Origin: Thermoprotei archaeon
Lineage (GTDB): Archaea; Thermoproteota; Thermoprotei; Thermoproteales; B15-G16
Length of the DNA stretch: 60,908 nucleotides
Direction: 5' to 3'
NCBI GenBank assembly: GCA_003649205.1
Contig: QMRC01000010.1
Coordinates: forward strand, 1-60,908
Of the stretch, positions 1-60,908 are shown piece by piece. The stretch's first letter is position 1, and the number at the start of each line of letters is the position of its first letter. A model generated the notes under the pieces. The model worked only from the letters and a program-made list of their open reading frames with translations, made no database searches and was not told where the DNA came from. The translations under genes and the position numbers were made by a program.

Positions 1-137
1 CGATCGGGGGCGTGGCTTCGCGGGGTGGTCCCCGGACCCCCTTTCGGGCCCAAGTTCCCCGAGGGCTTGCCCCTCGGGGTTTCCTTGGGCCCACATCCGA
101 ATAAGTGTGGGTGTCGCCGTGTTCGGAGGACCGCCCC
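1..137 (-). ncRNA. GC-rich structured RNA, partial, identity unknown
   Basis: This stretch is far richer in G+C than the protein genes, which in a hyperthermophile usually marks a structural RNA. It folds into a strong hairpin: positions 46-54 pair with 84-92, and inside that 57-65 pair with 71-79 around a 5-nt loop. On the minus strand it follows a TATA box (154-163) at about the right distance for a start near 131-137, and it runs off the window at position 1. I found no diagnostic RNase P, SRP RNA, 5S or 16S/23S motif, so it may be an rRNA-operon leader or another stable RNA. The strand is inferred from the promoter. Confidence 0.42.
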
Positions 138-203
138 TCATCTCTCGGAGGATGTTTATAAACTTAACCTCCGTACCTAGGGGCGGCCACGCCGGACACG
201 GCG
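115..203. promoter_or_regulatory. Palindromic divergent promoter with mirrored arms
   Basis: A self-complementary TATA element (GTTTATAAAC, 154-163) sits at the exact centre of a long inverted repeat. CGGAGG at 146-151 mirrors CCTCCG at 168-173, and CCGCCCCT at 131-138 mirrors AGGGGCGG at 179-186. The outer arms 115-137 and 180-203 also match: read outward, each begins GGGGCGG and ends CCG(A/G)ACACGGCG. The GGGG runs lie 22-25 bp from the TATA centre on both sides, the usual archaeal initiation distance. I infer bidirectional transcription giving two RNAs with related 5' ends. A long hairpin is the alternative. Confidence 0.5.
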
Positions 204-463
204 CGTGTTGTATACGTGGCTCGATACTATATATCCCTTGCGTTATTGTGTTCTCTGGGTTACCTCTGTGTTGTCTGTGTTTGGTTTACTGGGTTTTTCT
301 GTTGTTTGTTTGGTGAATTTTTACTTGGGTTACGTTGCTCTGTTATGTTTACTCGTGGTTCTGTTTGTTTGTGGGTGTTGTTTTCTCGGTCTTGTCCTCA
401 TGGGCGGTGGGGATATATTGTGTCTTTGTGTCGTGTGTTGTTGGGTGTTGGGGTGGTTGCTCT
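204..463. other. Non-coding, extremely G+T-rich spacer
   Basis: No convincing gene. Open frames exist on the plus strand, but their translations are low-complexity runs of Val, Leu, Cys, Phe and Gly, as expected from a strand made mostly of G and T. It may be the leader of the gene that follows. Confidence 0.5.
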
Positions 464-1318
464 GTGGATTCGTGTGCTGATGTGTCGTCTATTGAGGGTG
501 CTGTGTCTGCTGCTTCTGTTGCTCTTGACTGTCTGAGGAGGGTTCACGGTCTCTGTGGTGATTCTCTGGGTGTTGAGTTGATTGGTTCTCTAGATGTTCG
601 TGATGTGGTTGCTGTTCGTGGTGTTGGTCGTGGTGTCTCGTACGTTCCTGATCTGAAGAGGGTTGTGGTTGGTGTTGGTAGGTATGCGTGGTGTGATCTC
701 GTTGCTAGGGTTGCTCGTGGGCTCGTGTTGGCTGCTGCTCACAGGTACGTCGGTGTTATGGATCCTGACCTCTACCTCCCGTGCTCTATATCTGGTCTCG
801 TTGCTGAGCGTCTCGTACGTGATCTCGTGTGTGGTCTCTCTACTCCGTCTGTGTCTAAGGTGTTTCGTGGTGTTGGTACGATATGTAGTGAGTACAGGAG
901 TGGTGTGTTGAGACCTATATCGCATGTCGTTGAGCTTCTCCTCAGTAGGTACGTTGGCTACAGGGCTTGCTTCGGTGATGTTAGGGTTCGTGGGAGGTTG
1001 CTCGGTGGTGTTTGGTCTTTTGTTCTTAGGGTTGGTGGTTGTGATTGGTGTACGTTCTGTACGAGGGTTGGTGTTGTGTTTTCTCGTCGTGAACACGTTG
1101 TGTATGCTGTTTCTCAGGTTCTCGATGTTGAGGTTGGTGGTTTTGGTAGGTTCTCTCTCGGTGCTGTGTTCCCTACGGTTATTCAGGAGCATAGTCCTGA
1201 GGATCTTAGGTTCATCTTGAAGAGGTTCGGTAAGAGGATGATTGAGGTGAGGAATATATCTGAGGTCATGTCTCCTACGGTACTGAGGTCTATGAGGGAT
1301 TCTAGGCACTATCTGTGA
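464..1318 (+). CDS. Unknown archaeal protein
   Basis: I do not recognise this protein of about 284 residues. The frame is open further upstream to 335, but that part is low-complexity; a GTG at 464 (reading VDSCADVSS) gives a more protein-like N-terminus, so this start is a judgement. The chain is soluble-looking, with mixed alpha/beta stretches rich in Val, Arg and Cys, and it ends in a charged helix around LRFILKRFGKRMIEVRN. The plus strand is strongly G+T-rich, which inflates Val, Gly and Cys. An antisense frame (590-1309) is rich in Thr and Asn and looks like a shadow. A C/D guide RNA candidate and a metallo-beta-lactamase-fold gene follow on the same strand. Confidence 0.6.
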   Translation: MDSCADVSSIEGAVSAASVALDCLRRVHGLCGDSLGVELIGSLDVRDVVAVRGVGRGVSYVPDLKRVVVGVGRYAWCDLVARVARGLVLAAAHRYVGVMDPDLYLPCSISGLVAERLVRDLVCGLSTPSVSKVFRGVGTICSEYRSGVLRPISHVVELLLSRYVGYRACFGDVRVRGRLLGGVWSFVLRVGGCDWCTFCTRVGVVFSRREHVVYAVSQVLDVEVGGFGRFSLGAVFPTVIQEHSPEDLRFILKRFGKRMIEVRNISEVMSPTVLRSMRDSRHYL

Positions 1319-1328
1319 GGTCTGTGGG

Positions 1329-1380
1329 ATGATGATTTGAGGGCGCAGGTGATTTGGTGATCGGTGTGGTGGGGTCCTGA
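1329..1380 (+). ncRNA. Candidate C/D-box guide sRNA
   Basis: The gap between two genes carries an archaeal C/D-box layout: a perfect C box (ATGATGA, 1329-1335), a 13-nt guide, a degenerate D' box (GTGA, 1349-1352), a degenerate C' box (GTGATCG, 1357-1363), a second 13-nt guide, and a perfect D box (CTGA, 1377-1380). The 13/13 spacing and total of about 52 nt fit archaeal 2'-O-methylation guides. The internal boxes are imperfect and the region is G+T-rich, so chance is possible. Confidence 0.42.
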
Positions 1381-1385
1381 CCTCG

Positions 1386-2465
1386 ATGTCTGTCTCTATC
1401 TGGTGGGGTTGTGGTGGTGTTCACGTTAGGTTCCGTAGCTCGTACCTCTGTATTGACGTTACCTCAATTCCTGTTCAGCGTCCTGATGCTGTCTTGATCT
1501 CTCATGCTCATAGGGATCACTACTCTCCTGGTGTTGTCTCTAGGTTGAGATGTGGTGTTGTCTGTAGTGGTGGTACTCGTGATCTCTTGTTGAGGGAGGT
1601 CTCTCTCGGTATTGGTCGTTGGGTTCGTGTTGAGGATGGTCTTCGTGTCGATCTCGGTGGTGTATGTGTTGAGGGTTTCTCTGCTGGTCACGTTCTCGGT
1701 TCTCTCCAGTTCAGGATCGAGCTCCCTGGTGCTGTGATTGGTTACACTGGTGATCTCTGTACTGAGGGTTCTCTCGTTGAGTGTGGTTGTAGGTTTCTGG
1801 GTGATGTCGATGTGTTGGTTGTGGAGTCTACGTATGGTAGGGAGGAGTTTGTCTTTCCTCCTAGGGATGAGGTCTATAGGGAGGTTGCTGGTGTTCTGGA
1901 GCGTGAGGTTGGTAGGGGTAGGGTCGTTGTATTGATTGGTCAGCTCGTTGGTAAGTGTCAGGAGTTGACTGCTCTTGCCTCTAGGGTTGCTCGTGTTCCT
2001 GTTGTTGTTTCTAGGGGTGTGTATGGGGTTAATGAGGTGTATAGGTGTTGGGGTAGGGATCTCGGTGAGTACCATGTGCTTGGTAGTGAGGTTTCTCGTG
2101 AGTTACTTAAGTCTGGTTGTGCTCTCGTTGTTTCTCTTGGTGAGTTCAGGACCTGGTTTAGGTATGGTCTCAAGAGGTTTCTGAGGTTGAGTGATGTTCC
2201 TGTTACGGTTCTGTGTAGTGGTTGGGTTGTTTCGAGTTACTGGAGCTACGTACTTAGGTCTAGGTACTTGATCGATTACTTGTTTCCTCTTAGTTCTCAT
2301 GTTGATTTCAGGGAGCTTCTTGAGTACGTTGAGTGTGTTAGACCGAGGATCGTGATCACTACTAGGGGGTTCACGAGGGAGTTTGCTAGGGTTGTTGAGG
2401 AGAGGTTGGGTATTAGGGCTGTTGCTATTGAGGATCTTGGTTGTGGTGAGGTCTCTGTGGTGTAG
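1386..2465 (+). CDS. Metallo-beta-lactamase-fold (beta-CASP-like) nuclease
   Basis: The 359-residue protein has the metallo-beta-lactamase signature HAHRDHYSP near residue 40, a second zinc-ligand region (FSAGHVLGS) near residue 100, a YTGD motif near 120, and a late SSHVDFRELLEYV segment typical of the C-terminal His motif of beta-CASP or SNM1-type nucleases. The family (COG1236-like) holds RNA or DNA exo- and endonucleases acting in RNA processing or repair. It lacks the KH domains of the CPSF-type archaeal enzymes. The cellular target cannot be told from sequence. It follows a putative guide RNA and lies in a strongly G+T-skewed patch. Confidence 0.8.
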   Translation: MSVSIWWGCGGVHVRFRSSYLCIDVTSIPVQRPDAVLISHAHRDHYSPGVVSRLRCGVVCSGGTRDLLLREVSLGIGRWVRVEDGLRVDLGGVCVEGFSAGHVLGSLQFRIELPGAVIGYTGDLCTEGSLVECGCRFLGDVDVLVVESTYGREEFVFPPRDEVYREVAGVLEREVGRGRVVVLIGQLVGKCQELTALASRVARVPVVVSRGVYGVNEVYRCWGRDLGEYHVLGSEVSRELLKSGCALVVSLGEFRTWFRYGLKRFLRLSDVPVTVLCSGWVVSSYWSYVLRSRYLIDYLFPLSSHVDFRELLEYVECVRPRIVITTRGFTREFARVVEERLGIRAVAIEDLGCGEVSVV

Positions 2466-2548
2466 TGTGGGTTTCTCCTGTATTCCTGTACCTGTGTTGC
2501 TTCTGTGATGTGTCTGCTAGCAATGTATTTACGTTGGTTCTCGCTTAG

Positions 2549-2965
2549 TTGTTGAGGAGGTTGTGTTCTGTGGGTGGTGGGAGGAGACGTAGGTTTAGGT
2601 TTGTTGAGGAGAGGGGTGGTAAGAAGTACTATCTCGGTGTTGAGCTTCCTTACTTCATAGCGTTCATAGTTTTCCTCATTATTGGTATCATTGGGTTCGT
2701 ACTACCGTTCTTTCTCTCTACGCCACCTGTAGATCTCGTATCTGTGGGTGTAGGTGTTGTTGGTATTTTACTCTCTACGATTTCATACCTTACTGGTGTT
2801 AGTAGGGGTTACATGGATGAATTTAGGGAAGAGATGAGGGAGTTTAGGAGGGAGATGAGGGATTTCAGGAATGAGGTGAGAGAGTTTAGAGAGGAGGTTA
2901 CTGCTTTGTTGAGGAGAGTTGTTGAGGTTCTTGAGGAAATTCGTGGTGCTGTTTCTAGGCGTTGA
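2549..2965 (+). CDS. Small membrane protein with C-terminal coiled coil
   Basis: About 138 residues from a TTG start. A basic N-terminus (GGGRRRRFRF) is followed by two hydrophobic segments (roughly residues 35-57 and 65-83). The C-terminal 50 residues form a charged heptad-like coiled coil with repeated F(R/K)xE(M/V)RE units. The likely arrangement is a two-helix membrane anchor with a cytoplasmic coiled coil. Short anchored coiled coils like this are common in archaea and have no assigned function. The start is uncertain because several TTG and GTG codons are available. Confidence 0.6.
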   Translation: MLRRLCSVGGGRRRRFRFVEERGGKKYYLGVELPYFIAFIVFLIIGIIGFVLPFFLSTPPVDLVSVGVGVVGILLSTISYLTGVSRGYMDEFREEMREFRREMRDFRNEVREFREEVTALLRRVVEVLEEIRGAVSRR

Positions 2966-2970
2966 CCGTG

Positions 2971-3753
2971 CTATTCACGTGCTTGAGCATATCTGTGTAG
3001 TGTCTCGAGTGCTATCTTTGCTATCTTCTCGTAGTTCTGTGCTATTAGTGGTTCTAGTTTCTTGAGTTCTTCGTATGGTCGTGACTTCGTTACGTGGTCA
3101 CTAACTACGAGTAGTGCTATGCAGGGTATGTTTGCTAGGTACGTCAATGTGTACAGTACTGATACCTCGCACTCAACTGCTAGTACTCTGTACATGTTCC
3201 ATCTACGTCCCCAATCTGGTTCCTCTACGAATGTTGCTGGTGTTGTGAGGACTACACCGTAGTGTGTCCTCAGTTCTGGATACATTTCCTTAAGTACATC
3301 CTGCACTATCCTCAGTAACCTGTAGTCAGGTACTGCTGGGTACTCTCTAGGTACATATTGCTGAGTCGTGTTCTCCTCTCTGATAGCTCCTGTAGGTACC
3401 ACTACATCACCTACCTCAAGTTCTTCATCTAGTGCACCACAGAGACCTACACCTATCATTGCCCTTACTCCTCTCCTCCAGGCTAGTGCTACTACCCACT
3501 CTGTGTATATGGGTCCTCCAGCAATTGCTACTGTTGTTACCTTGATGCTACGGTACTTACCTATGTGGACCTTAGTTATGTGTGCTGTACCTGTGATATC
3601 TCTCGGTTCCTGAAGGAGTTTGTGTAGTGTTCTGAAGCCGCTTCCTAGACCAACTACCCAGTACCTACTCGTTAACTCTAAATTCCCTTCCTGTACGAGT
3701 ATGTCTGCACACATCTCAAACCAGTAGTCACTAGCTGTGAAGATACGTGGCAT
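2971..3753 (-). CDS. Nucleoside phosphorylase (PNP/uridine phosphorylase family)
   Basis: A 260-residue member of the PNP/UDP family, which splits nucleosides with phosphate into a base and ribose-1-phosphate for salvage. Family features are visible: GLGSGFRT near the N-terminus, the GGP phosphate-binding region (VAIAGGPIYTEW), MIGVGLCGALDEELEVGDVVVPTGAI for the core, and VECEVSVLYTL where the ribose-binding Met-Glu of the family is expected. SDH near residue 225 fits the catalytic Asp of the family. The ATG at 3753 (MPRIFTAS) is preferred over an upstream GTG. Whether it prefers purines or uridine cannot be read from the sequence. Confidence 0.85.
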   Translation of the reverse strand: MPRIFTASDYWFEMCADILVQEGNLELTSRYWVVGLGSGFRTLHKLLQEPRDITGTAHITKVHIGKYRSIKVTTVAIAGGPIYTEWVVALAWRRGVRAMIGVGLCGALDEELEVGDVVVPTGAIREENTTQQYVPREYPAVPDYRLLRIVQDVLKEMYPELRTHYGVVLTTPATFVEEPDWGRRWNMYRVLAVECEVSVLYTLTYLANIPCIALLVVSDHVTKSRPYEELKKLEPLIAQNYEKIAKIALETLHRYAQARE

Positions 3754-3820
3754 AACTGACCCCACGTGGTACCTCGTCGTTGCTTCTCTACCTTACTCAC
3801 ATTGATCCTGAATATCGATG

Positions 3821-4255
3821 CTATCTCCAGTACTGTGGTGGATAGCTCTTTCGAACTATGCTTGGTGAATCATCTTCAAATCTCCACCTTCCTGAGGCTA
3901 GTCCCAGGATCACGATCCTTAGCTCCTCACCCAACTTATCCTTTATCAGTACTTCCTCCTCAATGTGGAAGATAACTGCATCACACCTTACAGGACCTAC
4001 CGTACGATCACTCTCAATAACCTCTACCTCCAGTGCGTTGGGTACTAGGTACTTTCTCACAGGTCCGCCAGCTGTACCTAGCTCAATTATCGTTGCTGTT
4101 GGTGGTGGAGGCCAGAGGCCTAGCTCTCTAGCTAGAGCTATGGGTATCATGAGCTCAGGTCTCTCAGTCTCGTAGCCACTATTGACCAGAGCTACAGTAT
4201 CAACAACTTTGCCACTACCTGAGCACCTAATTCTTAACCTCACCCTTACAGCCAA
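3821..4255 (-). CDS. Retropepsin-like fold protein with Asn in place of the Asp
   Basis: About 144 residues. The pattern ALVNSGYE, then hydrophobic strands (LMIPIALARELGLWPP) and ELGTAGG, matches the layout of clan AA aspartic-protease domains (ALVDTGA then a flap and a conserved ELG or GTAGG segment). The catalytic Asp of DTG/DSG is Asn here (NSG), so peptidase activity is doubtful. I recall similar NSGYE-type proteins in crenarchaea, with no function known to me. It lies on the minus strand downstream of an accessory region. Confidence 0.6.
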   Translation of the reverse strand: MAVRVRLRIRCSGSGKVVDTVALVNSGYETERPELMIPIALARELGLWPPPPTATIIELGTAGGPVRKYLVPNALEVEVIESDRTVGPVRCDAVIFHIEEEVLIKDKLGEELRIVILGLASGRWRFEDDSPSIVRKSYPPQYWR

Positions 4256-4477
4256 CTACGATCCCTCTAAACCAAATATGTCCAACTCTCCTCCTGCGAA
4301 CGTATATGTGTCCAACTCTACCATGAAGCTTCATAGAGGGTACCCCCAATCGCTCACCAGTACCTACGAACTCGCAGTATATTTCCTTAGCTAAATACCT
4401 CATGTCCTGGTAGTTGCTGGTGTATAAGTACAGGTACAACTAGAGGAGAGGCTCAAGTCTGCGTTACTTATGTACAG

Positions 4478-4897
4478 CTAGTAAGTTATCCTCTGGAGTT
4501 CGAAGACTTCGATTCCTTGATCTACAATACACGTCTCTTTAAGGTCCTCTGGTGCTGATTCACATATGACTACAGCTTTTGGTCTCAACCTCCTATGTCT
4601 CTGGAAGATGTGTCTGTAGTGCAGTATCTGTCCAAGACCTGTATACGTTAGTGAACCTCTCTCAACCTCAATTACGTACCAGGTACAGTCGCTGCTGTGA
4701 AGTACAGCATCTATTTCCCTATCACCAACCCTACACTTAGGGTACACCTCCTTATCGTCAATGGAAATGCCTTTACTTCTCAAATATGCTAGGTACTTTG
4801 TGATTGCCTGCTCTTCATATTCTGTCAATGGACCCTTTTCGGTGGTGGTGCTTCTGTTCTTGACTGACATATCTCCCATAAGGGACATCTGTAACAT
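4478..4897 (-). CDS. PD-(D/E)XK-like nuclease domain protein
   Basis: About 139 residues. The segment VGDREIDAVLHSSDCTWYVIEVERG followed by a TGLGQILHYRHIF helix resembles the core of NucS/EndoMS-like and other PD-(D/E)XK nucleases (Asp in 'ID', Glu in 'IEVE', then a GQ-helix). The usual Lys of the E-x-K motif is Glu here (EVER), so catalysis is uncertain. Its N-terminal part overlaps another minus-strand frame (4825-5058) that carries a Cys cluster; the two could be one gene split by a frameshift. The start codon is uncertain. Confidence 0.5.
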   Translation of the reverse strand: MLQMSLMGDMSVKNRSTTTEKGPLTEYEEQAITKYLAYLRSKGISIDDKEVYPKCRVGDREIDAVLHSSDCTWYVIEVERGSLTYTGLGQILHYRHIFQRHRRLRPKAVVICESAPEDLKETCIVDQGIEVFELQRITY

Positions 4898-5058
4898 AGT
4901 GATGTGGTTCGATTGCGTTTGCAGTACCTCATAACTACTGGTCTCGAAAATACGTAATCGTACTTTGCTGAATCCTCCTCACTGATACTCCTATAGAGCT
5001 TAATTATCGCAGGTGCTTGTAGGAGCCCATCATAGATTTCATCCAGGAACTGTCTCAA
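4825..5058 (-). CDS. Short Cys-cluster protein, possibly the 5' part of a split gene
   Basis: A 77-residue frame ending in C-x8-C-x2-C-x5-C (YCKRNRTTSLCYRCPLWEIC), which could bind a metal or an iron-sulfur cluster. It overlaps the downstream nuclease-like frame by 73 bases in a different phase. Two readings are possible: a small separate gene, or the N-terminal half of one nuclease gene broken by a frameshift. I cannot choose between them. Confidence 0.35.
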   Translation of the reverse strand: MRQFLDEIYDGLLQAPAIIKLYRSISEEDSAKYDYVFSRPVVMRYCKRNRTTSLCYRCPLWEICQSRTEAPPPKRVH

Positions 5059-5195
5059 TTCGATAGGAGATGCCCCAGTAGGTTACCTCTCTTGGAGCTT
5101 TACATCAGTTTCCGTAATCCACATTGTGAGTTGCTTGGAGGTGGAGCTGAGGTACTTTTTAAGTTCTGTTACGTCATTTACTATGGGTTCTATTC

Positions 5196-5909
5196 ATGAG
5201 TCTTGGTCCTGAGTTAACGCTGTACATAGTGTATCTCTTGGATGATCAAGCTTACTTGACTAAGATAGTTAAAGCTCTATTCCTTAGTGATTACATTTCC
5301 AAAAAGATACTCAATCATCGTATTTCCGGTATTAGGTGGATTAAGCATCTATATGGTCCTTGGTCGTATGAAGTGCATACAGCTCTTGATTTATTGAGGA
5401 ATTTGGGTTATGTGAATGAGGTTGCAACATCATCTCTATTGTCTTTGGTTGGTTTACCTGTTGCTAGGAGGTTTCGTGTTAAGAAATTGGGTAGGGCAGC
5501 TGTTGAGAGGTATGTGAGGAAGTTGTTGACTCAGAGGGAGGACTCTATTGTGAGATGTGTTTGCGGACGTTTACGTAAGTTCAAATTGGAGCAAGTTCTG
5601 CGTCTGGTCTATGTACTGCCTGAAGTTAGGTATGCTCGAAGTGGTGAGGAGATTAGGATTCTACCTCATCCCGATACCTTGCTTAATGAGGTTAGAAGTT
5701 GTTTGAGAGAGATGGGGCTTGATGCTGTGGGAGGTATTGATGAGCTTGAGGAGAAAGTAAATGAGATTCCAGCACTTATTGAAAGAGGATTACTGCCTGA
5801 GCATCCTACTTGGGAGAAGTACATTGAGTTAAGGGGATTGGTTGGTATGGCTAGAGAGCTATACCGAGTGCTAGATATGCTTAGCAGTATCTTCAATTTG
5901 GCGTTTTAA
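5196..5909 (+). CDS. Panacea-like protein, likely antitoxin partner
   Basis: A 237-residue protein beginning LTLYIVYLLDDQAYLTKIVKALFLSDY, with YGPWSYEVHTALDLLRNLGYV near residue 53. That order (an N-terminal helix about using a partner, then a GP-containing strand and a helix-turn-helix-like stretch) resembles the Panacea (DUF4065/SocA-like) domain found in many antitoxins. The rest is helical and unassigned. It ends 15 bases before a TumE-like gene on the same strand, which supports a two-gene toxin-antitoxin unit. A TATA-like element (TTTTTAAG, about 5154-5161) lies 35 bases upstream, so the transcript would have almost no leader. The Panacea assignment is by eye and moderate. Confidence 0.5.
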   Translation: MSLGPELTLYIVYLLDDQAYLTKIVKALFLSDYISKKILNHRISGIRWIKHLYGPWSYEVHTALDLLRNLGYVNEVATSSLLSLVGLPVARRFRVKKLGRAAVERYVRKLLTQREDSIVRCVCGRLRKFKLEQVLRLVYVLPEVRYARSGEEIRILPHPDTLLNEVRSCLREMGLDAVGGIDELEEKVNEIPALIERGLLPEHPTWEKYIELRGLVGMARELYRVLDMLSSIFNLAF

Positions 5910-5924
5910 TAATGGAGGTGAGAG

Positions 5925-6308
5925 ATGGAGTCCATACTGATCTTGATTCGTGATCTGCTACTGGATTTACTCGATAGATCAACTTTGACGAAATTTGTGG
6001 AGAACGTTGGGTCGTTATATGAGCGAAATACGCTCAAGGTATTCTTCAGGGGTGGTATAACGTTGATAGTCAGGCACGCTGGAGATAGTTATGCTGTGGT
6101 AATCCATGGTGTTGATTGTGAGGAGATGGTTAAGTGGGATAACGCACCACATCATAGGGACTTAAGTTCGTTTCCACACCATGTTCATGAGGGAGGACTT
6201 GTAAAGGAATCCAGCAAGAGATTTACGGTAGATACCCTTGCAGAGGATCTACTTCAGGTCCTGATGAGACTTAGGAAGTACGTACTGAAGTCAACACAGG
6301 ATTCCTGA
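5925..6308 (+). CDS. TumE-like (DUF6516) toxin candidate
   Basis: A 127-residue protein containing YAVVIHGVDCEEMVKWDNAP followed by HHRDLSSFPHHVHEGG. The combination of an acidic strand, K/R-W-DNAPHH and FPHHxH is the hallmark I know from TumE-family toxins (DUF6516). A second acidic helix follows (TVDTLAEDLLQVLMRLRKYV). An AGGTGAG ribosome-binding site lies just before the ATG. The upstream gene, 15 bases away, is the probable antitoxin. Usual TumE partners are TumA helix-turn-helix proteins; a Panacea-like partner would be less usual. Confidence 0.65.
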   Translation: MESILILIRDLLLDLLDRSTLTKFVENVGSLYERNTLKVFFRGGITLIVRHAGDSYAVVIHGVDCEEMVKWDNAPHHRDLSSFPHHVHEGGLVKESSKRFTVDTLAEDLLQVLMRLRKYVLKSTQDS

Positions 6309-6356
6309 ATAGAATTGAGATCACTGTAATTGTTAATGTCTAAAATTTTGAGGGAG

Positions 6357-6433
6357 TGGTGCCGGGGGTGGGATTTGAACCCACGCCCTCCGGATTATGA
6401 GTCCGGCGCCCTACCAGGCTAGGCTACCCCGGC
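6357..6433 (-). tRNA. tRNA with CAU anticodon (elongator Met, or Ile2)
   Basis: Complete cloverleaf on the minus strand. The acceptor stem GCCGGGG (6427-6433) pairs with CCCCGGC (6361-6367); the anticodon stem CCGGA/TCCGG encloses the loop CTCATAA, giving anticodon CAT; the T-arm GTGGGTTCAAATCCCAC is standard, and CCA is encoded (6357-6359). It lacks the features of an archaeal initiator tRNA (which starts AGC), so it is elongator Met or a lysidine/agmatidine-type Ile2. A TATA box (6456-6465) lies about 27 bases upstream. Confidence 0.95.
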
Positions 6434-6560
6434 TCTTGAGAGCCCTCAACTGATGTCTTTATATGGGGAAAATATTTTGTTTTCGCTCTTCTTGGCTTAT
6501 TCTTGGTGATGAGTCCAGCCGAGCTGATTTTGGTGATGTTGTCCCTTCCGCCCCACTGAT

Positions 6561-7283
6561 TCACTTCTTCGTGAGTTCGGTTACCTTATCTGGGTGTGCT
6601 ACCACTACTCTCGTGACTAGTTTGTTTGGGAAGAGTCCTACCTCTACTACTCCTGTTATGGTCTTGAGTGTGGTCTCTAGCTCCTCTACTCTGTGTGGTG
6701 GTATTGGTTCTTGTGGCTGTATGTCTAGTATGAGGTTTCCGTTGTCTGTCACTACTGGTCCTACTTTCCCGGTTCCTTCTCTCAGTCTCATGTCTTTGCA
6801 GGGTATGACTTCGCTTACTCTCTTCATTACGTACTTTACTGCTTGTGGTAGTACTTCTATTGGTAGTGGGTGTCTCGTACATAGTCTATCGACTAGCTTC
6901 CTGTAGTCTACTATGATTATGACTTGTCTTGCCATGGAGTCTACGATCTTTTCTCTTGTTAGTGCTGCTCCTCCTCCCTTGAGTAGGTTTAGGTCTGGAT
7001 CTACTTCATCTGCTCCGTCTACTGCTATGTCTATTTCTTGGTAGTGCTGTGGTTGTCTTACTTTGAGTCCTAGTTCTGTTGCTAGTAGCTCTATGTCGTG
7101 TGATGTCGGTACTACCTCTATGTTCCTCAGCTCTCCTGCCCTAACTTTCTCTGCTAGGTGCTTGACGAAGTACCTCATTGTTGATCCTGAACCTAGTCCA
7201 ACTACTTGGTTGTCCTGTATGTACTTGAGTGCTTCTCTTGCTGCTGCTTGCTTGCACTTCTCAACTATGTCTCGTTCTGTCAT
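6561..7283 (-). CDS. rpiA: Ribose-5-phosphate isomerase A
   Basis: A 240-residue RpiA, which interconverts ribose-5-phosphate and ribulose-5-phosphate. Signature segments are present: GLGSGSTMRYFV near residue 28, TSHDIELLATELGL, DIAVDGADEVDPDLNLLKGGGAALTREKIV with the catalytic Asp/Lys region, and DYRKLVDRL. The ATG at 7283 (MTERDIVEK) gives the family-length protein; the frame is open another 34 codons upstream but that part has no homology that I can see. It lies in a patch where the plus (non-coding) strand is G+T-rich, so its coding strand is unusually A+C-rich at third positions. Confidence 0.95.
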   Translation of the reverse strand: MTERDIVEKCKQAAAREALKYIQDNQVVGLGSGSTMRYFVKHLAEKVRAGELRNIEVVPTSHDIELLATELGLKVRQPQHYQEIDIAVDGADEVDPDLNLLKGGGAALTREKIVDSMARQVIIIVDYRKLVDRLCTRHPLPIEVLPQAVKYVMKRVSEVIPCKDMRLREGTGKVGPVVTDNGNLILDIQPQEPIPPHRVEELETTLKTITGVVEVGLFPNKLVTRVVVAHPDKVTELTKK

Positions 7284-7447
7284 CGCTTTTGTCTGGTATG
7301 TGTTTGAGGTTAAATACTTCCCTCTCTCGTGTTCTTGGTTGGTGATGATGTTGCAGCCATGCTGATTGAGTGATGTGGATTCCACGTGCTGATTTTCTGT
7401 GGTTAAGTTGATTAGGGGTTTCTGCTGTTGCTGTGTTGGTGTTGTGT

Positions 7448-7762
7448 ATGGGTTTGCTGTTGATTAGGAATGAGGATGTTGTGAGGGTTCTCGCTGGTGT
7501 TCCTAGGGGTCATAAGCACCTTAGGTTTGTGTTGTTTTTGAGGGATGGTACCTGTATCGTTCTTCATGAGGCTACTGTTGCTGCTCTCGTGAGGGCTTAC
7601 GTAGATATTGTTACTCATCCCTGTAGGAGGGGTGTTGAGCTTTGTCAGGTTAGGTTGGGTAGGGGTTTGAGGAAGGAGGGTTTTGCTGAGTTTCAGTTGG
7701 TTGAGAGTGGTCGTTGTGAGGAGGAGGTTGTTGATGAGCTCACCAGGGTTATCTTTGGTTGA
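7448..7762 (+). CDS. Unknown small protein upstream of dph2
   Basis: About 104 residues from an ATG at 7448 (MGLLLIRNEDVVRVL). It looks like a compact alpha/beta protein: hydrophobic strands (LRFVLFLRDGTCIVLHEAT) and an amphipathic C-terminal helix (EEEVVDELTRVIF). I see no catalytic motif. It overlaps the start of dph2 by 29 bases on the same strand, so the two are probably translated from one transcript. Strong G+T skew. Confidence 0.65.
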   Translation: MGLLLIRNEDVVRVLAGVPRGHKHLRFVLFLRDGTCIVLHEATVAALVRAYVDIVTHPCRRGVELCQVRLGRGLRKEGFAEFQLVESGRCEEEVVDELTRVIFG

Positions 7763-8780
7763 GGTTGTTGATGTTCTTAGGGGGTTGGGTGTTTCTCGTG
7801 TTTTGCTTCAGTGTGCTCCTGGTCTTCGTGGTGATGTGCTTGATTCTTGGTGTGGTTTCTTGAGTGAGCGGGGGGTTGATGTTGTGGTTAGTGGTTCTTC
7901 GTGTTGGGGTCCTTGTGATGTTGCTGTTAATGAGTGTAGGTTGTTTGGTTGTGATGCTGTTCTTCATGTTGGTCATTGGTGGTTTGGTTGTGAGGGGGGT
8001 GTTCAGGTTGTTTGGTTTGGTGGTGTTCCCGTTGTCTTTGCTCCTTACTTCTACGATCTCGATGTAGGTGCTTGCTGTGGGGATGTTGTTGAGGTTGTTC
8101 GTGGCCGTGGTTTTAGGAGGGTTCTCGTGTGCTGTACTCAGCAGTACTATCCTCTTGCTAGGTACTTGGTCTCTGTTCTTAGGTCTTGTGGTGTTGATGT
8201 TGTTTGTGATCGTGTTACTTACCTTGGTTGTGAGGTAGTTAATCTTCGTCAGTTTAAGGGCTCTATTGACTGTGTTGTTGCTGTTTCTGGTGGTTACTTT
8301 CTTGGTGTTGGTTTCTTCTGTGTCTTTGATGGTGAGGTTCCTGTTATTCAGTATGATCCTCACTCTAGGAGGTTTCTTGATGTTGGTTCTGTTGCTAGGA
8401 GGTTGATTGGTATTAAGTTGAGTAGGTTGGTGGATTTGCTTTCTCGTGGTTTTGAGAGGGTTGGTGTTGTTGTTTCGAGGAAGTTTGGTCAGTGTAGGTT
8501 TGCTCTAGCGGTTAGGGTTAGGGATTTCCTTAGGTCTAGGTTGCGTGGTGTGAGGGTTGATTTGTTGGTTTTCGATGATGTTCCTCTCGAGGTTCTTGAC
8601 GAGCTACCTTACGATGTGTATGTCAATACTGCTTGTCCTAGGTTGGGTCTCGATGATGTTGATAGGTTGAGGTTTAAGGTCTTGCTGAATCTAGGTGAGG
8701 TTAAGTACTTGATCTCTCGATCTATCTCTGGGTATAGGTTTAGTGATGTCTTTGGGGTTCCTACATGGTTGGTAGGTTGA
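7734..8780 (+). CDS. dph2: Diphthamide biosynthesis radical enzyme Dph2
   Basis: A 348-residue Dph2, the [4Fe-4S] enzyme that moves the 3-amino-3-carboxypropyl group of SAM to a histidine of elongation factor 2, the first step of diphthamide formation. The three cluster cysteines fall where expected: Cys57 in SGSSCWGPCD, Cys166 in TYLGC, and Cys301 in YVNTACPRLGLDD; GGYFLG lies in the second repeat. The ATG at 7734 (MSSPGLSLVEVV) is preferred. It overlaps the previous gene by 29 bases and the next by 16. Very strong G+T skew makes the protein rich in Val, Gly and Cys. Confidence 0.9.
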   Translation: MSSPGLSLVEVVDVLRGLGVSRVLLQCAPGLRGDVLDSWCGFLSERGVDVVVSGSSCWGPCDVAVNECRLFGCDAVLHVGHWWFGCEGGVQVVWFGGVPVVFAPYFYDLDVGACCGDVVEVVRGRGFRRVLVCCTQQYYPLARYLVSVLRSCGVDVVCDRVTYLGCEVVNLRQFKGSIDCVVAVSGGYFLGVGFFCVFDGEVPVIQYDPHSRRFLDVGSVARRLIGIKLSRLVDLLSRGFERVGVVVSRKFGQCRFALAVRVRDFLRSRLRGVRVDLLVFDDVPLEVLDELPYDVYVNTACPRLGLDDVDRLRFKVLLNLGEVKYLISRSISGYRFSDVFGVPTWLVG

Positions 8781-9391
8781 GGAAGAAAGTTCTTGAGAGG
8801 TTGATTGAGGAGGTTCCTCCTCATCCCTGTCCTCGTATCGAGCTTGAGCAGTATACTACTCCGGCTTACATCGTTGCTGATGTTCTTTGGCGTGCTTGTG
8901 TTGAGTTTGGTGATGTTGAGGGTAGGAGGGTTCTCGATCTTGGTTGCGGTACTGGTAGGTTTGCCTATGGTGCTGCTCTGTTGGGTGCTGATGTGGTTGT
9001 TGGTGTTGATGTGGATAAGGTTGCTCTTGAGGTTGCTCGTGACTTCACTAGGTCCAAGGGTTTAGACGGTGTTGTTAGCTTTGTTCAGTGTGATGTTAAG
9101 TGTCTAAATTTGGTGAGGAGGGTTGATACTGTGTTTCAGAATCCTCCGTTTGGTGTTCACAGGAGGGGTGCTGATGTGGAGTTCCTGGTTAAGGCTATGG
9201 AGTTGGCTGATGTTGTGTACACGATGCACAAAGCAAGTACTCGCGACTATGTGCTTAGGGTTATAGAAAAGTATAATTTTAGAGCGGTTATCCTGCAAAC
9301 AGTAGAGTACCCTATTTTCGCCATGTTTCCACATCATGAGAAGAGGAAGCATATCGTGTTAGTTGACGTCATTAGAGCTGAGAGGTGTTAG
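8765..9391 (+). CDS. METTL5-type SAM-dependent N6-adenine methyltransferase
   Basis: A 208-residue class I methyltransferase. The SAM-binding motif is VLDLGCGTGRFAYGA (near residue 60), an acidic residue ends strand 2 (GVDVDKVALEVA), and the catalytic motif is QNPPFG, the N-P-P-F form of METTL5 and related N6-adenine methylases. In eukaryotes METTL5 modifies 18S rRNA, so an rRNA target is a reasonable inference. The N-terminal ELEQYTTP segment is typical of the family. Base composition changes sharply within the gene near 9220, from G+T-rich to balanced. It overlaps dph2 by 16 bases. Confidence 0.85.
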   Translation: MVGRLRKKVLERLIEEVPPHPCPRIELEQYTTPAYIVADVLWRACVEFGDVEGRRVLDLGCGTGRFAYGAALLGADVVVGVDVDKVALEVARDFTRSKGLDGVVSFVQCDVKCLNLVRRVDTVFQNPPFGVHRRGADVEFLVKAMELADVVYTMHKASTRDYVLRVIEKYNFRAVILQTVEYPIFAMFPHHEKRKHIVLVDVIRAERC

Positions 9392-9394
9392 TTG

Positions 9395-9967
9395 ATGAAG
9401 AGTGAGAAGAAGATTGCATTGCCAGGTGAGAGGATTGCTGTTATCGAGGAGTTCATGCCGTACAGTGGTTCTTATCCTTACGCGTACGAGGAGGATGGTA
9501 ACATCTACTCCTCAGTTGTGGGTATTGTGAGGAAGGATCTCAGTAAGAGGTTAATTGCTGTTGAGCCTGTACCTAAGTGCACTAGGTTACCTACGTATAA
9601 CGATGTTGTGTATGGTCAGGTGATGTCGGTGATAAAGGATACTGTAGCGGTTACCAAGATACTGGGTAAGGAAGGGGGTACTAGATATGAGGTCACTGTC
9701 ACAGGGCTACTTCACATATCGCAGGTTTCTGAGACAGTCATTAGATCGATATACGATGCTGTTAGGATTGGTGACTACATTCGCGCTAAGGTAATCTCAA
9801 GACACGGCCCACCATACCTACTAACGATAAAGGGTAGAGACCTAGGTGTTATCCTAGCATTTTGTCCTTTCTGCCACCAGCCACTACGTAGACACGGTAC
9901 ACTGCTTCAGTGTCGAAACTGTAGACTCAGCTTTAAGAGGAAGATTTCCGCCATGTACTTGGTGTAG
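9395..9967 (+). CDS. csl4: Exosome RNA-binding subunit Csl4
   Basis: A 190-residue Csl4, one of the cap proteins that feed RNA into the archaeal exosome. It has the N-terminal domain with LPGERIAVIEEF, an S1 domain (YGQVMSVIKDTVAVTKIL, then GLLHISQVSETVI and GDYIRAKVIS) and a C-terminal zinc ribbon (CPFCHQPL, then CRNC). A TTG (9392) directly precedes the ATG at 9395; the ATG is preferred. It starts right after the methyltransferase stop and is followed two bases later by DUF2067. Confidence 0.93.
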   Translation: MKSEKKIALPGERIAVIEEFMPYSGSYPYAYEEDGNIYSSVVGIVRKDLSKRLIAVEPVPKCTRLPTYNDVVYGQVMSVIKDTVAVTKILGKEGGTRYEVTVTGLLHISQVSETVIRSIYDAVRIGDYIRAKVISRHGPPYLLTIKGRDLGVILAFCPFCHQPLRRHGTLLQCRNCRLSFKRKISAMYLV

Positions 9968-9969
9968 TC

Positions 9970-10638
9970 ATGCCCATTAAGAAGCTAGTTATCAAGGTAT
10001 CGAGTACTGCTGAGCAGGAAATGCTACTTGAGGAGATCACAGCTAGGGTCAAGAGCACTACTATCAGGATTCAGTCTAGATTGAACACTATTGAGATCTA
10101 CATATATGGTACTAAGGATATGATACGTGCAGCTGAGAGCGAGATTAGGGAGATTGTGAAGTACGTACGTGGGATGTTAACTCGTGACTTTAGAGGTTTG
10201 TACACATATCCTATATCTCACGTACTCTCGAGAGCAGGTCTAAGAGTTGCTATACCTGTAGATCTCTTGATTCAGGTACTTGAGGTTAAGGGTTACAGAG
10301 CTAAGATTGAGGGTGGTTCAATTAGGACTGATGCTACTGTCGATGTTGTTCAGGATCTAGCAAGGAAGATCTCTGAAGTGTACTACAACCTCAGCACCTC
10401 TAACTTAGCTCCAACAGCTAAGAAGTTGGTTGCTTACTACATTCTCGCTAAGAACTACAGTGTTGAAGAGGTTGATAGAGCTGTCAAGGAGTTGAGCGAG
10501 TTAGGGTTGCTGAAGGAAGTTGAACTACCTAATGGTGAGGTAAGGGTTATATTGGGTAAGGAACTGAGTTCTGCGATAAGTACTGTGAGGGAGCTTATTC
10601 ATGGGAAAGTTAGTAGTGAAGGTTCTGGAAAGGAATGA
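9970..10638 (+). CDS. DUF2067 family protein
   Basis: A 222-residue archaeal protein of the DUF2067 family. It starts with a KH-like alternation of strands and helices (KKLVIKVSSTAEQEMLLEEI, then IRIQSRLNTIEIYIYGTKD), followed by helical and winged-helix-like parts (VAYYILAKNYSVEEVDRAVKELSELGLL). Its function is not known; its place between csl4 and rpoL suggests RNA metabolism or transcription. It overlaps rpoL by 38 bases. Confidence 0.8.
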   Translation: MPIKKLVIKVSSTAEQEMLLEEITARVKSTTIRIQSRLNTIEIYIYGTKDMIRAAESEIREIVKYVRGMLTRDFRGLYTYPISHVLSRAGLRVAIPVDLLIQVLEVKGYRAKIEGGSIRTDATVDVVQDLARKISEVYYNLSTSNLAPTAKKLVAYYILAKNYSVEEVDRAVKELSELGLLKEVELPNGEVRVILGKELSSAISTVRELIHGKVSSEGSGKE

Positions 10639-10882
10639 GAGGAAGCTACTACTTGAGGTAGAGGGTGAGACGCATACTCTACTAAATCTCATCACCACTG
10701 CGTTACTGGAGGATCCTGATGTTGAGATAGCTTACTATGACATTGATCACCCTCTACGTGGTGTTGCTCGTGTATATGTGAAGACTAGGAGTAAGAGACC
10801 TGAAGATGCCTTGAGAGAAGCTGTTGAGAGGGTTAGGAAGTTAATTGCTGAGTGTAGGGAGGTACTAGCTAAAGTGCTCTAG
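10601..10882 (+). CDS. rpoL: RNA polymerase subunit L (Rpo11)
   Basis: A 93-residue counterpart of eukaryotic Rpb11. It pairs with RpoD to form the alpha-like assembly platform of RNA polymerase. The core ETHTLLNLITTALLEDPDVEIAYYDIDHPL and a long C-terminal helix (LREAVERVRKLIAECREVL) are typical. The ATG lies inside the end of the DUF2067 gene, which suggests translational coupling. Confidence 0.93.
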   Translation: MGKLVVKVLERNERKLLLEVEGETHTLLNLITTALLEDPDVEIAYYDIDHPLRGVARVYVKTRSKRPEDALREAVERVRKLIAECREVLAKVL

Positions 10883-10902
10883 TGATCATGGTCATTGGAC
10901 AA

Positions 10903-11202
10903 TTACTTGATTCTTGTCCTAATGACATTGCCGCATAGTAGACATCTCTTGATAATGTAGCTACCACGTACCCTAACGCTACATGTCTTACCGGGGATTA
11001 ACAACGTGTAGCACCTCTTGCATATGAGTACTCGATATCTCTTTGGGAGCTTGATTCTGCATCTCTGAGCTATTCTAGTTGCTAGGTATACGTACCTCCT
11101 AACTAGAGCTATGTCACCTCTACGTAGCATCTCATGGGCTAGGCTAAATAATCTCGAAATACGTTGAATAGCTAGATCCCTTATGTCTTCACTACAGGAC
11201 AT
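10903..11202 (-). CDS. rnp4: RNase P protein component 4 (Rpp21/Rpr2)
   Basis: A 99-residue RNase P subunit, needed with the RNA for removing tRNA 5' leaders. It has an N-terminal pair of helices (AIQRISRLFSLAHEML, LVRRYVYLATRIAQR) and a zinc ribbon with CKRC and CLLC. Family hallmark residues such as RRYRVLICKRCYTLLIPG and IKRCLLCG are present. It is divergent from nep1, with 19 bases between the two starts. Confidence 0.9.
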   Translation of the reverse strand: MSCSEDIRDLAIQRISRLFSLAHEMLRRGDIALVRRYVYLATRIAQRCRIKLPKRYRVLICKRCYTLLIPGKTCSVRVRGSYIIKRCLLCGNVIRTRIK

Positions 11203-11221
11203 AGCTAAGAGCAGTAGCTCT

Positions 11222-11920
11222 ATGGGTGTTAATCAGTTTAAGCTACATCTACTACTTGTTGAAGCTGCACTGGAGACAATACCTAGAGAGATCTGGTCGC
11301 ATCCACTCGTGAGGAAACACTCTAAGACAAGATCAAAACCACCTGCATTCATACTATTCGATCTCTCATTTCACTACCAAGCTGCTAAGAAGCTACCTGA
11401 TCTACATAAAAGAGGAAGACCCGATATCGTGCACTTTTGTCTTCTCGAGGCATTAGGTTCACCACTTAACAAGAGGGGTCTCCTTGAGGTCTATGTACAT
11501 ACGTACAGCGACTACGTGATCTGGATAAATCCTGAGACACGACTACCGAGGCACTACCTGAGGTTCTGTGGGTTGATAGAGCAGTTGTTTGAGGTTAGGA
11601 AGGTACCTCCTGAGAGTGAGAAACCTCTTCTAACGCTTGAGAAAATGACTTTGAGTGAACTACTGATGAAGCTTAGACCTGATAGGGTGTTTCTACTCGA
11701 TGAACGAGGTGAACGAATTAGTGCTACTGAACTGGCTAGGAAGGTCTTGTCTTACTCCAGACCAGCTGTCATGATTGGTGCTTTTCAGGCAGGTAGCTTT
11801 AGAGAGGAGACCTATAGGTTAGCTCACGAGGTGTATTCGATATATCCGGAGGCGCTAGATGCCTGGGTTGTTGTAGCTCGTGTATTGACAGCTATTGAAC
11901 TTCAGCTAGGTATACTGTGA
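11222..11920 (+). CDS. nep1: rRNA pseudouridine N1-methyltransferase Nep1 (Emg1)
   Basis: A 232-residue SPOUT methyltransferase that acts on a pseudouridine in 16S rRNA during small-subunit assembly. Visible motifs: FDLSFHYQAAKKL, the GRPDIVHFCLLEALGSPLNKRG core, and the C-terminal MIGAFQAGSF knot segment. The ATG at 11222 (MGVNQFKLH) is preferred over a frame start that would overlap rnp4. It shares a short divergent spacer with rnp4, which has no room for two separate classic promoters. Confidence 0.92.
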   Translation: MGVNQFKLHLLLVEAALETIPREIWSHPLVRKHSKTRSKPPAFILFDLSFHYQAAKKLPDLHKRGRPDIVHFCLLEALGSPLNKRGLLEVYVHTYSDYVIWINPETRLPRHYLRFCGLIEQLFEVRKVPPESEKPLLTLEKMTLSELLMKLRPDRVFLLDERGERISATELARKVLSYSRPAVMIGAFQAGSFREETYRLAHEVYSIYPEALDAWVVVARVLTAIELQLGIL

Positions 11921-11984
11921 ACTGTAGTACATTTTGCCATGGTCAAGTACCTTATTTACTCCCTCGAGTAGAATCATGTCGTAG

Positions 11985-12413
11985 GTGAGTACATTGCAGG
12001 AAAAGAAGTGTCCAGTTCCTGGATGTAACTTCACTACATCTAGGTGGGATGTGTTGGCTGATCACATAGCATCCTGTGATGACCCAGCACACAGTAAGCT
12101 CTATGAGTTTCTCGCATATGGTTCAGTTGCTGATGGTAGGTGTATTCTCTGTGGTGAGGAGATTCCGTATAGGTCTAAGAGACATGGTATAACAACTCAG
12201 CTCAAACACTATATTGAGAAGCACCTAGATTACTTAGTGGAGGTTGTGCTGCAGGGGTTTGGTGTTAGGTATTGTGAGAACTGCGGTACGGTATTAAAAC
12301 CTCTCTCAGTAGCTAATGCTAGTGGTGGGGATGAGACTGTTGTTGTGTGGATTTGTGAGAGGTGTGGTCAGAGGTATGTTGAACTATTGAGGAAGGGTGA
12401 TGTACATGAGTGA
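11985..12413 (+). CDS. Zinc-finger protein, unknown function
   Basis: About 142 residues with at least three zinc-binding clusters: a C2H2-like finger (CPVPGCNFTTSRWDVLADHIASC), a second CILC with downstream His residues (LKHYIEKH), and a C-terminal ribbon with CENC and CERC. It may bind nucleic acid; I do not recognise the family. Starts at a GTG and overlaps the following zinc-ribbon gene by a few bases, so the two are probably co-translated. Confidence 0.7.
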   Translation: MSTLQEKKCPVPGCNFTTSRWDVLADHIASCDDPAHSKLYEFLAYGSVADGRCILCGEEIPYRSKRHGITTQLKHYIEKHLDYLVEVVLQGFGVRYCENCGTVLKPLSVANASGGDETVVVWICERCGQRYVELLRKGDVHE

Positions 12414-12789
12414 GAGACGTAGCGATGTTGTGAAGAAGATGGCTGAACTCGTTAAGGCTGGTGCTACGTTACTTGCCTATTCATGTCCTGTCTGTGGTAC
12501 GCCATTACTTAGGTTGAAGTCTGGTGAGGTGTACTGTGTTAGGTGTGGTAAGAGGGTCTTCATTGTTAAGAGCGATCTTGAGGAGCGTAGTGTCTTGACT
12601 TCAGCTGTCTTAGAGGAGCTTAGGGATACTATAACTAGTCTCCTGAGCGATCTAGTACGTAACTTGAGAGAGGGTAAGTTCTCTCCCGGTGAGAGAATTG
12701 AAGTTGGTAGAGAGGTATTGGTTTGGCTTGAAGCTCTTGAGAGAGTCAATAGGTTACTTCGTGAGGTGAGTAGTGGTGGGTCGTCGTAG
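12406..12789 (+). CDS. SSSCA1/autoantigen p27-type zinc-ribbon protein
   Basis: About 127 residues with an N-terminal helix (VVKKMAELVKAGATLLAYSCPVCG) and a zinc ribbon formed by CPVC and CVRC. The segment KAGATLLAYSCPxCGTPLLRLKSGEVYCVRCG is the signature of the Sjogren/scleroderma autoantigen 1 (UPF0148) family. Its role is unclear. The C-terminal half is helical and charged. The ATG at 12406 overlaps the previous gene; the end overlaps the nucleotidyltransferase gene by 17 bases. Confidence 0.82.
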   Translation: MSERRSDVVKKMAELVKAGATLLAYSCPVCGTPLLRLKSGEVYCVRCGKRVFIVKSDLEERSVLTSAVLEELRDTITSLLSDLVRNLREGKFSPGERIEVGREVLVWLEALERVNRLLREVSSGGSS

Positions 12790-13495
12790 GAAGGTTGTGT
12801 ACCTTGCTGATGCTCGTGAGGTGATTTATGACGAGACTAGGTGGGAGATACTGCGTGAGAAACGTAGGCAAGCACTCGAGATCATGAAGGTACTGAGACA
12901 GCATGGTCTAGAGCCTATAGTTCATGGTTCAATTGCTAGAGGTGATGTGAGACACGATAGCGATATCGATATAGTGATTCCGTACATGGTCAATCCATCA
13001 ATTGTTGAGGCTGCGTTAGAGAATGGTGGTTTTGAACCAATTAAGAAGGCTATCGTACAGGCTACTCCAACACACGTGATTAAGGCCCACATATATCTTG
13101 ATGAGCTAATTTGCGTGACATTCCCTTTAACAGAGCTTAGACCGCGTGAGAGGGAATTCTACAAGTTTGGTGGTGAACTTACTTACGAGCAGTTACTCCG
13201 TGACATGAGGGTACCTGGAGTTGATAAGAGGTTGATGCTCATTGAGCCAACAGATAGAGGTCACATAGAGAGTAGCATTATCGGGAGAGAGGTTGAGGTT
13301 GCTGAAAGACTTGGTGTATCACTGGATATAATACGTGAGAGGATTTACGTATTGACTAGGAGGGATAGAGTTGGGAGAACAGGTGTCTACCTTAAGCTTG
13401 AGCTACCGGGTAGTGAACCAATTCAGCCATACATTAAATCACTTGCTTCCACTGATCCAGCTATACGTAAGAGATTACTTGGCTTCGCTATCTAA
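12773..13495 (+). CDS. Archaeal nucleotidyltransferase-fold protein (COG2413-like)
   Basis: A 240-residue protein with the Pol-beta/NTase signature: HGSIARGDVRHDSDIDIVIPYM near residue 48, giving GS and the two metal-binding Asp of D-x-D. Downstream, VTFPLTELRPREREFYKFGG and LIEPTDRGHIESSIIG match an archaeal family of predicted nucleotidyltransferases. The substrate is unknown. GTG start. It ends 4 bases inside the convergent pelota gene. Confidence 0.82.
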   Translation: MVGRRRKVVYLADAREVIYDETRWEILREKRRQALEIMKVLRQHGLEPIVHGSIARGDVRHDSDIDIVIPYMVNPSIVEAALENGGFEPIKKAIVQATPTHVIKAHIYLDELICVTFPLTELRPREREFYKFGGELTYEQLLRDMRVPGVDKRLMLIEPTDRGHIESSIIGREVEVAERLGVSLDIIRERIYVLTRRDRVGRTGVYLKLELPGSEPIQPYIKSLASTDPAIRKRLLGFAI

Positions 13496-14562
13496 GTCCT
13501 TATCTTAAACCTTAGGAAAGCAGCAATCCCACCTAGCGAATCGAGCTTCTGACCACACTCTTCCTCAGATGGTATCACAATTACCTTAATGTGTTGTGCA
13601 CCTAGCCTCTCCAGTACAGTTCTGGTATCTTCACTCCTATATGAGTTTGTGAGAAAATTACTCGTCATGATCAGCGTATCGACAGCATGGTACTCCACAG
13701 CTTCTTTCACTTCCTCAATACCGATAGCTACTTGTGCTTCATCAGTTGCTAGGTAGCGGAAGAGCTTCTCGACATACGATGAGTAGAAGTGAACATTTAC
13801 CTTCTTCAGGTAGTCACAGAAATCATCTCTTCTAAGTAACTCGTATACACCGGATTCACCTCCTTCTCCAACATTGAATATTGTGAAGTTTATCGAGGAT
13901 AGGTCCATTACCTTCCTCAATGCTTCTAACACCATTGACTTGAGAACAGAGGGTACGGCTATAGCTACAGCTGAGTACTCACGTAGGTGTAGTGTCAGCC
14001 TTGTAAGTAATTTACGTAGTGTAGCCTCTAGTTCATTGAGTAAGCTAGCTCTGTGAGAGAGCTTACCACTTAAGCTTAGAGAGGATGAGTACAGTATTCT
14101 TGAACCTATAGCCGTTACCTCGGCTAAGCATACGCTCCTTAGGTCTATTGATATCACGAGTACCTTAGCTCTTGACTGAATACACTGCTCAAGAATACCC
14201 CTTATTAGTGAAGTGTTGAAGTGCTCCTTAACTATCTTGACCTCAACTCCAGGCTCAACAGCTATTGTGTGGTGCCTACCCTTAGCCGGTAACCAATCAG
14301 GAACCTCAATAACCACTCCATGAATCCTCAACCTATTCGTGAATCTCTGAAAATCAAGAGATAGGACTCGCAACCCCATATACACTTTAACCCTCTCACC
14401 ACGCTCCGTACCAGTAACGCCCTCACGCTTAAGCATACGGTAAGTCCATGAGTAAACGACGTCACCAGGCTCAATGAGAAGAGTCAAGAAGAAAAGATCT
14501 TCAGAGCACTCAGGAACCACTCTAATCACGTGATGCCTCTCATCTAGCTCAAGAACCTTCAA
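13492..14562 (-). CDS. pelA: Pelota (Dom34) ribosome-rescue factor
   Basis: A 356-residue Pelota, the eRF1-like factor that works with a1EF-alpha and ABCE1 to split stalled ribosomes. The N-terminal Sm-like domain (LFFLTLLIEPGDVVYSWTYR, then RVKVYMGLRVLSLDFQRF) and the central domain (LVISIDLRSVCLAEV) are clear, and the C-terminal eRF1-like domain carries YHAVDTLIMTSNFL. It lacks the GGQ of release factors, as expected. The coding strand becomes more G+T-rich toward its 5' end, next to tRNA-Leu. Confidence 0.95.
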   Translation of the reverse strand: MKVLELDERHHVIRVVPECSEDLFFLTLLIEPGDVVYSWTYRMLKREGVTGTERGERVKVYMGLRVLSLDFQRFTNRLRIHGVVIEVPDWLPAKGRHHTIAVEPGVEVKIVKEHFNTSLIRGILEQCIQSRAKVLVISIDLRSVCLAEVTAIGSRILYSSSLSLSGKLSHRASLLNELEATLRKLLTRLTLHLREYSAVAIAVPSVLKSMVLEALRKVMDLSSINFTIFNVGEGGESGVYELLRRDDFCDYLKKVNVHFYSSYVEKLFRYLATDEAQVAIGIEEVKEAVEYHAVDTLIMTSNFLTNSYRSEDTRTVLERLGAQHIKVIVIPSEEECGQKLDSLGGIAAFLRFKIRT

Positions 14563-14623
14563 GCGACATCACCCTCAAACGAGAAAACACTAAATAACTC
14601 AAACACTACATAGGGTACTGAGA

Positions 14624-14711
14624 GCGGGGGTGCCCGAGCCAGGTCAAAGGGGCGGGACTCAAGATCCCGTGGCGTAGGCCTGCGTGGGTTCAAATCCCAC
14701 CCCCCGCACCA
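14624..14711 (+). tRNA. tRNA-Leu (CAA)
   Basis: A complete class II tRNA. The acceptor stem GCGGGGG (14624-14630) pairs with CCCCCGC (14701-14707). The anticodon stem CGGGA/TCCCG encloses CTCAAGA, giving anticodon CAA (Leu). A long variable arm (GGCGTAGGCCTGC region) and a T-arm GTGGGTTCAAATCCCAC follow, with encoded CCA at 14709-14711. A TATA-like CTAAATAA (14590-14597) lies about 30 bases upstream. Its last 22 bases overlap the antisense 3' end of nob1. Confidence 0.96.
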
Positions 14712-15235
14712 TAGACCCTCTTCCTCTTCACAACCTTCCTCTTAATGAGAGGTGATCCACAGTTATCACAAACGTCTCTCTTCTCGTGAAATACCTTACC
14801 ACAAGCTGGACAGTAGATTAGCCACTTCCTGTACTCCCTGATACCTCTGGTTCTTAGTGGTCTATACTGGATACCTAGGTACCTCAGTACATTCATTATT
14901 GCGTAGTCGTCTGTTATGACTACTGGTTCTAGTCCCTGATCCTTGATTTGTAGCGCTAGAGCAATTACCTCAATATCTACGTCCGATAACCTAAGTATGT
15001 CACCGGTAGCTTTAGCTGCATTTGTTGCCCTTTTCAGGTACTCTTCACTAGGTTCAACTATTGCTAATCGTCTCTGTATCATGGTTACTTCGAGTATCGT
15101 CCTCGATTTATCGTCTAGTACTTCTTGAGTTACTCTAGGTGTTGTGTAGCATGGTCTATCGAATATCTGTAAGGTGTTTGTATGGAGTATTGCTGATGCA
15201 TCGAGTACGTACACTACGTTACTCAGAACCATCAC
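14690..15235 (-). CDS. nob1: rRNA endonuclease Nob1 (PIN domain plus zinc ribbon)
   Basis: A 181-residue Nob1, which makes the final 3' cut of 16S rRNA. The PIN domain begins with YVLDASAIL (first catalytic Asp), has an acidic TGDILRLSDVDIEVIALAL segment and VVITDDYAIMNVL (further acidic residues). The zinc ribbon has CPAC and CDNC. The last residues (about GAGGGI) and the stop codon are encoded on the antisense of the tRNA-Leu 3' end. It starts right at the end of the NAD kinase gene, so the two form a transcription unit. Confidence 0.92.
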   Translation of the reverse strand: MMVLSNVVYVLDASAILHTNTLQIFDRPCYTTPRVTQEVLDDKSRTILEVTMIQRRLAIVEPSEEYLKRATNAAKATGDILRLSDVDIEVIALALQIKDQGLEPVVITDDYAIMNVLRYLGIQYRPLRTRGIREYRKWLIYCPACGKVFHEKRDVCDNCGSPLIKRKVVKRKRVYGAGGGI

Positions 15236-16054
15236 CTACGGGGTGTGTAACCTTCGAAATACCTTATCGTAGAAACTCTCACCTCTTCTGTGAAATCTGA
15301 TGAACTTGATGTAGCTATCTACTCCACACAGCTCTAGGTGTGTCTCCGTACTTAAGCTTATTTGCTGGATACCATCTACTATAGCCAACATTCTGTGTTC
15401 ACATGTTAGGTCTACACGTAGTTTCTTGTTCACTGGTAATACGTATGGTACATTAGCTACTGGTGTGTGGGGGTTAAGTAACTTAAACACTATTGCTTTT
15501 AGCTCTGGGTCTATTATGGGTCCTCCGGTTGAGAGGAGGTATGCTGTTGACCCTAACGTGCTTGAGAGGAGAACGCCATCAGCTCTGTTCCTGTACACGA
15601 GGTAGTTTGCGTGATCTACGTCAGGTATGTACGCTGTAACCCTAATCATGGGTCTTGGTATTTCGGGTTTAATCACTATGTCATTTATGAACTTAACCTT
15701 AGTACCCTCTACGTACACAGCAATTAGTGGGTATTCCTCAAGTGTGTAGTCGTGCTTCATTACTTTCGCTATTGCTTCCTCAGCTTCGTACACTGTGTAC
15801 TCACTGAGGAAGTTTAGCTTACCTGTACCTAGTGGTAGTAGAAGAGTTTCCTCCAGAGCTTTCACATAGTGAATGGCTCTAAGTACCGTACCATCACCAC
15901 CAATGATGAGTACTACCTCGGTTTCACTAGGTAGTGTTATTGGTTTCTCGAGATTAGTAAAAGACGTCACCTCTAAACCGTAGCTTGTTAGTAGAGTCTT
16001 CACCTTTCGTGCTAAGTTCACGTATTGTGTACTATACAGCACTGCTATGCCCAT
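15236..16054 (-). CDS. nadK: NAD kinase
   Basis: A 272-residue ATP-NAD kinase, which makes NADP from NAD. The GGDGT motif (LIIGGDGTVLRA, near residue 50) and the catalytic Asp are present, as are LPLGTGKLNFLSEY (the family's GTGNLGFL region), INDIVI (NE/ND motif) and DGVLLSSTLGSTAYLLSTGGPI (the nucleotide loop). It begins a minus-strand unit with nob1. Confidence 0.93.
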   Translation of the reverse strand: MGIAVLYSTQYVNLARKVKTLLTSYGLEVTSFTNLEKPITLPSETEVVLIIGGDGTVLRAIHYVKALEETLLLPLGTGKLNFLSEYTVYEAEEAIAKVMKHDYTLEEYPLIAVYVEGTKVKFINDIVIKPEIPRPMIRVTAYIPDVDHANYLVYRNRADGVLLSSTLGSTAYLLSTGGPIIDPELKAIVFKLLNPHTPVANVPYVLPVNKKLRVDLTCEHRMLAIVDGIQQISLSTETHLELCGVDSYIKFIRFHRRGESFYDKVFRRLHTP

Positions 16055-16135
16055 GCACTCGCTAGACCTCTTATGCTACTTCGTCATTAAAACATATAAA
16101 CGTAGTGCCTGCTCTCTCTCCATGAGGTGTAGTTC

Positions 16136-16531
16136 GTGGCTGTGAAACCCGTATCAGCAGGTAGCTTGAAGGAAGGTTCATTCATAGTAATCGACGGAGA
16201 GCCCTGTAAGATAGTTGAGATCGAGAAGTCTAAGACGGGAAAACATGGTTCTGCAAAGTGTCGAATAGTCGCTATCGGTATCTTCGATGGTGTTAAGAGG
16301 AGTATAGTTGTTCCAGCTGATGCACAGGTTGAGGTACCTGTCGTGAATAAGAAGGTTGGGCAGGTTATAGCTGTAACTGGAGACATGGTACAGGTCATGG
16401 ACTTATCGACCTACGAGACATACGAACTACCAATGCCAGAGGAGGAGGATCTTAGGAGTAGGTTAGCACCTGGCATTGAGGTAGAGATCTGGGAGATCAT
16501 GGGTAGGCACAAGATAATGAGGATCAGGTAG
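16136..16531 (+). CDS. eif5A: Translation factor aIF5A
   Basis: A 131-residue aIF5A, which helps ribosomes through difficult peptide bonds. The hypusination loop KTGKHGSAK is intact (Lys near residue 36), followed by an SH3-like domain and a C-terminal OB domain ([25 protein letters not shown]). GTG start. Its end overlaps the convergent DUF655 gene by 8 bases. TATA-like AACATATAAAC lies at about 16091-16101. Confidence 0.95.
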
Positions 16532-17153
16532 TTCCCTGCTGTGTTGATGGTGGTGCAACGAATAGGTAGTACTTTTGACCACCCTTAAGCTCCTCAATGA
16601 TGCGTTCGACTATTACTTTCTTCGCATCAATACCTGTCCTGTTTTTTATATCTTCAAAGCTCTTGAATGGTTCCTTCTTTCTCTCATTAAGTATATCCCA
16701 AAGGGTCTTCTTCCCTATACCACGAAGTAGCTCGAGAGAGTGTAGTCTAGGTGTGATAGGTCCTGCTCTATTGAAGAAATCAACGAAGTACTGCTCTTTA
16801 TTGCTCACGATCTCCTCTACAATACTTGGGATTAAGTCCTTAGCTTCCTGAGATAGCTCATCGTACGTTATTCTCCTCACAATTCTCTCTATCTTATCTC
16901 TGTAGCCCTTACCTATGAAGACCTTCTCGCGTACCTTAATCTCCTTACCTACCTTAGGTGTTAGCTCGAGTAGTGTGAAGTATTGCTCACCAAGTGCGTG
17001 CACTATGTAGTCGTACCCCTGTAGCTTGTATGTCCTAATCCTCTGGAAGTCAAGTGCTGAGGTTGGTATTATGTCAAGTATGTACGCGTACTCTTCAAAG
17101 TACCTACGTCCTCTCTGAAGTAGTTGCCAGTACATCTGACTCAAGTTCATCAC
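16524..17153 (-). CDS. DUF655 putative RNA-binding protein
   Basis: A 209-residue member of DUF655 (COG1491). An N-terminal OB-like strand region ([46 protein letters not shown]) precedes a C-terminal helix-hairpin-helix-like part ([38 protein letters not shown]). The family often lies with rpoF, L21e and the KsgA rRNA methylase, so a ribosome-related role is likely. Here it follows rpoF by 6 bases. Confidence 0.88.
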
Positions 17154-17159
17154 CTCAAC

Positions 17160-17498
17160 TCACTTACTAGCAGCTTCATTTACTATTGACAACATTTTCT
17201 CTAGGTCTTCTTTGGTGAAGACTCTTCTCTCTGGAGCAAGTATTGTTCTAAGCTCTTCAATACTCTTGGGAACTATGTTTGCTATTTGTACTGCTGTTAA
17301 CCTAGATATCAGGAACTCCGATACTAACTTCTCAACAAGTTCCTCTGCAACTTCTGGTTTTAACTTTGAGAACTTCGTGAGGTACTCATATGTTATTCTC
17401 TGTTGCTCAGTTGGTGGTGTATCGTCGTTGAGTCTCTGTTCTAGTAACTGTTTTGCTACACTATTTGGTATGTCTTTAGCCTTAATTACTCTCCTCAT
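17160..17498 (-). CDS. rpoF: RNA polymerase subunit F (Rpb4)
   Basis: A 112-residue Rpb4 homologue, which with RpoE forms the RNA polymerase stalk. The order of an N-terminal TIP-associating region, RITYEYLTKFSKLKPEVAEELVEKLV, and an HRDC-like domain (RLTAVQIANIVPKSIEELRTILAPERRVFTKEDLEKML) is typical. Co-directional with DUF655. L21e, which commonly precedes rpoF in an operon, is divergent here. Confidence 0.9.
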   Translation of the reverse strand: MRRVIKAKDIPNSVAKQLLEQRLNDDTPPTEQQRITYEYLTKFSKLKPEVAEELVEKLVSEFLISRLTAVQIANIVPKSIEELRTILAPERRVFTKEDLEKMLSIVNEAASK

Positions 17499-17594
17499 AT
17501 CAAGTCCGCTCCTTCTATGGTCTGTCTTGTCGCTAATTTTATAAAGTCTATTACCTTACGGGATATAGCACCTAGGAAGCGTAGGTGAGACACT

Positions 17595-17888
17595 ATGGTT
17601 AAGAGAACTCACGGCTATAGAGCTAAGTGTAGGAAGCTACTGAGTAAGCCACCGAGAGAACGTGGTAGGAGCGGTCTAAGTAGGTTAATGTACGAGTACC
17701 AAATTGGTCAGAGGGTGCACATAGACATTGACCCGACGTACATTGAGACTGCACCACATAGAAGGTATCAGGGTAAGACAGGGGTCGTGATTGGTAAGCA
17801 AGGTAGAGCTTACGTAGTTGAGGTGTACTTGGGCGATAAGAGGAAGATCATCGTTACAACACCGGAACACCTTAAACCTGCTACCTAG
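17595..17888 (+). CDS. rpl21e: Large-subunit ribosomal protein eL21
   Basis: A 97-residue eL21 with the basic N-terminus VKRTHGYRAKCRKLLSK, YQIGQRVHIDIDPTY and RRYQGKTGVVIGKQGRAYVVEV (KOW-like). It is divergent from rpoF, with 96 bases between them, whereas many archaea have the two in one operon. Its last bases overlap the convergent pus10 gene by 8. Confidence 0.96.
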   Translation: MVKRTHGYRAKCRKLLSKPPRERGRSGLSRLMYEYQIGQRVHIDIDPTYIETAPHRRYQGKTGVVIGKQGRAYVVEVYLGDKRKIIVTTPEHLKPAT

Positions 17889-19203
17889 CTCTCTCCTCTA
17901 CGTGTAGTACATCTAGTTCGAGACAGGTAATCTCCACGTTAAGCACCTCGCTGAAGCTAGGTTTTGTTCTACCGCTATCTCCTGTAGCTAACTCCTTGAC
18001 ATATAGGCCACCTTGACACTCAACCAGCACCTCAATTACCCTTGGTGCTACCTTTCTAGCACGAACCTCATAGAGGAGCTTCTCACGAAGTCGATCACCT
18101 CTCCTATGCAGTACTCGACTTGGAGTGTACTGCGTAATAATTACGTTCCTGAAATTCTCTCTTAGCTTCTCAAGATCTTCCTCCCTAACATCGTTTGAGA
18201 GAAGGAGAAGGAGACGATACACCTTCCTAGCTTTTTCAGAACCTAGCTTAAGCTCCTGAACGTACTTCCTATCAACAGCTCGCTCAAGTGAGAGTATAAC
18301 GTGTTGTGACCTAAATCTACCTATCACTACCTTACGTTCAATAGGCTTCTTAAACTCTATGATTACTGGTCTTCCAGTACCTATGCATCTAGCATCAACA
18401 TCTTCTCTACCAGCAGCATGCATTACGATGTCTTGACACAGCACCTTACCTGTAAGGAGGTTCCTGATTTCTTCTTCAACAGAGGTCGGTAGCTTCTTAC
18501 CCTGGAAATTACATTCAGGACAACCTCTTCCTCTACATCTAGTACAGATCCATGGATTTAGTGAAATTCCTCTAGTCAACTTAAGGTATCGACCTAGAAT
18601 TGTTATTGGTCGTGGCTCTATGTTCACTACCTTGTTGACTAAGTCAACTACTACTGTTATGTCAGGTTTCGTGAAGTCTACCTCCTTATCAAAGGCTTCC
18701 TTAATTGCCTTACCTATCCTCCTATTCAGCTCGCTCTTAATAGATTCACTGAACTCAAGACCATATAGTGAACGTAGTGAATCCTCACGTTCAATTATGT
18801 CTCCAGGAACTACTACACCGACGACAAACGTCGAGAACTCACCAGACCACTCCCTAATCTTAGATATGACCCACTCAGTAATGGAATCTACACTCCTCAT
18901 TAAGTCACCACATACGTAACACGGCTCTGCGGGTGGTACCTCGATACCTAATTGCTTGAGTACTTCACATGCTTCAACCATACCTGATCTAGCTAGTGCC
19001 TTCATAACCTCTACCCACTCCTTTTCACCATGGAGATACCTGCTATGTGCTTCCATTAGGATGAGAAGCTTCAGTGCTCTACCTCTAACGTCATTCTCTA
19101 CTCCTCTACCGAGAGAAGCGAAGAACCTACCTAGACAGGAATCACACAGCGGAACAGACTTAATTACTTCAAGTGCCTTCTCAAGGACTTTGAAGTTCTT
19201 CAT
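17881..19203 (-). CDS. pus10: tRNA pseudouridine synthase Pus10
   Basis: A 440-residue Pus10, which makes pseudouridine 54 (and 55) of tRNA in archaea. The N-terminal domain has a zinc site (CDSCLGRF, then CYVC); a THUMP-like middle follows; CTRCRGRGCPEC is a second Cys cluster. The catalytic domain contains AGREDVDARCIGTGRPVIIEF with the catalytic Asp in the RED(V)D region, and SRVLHRRGDRLREKLLYEV later. The next gene is TrmY, which methylates the same nucleotide. Confidence 0.95.
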   Translation of the reverse strand: MKNFKVLEKALEVIKSVPLCDSCLGRFFASLGRGVENDVRGRALKLLILMEAHSRYLHGEKEWVEVMKALARSGMVEACEVLKQLGIEVPPAEPCYVCGDLMRSVDSITEWVISKIREWSGEFSTFVVGVVVPGDIIEREDSLRSLYGLEFSESIKSELNRRIGKAIKEAFDKEVDFTKPDITVVVDLVNKVVNIEPRPITILGRYLKLTRGISLNPWICTRCRGRGCPECNFQGKKLPTSVEEEIRNLLTGKVLCQDIVMHAAGREDVDARCIGTGRPVIIEFKKPIERKVVIGRFRSQHVILSLERAVDRKYVQELKLGSEKARKVYRLLLLLSNDVREEDLEKLRENFRNVIITQYTPSRVLHRRGDRLREKLLYEVRARKVAPRVIEVLVECQGGLYVKELATGDSGRTKPSFSEVLNVEITCLELDVLHVEERAR

Positions 19204-19206
19204 AGG

Positions 19207-19770
19207 CTAAACACCTAGTCTATCGAGTTGTGTATTCACAAGTACAATGATGTGATCAAGTGGTAAAGTACGTGAATCTACACTCCACAGTACGTGGTTA
19301 GGAGGTATCCTCACTAGCTTAAGTAGGTTATGTAGAGCTTCGATTACGACAACTACATCCCTTACTACGTTACGTAAATTCACTCTAGCACCTTTATAGT
19401 CACTTACTACGATGTACGTTGCAGGTGAGGAGCTACCAATTACCTGTGGAATGCTTACCTCACCTTTCAGTGATCTAACATAGATACCTGAGTGTAGTTG
19501 TCTCGTTCTTGAGCTATATCCTGCACTTTCCCTGAGGTACCTAATTACCTTCCTTAGTAATCCACCAGCTGATTGCTCATCTGCTCTCAACTGTCTTAGT
19601 TTGGAACCTACGAACTTTACATGAAATCCCTCTCTAGGGAGCACGAGGTGAAGTGTTGTGTCTCTCCTTATGGTATGTGAGAGGAGGAGTGAAGCTACTA
19701 TGCATCGAATGTAGGTGGGGTAATTCCGCTCTATTGAATCTAGAGTTGTGAGTAGAACTATGTGTCTCAT
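19207..19770 (-). CDS. trmY: tRNA (pseudouridine-54 N1) methyltransferase TrmY
   Basis: A 187-residue SPOUT-family protein of the TrmY (DUF358) type. The signature layout LLLSHTIRRD, HLVLPREGFHVKFVGSKLRQLRADE, LHSGIYVRSL and a knot-like C-terminus matches TrmY (SHDIRRD, IKFVGSEL, SPGIYVRRL). It is placed 3 bases after pus10 in the same direction, so the pair would produce 1-methylpseudouridine at position 54 of tRNA, the archaeal stand-in for ribothymidine. It overlaps srp54 by 4 bases. Confidence 0.87.
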   Translation of the reverse strand: MRHIVLLTTLDSIERNYPTYIRCIVASLLLSHTIRRDTTLHLVLPREGFHVKFVGSKLRQLRADEQSAGGLLRKVIRYLRESAGYSSRTRQLHSGIYVRSLKGEVSIPQVIGSSSPATYIVVSDYKGARVNLRNVVRDVVVVIEALHNLLKLVRIPPNHVLWSVDSRTLPLDHIIVLVNTQLDRLGV

Positions 19771-21116
19771 AGACCGAGGTCTAGACCTGTCTCAAAATGT
19801 TTGGTAAAGTACTTAGCTAGTAATTTCTCCCTTCTTCTACCCAACTTACTCACCTTCTTGAATATCTCGTATGCTTGGAGTAATTCCTTGACGTCTCTTA
19901 CTGTTGTTCCTGATCCTCTAGCTATTCTCCTCATTCTCGAGGCATTTATTATCTCGGGATTGAGTAGTTCCTCTAAGGTCATTGACTTCAATATAGCGTA
20001 CCACTTCCTTAGCTTTTCCTCACCAATCTTCATCTGCTCCTCACCGAGTGGTAGTAGAGAGAAGCCGGGTATTAGCTCAAGTACTTTGCGTAGTGGTCCC
20101 ATCTTCATTATCGCTTCAAGCTGCTTCATGAAGGTTAGTAGGGTCACCTTCTTCGTCTTACTGATTTCCTCCATTAACTTCATATGCTCTTCAACTGCCT
20201 TCATTCGCTCAATGAGGCCAACTATGTCACCCATGCCTAGTAATCTCGAAACAAATCTTGGTGGATCAAAGACCTCTATGTCCTCAACATCCTCTCCTAA
20301 ACCAACAAACTTGATCTTAGCTCCCGTCTCTACAACTGCCATTAAGGCACCTCCACCTCTTGCTGACCCATCTAGCTTTGCTAGAAATATCGAGTCTATT
20401 GCTGCTGCTTCCTTAAATGCTCTTGCCTGAGCACCTGCTTGCTTACCTATTGAGGCGTCTAGAACTAGCATCACTTCATCCGGTTTTATCTCTCGATATA
20501 TCTCACGTAGCTCAGCTATGAGGTACTCCTCCTTTCTATGTCTACCAGCAGTATCGACTATTATTATATCAACACCCTCTTCCTTGAAGTACTCAATACC
20601 TCTTCTCGCTATATCAACCGAATCCCTGGAACTCTTATCTATGAACACAGGGACACCAACCTTATCACCTAACTGCTTTAACTGATCCATAGCACCTGGC
20701 CTGTAGACGTCAGTACTGATGAGACCTACCCTAAAGCCTCTCCTCTTGTAGAATAGTGCTAGCTTAGCAGCACTCGTGGTCTTACCTGAACCTTCAAGAC
20801 CAACCAACAGTATTACGTATGGTCTCTTGCTAGGTAGTACATTCGGCTTCCTCTCACCACCGAGAACCTTAATTAACTCTTCGTAAATTGCTCTGAGTAG
20901 TAGTTCTCGCTTAGAGAATCCAGGTGGTGGTTCTTCCTCCTTAACTCTCCTCTCTATTGCTCTACACAGCTTCAGCACTAACTCAGCGCTGACATCAGCT
21001 CTCAAGAGGGCTCTCTGTATGTCTCTCAGTACACTCTTAACTAATTCCTCATCTACGTAAGTAGCTGAGAGTATCTTCTTGATTACTGAGGTAAAGCCTT
21101 CAATTAACTGCTTCAT
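19767..21116 (-). CDS. srp54: Signal recognition particle GTPase SRP54
   Basis: A 449-residue SRP54, which binds signal peptides and SRP RNA and docks with FtsY. The N domain is followed by the G domain with LLVGLEGSGKTTSAAKLA (G1), DVYRPGAMDQLK, DTAGRHRKEE (G3) and LAKLDGSARGGG, then the helical M domain with Met-rich segments (LMEEISKTKKVTLLTFMKQLEAIMKMGPL) and SRMRRIARGSGT for RNA binding. The receptor FtsY is in this window at 45.6 kb. Confidence 0.97.
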   Translation of the reverse strand: MKQLIEGFTSVIKKILSATYVDEELVKSVLRDIQRALLRADVSAELVLKLCRAIERRVKEEEPPPGFSKRELLLRAIYEELIKVLGGERKPNVLPSKRPYVILLVGLEGSGKTTSAAKLALFYKRRGFRVGLISTDVYRPGAMDQLKQLGDKVGVPVFIDKSSRDSVDIARRGIEYFKEEGVDIIIVDTAGRHRKEEYLIAELREIYREIKPDEVMLVLDASIGKQAGAQARAFKEAAAIDSIFLAKLDGSARGGGALMAVVETGAKIKFVGLGEDVEDIEVFDPPRFVSRLLGMGDIVGLIERMKAVEEHMKLMEEISKTKKVTLLTFMKQLEAIMKMGPLRKVLELIPGFSLLPLGEEQMKIGEEKLRKWYAILKSMTLEELLNPEIINASRMRRIARGSGTTVRDVKELLQAYEIFKKVSKLGRRREKLLAKYFTKHFETGLDLGL

Positions 21117-22189
21117 ACGCTCGTAGATATACCAGAGAACTTCCTAATATATTCCTCTAACCTACCCCTAATCACTATGCCAGCTCTAGGTGCTATCTCG
21201 AAAACTAATTTCTGTGGTTGTACATTCATCCACCTCATCTTGCGTATGAACATTACTCTGAGAACTCTACCGTAGATTTCCTCTAGCTTGAGCACAATAA
21301 CGCCAGAGGCTAGATACTCCTCAACACCGAATCTACTCAGTAGGTTACTTCCTGTAGGTATTTCTGATGTAAAGATCGTAGTTACGTTACCAAGTCTCTC
21401 AAGTGCGAAGACTAACTCTCTAACGTACTCTCTAACCCACAGTACGTCACTGTGACCGCTCTGTATTAGTGGTGCTATTGGATCTACAACTAGTCTCTGG
21501 ACATTGTACTTAGTGACGTACTCAACTATTGCATCGGCAACAGCTCTTGGATCAATGTACTGTCTCTCACCTCTAGCATATAGTCTGAAGTGAGTTCTGA
21601 GATCTACGAAGTGTAGTAATCCATCGTCAATTAGTCTATCTACATCCCACTCCAGTGTCCTTAGTCCTCTAATCACGTGTTCAGAAGGTTCGTCGATTGA
21701 TACGTAGAGACCCGACTCACCCATGAGGGCTCCAGTTACTAGGAACTGTAGTGAGAATATTGTCTTTCCCGTACCTGCTTCACCAGATATTAGGTATGTC
21801 TTGCCCCTCCAGAAGCCACCCTGTAGAACCTCATCTAGACCCTGTATACCCGTTGGTGCTTTAAACTCGCTTGTCTGAACTCTAGTCATGTGAGCTTGAG
21901 ATTCCGGGACTGCTTGCTGTACTGGTACTGTATGTACTTGTGGTTGGGGTGTGTACGTGGGTGTGTACTGTACCTCCGTCGTAGTTGGAGGCTGTACTTG
22001 AGGTTGAGTTACTGGGATTGTTCTGTTCTCCCTCACTACCTCTTCGCGTGATAGATGGAGACATGGTGGGTCATCGGGGTTCTCAATGATGATACCACCA
22101 TAGGTTGGATGTAGGCAGAGACCTGAATCCTCATCATAGTATATGCATTTCCTACACGTGTACTTCTTCCTTCGTCTAAAGAGACCCAC
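21113..22189 (-). CDS. KaiC-like ATPase with N-terminal zinc-binding region
   Basis: A 358-residue single-domain KaiC/RadA-type ATPase. Residues 12-45 hold Cys12, Cys15, Cys25, His27, Cys43 and His45, a likely zinc site. Residues 60-110 form a Pro/Thr/Gln/Val-rich linker. The ATPase domain starts GIQGLDEVLQGGF, with Walker A GEAGTGKT at 136-143 and a Walker B-like RLVVDPIAPL. Such proteins act as signalling or DNA-associated switches in archaea; the target is unknown. It overlaps srp54 by 4 bases, suggesting one transcript. Confidence 0.85.
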   Translation of the reverse strand: MGLFRRRKKYTCRKCIYYDEDSGLCLHPTYGGIIIENPDDPPCLHLSREEVVRENRTIPVTQPQVQPPTTTEVQYTPTYTPQPQVHTVPVQQAVPESQAHMTRVQTSEFKAPTGIQGLDEVLQGGFWRGKTYLISGEAGTGKTIFSLQFLVTGALMGESGLYVSIDEPSEHVIRGLRTLEWDVDRLIDDGLLHFVDLRTHFRLYARGERQYIDPRAVADAIVEYVTKYNVQRLVVDPIAPLIQSGHSDVLWVREYVRELVFALERLGNVTTIFTSEIPTGSNLLSRFGVEEYLASGVIVLKLEEIYGRVLRVMFIRKMRWMNVQPQKLVFEIAPRAGIVIRGRLEEYIRKFSGISTSV

Positions 22190-22258
22190 ATTTAACTACC
22201 TCGGTATCTATCTACCTGTATTACCTGAAAAAATATACTTATATCGCTTAACCAATGT

Positions 22259-23872
22259 CTATCTCGGAACTACACGAATTCTAACACCGTACTTACTACT
22301 TAGCGCTTCAAGTTTCTTTCTGCAACGGGCATTTACGATATCGTAGTGTCTATCCGGTACGTAGATGTTTATTGTTGATTCATCAATTACCTCGATGTCT
22401 ATGTTTTCTGGTGCTACGTACTTGCTAATTATCTTCTTAGCTCTACTTATGACCTTTCTTAGGCCTCTCTCGATCTGAAGTCTCCTAACCGGGACAACGA
22501 AGGTCTGCTCACCAAATACATAGATCTCGTACTCAGGTTCCTCAGTTAAGAAATCCTTAACGACAACAACTGGTCTAGCTAAGTCCTCTTCTCTGAGTCC
22601 TGTAGGTATCTTAACAACTAGCTCTAGTGAGTACACCTTGGTTACTTCGCCGTTCTTCATGAAGATCACGGTATCTATTATGGATGGTATCATACCTAGC
22701 TCAACTCTACCAATGAACCTTTGTATAGCATCGATAGGACTTGTGGCGTGTACCACACCAACCATACCGACTCCAGCAAGCCTTAAGTCCTTAAACAATT
22801 CGAAATCTTTCGTATCTCTCATCTCGTCAAATATCGTGTAGTCAGGTCTTGAAAGTAGTAGTACGTCATGTAGTTCCTCAGATGTCGCGAATGCTTTTGA
22901 GTATTGAGTAATCTCCGGTGGTAGTATCATATCTCTAGGTGCTTCAATTGTCTTCACTATCCTACCTTTCCTTAGGTAGAATTCAGCTAGCGCCTGTGCG
23001 AAGGTTGTCTTACCAGCACCTGGTGGACCTGCTATGAGTATTCCCTCAGCTTGCTTCTCAAGTCTCCTAATTAGCTTCTCAGGTAAGTTATAGTCTTCCA
23101 ACCTCTTCTTAATTATTGGTCTAACAATGGTGACTTCATATCCATCAGCTGTTGGTGGTTTCACTATGATGATCCTATAGTTTCTGTACTGAACGATAGT
23201 TGTGTTCGGTCGCTCAACTTCAATAAATGCATCTCCCCTCTTACTCTCTCTACAGTACTCAAGTATTTCACGAACAATGTTCTCGATATCGTTCCTCGTT
23301 AGTGGTTTCTCACCTACTTGAACTAAGTACCACATTCCTGGTCTACCTTTCTTCGCTGTCGGTGGTACACCCTCTTTGAGGTGAATAGACATTGTTTCGG
23401 AGTCAAATAAGTCCTCAAAGCTTAGCTTCTCCTTAACCCTGCGCTCAACGTATATGCAACGTATTCCAGAGGCCTCACATACCTGTTTCTTAACTTCGTC
23501 ACAGGTAATTACTACTGCATCCCAGTCCCGAGCTAGCTCACGTATTAAACTATCAACATCCTCAAGACTGAACACCCTATACCCACTAGGTACCTCACGA
23601 GTGAACTCAATAGCAACTTCATCTGATAGACCAAACTTAGAGATGAGATCCAGTACTTCACGAAGCTCAGTAATGCCTATGTACCCGAGAGATTTACCCT
23701 CATGAGCAAGCTTCTCGAAGTAGTCCAACAGCTTCGTATGTATTATCACTCTACCCCTGATCTCTCCACGTAGTACAAGCTCCTTAAGCCCGCCTCTAAC
23801 AAGTGCTGTGGAATCAGGTAGGTAAACATCCATACCTACTTCACGTGCAGTACTCATACCCACGTCACTCAC
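22259..23872 (-). CDS. PINA-type protein: PIN domain, PilT-like ATPase, KH domain
   Basis: A protein of up to 537 residues with three parts: an N-terminal PIN nuclease-like domain (YLPDSTALVRGG, ITELREV, DAVVITCDE), a PilT/VirB11-like ATPase (Walker A AGPPGAGKTT at about 281-290, FDEMRDTKDFE as Walker B, GVVHATSPIDAI), and a C-terminal KH-like domain. This matches PINA, reported in Sulfolobus as a Holliday-junction migration factor. The true start is probably the Met at codon 6 or 14 (MDVYLPDSTAL), because the first codons look like leader. Confidence 0.88.
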   Translation of the reverse strand: MSDVGMSTAREVGMDVYLPDSTALVRGGLKELVLRGEIRGRVIIHTKLLDYFEKLAHEGKSLGYIGITELREVLDLISKFGLSDEVAIEFTREVPSGYRVFSLEDVDSLIRELARDWDAVVITCDEVKKQVCEASGIRCIYVERRVKEKLSFEDLFDSETMSIHLKEGVPPTAKKGRPGMWYLVQVGEKPLTRNDIENIVREILEYCRESKRGDAFIEVERPNTTIVQYRNYRIIIVKPPTADGYEVTIVRPIIKKRLEDYNLPEKLIRRLEKQAEGILIAGPPGAGKTTFAQALAEFYLRKGRIVKTIEAPRDMILPPEITQYSKAFATSEELHDVLLLSRPDYTIFDEMRDTKDFELFKDLRLAGVGMVGVVHATSPIDAIQRFIGRVELGMIPSIIDTVIFMKNGEVTKVYSLELVVKIPTGLREEDLARPVVVVKDFLTEEPEYEIYVFGEQTFVVPVRRLQIERGLRKVISRAKKIISKYVAPENIDIEVIDESTINIYVPDRHYDIVNARCRKKLEALSSKYGVRIRVVPR

Positions 23873-24201
23873 ACATGCTACTTACCGTAACACAACAACA
23901 CGTCTCCCTTAAATCTCTACCTAAAAGAAGAGAAGAGAAGTGAGTAGGTGACATAGCGTGACGTATACAGGATAGGTCCTGTACCTACAACACCTCGGTA
24001 TCACGTAGGTAACTCACTGAACTAGTGAGCAATGAGCGAGCAATGTAGTATAATTTCGTTAAGGTATTTCAGTCCATGCGCTTAGGTAGGTGTGTAGGTG
24101 TTGATGGTTACCTGTAGTCCTCTACTAGCTATCCTACATGAGCTTCCTAAACTTAAATAAGTCCTTAGGACATTGTTTAGTTAGGCGAAGGTGTTGAGTA
24201 C
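23873..24201. other. Intergenic, no gene seen
   Basis: About 330 bases between divergent genes. No credible ORF, tRNA or C/D-box RNA was found. A TATA-like CTTAAATAAG near 24151-24160 is well placed to serve the plus-strand membrane gene. Confidence 0.5.
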
Positions 24202-24621
24202 ATGGATAGTCCTAGAGTTAAATTCAGTGTGATTGGTGTTACTCTAGCATCCGTAGGTATTGCTCTCGTGATATTGTGCTCTCTCTGCTGTATGGGTATT
24301 GCTTTGCTAGCTATGAGAGAGGCTCTCACGATGAAGAAGGTAGGTGTACCGACATTCATAGTCATGGCGTTAGATGCCAAGCTCTTAGCTGTTTTAGGTG
24401 TATTCACGTTGTTTCTCGGTATTGCAGCTCTCACTGCTATGCTAATGCACTATAGGTATCCGAGTGAGACAACGAGCCCAGGTCTAGCAATTCTACTGTG
24501 TTCCTTAGTGGCGTTAGCTCTATTCATGATACCTCTTGCATCGGGTCTCTACGTGTTCATAATTGGTGTCGTTGGGGCTATTCTCAGTGCTGCAGGTGGA
24601 TTAGTTATAATGACTTCGTAG
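24202..24621 (+). CDS. Four-helix membrane protein, unknown
   Basis: A 139-residue integral membrane protein with four hydrophobic segments (roughly 9-36, 55-80, 93-110 and 113-137) and almost no soluble part. No motif is recognised. It lies 64 bases upstream of the membrane-anchored JAMM gene on the same strand, so it may belong to the same unit. That link is inferred from position only. Confidence 0.65.
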   Translation: MDSPRVKFSVIGVTLASVGIALVILCSLCCMGIALLAMREALTMKKVGVPTFIVMALDAKLLAVLGVFTLFLGIAALTAMLMHYRYPSETTSPGLAILLCSLVALALFMIPLASGLYVFIIGVVGAILSAAGGLVIMTS

Positions 24622-24685
24622 CTATCCACTGAAGTCCGTGAAGGTTAGGTATTTAGTACATGGTGAGGTCACTAGGTCTGTATAG

Positions 24686-26473
24686 GTGGATTTCATGAGT
24701 TACGGAAGCTATGCCCTTCCTAAGATCTTGCTATCTAGGGGAGCCTTTAGGAAGGTATGTAAGCACGTGTACTCCGTTTTTGATAAGGAGGTTATTGGTC
24801 TTTTAATTGGTGAGATAGTTTATGAGGATACTCAACCAGTGGTTGTTATTTGGGATGCTATACCGGGTGAGGCGGAAGCTTCTGAAATTCACGTTAGCTT
24901 GAGACCTGAGTTCTTGGCAAAAGTCATGAACGATATCTTAACTGGTAAGATTAGTGGTCGAATCGTTGGTTGGTACCACTCTCATCTCGGTGTTGGTGTC
25001 TTCCTTAGTGAAGTAGATGCGAGGACCCAGTCAATGCTACAGCAATTTTCTCAGAATGTAGTTGCTCTCGTTGTTGATGTTATTCAGAAGAAAGCTGGTT
25101 TCTTCATTCTAAGGAATGGTCAGCCCATTAAAATTCCTAGAGAAAACATTCAGATGATCTCCAATGAGGAGATGACTAAACTTAAGCAGCAGATAGTAAC
25201 TAAGTGCTCGCAGACAATACTTGGGGGGAAGTCCATTCGAGTATCGATTGTACCTAGGAAGAGAATTATCTTCAGGAGGAAAAGGTCTAGTGCTCTATTG
25301 TTCGTAGCAACTATATGCATCGTCACTATAGTACTTCTAGCTACATTACTTGTCATGTATCGAGGTATACATTATCGAGGTGTAAGTAGGGAAGCTGCTA
25401 CATTAAGGGATTTGGTACGTAGTTACAACACTACTCTCTTCAAAATAGCAGAGAGTATAGGATGTGGGGGTAGGGAAGTTGAACTATCATCTCTACTCGC
25501 TCTCATGGTTAAGTACGGTGAGATGAACATCAGTAGTACTCAAGCTAACTTACTTACCTCTACTTGGCCTCTCTCACTTTTCATACTAAATGCGACAGGT
25601 AGTGTCGAAAAAACCTGTACCACCTTACATAGGCTAGATAAGGTCATGAACATTTCCTCGCTAAGTTCTACCCAAAGATACTTACTTCTTCACACACTCT
25701 ACTTACTGAGCGAGAAACTGGATGGTAATCTAAGCAAGGCTGTTGACGTACTTATCAAGCTTTACAGAGCTATCGAGGAATGTGGTGGTGATCTAGCTAC
25801 TACTCACTCGTTAATTGAGTACGTTAGCTCATCTACTCTAGATGCCATATGGGAGGTACGAGATGATGAGAAGTTGGTTAGTAAGGTGTGTCTTCTACTT
25901 AAGCTTCAAGAGGTAAATCCAAAGCTACTGAGTTATGATGTTATTGAGTTGACTCTCTGGTTGAGAAATTTAGAGGGTTTAGGTATTGGGTGGATTACAT
26001 TAGCTAGAATTAACATGTCGAATATTGAGGATTTAGGAGCTTTCCCTCTTAACTTAACGCTTTTTGTAAATGGTTCTTCGAGGGGAAGTGTGGTGATTTC
26101 GCTAGAGAATCTAGTGAATGTACTGGAGCTACTTCATCTGAAGTATGGTGATTTGGTGTCGATGGGAAATAGCTTAGTCATAACATCGTCGAGAGGTGTT
26201 AGGTCTATTAAGCTTCTCGTGAATGAGCCTAAGAGTGCTGTGGTAATCCTCAAGATTGGGACTCACATGATCAAGTTAGGTACTGGTAGGAGTTTTAACA
26301 TATGTATTGTACTCAATCCTCCACTACCTAAGGAACTTATTGAGAAGCTCCTGTTTGGTGAAGGTCTTTTAAAGGTCACTATTAATGGTAGGGAGGTATC
26401 GCTAAGGTTTAGTAGTGAGCAGACTAGTCTTAAGGAAGGAATCCTAGTATACACAGTTCGTAGTGCTCAGTGA
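24686..26473 (+). CDS. Membrane-anchored Rpn11-like JAMM protease
   Basis: A 595-residue protein in three parts. Residues 10-150 form a JAMM/MPN+ domain with all zinc-site and catalytic residues: Glu35 (KEVIGLLIGE), His98 and His100 (GWYHSH), Ser108 and Asp111 (H-x-H-x7-S-x2-D). The segment GWYHSHLGVGVFLSEVDARTQ resembles the proteasomal deubiquitinase Rpn11. After a basic stretch (RKRIIFRRKR) one transmembrane helix runs from about 202 to 224. The remaining 370 residues have eight N-x-S/T sequons, suggesting an outside, glycosylated domain. A GTG at 24686 and an ATG at 24695 are both possible starts. I infer that it removes or matures the ubiquitin-like modifier of the nearby E1/E2. Confidence 0.88.
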   Translation: MDFMSYGSYALPKILLSRGAFRKVCKHVYSVFDKEVIGLLIGEIVYEDTQPVVVIWDAIPGEAEASEIHVSLRPEFLAKVMNDILTGKISGRIVGWYHSHLGVGVFLSEVDARTQSMLQQFSQNVVALVVDVIQKKAGFFILRNGQPIKIPRENIQMISNEEMTKLKQQIVTKCSQTILGGKSIRVSIVPRKRIIFRRKRSSALLFVATICIVTIVLLATLLVMYRGIHYRGVSREAATLRDLVRSYNTTLFKIAESIGCGGREVELSSLLALMVKYGEMNISSTQANLLTSTWPLSLFILNATGSVEKTCTTLHRLDKVMNISSLSSTQRYLLLHTLYLLSEKLDGNLSKAVDVLIKLYRAIEECGGDLATTHSLIEYVSSSTLDAIWEVRDDEKLVSKVCLLLKLQEVNPKLLSYDVIELTLWLRNLEGLGIGWITLARINMSNIEDLGAFPLNLTLFVNGSSRGSVVISLENLVNVLELLHLKYGDLVSMGNSLVITSSRGVRSIKLLVNEPKSAVVILKIGTHMIKLGTGRSFNICIVLNPPLPKELIEKLLFGEGLLKVTINGREVSLRFSSEQTSLKEGILVYTVRSAQ

Positions 26474-26487
26474 TGTAAGTCAGGGAA

Positions 26488-26498
26488 AGTTAAATAAA
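26488..26498 (+). promoter_or_regulatory. TATA box of the zinc-finger gene
   Basis: AGTTAAATAAA, about 50-58 bases before the ATG at 26547, with room for initiation near 26520. It suggests the zinc-finger gene can be transcribed separately from the JAMM gene. Confidence 0.5.
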
Positions 26499-26546
26499 CT
26501 ACCTTCGTAAGTTCCAATTGTCAGCACGTGTTACTTGGGTGTGAAA

Positions 26547-27005
26547 ATGGTTAAAATTTGTCCAAAGTGTGGTAAGGAAAATCCGGACGAAGCATCATAT
26601 TGCTTGCACTGTGGTGCACAGTTAGGTGCTGCACCATCAGCACCTGTAGCGAAGCCACCACCTACTGTTACCGTGACGAAGCCACCTGTAACTGCTAAGC
26701 CAGTACCTACAGCACCGGCAGTCACAGCACCTAGACTACCAACAGTAACATCAACTATAATAAGACCACCAGGGATGTGCTTCTACCATCCACAGATACC
26801 TGCTAAGTACATCTGTAGCAGATGTGGAAGACCAATCTGCGAAAACTGCGCAACGGAAATTGGAGGACTGATCCTATGTCCTCAGTGCGCAGCAGGTATA
26901 GCACCTATTAGAGGAAGAAGCTATTGGTGGATAGCGGTAATTGTTGGTGTTGCTATTGCCGCAGCCATAGCCTTCGTAATACTGTTCTTCCCAACAGTAC
27001 CCTAA
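26547..27005 (+). CDS. Tail-anchored protein with zinc ribbon and B-box/RING-like zinc fold
   Basis: A 152-residue protein. Residues 1-25 form a zinc ribbon (CPKCGKENPDEASYCLHCG). A Pro/Thr/Val/Ala-rich linker of about 50 residues follows. The next segment has C-x2-H (CFYH), CSRC, CENC and CPQC, eight ligands that could fold around two zinc ions like a B-box or binuclear treble clef. The C-terminal 25 residues are a single transmembrane helix. This is the layout of a membrane-tethered adaptor. In this locus a role as an E3-like or target-selecting factor is possible, but this is inference. ATG at 26547 is preferred; TTG and GTG codons lie just upstream. Confidence 0.75.
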   Translation: MVKICPKCGKENPDEASYCLHCGAQLGAAPSAPVAKPPPTVTVTKPPVTAKPVPTAPAVTAPRLPTVTSTIIRPPGMCFYHPQIPAKYICSRCGRPICENCATEIGGLILCPQCAAGIAPIRGRSYWWIAVIVGVAIAAAIAFVILFFPTVP

Positions 27006-27020
27006 GCTTGTCGGAGAAAG

Positions 27021-28274
27021 TTAATCTCCCTTTTCTTCCCTACTCTCCAGTCTATGCACTAAAGAGCTCATCTCTAGCAGACTCATTGTGAACTTCTCAA
27101 GTGTGTTCAATAGCTCTTCTGCCTTTTTACATACTTCAATGACTATCCTACGTACTTCTTCATTTAGGTCGGTGGTAATGTTGAGAGAGTCTTCAATGCA
27201 CGTTCTCAATTTATTGATTAGGGCTGTAGTCTCTGTTCTACACCTCTCTGCACTTAGCACCGTAATCTCTAGCGAAGTAGTTTCCTCCTTAAGTTGCTTA
27301 AGATATTTCTCAAGCTCTTCCCTCCTAGCTAGTAATGTAGCTAGCTCGTTCTGGAGCTCAGGTCTCTCTTCAATCAGTATTCTAGCACGTAACAGCTCAA
27401 TCTCATCATCTAATCTCCTAATCTCCTCCTCAATGCTCTCAATCTTCGCCTTAACATTGCTAGGTATCGGTACGCTACCTACCTCACCAGGTACAAGGTC
27501 TATCTTCAACTTCGTTAAAGGAATTGACAAACCTAGCTTAGTTAATGCATCTGCTACTAAGGTATTCAACTTAGAAATATCGCTTAATATCTCTCTCTTC
27601 TTGGCTACATACTCCTCGACCTCCACATCACCTATCTCAAGCTTGGTCTCTAAGACCTCTAGGTCTTCCACCTTACCTTTCAGAAGTTCTTCGAATTGCT
27701 TAGCTACTTCCACTAGCAACATCGTAGCTAGTGAACAACATGTTGTGAGACTACTTAACTTAGCCAAGTACTCACTACTTAATCTCTTATAAGCTGTTTC
27801 GCTAACTCTACCTTCTTTCCTGAAGTTACTCAATTTCTTTAGCTTTGTGACTAGTGAATGTAGGTCGATGAAGATAGAGCTTATGTAGTTCTCAATTGTT
27901 TTGCTCAGTACGTTGAGTAGTGTTGTTTGATGTAGTTTCTTCACTAGATCAATTAGTCTTCTCTTCTTTCCTTCGTACTCATTAGTGCTAATTTCTCCCA
28001 GTAGCTGCTTTGCGGTTAACTCAGCATACTTACTGAGTACTATGTCCTCAAGTTCTCTAGACTTGGTAGTGGGTAGTCTATCTATGTCTATGAGGTCTTC
28101 TAGGTACAGATCAATTAATGCGGCTAATACATTGTAGGTGGATGCTATTCCTAGTTCCCGACTTAAAGTGCCTAGTTCTAGGTGGAGTGTGGTATTTCCT
28201 GTTTCTCGATATTTCTTGAGTAGTACATCTATGAGCTTCTGCTTTAGCTCCTTATCCTGTACATTACTTGTCAT
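27021..28274 (-). CDS. Coiled-coil protein downstream of Ubl-E1, unknown
   Basis: A 417-residue, nearly all-helical protein. Residues 10-65 look like a winged-helix domain (LGTLSRELGIASTYNVLAALIDLYLEDLIDID). Three copies of a short motif follow, G-x-(I/V)-x4-Y then basic residues, at Gly93-Tyr100, Gly155-Tyr162 and Gly215-Tyr222, resembling SHOCT-like helices. Residues 280-345 form a heptad coiled coil (IESIEEEIRRLDDEIELLRARI). It lies 22 bases after the E1 gene, so it belongs to the E2-E1 operon. Its function is unknown; a scaffold or a substrate of conjugation are possibilities. Confidence 0.75.
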   Translation of the reverse strand: MTSNVQDKELKQKLIDVLLKKYRETGNTTLHLELGTLSRELGIASTYNVLAALIDLYLEDLIDIDRLPTTKSRELEDIVLSKYAELTAKQLLGEISTNEYEGKKRRLIDLVKKLHQTTLLNVLSKTIENYISSIFIDLHSLVTKLKKLSNFRKEGRVSETAYKRLSSEYLAKLSSLTTCCSLATMLLVEVAKQFEELLKGKVEDLEVLETKLEIGDVEVEEYVAKKREILSDISKLNTLVADALTKLGLSIPLTKLKIDLVPGEVGSVPIPSNVKAKIESIEEEIRRLDDEIELLRARILIEERPELQNELATLLARREELEKYLKQLKEETTSLEITVLSAERCRTETTALINKLRTCIEDSLNITTDLNEEVRRIVIEVCKKAEELLNTLEKFTMSLLEMSSLVHRLESREEKGD

Positions 28275-28296
28275 TGTTCTTTCTTCTCCGTAGGAG

Positions 28297-29562
28297 TTAC
28301 TTAATTCTAATCAAGACCTCACGTATGTTGTCTCTGACTTCGTCACGAAATAGTACCTGTAATATCGTACCTTGGGTGTTTGGTATCTCTTTACCTAAGT
28401 CTATGGGTACTACCCCTTCACTAGTTAGCTCATGTATGTACAATCTCTCCCTATCAATTTTGGTACTCAATCTATCTTCAATCATTCGTACTAGTGTGTC
28501 TATGTCTGTGACTTTATTTGGCTCAATATCGATTACCGGTACTTTCTCTTTAACGATACCTTCGTAACCACATACAACACATCTCGTATTTCTTGCTATG
28601 TTTAGCACTGTGTAGCGATTGTTATCTAGGTCAATTAGCAGTACACCTCTAAGTGGTTTGCCTGCATCCTTAGGCCATGTACCTTTTTCCCTGTACTCTC
28701 TGTAGCCGAGAACTAGCTTAATGACCTCTTGTGCCTCTATGGCAGCTACTACGGAGGTTGTAGTCGGTAGTGATGGCATCTTCACCTCCTCTATTGGTGG
28801 TGCACATGGATTACTTAGTTGAATAGCTTCACTGTACTTCTCGGGTGCTATAGTACATGCGAGACATGGTGTTTCAAATGGTAGGACGACCTGTACTCTA
28901 CCCTGGGGACCGTACATACCTCCATCAACTAGTGGTATGTCATATTTTAGTGAGATCGTTGAGAGGTATACTCTAGCTGCTACATTGTCTAGACCTGACA
29001 CAACTACGTCGTGCTCAAGTAGTTTCCTCAGTGGTATCTTCTCTACGAAGTCACATATGTAGTTGAAGTTCGTCCAAGGGAATAGTTTCTTTGCTCTCTC
29101 TGCTAGGGCCTTGGCCTTTAATGCACCTAGATCTGTCTTCTTGAAGAAAATCATTCTGTTTAGGTTTGAGTACTCGACAGTGTCGAAGTCAACTATGGTT
29201 ATGGAGCCAATACCTAGCTGAGCTAAGTTCTTAACTAGTTCATTCCCTAGAGCACCTGCACCTACGATGAGTACCTTTGCTCTTCTTAACTTCTTCTGAT
29301 TTTCAGTACCCCACAGGATTAGTTGCCTTGCCCAGAGGTAATCAACTACTATCCTAACGCTATCTCTAATGTTCTTCTGTTCAAGTACTTCGCGCAAGGT
29401 CTTGTCCTCAGGTAGTAGCTCACCCTCGAGGAGAAGCTTCGTCAATTCAGGTTCAATACCTAAGTCTCTACATATTCTCTTCTTCAGTGTCTTGATCTTT
29501 ATTCCTGGATTTACTTTGATTTGGCTTTTCGTGACGTTAGGTATCTCGACAATGATCCTCAT
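28297..29562 (-). CDS. E1-like (ThiF/UBA) enzyme with N-terminal ubiquitin-like domain
   Basis: A 421-residue protein. Residues 1-74 are a ubiquitin-like beta-grasp (LLLEGELLPEDKTLREVL, then VRIVVDY) without a C-terminal Gly-Gly. Residues 90-320 are the adenylating E1 fold: GAGALGNE (101-108), VDFDTVEYSNLNR with Asp127 and Arg136, and SGLDNVAAR. Two Cys pairs (233/236 and 328/331) probably bind zinc, and Cys253 (SNPCAPP) is a candidate catalytic cysteine. The last 80 residues alternate strands and helices and may be a second beta-grasp, like the E1 ubiquitin-fold domain. It starts 5 bases after the E2 gene. Activation of a ubiquitin-like modifier is the likely role. MoeB/ThiF-type sulfur transfer is less likely, given the E2 next to it. 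Confidence 0.9.
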   Translation of the reverse strand: MRIIVEIPNVTKSQIKVNPGIKIKTLKKRICRDLGIEPELTKLLLEGELLPEDKTLREVLEQKNIRDSVRIVVDYLWARQLILWGTENQKKLRRAKVLIVGAGALGNELVKNLAQLGIGSITIVDFDTVEYSNLNRMIFFKKTDLGALKAKALAERAKKLFPWTNFNYICDFVEKIPLRKLLEHDVVVSGLDNVAARVYLSTISLKYDIPLVDGGMYGPQGRVQVVLPFETPCLACTIAPEKYSEAIQLSNPCAPPIEEVKMPSLPTTTSVVAAIEAQEVIKLVLGYREYREKGTWPKDAGKPLRGVLLIDLDNNRYTVLNIARNTRCVVCGYEGIVKEKVPVIDIEPNKVTDIDTLVRMIEDRLSTKIDRERLYIHELTSEGVVPIDLGKEIPNTQGTILQVLFRDEVRDNIREVLIRIK

Positions 29563-29567
29563 GATCT

Positions 29568-30443
29568 CTATTGTTGCTGTGTCTTCTTATCCCATCTCAA
29601 GACCCTAACTCTAATACCTAGATCTTCAGGTCTCTCCATTACTTCCAGCTCTATTATGTCCTTTATCTCTTCCTCCTTAACTACCTTCCTCTTCCTTGGG
29701 AATCCATACTTGAGGCATATCTCTGCTGCTCTCCTGCATCTTGGGTGATCGAAGATGTCTAGTGGGTTAGGGTCAGCTAGTAGGTGGTACAGTGCATTTA
29801 TCACGGTTGTTAATCTGAAGTATGGTCTCCAACCATCACCCAGTATTGAATGGCATACACCGCCTGGTACGTTTGGAACTATATTTGGGTGATCTATCTC
29901 TGTTAACCATGTAACTACTGGTGGTGCGAAGGGGTACTCTGGTTCCTGTGGGTACTTCTTCCTGAGGTGTGGGTACTTCTTGTATGTTTCCTTGGTTGGT
30001 AACTCTATTAGGAATTTGTGCCACTGTACGTACTGTGTGAATGGCCATACTCCTCTATTAGCTAGCTCAACTATGTCCTTGTCCTCACATCTAATCAATC
30101 CCTCATACATTGTTGGTGGGTAGTTCAGTGCTTTAACTAGTGGAAATTGTCTCCTAACTAGCTCATACTCCTCAAGTAATCTCGCTACGTCAATACCACC
30201 TATGAGGTATGTTGGCATGAGTGCTAGTCTAGCGTATTCTGGTATTGCTAATTGAGCTACAGTTAATCCTTCATTTAGTATTGTTCCTCCGTAGACGAGT
30301 ACTACGGTATTTGGGTCTATACCCAGTTGCTGACAGACTACTGCTTTGATCTCACCTATTGTATGTTCTGGAAGGACATCGACTTCAACCAGACCAGAAG
30401 CTTCACCTATTGGGATCTCTATAAATAGCTTCATACCACACAC
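29568..30443 (-). CDS. Ubl-E2 fusion with Gly-Gly at the junction
   Basis: A 291-residue protein. Residues 4-78 form a ubiquitin-like beta-grasp (VVLVYGGTILNEGLTVAQL aligns with the ubiquitin LIFAGKQLEDGRTL region). It ends LALMPTYLIGG, with Gly82-Gly83 at the place of the ubiquitin C-terminus. Residues 86-245 are an E2/UBC fold: HPN at 185-187, catalytic Cys197 in GGVCHSIL, then GDGWRP and LLADPNPLD. The C-terminus has a short charged extension. The GG leaves open that the Ubl is cut off and becomes the conjugated modifier, or that it is a fixed domain. ATG at 30443 or 30434. First gene of an E2-E1-coiled-coil operon. Confidence 0.9.
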   Translation of the reverse strand: MCGMKLFIEIPIGEASGLVEVDVLPEHTIGEIKAVVCQQLGIDPNTVVLVYGGTILNEGLTVAQLAIPEYARLALMPTYLIGGIDVARLLEEYELVRRQFPLVKALNYPPTMYEGLIRCEDKDIVELANRGVWPFTQYVQWHKFLIELPTKETYKKYPHLRKKYPQEPEYPFAPPVVTWLTEIDHPNIVPNVPGGVCHSILGDGWRPYFRLTTVINALYHLLADPNPLDIFDHPRCRRAAEICLKYGFPRKRKVVKEEEIKDIIELEVMERPEDLGIRVRVLRWDKKTQQQ

Positions 30444-30484
30444 CTATGGTGAAGCAGCTTCCCACTACTCTCTGTACTAAGGTC

Positions 30485-30492
30485 TATATAAA
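30485..30492 (-). promoter_or_regulatory. TATA box of the Ubl-E2/Ubl-E1 operon
   Basis: TTTATATA on the minus strand, 42-50 bases before the first ATG. Initiation near 30463 would leave a leader of about 20-30 bases. No operator-like repeat was noticed. Confidence 0.6.
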
Positions 30493-30499
30493 TTCTATG

Positions 30500-30900
30500 C
30501 TAGCTTCGTTATCTGCTCTATTCTCACCTAATCGCCACTACGATTGCTTTAGATCCCCTTCTCACAGTAAGGTTATTGTTCCTGAGGCAACTAAGTAGTG
30601 TGCATCTGAGTTCATCTTGTGTTTAATCTCTCTTCGATATGGGAATGGGAATGAGGTATAGATGCTGTGATTGCTAGCCCCTTGTCAAAAACTCTGCTTA
30701 TTTATGAGTTATTGAACGGAATAGGGGGCTGTCTTTGTGAATTTATCTGCTATTACTTGAGGTTCTAGGATGTTGTTAGAGTTCACCACTTATCTCAATA
30801 CCTGAAGGAAATACCTCACCCTCTAATTCACTACTTCATGAAATCTGACTAATTCTAAACTTGATACGCCAAGCTATAGTGACATCTCTCACCTACAGAG
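30500..30900. other. Intergenic, no intact gene
   Basis: About 400 bases upstream of the Ubl-E2 promoter with stop codons in all frames. I see no RNA gene signature. It may be further remains of the decayed gene next to it. Confidence 0.45.
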
Positions 30901-30939
30901 TAAACTCATTGTAGGGGAAGAAGGATATAGCTTTAGATT

Positions 30940-31438
30940 AAGTTTCATGTTTAAGTTTCTTTTCTACTTCTTAACTTTGCTCCACACTTTCTACACTTCT
31001 TCATTAGTGGTGAATTTGGTGTTCCCCACTCACTATATACTACGGCACCTGGCTCACCAGCTTTCTCTCTCATTTTCTCAAGCTGCGTAGTTAATTTTCC
31101 TTTTTCCTTATCTATAGTATTCAATTAACTTCCTGTAGGTTTCCTCAGATATTTCTCCTTGTTTGAACTTCTCTTCTGCTCTTGAAATGTACCTATTGTA
31201 TTGAATTCCTCAATTTTCTCACTCAGCTCATCGTACTCGGCTATAGCTCTATCTAGTTCTGGTGCTAAATCTGCATCACTTCACTCCTCAGGACCAATAT
31301 ACTCATCTACAGTGATCCCTATCCTCAATCTCTTACTCTGAAGATCCAACTGAGTCTCTAAGGTACTGAAACCAATACCAGAACAATTAGCAATATCGCT
31401 AGTACGATTAAGTACCTATCACGTAAGTACGTCCTCAT
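30940..31438 (-). pseudogene. Decayed membrane coiled-coil/zinc-ribbon gene
   Basis: Reading the minus strand from an ATG at 31438 gives MRTYLRDRYLIVLAILLIVL, a membrane anchor, then a stop. Changing frame recovers LETQLDLQSKRLRI, then APELDRAIAEYDELSEKIEEF, then SRAEEKFKQGEISEETYRKL, then LTTQLEKMREKAGEPGAVVYSEWGTP and a zinc ribbon (KKCRKCGAKL). At least three frameshifts and one in-frame stop separate these parts. The G-x-I-x4-Y motif (GEISEETY) matches the three copies in the coiled-coil protein of the Ubl operon. It looks like a recently broken gene, or one with sequencing errors. Confidence 0.65.
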
Positions 31439-31489
31439 GAGGTGTCTCTCCAAGGTACTATACATGATTTTGTTGAGTTATCTAGTGCA

Positions 31490-31822
31490 CTAGATCTTTG
31501 CTCTTAATTTTCCCAATCTAATCAACTTCCTAATTATTTCCTTCAGTTGCTCCTCTGTTATACCGAATTCGTAAGCTGTTCTCGATATGGAGATTCTACC
31601 TCTATGCGCAACTATGTACCTGTAGATCTTCAGCTCTAAGTCACTTAACTCCTCCTCAACTTGAGGCTTAGGTATCTCACTCCCTTCAACTCTTGAAAGT
31701 AACTTACTGAGTAGCCTAATCACAATACCTTTCTCTCTACCCCCTGCGTATGTGCTCAAGAGCTTAGGTCTTAGATGAATCACTACGAAATCTCCTTCAC
31801 TCACTACATCTGTACTCATCAT
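31490..31822 (-). CDS. Small winged-helix protein
   Basis: A 110-residue protein. The C-terminal half is a clear winged helix (LSDLELKIYRYIVAHRGRISISRTAYEFGITEEQLKEIIRKLIRLGKL). The N-terminal half (FVVIHLRPKLLSTYAGGREKGIVIRLLSKLL) is unassigned. It is probably a DNA-binding regulator. It lies just upstream of the decayed gene on the same strand and is divergent from the THUMP methyltransferase. No target can be named. Confidence 0.65.
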   Translation of the reverse strand: MMSTDVVSEGDFVVIHLRPKLLSTYAGGREKGIVIRLLSKLLSRVEGSEIPKPQVEEELSDLELKIYRYIVAHRGRISISRTAYEFGITEEQLKEIIRKLIRLGKLRAKI

Positions 31823-31882
31823 AGCTCTCTAACTTGGTTGTAACATACGTCTTTAATAGTTGTTCTTTTGTTCAATTTCTCG

Positions 31883-32920
31883 ATGTACCTACTAGTTACG
31901 GTGCCTGGTGTTGAGGATGTTGTTGTTAAGGAGTTGAGAGAGTGTTTTGGTTGTGATGCCGTTGCTAAGCCTTTTGGTACCTTTGGTAGGGTTTTGTTGA
32001 GTTCTTACGTTCCTCTCTATAGTCTTCGCTGTCTTCGTTCTATTGAGAGGATTGTTAGGTTACTTACCTATCACGTTTTCGACTACACTCCTAAGTTGAG
32101 CGATGTTATGCGTGTTGTAGAGTGTGTTGATTTTTCGAAGTATATTACTCCTTACGTTACTTTTGCTGTTCGTGTTTTGAGGGAGGGTTCACATGACTTT
32201 ACGTCTGTTGATGTTGCGAGAGAGGTTGGTAGAGTTATTCAGGAGCAGATTCGTAGGTGTAGAGGTGTTTCTCCTGTTGTTAGTCTTGAGGGTCCTGATG
32301 TTGAGGTTGAGGTGCAGATTATCAATAGGGTTGTGTTTGTTGGGTTAGATATCACTGGTCCTAAGGCTCTGCACTCGAGACCGTATAGGGTGTACTTTCA
32401 TCCAGCAGCACTCAATCCAATACTGGCCTACTCCATGATTGTGATAGCTGGTGTCGATAGGGGTAGTCGCGTTCTCGATCCCTTCTGTGGTAGTGCAACT
32501 ATCCTCATTGAAGGTGCATTAGCTCGTAGATGCATGTGTATTGGTTCAGACATATCGTTAAGGCACATAAGGGGGGCTATCATGAATGTTGAGAAAGCCG
32601 GTGTGCTCGAGTTAATTGACTTCCTTCACTCAGATATTGCGTACCTGGGTGATAAGTTGAGGAGTGAGGTATTTGACTTTGTGATAACGAACCCACCGTA
32701 TGGTATTCGTGAGGTACCTGAGACTAAGTTACCCGACTTATACGGTGAGTTATTTAGGCTCTGTAAGCACGTACTTAGAAGGGGTGGAGTCCTGTGTCTG
32801 ATCTCTCCTAGGAGGAGACTAGTACACGTGATGGTTGAGAGGTTTAGAGCTGAGTTGGTTCATGAGCGAGAGGTTTTACAAGGTGGTATGCGCTCTAGCA
32901 TCTACGTAATTAAGTTCTAA
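31883..32920 (+). CDS. THUMP-domain tRNA guanine-N2 methyltransferase (Trm14/TrmN-like)
   Basis: A 345-residue protein with an N-terminal THUMP-type RNA-binding region (VTVPGVEDVVVKELRE near the start; FAVRVLREGSHDFTSVDVAREVGRVI) and a C-terminal Rossmann methyltransferase: RVLDPFCGSATILIEGA for SAM binding and ITNPPYGIRE as the catalytic N-P-P-Y. The family methylates N2 of guanine in tRNA. The ATG at 31883 (MYLLVTVPG) is preferred over an upstream in-frame start. The first 450 bases are strongly G+T-rich, with a rather sharp change near 32345 to balanced composition. Confidence 0.88.
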   Translation: MYLLVTVPGVEDVVVKELRECFGCDAVAKPFGTFGRVLLSSYVPLYSLRCLRSIERIVRLLTYHVFDYTPKLSDVMRVVECVDFSKYITPYVTFAVRVLREGSHDFTSVDVAREVGRVIQEQIRRCRGVSPVVSLEGPDVEVEVQIINRVVFVGLDITGPKALHSRPYRVYFHPAALNPILAYSMIVIAGVDRGSRVLDPFCGSATILIEGALARRCMCIGSDISLRHIRGAIMNVEKAGVLELIDFLHSDIAYLGDKLRSEVFDFVITNPPYGIREVPETKLPDLYGELFRLCKHVLRRGGVLCLISPRRRLVHVMVERFRAELVHEREVLQGGMRSSIYVIKF

Positions 32921-32956
32921 AGTGCTGTACGTAATCAATCTCAATCCTGGAGGGTG

Positions 32957-33005
32957 GTGATGAGATTTGCACGAACTGACGGGTGAAGAACCTCCACTGG
33001 GCTGA
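32957..33005 (+). ncRNA. C/D-box guide sRNA
   Basis: Textbook archaeal C/D layout in the gap between convergent genes. C box GTGATGA is at 32957-32963, guide 1 at 32964-32975, D' box CTGA at 32976-32979, C' box GTGAAGA at 32983-32989 (one mismatch), guide 2 at 32990-33001 and D box CTGA at 33002-33005. Both guides are 12 nt, as the box-to-box spacing of archaeal sRNPs requires. By the D+5 rule the predicted targets contain UUCGUGCAAAUC (methyl on the fifth base, U) and CCCAGUGGAGGU (methyl on the fifth base, G). The targets have not been matched to an RNA. Confidence 0.78.
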
Positions 33006-33010
33006 TATCT

Positions 33011-34012
33011 CTACTCCTTCTCCCAGAGCTTATAGATTTCATCGCGAATGTACTCATTCACTTCCTCCACTACACCAGTAACTCGATGAACCTTGACTCC
33101 ACAACCTTCTCTAGCAACACCTATTACCGTAGCACCCACACCTACTTCCTTCAATGCTGTAAGTGCTCTATCGAGGTTTTCTGGTGGTACAGCAGCTAGG
33201 AGAACACCGGAGCTAATTAGCTTTAGAGGATCTAAACCCAGTACCTGACATACCACCCTCGTTTCCTCTCGAATGGGTACTCTCTCTTCCCATACCTCGA
33301 TGAGTACTCTAGATGAGTACGCCATCTCAGCTAAACCACATAGGATACCACCTTCGGTAGGATCATGCATTGAATGTACTCCTACCTTAGCTAGCGTGAG
33401 TGCCTCCTTAACGACGCTGATTTCCCTAATGAATTGCCTTGCCCTCTCAATCACTACCTTCGACACTCCTCTACTTAGCAGTGTTTCCTCGAAGTCTGTA
33501 GCTAGAATTGATGTACCTTCAAGAGCTACTGCTTTTGTCATGATTATATAGTCACCAGGCTTAACACCGCTAGTCGTTACGTACCTATCTCTAGGAGCTA
33601 ACCCGATAGCGCTCATCACCACAATTGGTCTAGCGAGATGTGGTGTGTACTCACTATGACCTCCAACGACCATAGCACCCACCTCCTTAGCAGCAGCATC
33701 TATCTGCCTGGTTATCTTGTCCAGTAACTCCTCCGGCGCGTTCTCAGGTAGAAGGATCGTACTCAGTAACCAACGTGGTTTTGCACCACATACTGCAACA
33801 TCGTTACAGGCTATGTGCACAGCTAACCAACCAATATTCTCCTCAGCTGCTGTTATTGGATCTACGTGAACTACCAGCACTACATTATCTCCTAGATCTA
33901 TGATTGCTGAGTCCTCACCGTACGTAGGTCCTACAATAACTGCTGGATCAGCTGCTCCTATTCTCGAAAATACATACTTACGTAGGAGATTTGGTGGTAT
34001 CTTTCCTGACAT
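33011..34012 (-). CDS. AIR-synthase/HypE-like ATP-binding protein
   Basis: A 333-residue member of the PurM/HypE/SelD/ThiL fold. It has the ATP-metal sites DSAIIDLGDNVVLVVHVDPITAAEENIGWLAVHIACNDVAVCGAKPRW, the glycine-rich GGHSEYTP, and HDPTEGGILCGLAEMA near residue 216. It resembles the HypE-related crenarchaeal paralogue, but lacks the C-terminal Cys motif (PRIC) of true HypE. Its substrate is unknown. It overlaps the upstream JAMM gene by 35 bases, so the two are almost certainly co-translated. Confidence 0.82.
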   Translation of the reverse strand: MSGKIPPNLLRKYVFSRIGAADPAVIVGPTYGEDSAIIDLGDNVVLVVHVDPITAAEENIGWLAVHIACNDVAVCGAKPRWLLSTILLPENAPEELLDKITRQIDAAAKEVGAMVVGGHSEYTPHLARPIVVMSAIGLAPRDRYVTTSGVKPGDYIIMTKAVALEGTSILATDFEETLLSRGVSKVVIERARQFIREISVVKEALTLAKVGVHSMHDPTEGGILCGLAEMAYSSRVLIEVWEERVPIREETRVVCQVLGLDPLKLISSGVLLAAVPPENLDRALTALKEVGVGATVIGVAREGCGVKVHRVTGVVEEVNEYIRDEIYKLWEKE

Positions 34013-34541
34013 AACGACATCCTCTAATACCGAACCTACTTAATTGCTTTAGCAGTACGTACTCCAGCTCAAGTAGTCGTCTATACTTACTCTCATCCCG
34101 TCTTCTCAATGCATCTAGTACTTGAGTCTCTAACTCTTGAAGCTTTCTCAGGTACTCAATGACTACATCTGAGCAACTTGGTGAGATCTCTATCACTAGT
34201 ACCTCGTAACCTCTCGGTGATCTAGCTACCGTACACACATAGAGGGGGTATCCTAGGAAGCTAGCTTTCGTAGCTACATCACCTAAGTCAACCGTTGATG
34301 GCGTCCACTTGCTAAGTGGATGCGTGTGAACGTAACCGATGAACCTCATGTAGGGATTACTTGTATCTACGGGAAAGACTCCACCATAGGTTGATAACAC
34401 AAGTGGTTCAGTAACTACGACCTCACCACTTGAATTCAGGTAGAGAGGTGTAACTACTTCACTACCTGTTTCACTCTGTAGCTCAAGTAATTTAGGTGCT
34501 AAGGTTATAGCTATCTTCACCACCTTACTGAATAAATCCAC
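33978..34541 (-). CDS. Second JAMM-domain protein, soluble
   Basis: A 187-residue protein with a complete JAMM signature: candidate Glu28 (GSEVVTPLYL), His72 and His74 in GYVHTHP, Ser82 and Asp85 (H-x-H-x7-S-x2-D). The C-terminal third is a helical coiled coil (EYLRKLQELETQVLDALRRRDESKYRRLLELEYVLLKQL). JAMM enzymes remove ubiquitin-like proteins or act in ThiS/MoaD-type sulfur transfer. It is 3.5 kb from the Ubl-E2 gene and overlaps a HypE/PurM-like gene, so it could serve either process. Confidence 0.8.
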   Translation of the reverse strand: MDLFSKVVKIAITLAPKLLELQSETGSEVVTPLYLNSSGEVVVTEPLVLSTYGGVFPVDTSNPYMRFIGYVHTHPLSKWTPSTVDLGDVATKASFLGYPLYVCTVARSPRGYEVLVIEISPSCSDVVIEYLRKLQELETQVLDALRRRDESKYRRLLELEYVLLKQLSRFGIRGCRYVRKDTTKSPT

Positions 34542-34674
34542 ACTGAATCACCAGTTCTGTAGCACTTCTCGTGAATCCTGATATAAGTGTCTACTTGTTT
34601 TGAATTAAGTTAAAGATAAATAGTTATGCCTTACTGTAACTGATTTCGCTGATGAGTTGTCGCTATGCTGATTA

Positions 34675-35364
34675 GTGCTGAGGACGCTCGAGGCTGATAG
34701 CTTGATTAGAGCTGTGATATTTGACTTAGATGGTACCCTCTGTGATAGTGTTGAAGCACACGTGAGATCCTGGATTGAGGCTGTTGCTAGTTTTGGTCAT
34801 GTACTACCTAGAGACTTAATCCTGAAGTTAGTTGGTAGGACAACTAGGGAGATTGCTGAGGAGTTAGCTAGGTTAGGTCTCTGCCCTTCTGTTGATGAGC
34901 TTGTTAGGAGGAAGACAGAGATCTTTATTGGTAAGTACGTGGATTTAGTGAAGCCTAAACCTGGTGTCTATGATGTGTTGAAAGAGCTTAGGGAGTTAGG
35001 TCTTAGATTGGGTATTGCGTCTTCATCTAAGCGTGAAGCTGTCTATCGTGTGTTGTCACGTCTTGAATTGTGGAATTTCTTCAATGTTGTGGTTACTGGT
35101 GAGGAGGTTCGAAGAGGGAAGCCCGAGCCAGATATATTTCTTGAGGTATGTAGGAGATTGAGTGTTAAGCCTTTGGAGTGTGTTGGTGTTGGTGACACGG
35201 TGCACGATGTCATCGCGTGCAAAAGAGCGGGAATGATGGCTATAGCTATCGCTAGTGAGTTCTATCCTCGTGATCTACTCGCTGCTCATGGAGCTGATTA
35301 CGTAGTAAGTACTTTATTCGAGGTTGCTACCATCATTAAGTCGCTTATCGGTGCTTCTCGATGA
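34675..35364 (+). CDS. HAD-family phosphatase
   Basis: A protein of up to 229 residues. The HAD motifs are intact: motif I FDLDGTLCDS with the nucleophile Asp, motif II ASSSK, motif III Lys in GKPEPDIFLE, and motif IV GVGDTVHDVIACKRAG. The cap lies after motif I as in phosphoglycolate phosphatase and beta-phosphoglucomutase. The substrate is not predictable. A TTG at 34702 (before IRAVIFDLDG), with GAGG 9 bases upstream, may be the real start. Its end overlaps the convergent trmJ by 51 bases. Confidence 0.88.
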   Translation: MLRTLEADSLIRAVIFDLDGTLCDSVEAHVRSWIEAVASFGHVLPRDLILKLVGRTTREIAEELARLGLCPSVDELVRRKTEIFIGKYVDLVKPKPGVYDVLKELRELGLRLGIASSSKREAVYRVLSRLELWNFFNVVVTGEEVRRGKPEPDIFLEVCRRLSVKPLECVGVGDTVHDVIACKRAGMMAIAIASEFYPRDLLAAHGADYVVSTLFEVATIIKSLIGASR

Positions 35365-36066
35365 TTGGAGTCTTTGAACTGCTCTTCTAAAGATACCGCA
35401 GAGGGTGTAGTACTCTCGCTTTGTTATGAATGCTCTACCTAGTGTCCTCTTGAGTATTATCTCTGCTATGTGTACTCTGTAATCAGGTAGTTCGACCAAT
35501 CTCATTAACTCCCTCATGTAGTTCAGCAGTATTTCTCGTTCTTTTCTCGTTGCTAGCTTCTGTTCTCTAGTTCTCTTCTCGAGTAGGTACCTATGCTTGT
35601 AAATTTCGTAGAGTACCACAGCAGCCGCGTGAGATACATTCATTATGGGGTACTCTGGATTTGCTGGTATCGTCACTATGATGTCACATTTCTCCAGCTC
35701 TTCATTCGTTAGTCCTATTGATTCCCTTCCAAAGAGTATAGCTACCCTACCCTCCATCTTTAAGCAGTACTTCAGCTCCCATGGTGGTACAGCTATTCTG
35801 TGAACTAAGTAGTCGTGACCTGGTTTACCTGTCGTGCCGATCACTACGTCGACATCGTCTATTGCCTCATCTAGCTTATTGACTATCACTGCACTTTCAA
35901 GTACATCCACTGCATGTGAAGCAAACTTTCTTGCTATCTCACCTATCTGTACTTTAGGGTTCACTATGTATAGTTCGTAGAACTCGAAGTTCTTCATGAC
36001 TCTAGCTACGTACCCGATGTTGATCTCATACTCTGGCTCTACGAGGACTATTCTGAACTCAACCAC
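35314..36066 (-). CDS. trmJ: TrmJ-type tRNA 2'-O-methyltransferase
   Basis: A 250-residue SPOUT enzyme of the TrmJ family, which methylates the 2'-O of nucleotide 32 in tRNA. Motifs: LVEPEYEINIGYVARVMKNF (motif 1 with N-x-G), LFGRESIGLTNEEL (motif 2) and IPANPEYPIMNVSHAAAVVLYEI (motif 3 with NVSHA). The C-terminal part is helical. It is convergent with the HAD gene and overlaps it. Confidence 0.9.
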   Translation of the reverse strand: MVEFRIVLVEPEYEINIGYVARVMKNFEFYELYIVNPKVQIGEIARKFASHAVDVLESAVIVNKLDEAIDDVDVVIGTTGKPGHDYLVHRIAVPPWELKYCLKMEGRVAILFGRESIGLTNEELEKCDIIVTIPANPEYPIMNVSHAAAVVLYEIYKHRYLLEKRTREQKLATRKEREILLNYMRELMRLVELPDYRVHIAEIILKRTLGRAFITKREYYTLCGIFRRAVQRLQSSRSTDKRLNDGSNLE

Positions 36067-36243
36067 TGTCCATCCCTCGAACTCTAGTCATTATCCTTGA
36101 GTTCTGCTCTATTATCACTTACCCCTAGTTCATGACCTATCTCTCTGCTCTGGAGGAGGTAGCGATATATATGTTGAGGAACACTATCTCTCTTCAGTAC
36201 AACATTCAGAGAGTACCTTAACCTCAGCATCGGTGTACTCGCT

Positions 36244-38448
36244 ATGAGTAGTGAAGATAGATTGATTACAATGCTGAAATTGCTTTCAGACGAGAAGAGG
36301 TACAGAGTACTCAAGTTTCTAGCTGCTCATGGACCTCTCTCCCTTAGTGACTTAGCTAGGTTGCTTGGTATGGATGCTTACACCGAGATAAGTAAGCTAA
36401 GATACCACATGAGGAAGCTTGAGAGTGAAGGATTAGTAGTACACGATACAAAGGTGAACAAGTACTACCTGACAAAACTCGGTAAGGAGCTGGTTAAGTG
36501 TCTAGGGGAGCTTCAATCTAAGCTGCTTGAGGATGAAAGAGAGATTCATGGTGTCCATGTTATGGATATTGCTTCTGTAGAGTTACTTGACTGGCATTAT
36601 TTGTACGAGCTTTTAAGACGTGAACTCTCTCTACCTAGGAAGATGGCTAAGGAACTCGCTAAGGCAGTAGAGCTGAAGATTCACTCACTAGGCCTTAAAG
36701 TAGTTCCGTTATCACTTGTTAGGGAGGTAGTATCAGCTACTCTTCTTGAGCAAGGTCTTACTGAGTACAGTAGTCTACTCGGTAAGTTAGGTCCACCAGC
36801 ATCCATCCTTAGAAGAGTACTCAGGAAATTGAAGTCCATGGGTAGCATCAAGTTAGTGCTACAGAAGATATCTGAGTTCACTATAAAGGAGTTCCTCCTC
36901 ACGAAGTTATTTCCTAGTGCTGTATCTCTTCACTACGTTAAGGGCGAGGTATTGATCGAGGCTTTAAGCAGATGGCTTCTCAATGACTTACTCTTCGTTC
37001 ACAATCCCTTTATAGTGTACAATTCCACTATACGTTTTGTCACAAGTTCATGCGTAGGTACAGTACACTGTAAGGATGGTGAAAGCACCTTAAGAACAAT
37101 TTCCTACCTAATTGGTCTATTCTCCGAGCTATATCCACTAGGTCAAGTACTTCCTCATTTCTCAACCTTCCTAGCAATGTTAAGAGCATCAAGAGACTCA
37201 GTGAAGAGATTTCTACAGGAAATACTCCTGAAAGACTATACTGGAGATCATGTTGTTACAATTCACCTAGATTACGGTATTCCTCCCGTACTTAGTAGGT
37301 ACTTGGAGAAGTACTTTAGCTACTACGTACCTACAGCTGAGGAAATTAATGAGTATTGGAGGTTAGTTCTCAGCGAACTAAGTGAGCTATTTAGTAAGTT
37401 CACCTCTCTACATGTTGTTGTTTCTCTATCACTATGGTGTGATCTACGTGATGAGGATTTTGCTCTCTTAACTAAGACCATAGCTAATGGTGTACCCGTT
37501 GTGTTGATGAGGGGATCAGAAGAGAATGTTTGCTTTACAGGTTCACTCTTTCCTCTGAATGCTAGTGATGATGTACCTACTTACCTCGGCTCAGTAGTTA
37601 GCACATCCATTATCGTGAATACTCCTCTCGCACTACTCCTAGGTGCTGATGAGGCGAAGATATTGTGCACGCTCCGTAAGTGGATTCAAGATATTACTCC
37701 TCTCATTAAGATCAAGGAGAAGTACGGTAGATCTCTCAGCTCTATTGTGGAAATTGTTAGAGGGAGTACATGTCTCAAATACACATCTGTACCCACTAAG
37801 TATTACTTGCTATCTTTTGTTGGTCTACCAGAGATAGCTCTAACACTACTAGGTGTTAAGAAGCTAGATGATATTAATCTACATAGCTACTACGACCTAA
37901 TTACACGTTTCATTGCTGGAATTCAGGAGTTTGTAAAGGAATTTAGTTCCATTGTACGGAATGAGAGGGTTAAGGTTATGTGGTGTTTACGTACGACAAG
38001 TTGTGCTAGTAAGGTACTTTCCTCAGTTAAGAAGTCTAAGATCCTACCCCAAGCAGTACCAAATACCACGTACTTGGGTCTTGTACCACTTTACCTACCT
38101 ATCTCCTTACAGGAGAGATTGGAGCTTGCACATAGGTTATGTAACTTCGGAGATGTCATGTATGTTCAATTAGGTTCATCAGCTAAAGACTTCATTGCTG
38201 AATTAGTTCATGAGGTGATTTCATCCGGTAGCTGTACCGCGCTGATTCCATTGATGGATCTAACGAAGTGCATGTACTGTTGCTGTAGTTCAATAGGTCT
38301 ATACGATTCATGTAGGTCCTGCCTATCGTACATGGGAGTAATTAAAGTGGGTAGGGTGATCTCTAGGTATCTATTCCTAGATGATGTACCAGCAGTTGTT
38401 AGGGAGGAGTACCTTAAGAGGGTTAGGTACCAGTACTTCTCCTCCTAG
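36244..38448 (+). CDS. Winged helix fused to an inactive NrdD-like (anaerobic RNR) domain
   Basis: A 734-residue fusion. Residues 1-95 are an ArsR-like winged helix (KRYRVLKFLAAHGPLSLSDLARLLGM, then a KLRYHMRKLESEGLV recognition helix). The rest follows class III ribonucleotide reductase in order: an ATP-cone-like region (LPRKMAKELAKAVELKI, LVREVVSATLLEQG), a helix like those of NrdD (FTIKEFLLTKLFPSAVSLHYVKGE), FVGLPEIALTLLG, VPLYLPISLQERLEL, and a CxxC-x9-CxxC-type zinc site (CMYCCCSSIGLYDSCRSC). Where NrdD has the radical RVxGY, this has RVISRY, so the glycyl radical Gly is missing. A nucleotide-sensing transcription factor is the likely role, by inference. TATA-like GATATATATG lies near 36163-36172. 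Confidence 0.75.
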   Translation: MSSEDRLITMLKLLSDEKRYRVLKFLAAHGPLSLSDLARLLGMDAYTEISKLRYHMRKLESEGLVVHDTKVNKYYLTKLGKELVKCLGELQSKLLEDEREIHGVHVMDIASVELLDWHYLYELLRRELSLPRKMAKELAKAVELKIHSLGLKVVPLSLVREVVSATLLEQGLTEYSSLLGKLGPPASILRRVLRKLKSMGSIKLVLQKISEFTIKEFLLTKLFPSAVSLHYVKGEVLIEALSRWLLNDLLFVHNPFIVYNSTIRFVTSSCVGTVHCKDGESTLRTISYLIGLFSELYPLGQVLPHFSTFLAMLRASRDSVKRFLQEILLKDYTGDHVVTIHLDYGIPPVLSRYLEKYFSYYVPTAEEINEYWRLVLSELSELFSKFTSLHVVVSLSLWCDLRDEDFALLTKTIANGVPVVLMRGSEENVCFTGSLFPLNASDDVPTYLGSVVSTSIIVNTPLALLLGADEAKILCTLRKWIQDITPLIKIKEKYGRSLSSIVEIVRGSTCLKYTSVPTKYYLLSFVGLPEIALTLLGVKKLDDINLHSYYDLITRFIAGIQEFVKEFSSIVRNERVKVMWCLRTTSCASKVLSSVKKSKILPQAVPNTTYLGLVPLYLPISLQERLELAHRLCNFGDVMYVQLGSSAKDFIAELVHEVISSGSCTALIPLMDLTKCMYCCCSSIGLYDSCRSCLSYMGVIKVGRVISRYLFLDDVPAVVREEYLKRVRYQYFSS

Positions 38449-38830
38449 TTTGGAGTAGCAGTATTGCTTGAGCCAAGTCACCACCAGTTTCTTCAAGTGC
38501 TTTTCTAGCTTCCTCTAGACTAACACCAGCTTGTGCTGCTACTAGAGCTACATCCTCCTCTGTGAATGTAGGTTTTGGCTTTTCCTCAACTACTGGTTTC
38601 TCTGCAATGCTACGCTCTGTAACCTCCTGCTCCCTGCATAAGACTTGGTACATGACCATACCCTGAGGTAGCTTTATCTGAGAGACCTGCGGGTTGTAGA
38701 GGACAAGCTCCTTACCAGTGCTAAACTTAATGACAACACACTCAACATCCTTGACCTCACTTAACTGAATACCAAGACTCTGCATGTGCTGCATTAATCT
38801 CCTAAGTTCACGCATGCTAAGTCTTCTCAC
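38423..38830 (-). CDS. nac: Nascent polypeptide-associated complex protein (NAC-alpha)
   Basis: A 135-residue archaeal NAC, which binds nascent chains at the ribosome as a homodimer. The NAC domain (LSEVKDVECVVIKFSTGKELVLYNPQVSQIKLPQGMVMYQV) is followed by an acidic linker and a C-terminal UBA domain (FTEEDVALVAAQAGVSLEEARKALEETGGDLAQAILLL). A Met at codon 6 is the likely start. It overlaps alaS by 14 bases upstream and the convergent NrdD-like gene by 26 at its end. Confidence 0.93.
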   Translation of the reverse strand: MRRLSMRELRRLMQHMQSLGIQLSEVKDVECVVIKFSTGKELVLYNPQVSQIKLPQGMVMYQVLCREQEVTERSIAEKPVVEEKPKPTFTEEDVALVAAQAGVSLEEARKALEETGGDLAQAILLLQTRRRSTGT

Positions 38831-41594
38831 TCCTAAACACCTCCTCCAATATCTCCTTCACCTTATCCTCAACCTTACTCAAGTCTGTACTCCTACATAT
38901 ACCCATTCCATAGGTACCCCTTCCTCCTCCTCTTCCACCAAATTCCTTAACTACTTTCGTAACTACATCACCGCAGTCAATACCTAGCTGATGGCAGAGT
39001 TCTTTATTAGCAGCAACATACACCTCAATAATACCTCTATCCTCTAGGAGATTTAGCACTACAGCAAGAGCTCTAGTACTTTCGGTGAAGTCCTTTAATA
39101 CCTCATTCACTACATCTCTATCGAGATTCTTGAAGCTACATACTGCACAGGATACACCACGTACATGTGATGTACTTGCCTTAAGTAGCTGAAGGAGTAG
39201 GTCTCTGGTAATTCTGTAGTACCTACTTAGCTTTTCTGAAGTCTCTTTTAGTCTTTCTACTAAACTCCGTGTGCTCTGCTCTATCGTTCTCACATCTGGG
39301 CTACAGTTCAAGACTCTCGCTATTTCCCGTAATTTCTCCTCAATCTCGTCAGTGTACCTAACTAAGCTAGGTCCGACAGTGAAGTATAGCCTAATAACAC
39401 CTTCTTGAACTCTCTCCCACTTAACAACCTTTATAGCACCAACCTCACCCGTAGTCCTGCAGTGTGTTCCACCACAGGCTTGTGCATCAAATCCCTCGAT
39501 CTCTACAACGCGTATTACTCTAGCTGGTACAACACCTCCTTGATAGAGTGTAAATCCGAACTTAGCTTCTGCTTTTTCTCGCTCAATGAAGTATGTCTTT
39601 ACTGGTAAGTTTTTGAGAACGATATCGTTAGCTAGCATCTCTATCTTCTTAACCTCATCATGAGTTAGGTGCTTGTAATGTGTTATGTCGAGTCTACTGA
39701 TGTAGGGGTCTTTCTGTGCACCTGCTTGCCAAACATGTTTACCTAGTACTGCTCTAGCTGCTGCAAGTACTATGTGTGTTGCTGTGTGTGCTCTCATGAG
39801 TAATCTCCTTCTTGTGTAGTCTATTACTCCCTTCACTACCTCTCCTTCCTTAGGTGCTGAGCCCTCGATCTTATGCACTATGATGTTCCCAATTAATTTC
39901 ACATCAATAACCCTACACTTACCACTTTCGTGAACTAACTCACCTACATCAGCTGGTTGCCCACCACCTTCAGGGTAGAATGCCGTTCTGTCTAGAACTA
40001 CATACTTACCATCGATGACCTTCAGCACCCTCGCAGTGAACTCTATGAGGTATGGATCGTCATAGTAGAGCTGCTGCGTAGGTGGTAAGTCTTTGAGAAT
40101 GGTGCTTAGTCTGGTGTACTCGTCCTCAATCCTCTCCTCAACTCTAGCTCTCTGATGCTTCTCTGCTAGTATGGTGTAGAAGTTGTCAGGTATTGTAACA
40201 GATATGCCGTGTCTAGATGCTACGTCTGTAACTACCTCAGGTGGTATACCGTGTGAGTCATATAGCTCGATTAAGCTGTCTAGAGATAGCTCCTTACCGC
40301 CTCTCCTCACTACATCCTCAATTAACTTCTCAACAACCTTCCTACCTCTCCTAAGTACTTCCCTATACTTCCTCTCCTCAAGATCAACAATCTCGAGTAC
40401 CTTGTCTTCAACCTCCTTAACCTCTGGTACTATCGTAGCTACATGTGGTATTTGAAGTGCTACCACCTCAGTTAGTGGGTACTCGACGTTCATGGAGTAC
40501 ATAGCTCTTAACATACGACGTATGAGTAGTCTAACGAGGTATCCAGCACCTGAATTCGATGGTACTACACCATCTGTTAACATGAGTACGACGCTCTTAC
40601 TGTGATCAGCTAGTGTGTAGAGTAGTTCCTGTGGAGTAGTTATCTTCTCAAGTTCATCAATTTCCATACCAAGGCTCTTCGCTATAAATTCTCTAAACTT
40701 CCTCAAGCTCATTTTCTTGAGATCTAGCTTACCCGATATCCTGGTTATCTTTGCCAGTAGGTCATCACTTACCCTCTCGAAGCCTAGCCTAGTCCTTAAC
40801 TTCTCTATGAAGTTGGGGAACACGGCGTCATATATTGTAGGTCTTCCTGTGAGCAACCAGTATATCCTCTCAAGCCCATACCCCGTATCTACGATCCTAT
40901 TCTCCATCGGTACTACCTTCTCCTCATCAAGTACCCTGTAGTGCATGAATACTAGAGTAGCTACTTCAAGTCCTCTAATCAGTACTTCAAAATCCTCACC
41001 AGCATTACCACCACCAGACCACCAATCCTCAATAAATGATATTTCCTCAGGTGGTATCTTGAGTTCCTTAGTGAAGAAGTCAAAACATAGCTCAACAGTT
41101 TCATTATTCCAGTACACTTCCATTGGTGGTATGTTGAATGCGTGGTGAGCCATCATCTCGAACGCTGTTAGGTGTCTACCACTTCTACCCACATTATCTA
41201 CATCTGTTAAGCGGATACAGGGCTGTGAAATGACTAGTGGATTCGCTGGTGGTGGAACAATACCCTCAGTTACCCATGGTTGGAAGTCGTAGATTGAAGC
41301 TCCAACTAGGTATACATCCTCTCTCCACCTAGCTACGACCGGGTACCTTTTAACTCTAGTATGTCCTCTCCTCTCAAAGAATGATAGAAACCTCTCTCTA
41401 ACTTCATCCATTGAGCTAGGTCTAATAGATGGTGGAGGATTAAGTATGAAGGTGTAGTCAGTACAGGGCTGATCCCCACAAACCTCTTGATCTTCACGAA
41501 GTGTCCAGAAGTACCTACCACATATCTTACATTTCTTCCTGATAAATCCTTCACGCTTGAAGAGTTCAACGAAGTACAGCTCTTCTCTACTCAT
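38817..41594 (-). CDS. alaS: Alanyl-tRNA synthetase
   Basis: A 925-residue archaeal-type AlaRS. Near the N-terminus are a zinc site (CKICGRYFW, then CGDQPC) and class II motifs, with SQPCIRLTDVDNVGRSGRHLTAFEM and a Gly-rich stretch. The editing domain has RAHTATHIVLAAARAVLG (H-x3-H) and DAQACGGTHCRTTGE. A C-terminal coiled coil and a Gly-rich tail (GGRGGGRGTYGMG) follow. It lies downstream of rpl10 with no rpl12 between. Confidence 0.97.
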   Translation of the reverse strand: MSREELYFVELFKREGFIRKKCKICGRYFWTLREDQEVCGDQPCTDYTFILNPPPSIRPSSMDEVRERFLSFFERRGHTRVKRYPVVARWREDVYLVGASIYDFQPWVTEGIVPPPANPLVISQPCIRLTDVDNVGRSGRHLTAFEMMAHHAFNIPPMEVYWNNETVELCFDFFTKELKIPPEEISFIEDWWSGGGNAGEDFEVLIRGLEVATLVFMHYRVLDEEKVVPMENRIVDTGYGLERIYWLLTGRPTIYDAVFPNFIEKLRTRLGFERVSDDLLAKITRISGKLDLKKMSLRKFREFIAKSLGMEIDELEKITTPQELLYTLADHSKSVVLMLTDGVVPSNSGAGYLVRLLIRRMLRAMYSMNVEYPLTEVVALQIPHVATIVPEVKEVEDKVLEIVDLEERKYREVLRRGRKVVEKLIEDVVRRGGKELSLDSLIELYDSHGIPPEVVTDVASRHGISVTIPDNFYTILAEKHQRARVEERIEDEYTRLSTILKDLPPTQQLYYDDPYLIEFTARVLKVIDGKYVVLDRTAFYPEGGGQPADVGELVHESGKCRVIDVKLIGNIIVHKIEGSAPKEGEVVKGVIDYTRRRLLMRAHTATHIVLAAARAVLGKHVWQAGAQKDPYISRLDITHYKHLTHDEVKKIEMLANDIVLKNLPVKTYFIEREKAEAKFGFTLYQGGVVPARVIRVVEIEGFDAQACGGTHCRTTGEVGAIKVVKWERVQEGVIRLYFTVGPSLVRYTDEIEEKLREIARVLNCSPDVRTIEQSTRSLVERLKETSEKLSRYYRITRDLLLQLLKASTSHVRGVSCAVCSFKNLDRDVVNEVLKDFTESTRALAVVLNLLEDRGIIEVYVAANKELCHQLGIDCGDVVTKVVKEFGGRGGGRGTYGMGICRSTDLSKVEDKVKEILEEVFRSEKT

Positions 41595-41730
41595 TTCCTA
41601 AACCTCTACTCAAGCACTTCCTCACCTAGGTATCTTAGGACGAGGTATTATTAGTTTACACTACCTTCATAGGTATTGAGAGGAGGGGTACTTTACTTAG
41701 GAAGAGAGAATTTAAAATAACTAGATTTTG

Positions 41731-42768
41731 CTAGCCGAAGAGGCTTGCTAGTCCTTCTGCTATTGATTCTTCTGTGGTTTCTTCCTTCTCCTCCTCCTTA
41801 GGCTTCTCCTCTTTCTTCTCCTCTACCTTCTCTACCGGCTTCGGTATCTGTGGCAGCTCTACCCTTATACCTAGCTCAGGTACCTTACTCGAGAGTACTG
41901 CTGCTAGTATCTGCGCTTCTGCATGTGCTTTAGCTAGTAGTAGTGGTGCTGTCTCGCTTGTCAGTATTCCTGCATTGACTGCTAGGTTGACTGCCCTAGT
42001 GTGTGCTAGCGAGATTACGTACTTCATTGCCTCTGGTACTGGTATAGCTGCATTAACTGCTAGGTTCATGGCAAATCTAACAGCGTTCTCGATATCGCTT
42101 CTGTACTGATCTATGTTGAGTATTAGCTGTTCACCTGGTATGACCATCTTGTCCGATAGTGCTGCCTTAACCTTAAGCTCTATGGGTATTGGCTTTATAC
42201 CCAATCTCATCAGTATCTCAGCTAGTTCTGGACTAATTACGTCACCAGGCTTAGCAACTACTGTATCCTTAACTACCCAAATCGTTCCTTCCTGTATCCT
42301 AGCTGGGATCCTCAATCTACTGAACCTGCTCAGTATTGGACCTGGTGGTATACCTGTATTCCCTGCTGGTATCACGATCTCGGAGGGTGCTATGTCGCCG
42401 GGTCTAGCCTCTCTAAATACCTTGTTCTTCTCCAAGAACATACATAGCTCAAATGGGTTCTCGTTGCTAAATACGAAGATGTTCTGTCCGGTCAGGTAAT
42501 TCTCCATCTCCTGAACAATGGGGTTATTCTCACCATACACCTTCTTCAGAGCTAATCTCATTAAGGTGTTCTTGATCAACTTCATCACACTACCTCTCTT
42601 CCTAAGCTCTGCTCTTATCTGGTGGAGTGCCGCTGCAGGTACACCCTGTAAGTTGATCACTAGCACTGTGCGGTAGCTACTTAAGAGCTTCGTAGCTTCC
42701 TCTAGCATTCTCCTCTTTCTCTCTGGGTAAGGTCTCCTCCTAACGTACTTACCCTTGACCGTACTCAT
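41731..42768 (-). CDS. rpl10: Ribosomal stalk protein uL10 (P0)
   Basis: A 345-residue archaeal P0. An N-terminal rRNA-binding domain (VLVINLQGVPAAALHQIRAELRKRG) and the inserted archaeal/eukaryal domain are followed by a helical spine that binds L12 dimers, and an acidic/Lys-rich tail ending EGLASLFG, the factor-binding motif. The gap to alaS (136 bases) is too short for rpl12, which is commonly next to rpl10. Confidence 0.97.
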   Translation of the reverse strand: MSTVKGKYVRRRPYPERKRRMLEEATKLLSSYRTVLVINLQGVPAAALHQIRAELRKRGSVMKLIKNTLMRLALKKVYGENNPIVQEMENYLTGQNIFVFSNENPFELCMFLEKNKVFREARPGDIAPSEIVIPAGNTGIPPGPILSRFSRLRIPARIQEGTIWVVKDTVVAKPGDVISPELAEILMRLGIKPIPIELKVKAALSDKMVIPGEQLILNIDQYRSDIENAVRFAMNLAVNAAIPVPEAMKYVISLAHTRAVNLAVNAGILTSETAPLLLAKAHAEAQILAAVLSSKVPELGIRVELPQIPKPVEKVEEKKEEKPKEEEKEETTEESIAEGLASLFG

Positions 42769-42773
42769 CTACA

Positions 42774-43433
42774 TCACTTCCATGGAGTCATACGCACTGC
42801 TGGTCCCATAGTCAACTTCACGTACGCGCACTCAACGTTTTGTGGTATCTTAAACTTTTGCTCAATAGCTTCAAACACAGCAACTATGTTCTCAGCTATC
42901 TTCCTACTGTCCATATCTTCAGTACCAACTCTACACATTACTAGAGGTTGATCTCTGACACGAATTCTAACAGCTCTACGTAATCTCTCTATGTAGGCTT
43001 TTAAGTCGACAGCCGGTGTTATCGGCTCTGGCATCTTACCTCGTGGACCGAGTATTGGACCCATTATCCTACCTATGAGTGGTAGTAGATCTCTCTGAGC
43101 TATGAAGAAGTCATAGGTCTGAGCTAGTTTCCTAACAGCTTTCTTATTACCAGCCATTTTCTCCACATCATCTCTCGTCAAGACAGCATCGGCACCGGCT
43201 TCGCGAGCCTTGACAGCGAGATCTCCATGAGCTATGACGCATACCTTCCTCTCTTTACCAGGTATTGAGTGTGGTAGTGGTACTACGATATTGAGTCTGT
43301 TCTCAGGTCTCTTTAGATCAACATCCCTCAACACGATTACTAAGTCAACAGATTGCTTGAATTTCCTTGGCTTAGCCAACTTCTTAGCTTCCTCAACAGC
43401 TCTAACAATTTCATCTAGGTTCAGGGTAACCAT
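42774..43433 (-). CDS. rpl1: Ribosomal protein uL1
   Basis: A 219-residue uL1 of the mobile L1 stalk. KFKQSVDLVIVLRDVDLKRPENRLN at the N-terminus, RIMGPILGPRGKMPEPI in the middle and a C-terminal VKLTMGPAVRM are typical. Its 5' end meets the stop of rpl11 (overlap of 1 base) and rpl10 follows after 5 bases, so translation is likely coupled. Confidence 0.97.
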   Translation of the reverse strand: MVTLNLDEIVRAVEEAKKLAKPRKFKQSVDLVIVLRDVDLKRPENRLNIVVPLPHSIPGKERKVCVIAHGDLAVKAREAGADAVLTRDDVEKMAGNKKAVRKLAQTYDFFIAQRDLLPLIGRIMGPILGPRGKMPEPITPAVDLKAYIERLRRAVRIRVRDQPLVMCRVGTEDMDSRKIAENIVAVFEAIEQKFKIPQNVECAYVKLTMGPAVRMTPWK

Positions 43434-43951
43434 TACAGTAGACCCTCCTCCTTAAGCTTCTCCTCATACTTCTTCAAAACTTCGTCGTATAAACCTTGGT
43501 CAATCTCCTTAGACACAATCTTGGGATCCTTACCCTCAACTAAAACACCAGCACTCTTACACGAACCAAGAACTTGCTTCACAGCACCTCTAAAAGTTTT
43601 TGATCTGAGATCTCTGAACTTTATGTAAGCTATCTTCGCTACTTGCTCAATTGTTAGATTTGCTGCTTGTTCTCTACCAGGTTGGTGAGCACCTGTCTGT
43701 ATACCTGCTTCCTTGAATATCAGCGCTGCAGTAGATGGTGTACCGACTTCGACTTCAAATTCCTTTGTATCCAGGTCAACAGTTACCTTAACAGGTACTG
43801 TTAGACCACTGAATTCCTTTGTCTTCTCATTGATGACCTTAACTACCTCAGCTATGTTCACTCCTAGTGGGCCTAGTGCTGGTCCTATTGGTGGTCCTGT
43901 CGTCGCGTTTCCACCCTGTACCATAAACGTGAAAGTCTTCTTGGTACCCAT
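43433..43951 (-). CDS. rpl11: Ribosomal protein uL11
   Basis: A 172-residue uL11, which binds the GTPase-associated region of 23S rRNA. The N-terminal GNATTGPPIGPALGPLGVNIAEVV and the C-terminal TIEQVAKIAYIKFRDL with the GSCKSAGVLVEG segment are diagnostic. ATG start; SD-like AGGAGGG just before it. Part of the spt5-rpl11-rpl1-rpl10 operon. Confidence 0.97.
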   Translation of the reverse strand: MGTKKTFTFMVQGGNATTGPPIGPALGPLGVNIAEVVKVINEKTKEFSGLTVPVKVTVDLDTKEFEVEVGTPSTAALIFKEAGIQTGAHQPGREQAANLTIEQVAKIAYIKFRDLRSKTFRGAVKQVLGSCKSAGVLVEGKDPKIVSKEIDQGLYDEVLKKYEEKLKEEGLL

Positions 43952-43963
43952 CTATGGTCCCTC

Positions 43964-44428
43964 CTAGGTCTTAGCTTTCTTCACTGGTTTAACGAAATCT
44001 GCTTTTAAGGTAAGCGGTAGTGGGTAGGAGGCATCCAGTAGCTCTATCCTAATGGTACCACTAGCCTTATCTATGTGTGTTACTCTACCTCTAACACCCC
44101 TAAAGGGTCCACTAATGACCTCTACCTCATCACCTATCGATAGCTCCTCAATAACTGGCTTAGGTATAAGTAGGTGCTCCAGCTCGGCTATATTGACCTT
44201 ACCAGGTACTCTACCCCGTACATGCTTTATACCATAGATCAACCTATCTACGTAGTATGGGTATGTTGTCTCAACAAAGACCACACCTCTTATGTTCTCT
44301 ATGACGACAATCGATCTAATTGGTAGCTTCTGTCCCTCAGCTCTAGCTCTCATGATGAGAGCTACATTCATTTCTTGTCCCGATACTGTTCTAACTGCGT
44401 AGATAAATGATACAGGTTTTTGAGACAT
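43964..44428 (-). CDS. spt5: Transcription elongation factor Spt5 (NusG)
   Basis: A 154-residue Spt5 with NGN (YAVRTVSGQEMNVALIMRARAEG, then GVVFVETTYPYYVDRLIYGIKHVRG) and a KOW domain (IEELSIGDEVEVISGPFRGVRGRVTHID). It bridges the RNA polymerase clamp with Spt4. It starts at the last base of the secE gene, so the two are translationally coupled. Confidence 0.95.
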   Translation of the reverse strand: MSQKPVSFIYAVRTVSGQEMNVALIMRARAEGQKLPIRSIVVIENIRGVVFVETTYPYYVDRLIYGIKHVRGRVPGKVNIAELEHLLIPKPVIEELSIGDEVEVISGPFRGVRGRVTHIDKASGTIRIELLDASYPLPLTLKADFVKPVKKAKT

Positions 44429-44688
44429 TATCTTCGCCTCCTAAGGAAGATCATAAGTAGCACACCCACGAGTACGGCTAGTACCACTAGCATTATGATA
44501 ACGGTAGTTGAAGTTAAACCTGCTCTCAGTGGTGAGTATGGTAGCAATATGAGGGATGCTATCAACCTTATTATGAAGGTGTAGAATCCGAGGATTAGTA
44601 AGCCGATTCCAGTAACTCGTAGCATGAGCCTGTACTCCTTGCTCGAGGGCTTCTTCGATACCTTGAGTATCCAAATTACCTTCGACAT
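44428..44688 (-). CDS. secE: SecE/Sec61-gamma subunit with an extra membrane helix
   Basis: An 86-residue protein placed where secE is expected, just before spt5. The amphipathic N-terminal helix (VSKKPSSKEYRLMLRVTGIG) and a transmembrane helix at about 25-48 fit SecE of the Sec translocon. Unlike the usual archaeal SecE of about 60 residues, a second transmembrane helix (about 61-82) and an Arg-rich tail follow. It starts in a TAATG overlap with the argF stop. Confidence 0.82.
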   Translation of the reverse strand: MSKVIWILKVSKKPSSKEYRLMLRVTGIGLLILGFYTFIIRLIASLILLPYSPLRAGLTSTTVIIMLVVLAVLVGVLLMIFLRRRR

Positions 44689-45626
44689 TACTTAGCACCT
44701 ACCAACCATAGTAAAACTGCTTTCGTGGTGTGCAATCTATTCTCTGCCTGTTTAAAAACTAAGCTATGAACGTTGTCCTCAATGACCTCATCAGTTACCT
44801 CCTCACCCCTCATAGCAGGTAGACAGTGCATGAACACGTAGTTATTATGTCCTATAGCTCTCAGTAGTTCCCTATTCACCTGGTACTTGGGTAGGAACGC
44901 CCTTAACCTAGTACTCCTCTCATGCTCTTGACCCATGCTAACAAGTACGTCTGTGTAGATCACATCAGCATCCTTAACAGCAGTGAAGGGATCCGGTACG
45001 ATCTCAATCCTAGCACCTGTCTCCTTAGCTTCTTCTCTAGCGAGTTCTAGGACGAATGAACATGGCCTATACTCCTCTGGACAAGCAACGACGTAGTCTA
45101 TACCTACCTTTACGCAAGCGATCATAAGTGAGTGACAAACATTACTACCTCCATCACCTACAAACACAACCCTACCTACTCTGTTGAAGGACTTAAAGTG
45201 CTCTTCAATAGTCATGAGGTCTGCTAGTGCTTGAAGTGGATGAAAGAGATCACTCAATGCATTGACTATTGGTATCGATGAATATTTCGTGAACTCAATC
45301 AAGGTCTCATGTAGCTTAACTCTGGCAAAGAGACAGTGAATATACCTTGACAGTACTCTAGCTGTGTCTTTAATAGGTTCACCACGTACTAGCTGAAGCT
45401 CATCACCCCTCATGTACAGTGTCGATCCACCTAACTCCCTAACAGCAACCTCTATTGACACTCTTGTCCTAGTAGATGGCTTCTCGAAGAGTAGACCAAC
45501 AACTTTCCCTCTCAAGTTACTCCTCAGATAACCTTCATACCTTTCCCACTTCAATACCTTAGAGAGCTTGATTAGGTGCATAATCTCAGATCTATCGAGG
45601 TCAAGTAATGTCAGGAGATGCCTCAT
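44688..45626 (-). CDS. argF: Ornithine carbamoyltransferase
   Basis: A 312-residue OTCase, which makes citrulline from ornithine and carbamoyl phosphate. The carbamoyl-phosphate loop EKPSTRTRVSIE, the domain-bridging SDLFHPLQALADLMT, and the OTC hallmark FMHCLPAMRGEEVTDEVIE with the catalytic Cys are present. SMGQEHER corresponds to the ornithine-binding SMG loop. It sits in the middle of secretion genes (ftsY on one side, secE on the other), overlapping secE by 1 base, and starts 3 bases after the ftsY stop. Confidence 0.95.
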   Translation of the reverse strand: MRHLLTLLDLDRSEIMHLIKLSKVLKWERYEGYLRSNLRGKVVGLLFEKPSTRTRVSIEVAVRELGGSTLYMRGDELQLVRGEPIKDTARVLSRYIHCLFARVKLHETLIEFTKYSSIPIVNALSDLFHPLQALADLMTIEEHFKSFNRVGRVVFVGDGGSNVCHSLMIACVKVGIDYVVACPEEYRPCSFVLELAREEAKETGARIEIVPDPFTAVKDADVIYTDVLVSMGQEHERSTRLRAFLPKYQVNRELLRAIGHNNYVFMHCLPAMRGEEVTDEVIEDNVHSLVFKQAENRLHTTKAVLLWLVGAK

Positions 45627-45629
45627 GTG

Positions 45630-46538
45630 CTAACCCTTAATCAACTTCTCAACGAACTCCTCAGCATTAAACTCAACTAAGTCACTGTACTTCTGACCCG
45701 TACCCAGGTACACGATAGGTCTCCTAGAGCACCAGACAAGTGTTATCGCTGCTCCTCCCTTAGGATCTGCATCTACCTTCGTCAGTACAATTCCATCAAC
45801 TCTAATGTACTTCATGTAGTTCTGTATCTGATCTAGAGCATCAGAACCCATTAGTGAATCAGCTACGAAGACCACTAGATCAGGTCTCACCACCCTGTAT
45901 ATCTTGCTTATCTCCTCCATCAAGTTTATATCAGTATGCTGTCTACCTGCTGTATCAATGAGGACGACATCATAGCCTCTACTCCTAGCATGCTGAACAG
46001 CGTCATAGGCTACAGCCGCTGGATCAGCACCGTACTTATGAGTTAGCATCCTCACCCCGACTCTCCTACAATGCTCCTCAAGCTGCTCAATAGCACCAGC
46101 CCTGAACGTGTCAGAACATGCTACAAGGACTCTGTAACCCTCATTCTTCAACCTATAGGCTATCTTCGCAATAGTGGTAGTCTTCCCATGTCCATTAGGA
46201 CCCACGAACAGTACAACAAATGGCTGCTTCTCAGACCTCTTCTTCTCAATTAACTCTTCAAGACGTATCCTACCTACACCACTAAATAGCTCCAGCAATA
46301 TCTCCTTCACAACCTTCTCAACAACTTCACTCTTACCACCAAGTAGTGGAACTCGTTCACTACGTAATCTCTCCTCAATCCTCTTAACTAATTCCTCAGC
46401 TACGTCTAAAGCCACATCAGCTTCAACGAGCTTTATAACTAAGTCATCACATATCCTCTTAAGCTCATGACCAGTTAGAGGTCTAGTCGTTACTGCTTTA
46501 ACAAAGTTCCTTAGAGCTTCACGAAACTTCTCAAACAT
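45630..46538 (-). CDS. ftsY: SRP receptor FtsY
   Basis: A 302-residue SRP receptor GTPase. A short N domain is followed by the G domain: FVGPNGHGKTTTIAKIAYRL (G1), DTFRAGAIEQLE, DTAGRQHTD (G3), TKVDADPKGGAA (G4) and GTGQKYSDL. It lacks a long acidic N-terminal region, as is common in archaea. It is the partner of SRP54 at 19.8 kb. Confidence 0.96.
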   Translation of the reverse strand: MFEKFREALRNFVKAVTTRPLTGHELKRICDDLVIKLVEADVALDVAEELVKRIEERLRSERVPLLGGKSEVVEKVVKEILLELFSGVGRIRLEELIEKKRSEKQPFVVLFVGPNGHGKTTTIAKIAYRLKNEGYRVLVACSDTFRAGAIEQLEEHCRRVGVRMLTHKYGADPAAVAYDAVQHARSRGYDVVLIDTAGRQHTDINLMEEISKIYRVVRPDLVVFVADSLMGSDALDQIQNYMKYIRVDGIVLTKVDADPKGGAAITLVWCSRRPIVYLGTGQKYSDLVEFNAEEFVEKLIKG

Positions 46539-46556
46539 CTACACCACGCTCAAATC

Positions 46557-47054
46557 CTAGGTAGCTGTTGCTGTAGCTGTTTCCCTCCTACTAGCTAACT
46601 CACTACGGATTCTCTCAAGCAAGCTCTCAATCTGAGATAACCTCGTTGCTACCTGCGTCATATTAGTCTGGATACTCTCTAAATTCTTCTCAAGTTCTTT
46701 CTGTCTTCGCTCAAGTATCGATATTACGTCCTCTATCGGTACCTCAATCATGTAGTTTGCACCAATACCTATCAGTGCTCTCTCCCTATCCCTTATGGTA
46801 GCTCTAATGTAGGTCGTAGCTCCTAGAGGTACAAGTATCTCGTTGTCTGGATTCAATGTCTTGACCTGTCTAAGAACCTCTCTAGTAACCTCTATTTCCC
46901 TGATTAGAGATGAGACTATCGATGCTTGTCTCTGAAGGTTTTGAAGTATGTTTCTAAGTAGTTCAGCTTCCTGTACAATTCTAATTATGTCTTCTCGTGT
47001 CAACCTTACCTCTGTACTCTCTCCTCCACTACCTGCACTACTCAGATAAATCAC
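46557..47054 (-). CDS. pfdA: Prefoldin alpha subunit
   Basis: A 165-residue prefoldin alpha (GimC), a hexameric chaperone that passes unfolded proteins to the thermosome. Two long coiled-coil helices flank the beta-hairpin region (NPDNEILVPLGATTYIRATI, then ALIGIGANYMIEVPIEDVISIL). An unusual Ser/Gly-rich N-terminus and an Ala/Thr tail are extras. It overlaps the L18a gene by 4 bases. Confidence 0.93.
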   Translation of the reverse strand: MIYLSSAGSGGESTEVRLTREDIIRIVQEAELLRNILQNLQRQASIVSSLIREIEVTREVLRQVKTLNPDNEILVPLGATTYIRATIRDRERALIGIGANYMIEVPIEDVISILERRQKELEKNLESIQTNMTQVATRLSQIESLLERIRSELASRRETATATAT

Positions 47055-47305
47055 CTCACAGCAATCTTAGTCATGTTGAGTAGCTGTACAATGTGTCTTC
47101 TCTGCCTCGATACCTCCTCTGGTGAAATCTCCTTAATCTCCTCAATCTTGACATGGCACCTCCTTAGACCATGCTTACTACCGAAGTGAGCATATGTCCT
47201 TTCAATGACTTCACTCTCCTTAGTAGCTAACATCTCTAGCGTGAACTTCTGCCATGTCCAGCCTGTGAATATCTTACCACTAACCCTATACAGCTTGACC
47301 TGCAT
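47051..47305 (-). CDS. rplX: Ribosomal protein eL18a/LX
   Basis: An 84-residue LX (eL20 family). MQVKLYRVSGKIFTGWTWQKFTLEMLATKESEVIERTYAHFGSKHGLRR, with an EIxEI segment and SRQRRHIVQLL, is typical. It lies between aIF6 and prefoldin alpha, as in other crenarchaea. Confidence 0.93.
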   Translation of the reverse strand: MQVKLYRVSGKIFTGWTWQKFTLEMLATKESEVIERTYAHFGSKHGLRRCHVKIEEIKEISPEEVSRQRRHIVQLLNMTKIAVR

Positions 47306-47353
47306 GAGTTACCCCCACAACTCCTCATGAGGGTACTTACTTATGTAGTTAGC

Positions 47354-48049
47354 TCAAGTTAGGACACCTGAGAGTGCTTGTGTTATCCTCATGATTTCAG
47401 GACCTGTAGTCTCATCACCTACTAGAGCACCGTTACTATTAGCTATTAGACCAGCTCTAACAAATGGTCTACCTCTATTCACGGTACCAACACTTACAGG
47501 TAGCTTAAATATCTCTCTCAATTGAGCTATCTCGTCATCTGTCGCATCTGGTGTCACTAGTACCCCCCTATTCGTAGCTACGATTAAAGAACCTACTACA
47601 TTTAAATTACAAATCTTCATCTGAATAACCTCAACGCCAAGAGCATCTTCCATAGCTTTAATGTCTTCAGGAGGTAGCAGTAGTGAAGCTACTGCAGCTC
47701 TATCATTTACGGCAACTAAGTTCCCTAGAGCAGTGAGTTTCGTCTTCAGTATAGCTATGTTGATGTCTCTTAGCTCTCTCTTAATGATCTCAATCTCTTC
47801 ATCAGCTACAGTATGTGGGAGAACTATACCGTGTGAGTTACCTACTGTAAAGACTCCGACAAGAGTTGAGTGGCTTATGAAGGTCTTGACTATCCGCACC
47901 TTTAGTATCTCCATTAATGCTTGAACTACCTTATCAGGTACGTCAGGTGGGATGATGACGTAGGAATCCGTTGCTGTGGAGAAAGCACCTATGTTCGAGG
48001 TACCGTAGATTGAGAGTTTCTGAACAGGATAAGTAGTTAATTCACTCAT
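47354..48049 (-). CDS. eif6: Ribosome anti-association factor aIF6
   Basis: A 231-residue aIF6 built from five similar alpha/beta repeats (for example [32 protein letters not shown] and [30 protein letters not shown]). It binds the 50S subunit and blocks joining. It begins 22 bases after the L31e gene in the same direction. Confidence 0.95.
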
Positions 48050-48071
48050 GGAGACACCGAGCTAGACCATA

Positions 48072-48350
48072 TTAAGGAACGAGGTATACCTTTACTGTAC
48101 CGTCCTTCAACTTAACAGCTCTAACCCTGATCTTCCTAGGAGGTTTCTCAATACCTCGACTCCATATGTACTCATTAACTTCAGGCATTATCTTGACCTT
48201 CTCAACATCAGTCTTCATGTGTCTAGCCATGAAGTCCCTCAGAAATCTAATAGCTCTAGGTGCTCTCTTTGTCCTCGGTACAAACCTAGTGATTCTCAGT
48301 GGAACGGTGTAGACCCTCTCTAACTCAATCTCTTCACTCTCACTAGCCAT
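48072..48350 (-). CDS. rpl31e: Ribosomal protein eL31
   Basis: A 92-residue eL31, a protein near the exit tunnel. The family core VYTVPLRITRFVPRTKRAPRAIRFLRDFMARHMK, VKIMPEVNEYIWSRGIEKPPRKIRVRAVK is fully present. Downstream of rpl39e in one operon. Confidence 0.97.
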   Translation of the reverse strand: MASESEEIELERVYTVPLRITRFVPRTKRAPRAIRFLRDFMARHMKTDVEKVKIMPEVNEYIWSRGIEKPPRKIRVRAVKLKDGTVKVYLVP

Positions 48351-48363
48351 GGCTACCCACCTA

Positions 48364-48519
48364 CTACGCCTTTAGCTTAACTCTTCTCCAGTGTCTTCTA
48401 TGGGGGTTATACGTGAACTTCCAGTGAGACTTAACGATAACCCAAAGTGGTACTGCTCTATTCTGCTTAAGTGCTGCTGCTAGCCTCAACTTCTTACCCA
48501 ATGGCTTATTCCTAGCCAT
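48364..48519 (-). CDS. rpl39e: Ribosomal protein eL39
   Basis: A 51-residue eL39 too short for ordinary ORF cut-offs. It begins [20 protein letters not shown], continues with [15 protein letters not shown] and ends [14 protein letters not shown]; the W and R-rich C-terminus lines the exit tunnel. It sits between PDCD5 and eL31 genes, the usual archaeal place. Confidence 0.96.
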
Positions 48520-48530
48520 ACGTACCTACC

Positions 48531-48872
48531 CTACGTGAACCTAATCCTGATCTCACGTCTATACCTCCTATCTATCTCAGCCAAAATTCTCTTCAAGTCT
48601 TCATCTGTTATAGGGGTCTTTATCCTCCCAGCTTGAGCTAGAGCTATTAGCTGATTCTCGAGTTGCTCAACTAGTTCAGGATTGACTAATCTCAAGTTAG
48701 CTAATCTCTGCCTAGCTTCAGGAGTTAGTATTACACGTAGTACAGCTCTCTTCCTAGCCTCTAACTCAGCTCTCTTCTGTTCCTCAATTAACCTCCTTTG
48801 ATACTCCAACAACTTCCTCCTCTTAATCTCCTCAAGTTCCTCATCGTAGTAGTACTCCTCACCCATACTCAA
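48531..48872 (-). CDS. PDCD5/TFAR19-family DNA-binding protein
   Basis: A 113-residue protein of the PDCD5 family. An N-terminal charged helix ([27 protein letters not shown]) leads into the three-helix core [54 protein letters not shown]. Its archaeal role is unclear; it is nearly always encoded with S19e and L39e. It follows rps19e by 7 bases. Confidence 0.94.
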
Positions 48873-48879
48873 CTACCAC

Positions 48880-49350
48880 CTAGGGAACTGCGTACTTCTT
48901 TAACTCAGGTCTCTCTCTCAATAACTCCCTAAAGACTTTTGTCGCTATTCTATCAAGTAGTGACCTACCCTCAGGAGTAAGGACCCTACCCTTACCAGGT
49001 ATCTTAGTGACCAAACCAGCAGCTTCAAGCTGCTGCAGTGCCTTCCTAATGATTGAGCCACCAGCTTTTCTGAAGTGCTCTCTCCTGTACTCACTACCTA
49101 TCTTACAAGCACCACCATAGGCAGTTCTCAACCTCTCAATACCAACTGGGCCATGTAAGTATAGCTTTCTGAGCAGTGAAGCACATCTGTAGTACCACCA
49201 ATCTTCCTGCATTGGAACTCTCTCCTTATGCGCACCTGTCTTGACGAAGTAAGCCCAGGGTGGTGGCTTTACCTGTGGGACATTTTCCTTTAAGTACTTA
49301 GCTAGTGCTTCAATGAACTTCTGTGGGGGTACATCCTTCACAGAGACCAT
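48880..49350 (-). CDS. rps19e: Ribosomal protein eS19
   Basis: A 156-residue eS19. The family core [51 protein letters not shown] and a winged-helix C-terminal part ([26 protein letters not shown]) are clear. The ATG at 49350 is preferred because a TATA box at 49382-49391 would start the transcript about 10 bases before it. Confidence 0.96.
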
Positions 49351-49381
49351 ACTTAGTACCCCAAGCACTTGTAGTGCATGT

Positions 49382-49440
49382 CTATAAAAACCCTACCGAC
49401 AACCCTCATCGAGACACTACACTTAAATTTTCTACCTTAC
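49382..49440. promoter_or_regulatory. Divergent promoters of eS19 and TFS
   Basis: On the minus strand, GTTTTTATAG (49383-49391) serves the eS19 operon. On the plus strand, CACTTAAATTTT (about 49418-49430) lies some 35-45 bases before the TFS ATG. Each is at a standard distance for initiation close to its start codon. Confidence 0.6.
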
Positions 49441-49462
49441 GTTAGTGTTGTAAGGTGTAATA

Positions 49463-49795
49463 ATGGCTTTTTGTCCGAGATGTGGTTCGTTGATGGTACC
49501 TCAGAAGGTAGGTGGGAAGACTATACTTAAGTGTAGGAAGTGTGGTTTCGAGAAGGAAGCTACATCAGGTATCTCAGTTCTCAGAGAGAAGAAGGTTATT
49601 GAGCATAAGCCAAGTGAGGGTATTATTGTTGAACAGAATTTACCACGTGTACTACCTACCGTTAGGGTTGAGTGTCCTAGGTGTGGTAATAAGGAAGCTT
49701 ACTGGTGGACTATGCAGACGAGAGCTGCTGATGAACCACCAACTAGGTTCTATAGGTGCACTAAGTGTGGCTACACTTGGCGTGAGTACGAGTAG
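49463..49795 (+). CDS. tfs: Transcription factor S (TFIIS-like)
   Basis: A 110-residue TFS, which triggers RNA cleavage in backtracked RNA polymerase. The N-terminal zinc ribbon (CPRCG, CRKCG) and the C-terminal ribbon ([17 protein letters not shown]) flank the linker. The catalytic loop [10 protein letters not shown] with the acidic pair DE is intact. It starts a plus-strand run of replication genes. Confidence 0.96.
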
Positions 49796-49880
49796 CTAGC
49801 TCTGGCGATATACTGTACGTGAAATAAACCATAAGCCAAATATTTCTAGGAGCTGATATTAGGTACTTGGGTGAGTAGTT

Positions 49881-50627
49881 GTGAGTTTTAGGTTTGTGTT
49901 TAGCGATGCACGTGAGTGGAGGTACATAATTGAGTCCATAGCTGCATTAATTGAGGAAGCTACGTTCGTTGTAACTCCTGAGGGTGTTAAGCTGAGAGCA
50001 CTTGACCCATCTAGAGTAGCTATGGTCGATCTAGAGCTACCTAGCACAGCATTTGAGGAGTATAGCTGTGAAGCTGAGACTAGAGTTGGTGTGAACTTCG
50101 ATGATATGAAGAAGATCTTGAAGAGATGTAAGAAGGATGATAAGGTTGAGTACGAGGTTGCTGGTGGTAAGCTCAAGATAAAGATCATCGGTAAAGCTAC
50201 TAGGAGCTTCGTTCTGCCGCTCATAGATATCGGAGCTGAGACACTACCAACACCTAGAGTTGCCTTCACGGCTAGGGTCAAGCTTCTGAGCGATGCTGTT
50301 GAGGAGGCTATCAGAGATGCCGAAGTCATCGCTGATACCGTCAAGCTAGAGGCTAGTGAGGAGATGTTCGCAATAAAAGCTATGAGCGATAAGGGTGATC
50401 TAGAGGTTCAGTTCGGTAGGGAATCTGGATCACTCATTGAGTACGAGGTAACTGAGCCAGCAGTAGCTTCATATAGCTTAGAGTACATGGGTGATATAGT
50501 CAAGAAGTCGGCGAAGATAGCTGACCTAGTTACGATAGAGTTCGCGACAAATAAGCCAGTTGCATTAACATTCGAGATTCCACTAGGTGGTAGACTAGTG
50601 TACTACCTAGCTCCGAGAATGGAGTAA
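49881..50627 (+). CDS. pcn: DNA sliding clamp PCNA
   Basis: A 248-residue PCNA with the two-domain clamp fold: FVVTPEGVKLRALDPSRVAMVDLELP, MKKILKRCKKDDKVEYEVAGGKLKIKI, the interdomain loop after PLIDIGAETLPTP, and the C-terminal YYLAPRME. GTG start. Crenarchaea often have three PCNA paralogues forming a heterotrimer; which one this is cannot be said. Confidence 0.95.
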   Translation: MSFRFVFSDAREWRYIIESIAALIEEATFVVTPEGVKLRALDPSRVAMVDLELPSTAFEEYSCEAETRVGVNFDDMKKILKRCKKDDKVEYEVAGGKLKIKIIGKATRSFVLPLIDIGAETLPTPRVAFTARVKLLSDAVEEAIRDAEVIADTVKLEASEEMFAIKAMSDKGDLEVQFGRESGSLIEYEVTEPAVASYSLEYMGDIVKKSAKIADLVTIEFATNKPVALTFEIPLGGRLVYYLAPRME

Positions 50628-50631
50628 GTAC

Positions 50632-51675
50632 ATGATATCAACACACATAATTACAATTGAGGACCTGGTCAAGTACCCATTCCTACCTGAAGCTACTGAG
50701 CGAATTCGTAGACTAAACCTATCTCTAAGAGAAGTACTGAGTCTACGTGATGTAGTTGAGAGAGCCATTAAGAGAGCTACCTCCAGGAACTACACCATAG
50801 ACCTCACAGATCCAGATACAGAACTACTCTCATTTTACCTATCACTTGTACTAGCTGCGTTAACTCGTGATAACGTAGCTATTAGGAGATTTGCCGATAT
50901 AGAATCTAAGAGAGTTAGCAAATTTCTCCAGCAAGAACCTCTCGATAAGGTGGTGTACATAGCTAAGAAAGCCTTTAACATCGATGTCAAGGTAGTTAAT
51001 GGTTTGATACAGGTTCACTTTGTACACTACCTCAAGTACATGCCTCAGGGTGATCTAGAGTGGAAGCTAGTGAATAGGGTACTGCATAGAGGTTTTGTGT
51101 ACTTATCTCTTCGTGAACTTACTAGGTTGATTGAGGAAGCTTATGAGAAGTGGATACTTAGTAAATGTAGTGAGATTGCTAATTCCATGATTGTTTTTCC
51201 TGAAGAAATTACGTCGCTAGTAGATGAGCTTCGTAGTAAGCTGAGGACAGTTAGCTCTGAGGTTAGTGTGCGTAGACGTAGGTTGGAGGGTGTAGTTGAT
51301 CCTTACCCACCATGCATTAGGAAGTTAATAGAGGAAGCTAAAGCAGGTGAGAACCTTAGTCACATAGCTAGGTTCACCTTAGCTAGCTTCCTAATTCACA
51401 TAGGTTTCTCTGTTGATGAAGTTGTTAAGTACTTCGAGAATTTACCTGATTACGATGAGAAGAAGACTAGGTACCAGGTTGAGCATATTGCTGGTTTAAG
51501 AGGATCGAGGAAGAAGTACCTACCACCCTCCTGTGACTACTTGAGGAGTGTTGGTCTTTGTCCAGGTGAGTGTATTAAGGGGATTCACCACCCACTTCAG
51601 TACTATAGGTTAGCTACTAGGTCGAGAGCTAGTGAAGGAGGTGTAGGTAGTGAGCAGAGAGCTGAAGCTACTTAA
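50632..51675 (+). CDS. priL: DNA primase large subunit PriL
   Basis: A 347-residue PriL. The N-terminal helical part ends in the C-terminal iron-sulfur domain, with its cysteines in PPCIRKLIEEAKAG, PPSCDYLRSVGLCPGEC and the following HHPLQYYRLA. It starts 4 bases after pcn and overlaps priS by 26 bases, so translation is coupled. Confidence 0.93.
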   Translation: MISTHIITIEDLVKYPFLPEATERIRRLNLSLREVLSLRDVVERAIKRATSRNYTIDLTDPDTELLSFYLSLVLAALTRDNVAIRRFADIESKRVSKFLQQEPLDKVVYIAKKAFNIDVKVVNGLIQVHFVHYLKYMPQGDLEWKLVNRVLHRGFVYLSLRELTRLIEEAYEKWILSKCSEIANSMIVFPEEITSLVDELRSKLRTVSSEVSVRRRRLEGVVDPYPPCIRKLIEEAKAGENLSHIARFTLASFLIHIGFSVDEVVKYFENLPDYDEKKTRYQVEHIAGLRGSRKKYLPPSCDYLRSVGLCPGECIKGIHHPLQYYRLATRSRASEGGVGSEQRAEAT

Positions 51676-52816
51676 GTCACTCTTCTCACGGTACTATAGG
51701 TACGCTGAGTTCACTACCGACTTTCCGAGAGATTTACCTAGACGTGAGATTGCTCTTCAACTACTTGAGAACGAGGCTATGGTTCGACACCTGAGCTTTA
51801 ACAGTATTGAGGATCTTAGGAAGTACGTGGTTAAGAATGTCCCTTCTCATCTCTACTACTCAACAGCTTACTATGAGAATCCTGGTGTAGATGATATGGA
51901 TCAGAAGGGGTGGTTAGGTGCTGAGTTGGTTTTTGACATAGATGTCGATCACATACCTACACCATGTAAGGAAGAGCACGATAGATGGATTTGTGAGAAC
52001 TGTGGTGAAGCTGGTAGGGGTTCTAAACCTGAGAAGTGCCCTAAGTGTGGTGGTTCTAAGTTTAGGCAAATTTCCTGGATTTGTGATAAGTGTCTTGAAG
52101 TTGCTCGTGAGGAAGCTCTTAAGGTTATCGAAGTTCTCGATAGTGACTTCGGTGTATCGCCTCATGAGGTTTACATATGTTTCTCAGGTCATAGGGGTTT
52201 TCACATACATGTAGATACTGACGTAATTAGGGAACTCTCTCAAGATGCTAGGAGGGAGATAGCTGACTACATGAGGTTAATTGGTTTACGTATTGACAAG
52301 TTCTTCACTAAGAGGGGAAAGCGCACATACTCAAGGCTCATGATTACTAGCAGTGGCATTCCTGGTCGTTTAGCTAGGTCTCTATACGAGAAGGTTATTG
52401 AGGTAGGTACTCAAGTAGCTAGAGAAGTTGAGCTTGTCTTAGAGGGTAAGAAGGAGACTATATCTAGGAAGGGTATCAAGTTAATTGAGAAGCTACTTCC
52501 TGAAGTCCTCCCCAGTATTAGGTGCGAGATCGATGAGAAAGTCCTCATAGATACACATAGATTGATTAGATTTCCGAACTCTCTTCATGGGAAAACTGGT
52601 CTCAAGGTAACACCACTAACGGTAAGTGAACTAGAGAGATTCAGCATTGAGAAAGCTATAGTCTTTAGAAAGGGGTCCCTTCGTGTGAGACTACATGATG
52701 CTCCTCCTAAGCTCTTCGACATGAATTTAGGAAATTGTGTTGGTAGGGTTCTCGATTTACCTATGTATGTGGCGATATACCTAATTTGTAGGAAAGTAGC
52801 TACCTTAGAGGAGTGA
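51650..52816 (+). CDS. priS: DNA primase catalytic subunit PriS
   Basis: A 388-residue PriS. The metal-binding acids are in VFDIDVDH, the nucleotide-binding segment is SGHRGFHIHVDTD, and a zinc site is formed by CENCG and CPKCGG, then CDKC. IRFPNSLHGKTGLKV is the third conserved block. GTG start inside the priL 3' end. Confidence 0.95.
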   Translation: MSRELKLLKSLFSRYYRYAEFTTDFPRDLPRREIALQLLENEAMVRHLSFNSIEDLRKYVVKNVPSHLYYSTAYYENPGVDDMDQKGWLGAELVFDIDVDHIPTPCKEEHDRWICENCGEAGRGSKPEKCPKCGGSKFRQISWICDKCLEVAREEALKVIEVLDSDFGVSPHEVYICFSGHRGFHIHVDTDVIRELSQDARREIADYMRLIGLRIDKFFTKRGKRTYSRLMITSSGIPGRLARSLYEKVIEVGTQVAREVELVLEGKKETISRKGIKLIEKLLPEVLPSIRCEIDEKVLIDTHRLIRFPNSLHGKTGLKVTPLTVSELERFSIEKAIVFRKGSLRVRLHDAPPKLFDMNLGNCVGRVLDLPMYVAIYLICRKVATLEE

Positions 52817-52823
52817 ACACCTC

Positions 52824-53393
52824 ATGAGTAGTATCATAGATGAGCTCTACATGTATCTAAGGAAAGAGAGTGAGAGTGCTGAGTTACAGGAAGTGCCAAG
52901 GGATCTATTGAGGAAGGTTAGGGATGAGATTGAGAGATTGAGAAGTAGTCTAGGTGTGACTTACGTTAAAGATCAAGTTATTGAGAGGAAGATAGAGAGC
53001 ATAACTCAGCTACTAACAGCACTAATCCTAACTAGATTGAGCAAATTACTGAGCGATCTCAAGTTCCTTAGTGTAGATACGTCACGACTTCTCGATGAAG
53101 AGAGAGACATAGTGAATTACCTACAGGAGAAGATACGTAGCATGTTAATTACTTACGTAGGTAAGGTACCAGAGAACTTGAGAGCAACGATCACAGCTAC
53201 AGAACAACGGAGAGAATACGTCATAGTGCTCTTCACTAAAGACTACCCACCACTAATGTGTAGTGACCTACACATCTACGGACCCTTCTCAAGAGAAGAT
53301 GTAGCGTACATACCTAAGGCTGATGCTGAGAAGTTGAGGGAAAAAGGTGTAGTTATTGTACTTGGTCAAGTACCTAACATGGGAGAGAGTTAA
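52824..53393 (+). CDS. gins51: GINS subunit (Gins51/Sld5-type)
   Basis: A 189-residue GINS subunit of the CMG-like helicase. The A domain is helical (RDLLRKVRDEIERLRSSL, LTRLSKLLSDLKFL). The B domain lies at the C-terminus: YPPLMCSDLHIYGPFSREDVAYIPKADAEKLREKGVV, the order of the Gins51 type. It follows priS by 7 bases. Confidence 0.87.
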   Translation: MSSIIDELYMYLRKESESAELQEVPRDLLRKVRDEIERLRSSLGVTYVKDQVIERKIESITQLLTALILTRLSKLLSDLKFLSVDTSRLLDEERDIVNYLQEKIRSMLITYVGKVPENLRATITATEQRREYVIVLFTKDYPPLMCSDLHIYGPFSREDVAYIPKADAEKLREKGVVIVLGQVPNMGES

Positions 53394-53439
53394 TATAGTT
53401 GAGACATAGCTTAGGTGTAGAGAGCTGTAGGTGATAGCG

Positions 53440-53727
53440 ATGAAGGTACCTAGGGTCATAAGAACATACTGTCCAAGATGTAATGCACATACTGAGCACG
53501 TAGTGACACTATATACACACGGTAAGAGAAGAACACTAGCTGAAGGACAGAGAAGGTACCTAGCAAAGTGCAAGGGATATGGTTCAAGTAGAAAGCCGAA
53601 GCAGAAGAGATTTGCTAAGGTGACTAAGAAGCAGGTACTAAAGCTGAGGTGTAAGGTCTGTGGCTACATTCAGCATAGAGAAGGTATTAGGTTGAAGAGG
53701 CTTGAAATTGTAGAGCTGAAGAGGTAG
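53440..53727 (+). CDS. rpl44e: Ribosomal protein eL44 (L44e)
   Basis: A 95-residue eL44 with the zinc ribbon [10 protein letters not shown] and CKVCGYIQ, and the basic centre [46 protein letters not shown]. The ATG at 53440 (MKVPRV) is preferred over a GTG 9 bases upstream. First gene of the L44e-S27e-aIF2A-nop10 operon. Confidence 0.96.
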
Positions 53728-53739
53728 AGGTGAAGTAGG

Positions 53740-53940
53740 GTGGTCAAGAAGAGGAAGATACTGATACCACAACCAACGAGTAAGTTCCTAAGAGTTCGCT
53801 GTCCAGACTGTGGTAACGAGCAGATAATATTCAACAAACCTGCTATAGTGGTTAGATGCTTAGTCTGTGGACGTGTTCTAGCTAGACCAACAGGTGGTAA
53901 AGGAATTATCGAGGCTAAGATAATTAAGGAACTTGATTAG
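53740..53940 (+). CDS. rps27e: Ribosomal protein eS27
   Basis: A 66-residue eS27 with a C4 zinc finger ([24 protein letters not shown]). GTG start. It stops 10 bases before the preferred start of the aIF2-alpha gene. Confidence 0.95.
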
Positions 53941-53950
53941 AGGGATTACT

Positions 53951-54745
53951 GTGTCAAGGAGGAGAAAGAATTTTCCTGAAGTTGGTGAGCTCGTCATAGG
54001 TACTGTGAAGAAGATCTTTGAGCATGGTGCGTACGTAGCGCTAGATGAGTATGGTGGATTAGAAGCTTATGCACCTATAAATGAGATAGTTACGAGCTGG
54101 TTTCACAGTATAAAGGATTACCTCAAGGAAGGTCAGAAAGCGGTCTTCAAGGTAGTTCGAGTAGATAGACGTAAAGGTCTGGTAGATGTTTCATTGAAGA
54201 GAGTTACTCCCAGTGAGAGGAAGAGTAAGTTATTCATGTGGAAGAGACTTCAGAAAGCTACGAGATTGCTAAACCTAGTAGCTCAGAGATTAGGTAGGAA
54301 GCCTGAGGAGATCTTAGATATTGTCGAGGATAAAGCTGTATCGAACTTTGGTGATTTGCTCGCAGTATTTGAGGTTGCCGCGAAGGAAGGTATAGAACCT
54401 CTAAAAGCTGCATCCCTACCTCAGGAAATCGCTGAGAAAATAGTTGAGGTAGCTAGGCAGTACATACCTGTACCGGAGGTTAAGGTAAGTGGAGTGCTTA
54501 AGGTACTGTGCATGAAGCCCGGTGGTCTCTACGAGGTCAGGGAAACACTGCTAAAGGCATATGAGGTGGCGAAGCAGTATGGTAATGTCAAGGTGAGAGT
54601 CTACACAGTAGGTGTTCCGCGGTATAGAGTTGACGTTATTGCTAGAGATTACAAGGTTGCTGAGAAGGTTCTGGAAGATATTGTGAATGTCGTGATGGAG
54701 GAAGGTAAGAGAAGACAGTGTGAAGTCTCATTTACTAGATTATAG
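53951..54745 (+). CDS. eif2A: Translation initiation factor aIF2 alpha
   Basis: A 264-residue aIF2-alpha. An N-terminal S1/OB domain (VGELVIGTVKKIFEHGAYVALDEYGGLEAYAPINEI, GQKAVFKVVRVDRRKGLVDVSLKRV) is followed by a helical domain and a C-terminal alpha/beta domain that binds the gamma subunit. The residue equal to eukaryotic Ser51 lies near NEIVTSWFHSIKDY. The GTG at 53951 with AGAGGGAT upstream is preferred over a TTG at 53933. Confidence 0.95.
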   Translation: MSRRRKNFPEVGELVIGTVKKIFEHGAYVALDEYGGLEAYAPINEIVTSWFHSIKDYLKEGQKAVFKVVRVDRRKGLVDVSLKRVTPSERKSKLFMWKRLQKATRLLNLVAQRLGRKPEEILDIVEDKAVSNFGDLLAVFEVAAKEGIEPLKAASLPQEIAEKIVEVARQYIPVPEVKVSGVLKVLCMKPGGLYEVRETLLKAYEVAKQYGNVKVRVYTVGVPRYRVDVIARDYKVAEKVLEDIVNVVMEEGKRRQCEVSFTRL

Positions 54746-54755
54746 GGGGAGTCGC

Positions 54756-54983
54756 GTGGGTAGACAAGGTCTCTTACGTAGATGTGAAGTCTGTGGAGCC
54801 TACACCCTCTCACAAGATAAATGCCCTAAGTGTGGTGGTCCTGTTAGGACACCTCACCCACCTAAGTTCTCACCTGATGATAGGTTCGCGAAGTATAGAC
54901 TAGCTATGAAGCTTACTTCTGGAATCCTCAAGGTAAGTGATGAGGTTAGGGAAAAGATCTTGAAGTCGCTCCTCAAGACTTAG
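54756..54983 (+). CDS. nop10: H/ACA RNP protein Nop10
   Basis: A 75-residue Nop10. The zinc ribbon CEVCGAYTLSQDKCPKCGG and PHPPKFSPDDRFAKYRL are diagnostic. It helps Cbf5 in RNA-guided pseudouridylation. The GTG at 54756 has AGGGGGAG 5-12 bases upstream. It overlaps the convergent aglB gene by 11 bases. Confidence 0.95.
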   Translation: MGRQGLLRRCEVCGAYTLSQDKCPKCGGPVRTPHPPKFSPDDRFAKYRLAMKLTSGILKVSDEVREKILKSLLKT

Positions 54984-57174
54984 GGTACTCTATCCTAAAT
55001 ACCTTGACCCAACCATTTGGTGCTGATACGTACACTAGCTTGAAGTACTTAGGTTGTTCAACAACTACTCTTGGTCCCTGGTAATAAGCTCCAACAGGTG
55101 CCATTGGTTCGAAGATCCATATGAATGATGTACCTGGTGGTTTAGCACCGAAGATTAGCTTGTACAGTGTTGCGTTACGTGCTTCCGTGGTATTTGCTGG
55201 TACAAGTATCCTGAGTATTGTTTCACCGATTCTCAAGGTTGCTGTAGCTAGGTACTTCCTCCTAACTTCCTCATCTGAGAGCCCAGCTATTCTAGCCATC
55301 CAGTAGCTCTTAGCGAAATCGCCTGCATATGGATGTGGCATCTTTATGATACCAGCTGGAACAATATCGATAGCAGGTTCAAACACCACTACATACTGCG
55401 CTCCCAATTCCTTAAATATCTTCACTGCAGTTTCCTCATCACTTATGAATGCTAGTGCTATCCTCCTTATCTGAGTACCATTTATTGTTGAGTTATCCGC
55501 TAGTGAAGTTCTATTGGCAACCACCGAGATCCAGTACCCATAATCCCACCAACTAGCTATAACTGCGTTTTGAGGTAAGTTATTCCTCATCCACTCTAGA
55601 GCTGATAACCAGTCAGCATACTCCATCTTATACCTTGGACTACCTGCTAGCGATGACGATAGTATGAGTGCTGGCGCATCAGCTAACCTCATGGCATTAT
55701 TTACCGAGTAGCATACAGCAGCTGTGAACACAATCACCATCAGCAATAGAACACCTATAGCGTACTCTCTCGGAAATCCATACATCTTCTTCAACTTCCT
55801 CGAGTACCTCACCTGCTCCCTAGTCTTCTGCACAAAGAGTATGAAAAATTCACGTAGTGTGTATACAGCTAGTAGAGGCCATATAGGTGTCATGAGTACT
55901 GTTAACCTAACCATGCTAGCTGCTGAGTAGAGAGATGTTATTGCGTAGAGTATCACGAGGAGAGTTACCTCATCTACTCCTCGATATATCATAAGGGGTA
56001 TAGCAACTATGGCAAATGGTATTAAGTACCCTAGATCGCTGAATATGTTGTACCATGTAGATACCTTGTGCTCACCTACAGACTCAACGAGCGGACTCCT
56101 CTCCTTAGGTATCACGACAGCTAGTATTCTACCAGCTGGGAGCACGAGTATACCAACTATGAGGAGTGCAGTCAGTACTACAATCAGTAGTGGAAGAACG
56201 TACACTATCCTTTTGTACAGTTTCTCGAAGCTAACCTCTACCCTGAACTTAGTTAAGACGATGTATAGTAGGGACAGTACTGTAGCTATATTCGGTAAAG
56301 CAGCTGTTAGAGATCTGAGTGCTGTAATTCCGTATCTAGGCATGGAAACTATCATCGCTGTGAACACTGTATTGCATAGCAGGTACGTTAGAACGACCTT
56401 ATCGACCTTACCTACACGTAGCAGTATAGCGACAATTACGTAGAGTGCAAGTAGGTTCCAGAGGTAGAGGTATGCACCCCAAGTCCAGGCTACAAAGCCA
56501 AAGCAGAGACCACTCAGTAGTGAAAGGAGTAGAGTCCATGACCTCCTCTCTTCTTTAAGTGCCTGTACGAAGAGGTACAGCCCCCAGACTATAAATGGCA
56601 TTGCAATTGCTTCATCATCGAACCAACCAGCTACTGATCTGCTCACGTATGCTGGACAGAAGGTAACGAGTAGTGCAGTGAGTAATCCACCGAATCTACC
56701 GCAGATAGCTTGACCTAGTAGGTATGCACCTATAACTGTGAAAATCGACATTACTGCAGGGGTTATAACAGCTACTTCCTTGAGCGTAAGGCCAAGTAGT
56801 GGACCAAGTAGCCTATGTAGTACCACACCCATTAGGGAGACTCCAGGAACAAATGACTTCCTGATGTCAATACCGTAAGGGTACCAGAACTTCGTATCTA
56901 AGATCTTATCGTGCTCGAACCACCATGAGAACCACCATGAAAATCCTCTTCTCTCAATCTGTTCAGCTACGTAGTACCTCATGAAGGGGTCGAACTCATT
57001 CAAGTAGTATCCCCACTTCACTACTGGTATTAACCTTAGGTACAGAGATATAGCACATATTGCAGTGAGCGTAAGTACGGTGATTACGTGCTTAAGGTCA
57101 ATGAACTCACTTAACTTGCTTAGCTTGTACAAGACACTTGGTCTCTTGACTCGACTACTCACAATAATCACCAA
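54973..57174 (-). CDS. aglB: Oligosaccharyltransferase AglB (STT3)
   Basis: A 733-residue membrane oligosaccharyltransferase, which moves a lipid-linked glycan to Asn in N-x-S/T on the outer face. After an N-terminal transmembrane helix comes the catalytic EFDP region (NEFDPFMRYYVAEQ); about a dozen transmembrane helices follow; the WWDYG motif lies near residue 540 (ASWWDYGYW). The C-terminal domain is globular. This enzyme would modify the sequon-rich ectodomain of the JAMM protein at 24.7 kb. Confidence 0.95.
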   Translation of the reverse strand: MVIIVSSRVKRPSVLYKLSKLSEFIDLKHVITVLTLTAICAISLYLRLIPVVKWGYYLNEFDPFMRYYVAEQIERRGFSWWFSWWFEHDKILDTKFWYPYGIDIRKSFVPGVSLMGVVLHRLLGPLLGLTLKEVAVITPAVMSIFTVIGAYLLGQAICGRFGGLLTALLVTFCPAYVSRSVAGWFDDEAIAMPFIVWGLYLFVQALKEERRSWTLLLSLLSGLCFGFVAWTWGAYLYLWNLLALYVIVAILLRVGKVDKVVLTYLLCNTVFTAMIVSMPRYGITALRSLTAALPNIATVLSLLYIVLTKFRVEVSFEKLYKRIVYVLPLLIVVLTALLIVGILVLPAGRILAVVIPKERSPLVESVGEHKVSTWYNIFSDLGYLIPFAIVAIPLMIYRGVDEVTLLVILYAITSLYSAASMVRLTVLMTPIWPLLAVYTLREFFILFVQKTREQVRYSRKLKKMYGFPREYAIGVLLLMVIVFTAAVCYSVNNAMRLADAPALILSSSLAGSPRYKMEYADWLSALEWMRNNLPQNAVIASWWDYGYWISVVANRTSLADNSTINGTQIRRIALAFISDEETAVKIFKELGAQYVVVFEPAIDIVPAGIIKMPHPYAGDFAKSYWMARIAGLSDEEVRRKYLATATLRIGETILRILVPANTTEARNATLYKLIFGAKPPGTSFIWIFEPMAPVGAYYQGPRVVVEQPKYFKLVYVSAPNGWVKVFRIEYPKS

Positions 57175-57235
57175 GAGTACTTTGGTCTGAAGTACTCACT
57201 TATTTCACTTATCTATTACTTGGAGTTGAGTAGAT

Positions 57236-57403
57236 CTAGCTCTTTTTACTAATGACGACTACGCGATTAGGCTTAATTACTAACTTTGCTAAGCAACGTG
57301 GACACCTGGTACCGAATTTCTTAACGATCTCTTCAGGTGCTATCAACTCGGATTTCGAATATAGTACGAATCCGCAATTACTACAGACTATCTTAATGGG
57401 CAT
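57236..57403 (-). CDS. Short zinc-ribbon protein, unknown
   Basis: A 55-residue protein from ATG 57403: MPIKIVCSNCGFVLYSKSEL, then APEEIVKKFGTRCPRCLAKL. Two C-x2-C pairs form one zinc ribbon. It is upstream of aglB on the same strand. Similar small zinc-ribbon proteins occur in crenarchaea; the function is unknown. Confidence 0.75.
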   Translation of the reverse strand: MPIKIVCSNCGFVLYSKSELIAPEEIVKKFGTRCPRCLAKLVIKPNRVVVISKKS

Positions 57404-57467
57404 TCCTTTACTCTCACTTGTGTAAAGTACTTAAGTTTTTGTGGTAGCTACCATTTTGTGATACTAG

Positions 57468-58772
57468 TTGGTGATCGCTGTGAGTAGAGGTATTGAGATA
57501 CGTGATCCAGTGCATGGTTACATTGAGTTGAGTGAGCTAGAGAAGAGGTTGATAGATACTGAGGTTTTTCAACGTCTCAGGTACATAAAGCAGCTCGCGC
57601 TCGCCTACCTCGTATACCCTGGTGCTGAGCATACGAGATTCGGGCACAGCATCGGCGTTATGTACCTTGCCTCCATCTACGGTAGGCACTTCATGGAAGA
57701 GGGTGTCCTCGATGGAGATGATGTAGCTCTACTGAGGGTATCTGCTCTCTTACACGATATTGGTCACGGACCTTTTTCGCATCTGTATGAGGAACTCCTC
57801 ATCAAGTACCGTGGTAAGACGCATGAGGATATTGGTTCGTGGATCATTGAGGAGAGCGAGATTAGTGACGTCTTGAGCGAGCACGGTTTTGACCCAAAGG
57901 TAGTATCGAAGCTTGCTGTGGGGAAGTATCATGTATCTGACAAGGGTAAGCTCATGTCACAGATAATATCTGGTCCTGTAGATGCTGATAAGATGGACTT
58001 CTTACTTCGTGACTCGTACTTCACAGGTGTTGAGTATGGTAGGATAGATCCCCATAGGTTGATAAGTAAGTCAAAGTACATAGATGGTGTCATTGCATTT
58101 AGGCTACCGGCATCGTTGTATGCTTTGGAAGCCTTCATGATTGCTAGGTACGAGATGTTTAGGGCTGTGTACTTCCACAAGACTGTTCGTGCTGCTGAGT
58201 TGATGTTGTTGAGAGTTCTCGATGGTCTTAAGGATGAGCTTGGAATTCTCGACTTTAGATCAGTTGAGGAGTACTGTAGGTTAACTGACTACACAATACT
58301 AGCTGAATTGAGGAGATTAGTTAAGACATCGCAGCCACGGGGTGAGCAACGTAAGATTCTTGAACTCACTTCAATGCTCTATAGGAGAGATCTCTTCAAG
58401 TGTGTCTTCGATAAAATACTTCACGTATCAACCCCACAGAGCATAGACCTCAGAGTAAAGGTCAAAGATCTTGAGAGAGAGATTGCGAGTATGGTAGGTA
58501 TAGATGACATCTACGTAATCGTTGATATAGTGGGCATCCCATCTCTCCCCTACACATCCTACCTACCTGAACCAATGGACATACCAGTGTACGAGTACTG
58601 CGATGATGGTATTAAGCTTGGGTACTTAACGCAGTACTCAACCATTGCTGGCGTATTGAGGAAGTTCATGAATTTCATTAGGGTCTATACACATAGGAAA
58701 TTTAGAAATGAAGTGAGGAAGGCTGCTGAGAAGGTATTGAGTGAGGTTATTAGCAGTCTAGCTTTTGAGTAG
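57468..58772 (+). CDS. HD-domain phosphohydrolase (SAMHD1/dNTPase-like)
   Basis: A 434-residue protein. HTRFGHSIGVMYLA, ALLHDIGHGPFSHLYEE (HD motif) and a later D in VDADKMDFLLRDSYFTGVEYG give the H...HD...D metal site. The N-terminal RDPVHGYIEL is characteristic of the COG1078 family, related to SAMHD1 and dGTPases. The substrate is probably a nucleotide, but is unproven. The start could be the TTG at 57468, GTG at 57471 or GTG at 57480 (VSRGIEIRDPVHG). A TATA-like ACTTAAGTTT lies at about 57429-57438. Confidence 0.87.
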   Translation: MVIAVSRGIEIRDPVHGYIELSELEKRLIDTEVFQRLRYIKQLALAYLVYPGAEHTRFGHSIGVMYLASIYGRHFMEEGVLDGDDVALLRVSALLHDIGHGPFSHLYEELLIKYRGKTHEDIGSWIIEESEISDVLSEHGFDPKVVSKLAVGKYHVSDKGKLMSQIISGPVDADKMDFLLRDSYFTGVEYGRIDPHRLISKSKYIDGVIAFRLPASLYALEAFMIARYEMFRAVYFHKTVRAAELMLLRVLDGLKDELGILDFRSVEEYCRLTDYTILAELRRLVKTSQPRGEQRKILELTSMLYRRDLFKCVFDKILHVSTPQSIDLRVKVKDLEREIASMVGIDDIYVIVDIVGIPSLPYTSYLPEPMDIPVYEYCDDGIKLGYLTQYSTIAGVLRKFMNFIRVYTHRKFRNEVRKAAEKVLSEVISSLAFE

Positions 58773-58775
58773 GTA

Positions 58776-60083
58776 CTACAGAATTAGCGTGTTTGGTGGG
58801 TACTTATCCTTCTCATTGAAGTACTCATCCAACCTTATTCTCCCGACATGGATTGTCGATACTCTCTTCTTTGCTGGTGTCAGGACCTTGACCTCACCTT
58901 TCCTAAAGTTTATTTCCTGTAGTATCCCTAGACCAAGGAATGAACCATCGCTTGAGTAGAGACCACAGAGGAGCCCTCTCTCGTCCCCTTCACGCACTAC
59001 TACAACCTCTTCAACGTCGGGAAATACTTGCTTTGCACATTCCTTCACATAGTTCTTATCCACTGCCTTTCCTCGAGGTAGAACTACGAGCATTGTATCC
59101 TCAGCTCTCTCCACATACACCGGTTCAATACCTAGAGCATTAGCCAGCTTCCCATACTCACTACTTGACCTAGCTATTGTGAAGCCTGAACCAAGTACAG
59201 TGTTTTGGAAATTAACTTCACCTAAATCAAGTGAGAGAACTCTAGCATTTCTGAAGTGTCTCTTGTACATGTTTTCCCTAAACATCTTCCTCTCAACGGC
59301 ATCTCTCTGAGGTACCCCTCTTAATGCAGGTACCCTAATTATGTCAATGAACTCATACTTCTCTATTGGCTTCAGAATGGGTTCAAGCTCTGTACCTAGC
59401 TCTAGAGCAATAACTACATCAGGTCTAACTACGTCGATTAGAGATAGCTTCTGCTCCCTAGCCTCCCAGCCTCTAATCCACCCATCGGTAACAACAACAG
59501 TGAAATCAACTCCACTACTCAGTGCTCTGTTTAGCAACTTCTGAACACCGAGAACAACTTTGTGTGTTAAGCCTGCGGGACTGACGCAACCAACGAAATA
59601 ACCATCGACAAATGGTAGGAGTGAAAGCGATGGATATGGCCTACTCACAATACTCATGCTGATGACAGAGGGTAGCCCGAAGTCTGATTGACCGAGATCA
59701 GTATCAATTATGGCGCACTTCTTATCCATAGCAGTCAACGTATTTAGCAGTAGTAGTGAGAACGTAGATTTCCCAGATGCTACATTACCCAGAACAAGAA
59801 TTCTACCACTACTTAACCTAGTTGTTATCCTCTCAATAGCGTACTTCCACTCAACAGGTGCTCTAACTTCAGGCTCCCTCTCTAGCGAACCACCTTCACC
59901 AACCTTAACCTCGAGAACGGACTTCTCAAGAGCTAGAATTATAGTTGCTCTGCTACGAGGTATCGAAATTGATTCACGTTCACCAAGCTGCTTACCCCAA
60001 ACCTCAATCAACCCCTCAACAACCTTGATATTTGCTGGCCCAATAACCTTAATCCACTTACCCTTCTCAACCTCAATCCTCAT
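58776..60083 (-). CDS. Grc3/Clp1-like polynucleotide 5'-hydroxyl kinase
   Basis: A 435-residue RNA 5'-kinase. Walker A is VLGNVASGKSTFSLLLLN, the following DTDLGQSDFGLP is the Grc3/Nol9/Clp1 signature, and a lid-like Arg region is FRENMYKRHFRNARVL. An N-terminal beta-rich domain (residues 1-80) and a C-terminal domain flank the kinase. Role: phosphorylation of RNA 5'-OH ends, as in tRNA splicing or RNA processing. It is convergent with the HD gene. Confidence 0.88.
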   Translation of the reverse strand: MRIEVEKGKWIKVIGPANIKVVEGLIEVWGKQLGERESISIPRSRATIILALEKSVLEVKVGEGGSLEREPEVRAPVEWKYAIERITTRLSSGRILVLGNVASGKSTFSLLLLNTLTAMDKKCAIIDTDLGQSDFGLPSVISMSIVSRPYPSLSLLPFVDGYFVGCVSPAGLTHKVVLGVQKLLNRALSSGVDFTVVVTDGWIRGWEAREQKLSLIDVVRPDVVIALELGTELEPILKPIEKYEFIDIIRVPALRGVPQRDAVERKMFRENMYKRHFRNARVLSLDLGEVNFQNTVLGSGFTIARSSSEYGKLANALGIEPVYVERAEDTMLVVLPRGKAVDKNYVKECAKQVFPDVEEVVVVREGDERGLLCGLYSSDGSFLGLGILQEINFRKGEVKVLTPAKKRVSTIHVGRIRLDEYFNEKDKYPPNTLIL

Positions 60084-60123
60084 GTACAGTACCTCACAGA
60101 CACTAGGTAACTTTGGTTATTTG

Positions 60124-60873
60124 TTATTTCTCGAATGTAAGTAGTTCCCTCGTCACATACCTTCTACACAGCGCTATCTCGAGAGCATCGTAGATGTCTG
60201 ATGGTAATTTCAAACCGAAATACTCAATAGGGAGAACCCTCCACACTTCACGTTCTGAAACCAAGATCAAGTACACGAGACAGCTACAGCACCTAAATAC
60301 CTCGCTAACACATCTCCTAAACCTCTCCAATAACTCAGAAACAGGACTCGAAGGTACAGAACCAACCTTAATCTCCACAACACTACACGAACTACACAAG
60401 ACCTCAGCAACATCACGGAGAATAGAGAGAACACCGTCAAGAGACCTAACAACCCACCACATAGCAGGAACACCATCAATAAGGAGAACAACACCAATTC
60501 TCTTCAACCCAAGGTCAATACCGAGAACAACACGATCAAAGAAAACCCTACCCAAAACCCTACGCACAACCTCACGAACAATGTAGAGAGCTAAGTACCT
60601 ATCAGAGACACAGCACAAATCCTCACGACACACAACAACAGGAACAGAGACATCACGAAGCTCAACATCAGAGACCAAGACATCAACACCAGGTATAGGA
60701 GGTACAGAGTCAAGTACATGAACCTCAAAACAACACCTAGAGAAAACAGTGAGCAACCTCCTCAACAACCTCGGATCACGAACATACACACCAACACGAA
60801 CACGGAAAACACAATCCAACACAGAACCAAAACAGCGAAAACACAAAGAAAAACTTATAGACACAACGACCAA
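60124..60873 (-). CDS. RNase H-fold (RuvC/YqgF-like) protein, unknown
   Basis: A protein of up to 249 residues. The segment VLGIDLGLKRIGVVLLIDG fits strand 1 of the RNase H fold with a catalytic-type Asp; VVEIKVGS may supply a second acid; DIYDALEIALCRRY near the end matches the D-A-x-x-I-A pattern of RuvC-like nucleases. I therefore infer a resolvase or nuclease-like fold. The N-terminus is uncertain: TTG (60819) and GTG (60789) lie inside the frame, and the TATA box of the next tRNA (60854-60859) falls within the first codons. Minus strand very G+T-rich, rich in Cys and Val. Confidence 0.6.
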   Translation of the reverse strand: MVVVSISFSLCFRCFGSVLDCVFRVRVGVYVRDPRLLRRLLTVFSRCCFEVHVLDSVPPIPGVDVLVSDVELRDVSVPVVVCREDLCCVSDRYLALYIVREVVRRVLGRVFFDRVVLGIDLGLKRIGVVLLIDGVPAMWWVVRSLDGVLSILRDVAEVLCSSCSVVEIKVGSVPSSPVSELLERFRRCVSEVFRCCSCLVYLILVSEREVWRVLPIEYFGLKLPSDIYDALEIALCRRYVTRELLTFEK

Positions 60874-60891
60874 ACGAGAATACAGTAGAGA

Positions 60892-60908
60892 GCGGGGGTG
60901 CCCGAGCC
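60892..60908 (+). tRNA. 5' end of a Leu/Ser-type tRNA, cut by the window
   Basis: GCGGGGGTGCCCGAGCC is identical to the first 17 bases of the tRNA-Leu at 14624. The TGCCCGAGCC stretch is typical of class II tRNAs. The anticodon is outside the window. A TATA-like CTTATA lies at 60854-60859. Confidence 0.75.

Follow-up and report, generated by a model that had tools for sequence, protein, structure and literature searches.

The archaeal ubiquitin systems known so far are regarded as soluble precursors of that of eukaryotes. The locus described here, from a Thermoprotei archaeon (B15-G16; assembly GCA_003649205.1), raises the question of where the modifier resides when no separate gene for it accompanies E1, E2 and a JAMM protease, and whether the tagging of proteins might be coupled to the cell membrane. 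The window, i.e. the whole stretch of DNA analysed, spans 60,908 nt (contig QMRC01000010.1, positions 1-60,908, forward strand). The six-gene set claimed by an earlier note was found with all six ORFs in place; the end there assigned to the locus, 30495, lies past the start of the E2 ORF, which is at 30443. The window contig seems to be a genuine part of the genome, since it carries the only full-length SRP54 of the latter, which argues against a misbinned contig. This SRP54 shows 50-52% identity to those of seven order-mates searched and 46% to that of G084, values of 52-53% being also reached outside the order. The host is likely a thermophile, and its lineage looks neither Asgard nor Caldiarchaeum.

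The E2 gene (29571..30443, minus strand; 291 aa, GTG start) encodes a protein with Pfam matches to ubiquitin (2.2e-7) and UQ_con (1.1e-13). Residues 84-291 (29571..30194) form a UBC-type E2 domain, where the HPN motif at 185-187 and Cys197 (29853-29855), both previously pointed out, were recognized; H185, P186, N187 and C197 are invariant across 18 aligned sequences. Residues 4-83 (30195..30434) form a beta-grasp ubiquitin (Ub) domain, orthologous to the separate 80-aa Ub of relatives and matching it over the full 80 residues, Met4 corresponding to Met1 of free Ub. The domain ends in Leu-Ile-Gly-Gly, and this end coincides, without linker, with the start point of free E2s: all window-type and Thermoplasmata loci compared (11 of 11) show this boundary, residues 3/4-83 being covered by free Ub and those from 84 on by free E2. 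Since the ubiquitin-like domain (Ubl) of the E2 aligns fully with free Ub, and ends in Gly-Gly where free E2s start, the modifier is, judging from these alignments, not missing, being present as an in-frame part of the Ub-E2 chain. Structure prediction, suggested earlier as a check, was carried out for Ub-E2 and E1. The Ub domain matched ubiquitins, with CsUb as top match, tied with other ubiquitins; the E2 part was barely sampled, as nearly all matches listed concern the Ub part and a single E2 chain, 6cp2_B, appears among them. A sequencing error as the cause of the fusion was ruled out, since the fusion is also found on a second contig at 94% identity (P0001) and in five further diverged proteins.

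The genome, 93.8% complete, was searched for further modifiers and E1s. PF00240 matched only the two fused domains of the window, and the ThiS family (PF02597; ThiS/MoaD/Urm1-type) gave nothing at E 1; the latter model found matches in 13 of 14 control genomes. The claim that no separate modifier gene is present is borne out by both searches, and the separate Ub gene typical of the Caldiarchaeum-type operon was not seen in this genome; one may possibly have been missed, given the completeness of the assembly. No ThiF-family gene was detected besides the window E1.

The E1 gene (28300..29562, minus strand; 421 aa) follows that of the E2 on the same strand, after a gap of 5 bases. Pfam detects in its product both ubiquitin (3.8e-7) and ThiF (1.6e-55), in agreement with the Ubl-E1 first proposed; the protein is composed of a Ubl (1-75), an adenylation domain (78-328) and a C-terminal UFD-like region (about 340-421). 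The alignment indicates zinc-type cysteines at 233, 236, 328 and 331, as well as Cys253; all of these, together with G101, G103, D125, N133, R136 and K149, are invariant in 28 sequences, and we take the set to include the nucleotide-binding residues and the Cys of an E1. The predicted structure gave MoeB and UBA3 as top matches. The N-terminal Ubl is devoid of Gly-Gly; a domain of this kind occurs in 89 of 120 E1 relatives, among the matches listed, and is by sequence a common feature of the E1 family. The notion that E1 and E2 each carry their own Ubl thus holds for the presence of the domains, but not for their roles, that of the E2 being the modifier ortholog and that of the E1 a family feature.

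The metal site of JAMM proteases consists of a Glu and the motif H-x-H-x(7)-S-x(2)-D. Both were found in the Rpn11-type JAMM of the locus (24686..26470, plus strand; 595 aa) as Glu35, His98, His100, Ser108 and Asp111; the Pfam match is to JAB (3.8e-13), and the best matches in PDB are CsRpn11 (6.8e-19), then Rpn11. Hydropathy indicates one transmembrane (TM) segment at residues 205-223 (25298-25354), preceded by a Lys/Arg-rich stretch and followed by a predicted ectodomain (residues 224-595, 25355-26470). An outside location of the latter is favoured by the position of the sequons, 8 of 8 of which lie after the TM segment (a chance of about 0.02 by length alone); counted against it, two of the seven related JAMMs carry a single sequon ahead of this segment. 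The membrane-anchored JAMM of the earlier note was recovered, with a JAB domain, a single TM segment and counterparts in related operons. Its companion statement, that other archaeal operons encode soluble proteins throughout, does not hold in general: TM segments were found in 7 of 7 related JAMM ORFs and in one Caldiarchaeum-type JAMM (L018).

The reading that we regard as probable, with some reserve, is that the JAMM cuts Ub-E2 after Gly-Gly and so makes modifier and E2 available for conjugation, driven by E1, on the inner side of the membrane. Ub-E2 would be synthesized as one chain, with Ub joined to E2 without linker; the neighbouring JAMM would cut after Gly82-Gly83 (codons 30195..30200), before Ile84, so that Ub and E2 would be set free in equal amounts on the cytoplasmic side, and the freed Ub would be the modifier conjugated via E1. 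The JAMM domain would lie in the cytoplasm and its ectodomain outside, and a Zn/B-box membrane protein might serve as E3 or adaptor. Ub and E2 would be supplied at a 1:1 ratio fixed by the fusion, and the membrane JAMM would be at once on-switch and off-switch; we infer that the conjugation system acts at the membrane. If this is true, the maturation of the modifier, the supply of E2 and signalling at the membrane can be combined in a single switch.

Gly82-Gly83 stands at the exact end of the match to free Ub, with the E2 directly after, and its exposure would need a cut. Besides this junction, several observations favour cleavage. The metal site of the JAMM is intact, and all of the window-type fused proteins (7/7) keep an 80-residue Ub without indels, ending in Gly. 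According to passages of PMC5654768, CsRpn11 cuts Ub free of GFP in a linear Ub-GFP fusion, and E1 does not activate pro-Ub before its cleavage; cutting by CsRpn11 after the Gly-Gly of Ub is described in sections of PMC5654768 and PMC6043591. Counted against cleavage, the JAMM and Ub-E2 genes lie on opposite strands, and 4 of the 7 window-type fused proteins have an Ala-Gly tail, the equivalent of which in CsUb (Gly77Ala) is cut much more slowly by CsRpn11 in the part of PMC6043591 that reports it. Moreover, the residues after Gly-Gly are Ile-Asp, versus Cys-Gly in CsUb-pre (same part of PMC6043591). The Ala-Gly relatives represent a natural series for JAMM specificity.

Further support comes from a class of Bathyarchaeota-type loci (L043-L047 and L080-L088; L002, L003, L005 and L006 are, judging from length and ORFs, the same contigs as L080, L081, L084 and L088), where Ub and E2 are separate neighbouring ORFs in 14 of 14 cases, unlike in the window. 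Orthologous Ub, E2, Ubl-E1 and a short Zn/B-box protein are shared with the window by all 14, and a single-TM JAMM, whose ectodomain gives weak Ig-like matches, by 7; of the remaining loci, 4 lack the JAMM where it would be expected, and 3 lie on contigs that end too soon. These operons differ from the window in that the coiled-coil gene was not found at E 0.01, and in that 12 of the 14 encode, on the opposite strand, a protein with Ig repeats, TM, Zn and wHTH. Half of the free Ubs (7) end exactly at Gly-Gly and the other 7 carry 2-8 extra residues; over the 14 loci, tail and JAMM presence show no clean correlation, and one of the 4 loci devoid of the JAMM domain has a 2-residue Ub tail, which counts against cleavage.

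A second Ub(VGG)-E2 fusion, also in frame, was found in genus g85 (L039-L042). In each of the four loci it is immediately followed by a JAMM gene, again in favour of cleavage, and in 3 of 4 an E1 ORF was detected nearby. This locus type differs from the window in its very divergent E2, set apart in the E2 tree, in its short JAMM without TM (4/4 tested) and in its E1, which lacks an N-terminal Ubl in the single case looked at (L039). The existence of this distant fusion in another genus suggests, at the level of sequence, that the Ub-E2 fusion beside a JAMM arose more than once. A single origin, with the 11 fused E2s held together, was rejected at a p-AU of 0.0197, a value affected by long branches and by the choice of the tested group after the first tree had been seen. 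Within the seven window-type fusions, the fusion label requires at least 2 changes on a tree of 38 chosen rows. Thermoplasmata E2s fall outside in this tree and beside P0004 in the other; the two trees disagree, a P0002/3/5/6 clade being seen in the first only. A bolder version of the scheme may be put forward only tentatively: Ub-E2 would be the inert chain of a self-limiting system, from which a membrane JAMM with outward ectodomain would release both parts in response to a cell-surface cue, the fusion would have arisen more than once next to JAMM genes, and the JAMM would activate, not merely erase.

Whether or not the JAMM cuts Ub-E2 makes two quite different machines. Were the Ub domain to stay uncut, it would be a cis regulator of the E2, e.g. 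by engaging its backside or E1, and some other small undetected modifier, or none, would be conjugated. We consider this unlikely, albeit the best of the alternatives. The Ala-Gly tails are in its favour, as is the divergence of fused Ub, which also counts against cleavage: the Ub/E2 distance ratio is 0.53 for the 54 free-free pairs and rises to 0.83 for the 84 free-fused and 0.99 for the 14 fused-fused ones, the pairs not being independent, so that fused Ub looks, by sequence, less constrained than free Ub. Yet its tail and length are kept, without linker, and 30 of the 80 columns of Ub do not vary over 12 free and 7 fused copies, whereas the Ubl of E1, which is no modifier, has changed much faster than the enzyme core of the same protein (distance ratio 1.55-1.78). 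The E1 itself is of the same family as the E1 adjoining free Ub in relatives. Finally, searches of the genome (93.8% complete) turned up neither a ThiS-type gene, nor an extra PF00240 gene, nor a further ThiF gene, which makes a cis regulator less likely and cleavage likelier.

It is improbable that two products are made, full Ub-E2 and free E2 from an internal start, with Ub as fusion partner or solubility aid only: codon 76 is an in-frame ATG, but Met76 belongs to the Ub core and, being invariant in free Ubs as well (12 free, 7 fused), gives no sign of a selected start. A decaying relic, in which a neutral read-through fusion persists in a lineage where conjugation no longer works, would agree with the lack of the system in 60 relatives and with some relaxation of fused Ub, but is very improbable, as the catalytic-type residues tested in E1, E2 and JAMM are all kept and the fusion recurs in P0001 and, diverged, in five more proteins.

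The proposed search for the same gene set found the system in none of the 60 genomes related to this one; the neighbourhood is conserved in related loci. The Ub-E2 locus is a variant of the archaeal ubiquitin system not met before; neither an archaeal Ub-E2 fusion nor a membrane JAMM in a Ub operon was found in the open-access literature. In eukaryotic UBA52 and UBA80, Ub is N-terminal and is released by deubiquitinases. As in the window, Ub is made there as an in-frame fusion (PMC11354881, in part), the partner being, however, a ribosomal protein and not a conjugating enzyme. In the bacterial operon type of Iyer 2006 (PMC1779556, in part), a single chain likewise holds Ubl and an E2-like fold and is encoded together with E1 and JAB. 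There, a polyUbl is joined in certain species to an E2-like domain described as inactive, while the window E2 keeps HPN and Cys. The Caldiarchaeum subterraneum operon (CsUb, E1, E2, srfp RING E3, CsRpn11) shares Ub, E1, E2 and an Rpn11-type JAMM. In the passages of PMC5654768 that deal with it, CsUb is also a precursor matured by the JAMM, and the UBL of the E1 is placed at the C-terminus, versus the N-terminal Ubl here; in the window, the precursor tail is the E2 itself, and the JAMM has a TM segment and an ectodomain. The Bathyarchaeota-type operon may already have been drawn in the supplements of that paper (Cluster III).

Instead of the RING E3, the window encodes a zinc-ribbon (2e-9) and B-box-like (2.5e-6) membrane protein (26535..27002, plus strand; 156 aa), a candidate E3 or adaptor at the level of a guess. 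Its C-terminal TM segment at 133-151 (26931-26987, by hydropathy) and its counterparts in related operons substantiate the tail-anchored zinc-finger protein initially described. Short counterparts are found in 14 of 14 related loci, with no TM in 12 of 12 tested; long ones have 2-4 TM segments in 10 of 10 tested. No small RING-finger E3 of Caldiarchaeum type was detected: among the 8 proteins scanned none reached a RING cut-off, the Zn protein coming closest at E 0.63-0.73, and the single RING model used on the whole genome, zf-RING_2, stayed below its own (best E 0.28).

The suggested domain search detected ThiF, UQ_con, JAB and ubiquitin (twice), and matched no family for two proteins. One is the putative coiled-coil protein, last gene of the E2-E1 run (27024..28274, minus strand), with no Pfam family over its cut-off and one weak match in 60 other genomes searched; a likeness to g85-locus proteins (BLAST 3e-4 without composition correction, phmmer 0.38) is not claimed. 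The other is a small multi-pass membrane protein upstream of the JAMM (24202..24618, plus strand), without homologs in related loci at E 0.01; instead of the four helices first counted, three hydrophobic segments were seen at the hydropathy threshold used. A 110-aa ORF at 31493-31822 passed Pfam PCI by 0.5 bit; a JAMM-PCI pair, as in the proteasome lid, was discarded, since the long homologs of this ORF in relatives consist of Ig repeats, a TM segment, a Zn ribbon and a winged helix, the last judged from a BLAST match.

All six genes ascribed to the locus by the earlier note are present at the positions claimed. On the minus strand, the E2 gene (29571-30443) gives Pfam matches to ubiquitin at residues 19-74 and to UQ_con at residues 166-233 of its product, and the E1 gene (28300-29562) to ubiquitin at residues 8-59 and to ThiF at 78-328; on the plus strand, the JAMM gene (24686-26470) matches JAB at residues 13-124, and the zinc protein gene (26535-27002) encodes a zinc ribbon and a B-box-like finger. 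In the Pfam scan the coiled-coil and small membrane proteins matched no family above its cut-off. Within the E2 domain, an 18-residue Lys/Tyr-rich insertion (residues 151-168), N-terminal of the HPN motif, is common, among 18 aligned sequences, only to the window E2 and P0001, a 94% identical Ub-E2 protein.

The modifier had been regarded as missing. Indeed, no separate gene was found in the window genome, an assembly 93.8% complete: the PF00240 profile matched the two window domains only, and no member of the ThiS family (MoaD/ThiS/Urm1 type) was detected at E 1 by a profile which gives matches in 13 of 14 control genomes. The ThiF profile, searched against the same assembly, matched the window E1 only. 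However, the simplest reading of these searches, and of alignments with free Ub and E2, is that the N-terminal part of the Ub-E2 protein is itself the modifier. The E2 query, compared with 5.8 billion proteins, produced 105 matches, 6 of them fused (P0001-P0006, 266-296 aa) and 99 E2-only (172-212 aa); the window Gly82-Gly83 end coincides with the start point of the free E2s, GG-Ile-Asp-Val being aligned with Met-Asp-Val or similar. P0003 bears the source label Fervidobacterium sp.; this places a protein of archaeal type in a bacterial bin, probably by misbinning. Among the related genomes, Ub has its own gene directly upstream of the E2 gene, and in all 11 loci tested free Ub aligns to fusion residues 3/4-83 and free E2 to residue 84 onward. 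One class has the system in 14 of 256 genomes, with Ub and E2 as two ORFs in each; since a single in-frame stop codon parts them in 4 of the 14 loci, fusion or splitting would be a short step.

On sequence, the fused Ub may still work as a modifier, if a somewhat relaxed one. In favour of its still being a modifier are the intact length (80 residues, without indels, and 30 invariant columns over 19 copies, from 12 of the 14 free loci and 7 fusions), the last Gly, conserved in all 19, and the lack of a linker between Ub and E2 in the aligned fusions. Against it are the penultimate residue, Ala in 4 of the 7 fused proteins, and the ratio of Ub to E2 distances, which increases from 0.53 in 54 free pairs through 0.83 in 84 mixed pairs to 0.99 in 14 fused ones; the pairs share ancestry and have an E2 distance of at least 0.3. 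CsRpn11, the Caldiarchaeum JAMM protease, is reported to accept Ala at both tail positions, and to cut slowly when it is penultimate (PMC6043591).

The best solved relatives of the window JAMM are CsRpn11 (6.8e-19) and Rpn11, and Glu35, His98, His100, Ser108 and Asp111 are retained. A Lys/Arg-rich stretch precedes its only TM segment (205-223) and 8 of 8 sequons follow it, which argues for a JAMM domain inside the cell and an ectodomain outside. A gene resembling AglB oligosaccharyltransferase was recognised by eye at 54973-57174. All 7 related JAMM ORFs, one cut by a contig end, have one TM segment; in two of them one sequon is N-terminal of it, every other sequon being located after it. Weak, sub-cut-off Ig-like matches were seen in 2 of 4 relatives scanned by Pfam, and Ig- or PKD-type domains on some of 11 protein matches. 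No counterpart of the window ectodomain was detected in relatives, and no JAMM of the window kind was found among 60 relatives of the window genome. Membrane JAMMs are not restricted to the window type, since one adjoining a Caldiarchaeum-type Ub/E2 operon (L018, 321-1121) carries a C-terminal TM segment.

In the mechanism proposed, Ub-E2 would be made as a single chain, and the membrane JAMM would cut after Gly83, each cut releasing one mature Ub and one E2. E1 would charge Ub, presumably via Cys253, and hand it to Cys197 of E2; the zinc/B-box membrane protein may act as E3, the JAMM would also take Ub off again and, more speculatively, the ectodomain could link it to the cell surface. A direct precedent is the reported release of Ub from a linear GFP fusion by CsRpn11, uncut pro-Ub being refractory to E1 (PMC5654768). 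By analogy, the system would work like the Caldiarchaeum cascade, whose separate Ub gene and RING E3 have no counterpart in profile searches of the window genome. No archaeal Ub-E2 fusion was found in searches of open-access literature; the nearest printed fusion found is a bacterial polyUbl joined to an inactive E2-like domain (PMC1779556).

The Ub-E2 fusion probably arose more than once, as far as E2 trees can tell. In genus g85 a second locus encodes a Ub(VGG)-E2 of 272-276 aa, followed immediately by a short JAMM gene in all 4 loci, and these fusions stand apart from the window type in a tree of 28 rows. A constraint joining all 11 fused rows gave a p-AU of 0.0197, with long branches involved and the fused group picked after the first tree. 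Window-type fusions do not form one group, at least 2 changes being required; the two trees disagree in detail. Coiled-coil proteins with G-x-x-S/T/E-x-x-E-Y-like repeats occur near both kinds of fusion (window 27024-28274, minus strand; g85 loci L042 8008-9093, L041 13895-14971, L040 4395-5468 and L039 13639-14679); their weak similarity may reflect composition only.

The E1 Ubl is different from that on E2: it lacks Gly-Gly, and its divergence is 1.55-1.78 times that of its own enzyme core. A precomputed Pfam Ub-type domain is present in 89 of the 120 E1 relatives listed, from 304 found including the window E1, and all 14 separate-gene loci have an E1 of 407-459 aa.

In the relatives, the order is long Zn/B-box protein (2-4 TM segments, in 10 of 14 loci), JAMM-TM-ectodomain, Ub, E2, Ubl-E1, short Zn/B-box protein (14 of 14, without TM in the 12 tested) and, on the opposite strand, an Ig-repeat TM protein (12 of 14). 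The window encodes a single Zn/B-box protein, with TM, besides JAMM, Ub-E2 and Ubl-E1, and two genes without relatives in those loci. Of the 14 loci, 7 have the JAMM, 4 lack it at its usual position, and 3 could not be assessed. At three of the four, its position is occupied by a TM-ectodomain ORF without JAMM domain (L047, 10595-11761; L080 and L081, read as L002, 8676-9953, and L003, 4734-6269), as if the protease were lost while the membrane part stayed. The Ig-repeat ORFs (L043 6025-8022, L045 11721-13733 and ten similar ones; 552-671 aa), convergent with the operon, combine Ig-like repeats, TM, zinc ribbon and winged helix, as checked by Pfam on the L045 ORF and for TM on that of L002; a surface-to-cytoplasm sensor beside the ubiquitin operon is possible.

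The contig appears to belong to its genome. It carries the sole full-length SRP54 copy, 50-52% identical to those of seven order-mates searched and 46% to that of G084, a genome with the separate-gene system; this is support, not proof, because three genomes outside the order (G085, G087, G099) reach 52-53%. The locus is flanked by genes identified by eye as ribosomal and other core genes. Besides the Rpn11-type JAMM, a small JAMM-like protein is encoded at 33978-34541 on the minus strand, with an H-T-H-P...S..D motif and a Prok-JAB match below cut-off (E 0.0034), its gene overlapping the start of one resembling, by eye, an AIR-synthase/HypE relative. Stretches 1-2000, 7683-8780 and 60124-60873 differ from the remaining window in the strong strand skew of their composition (AT skew -0.51 over the first 2 kb) and in ORFs that look, by eye, rich in Val, Cys and Arg.
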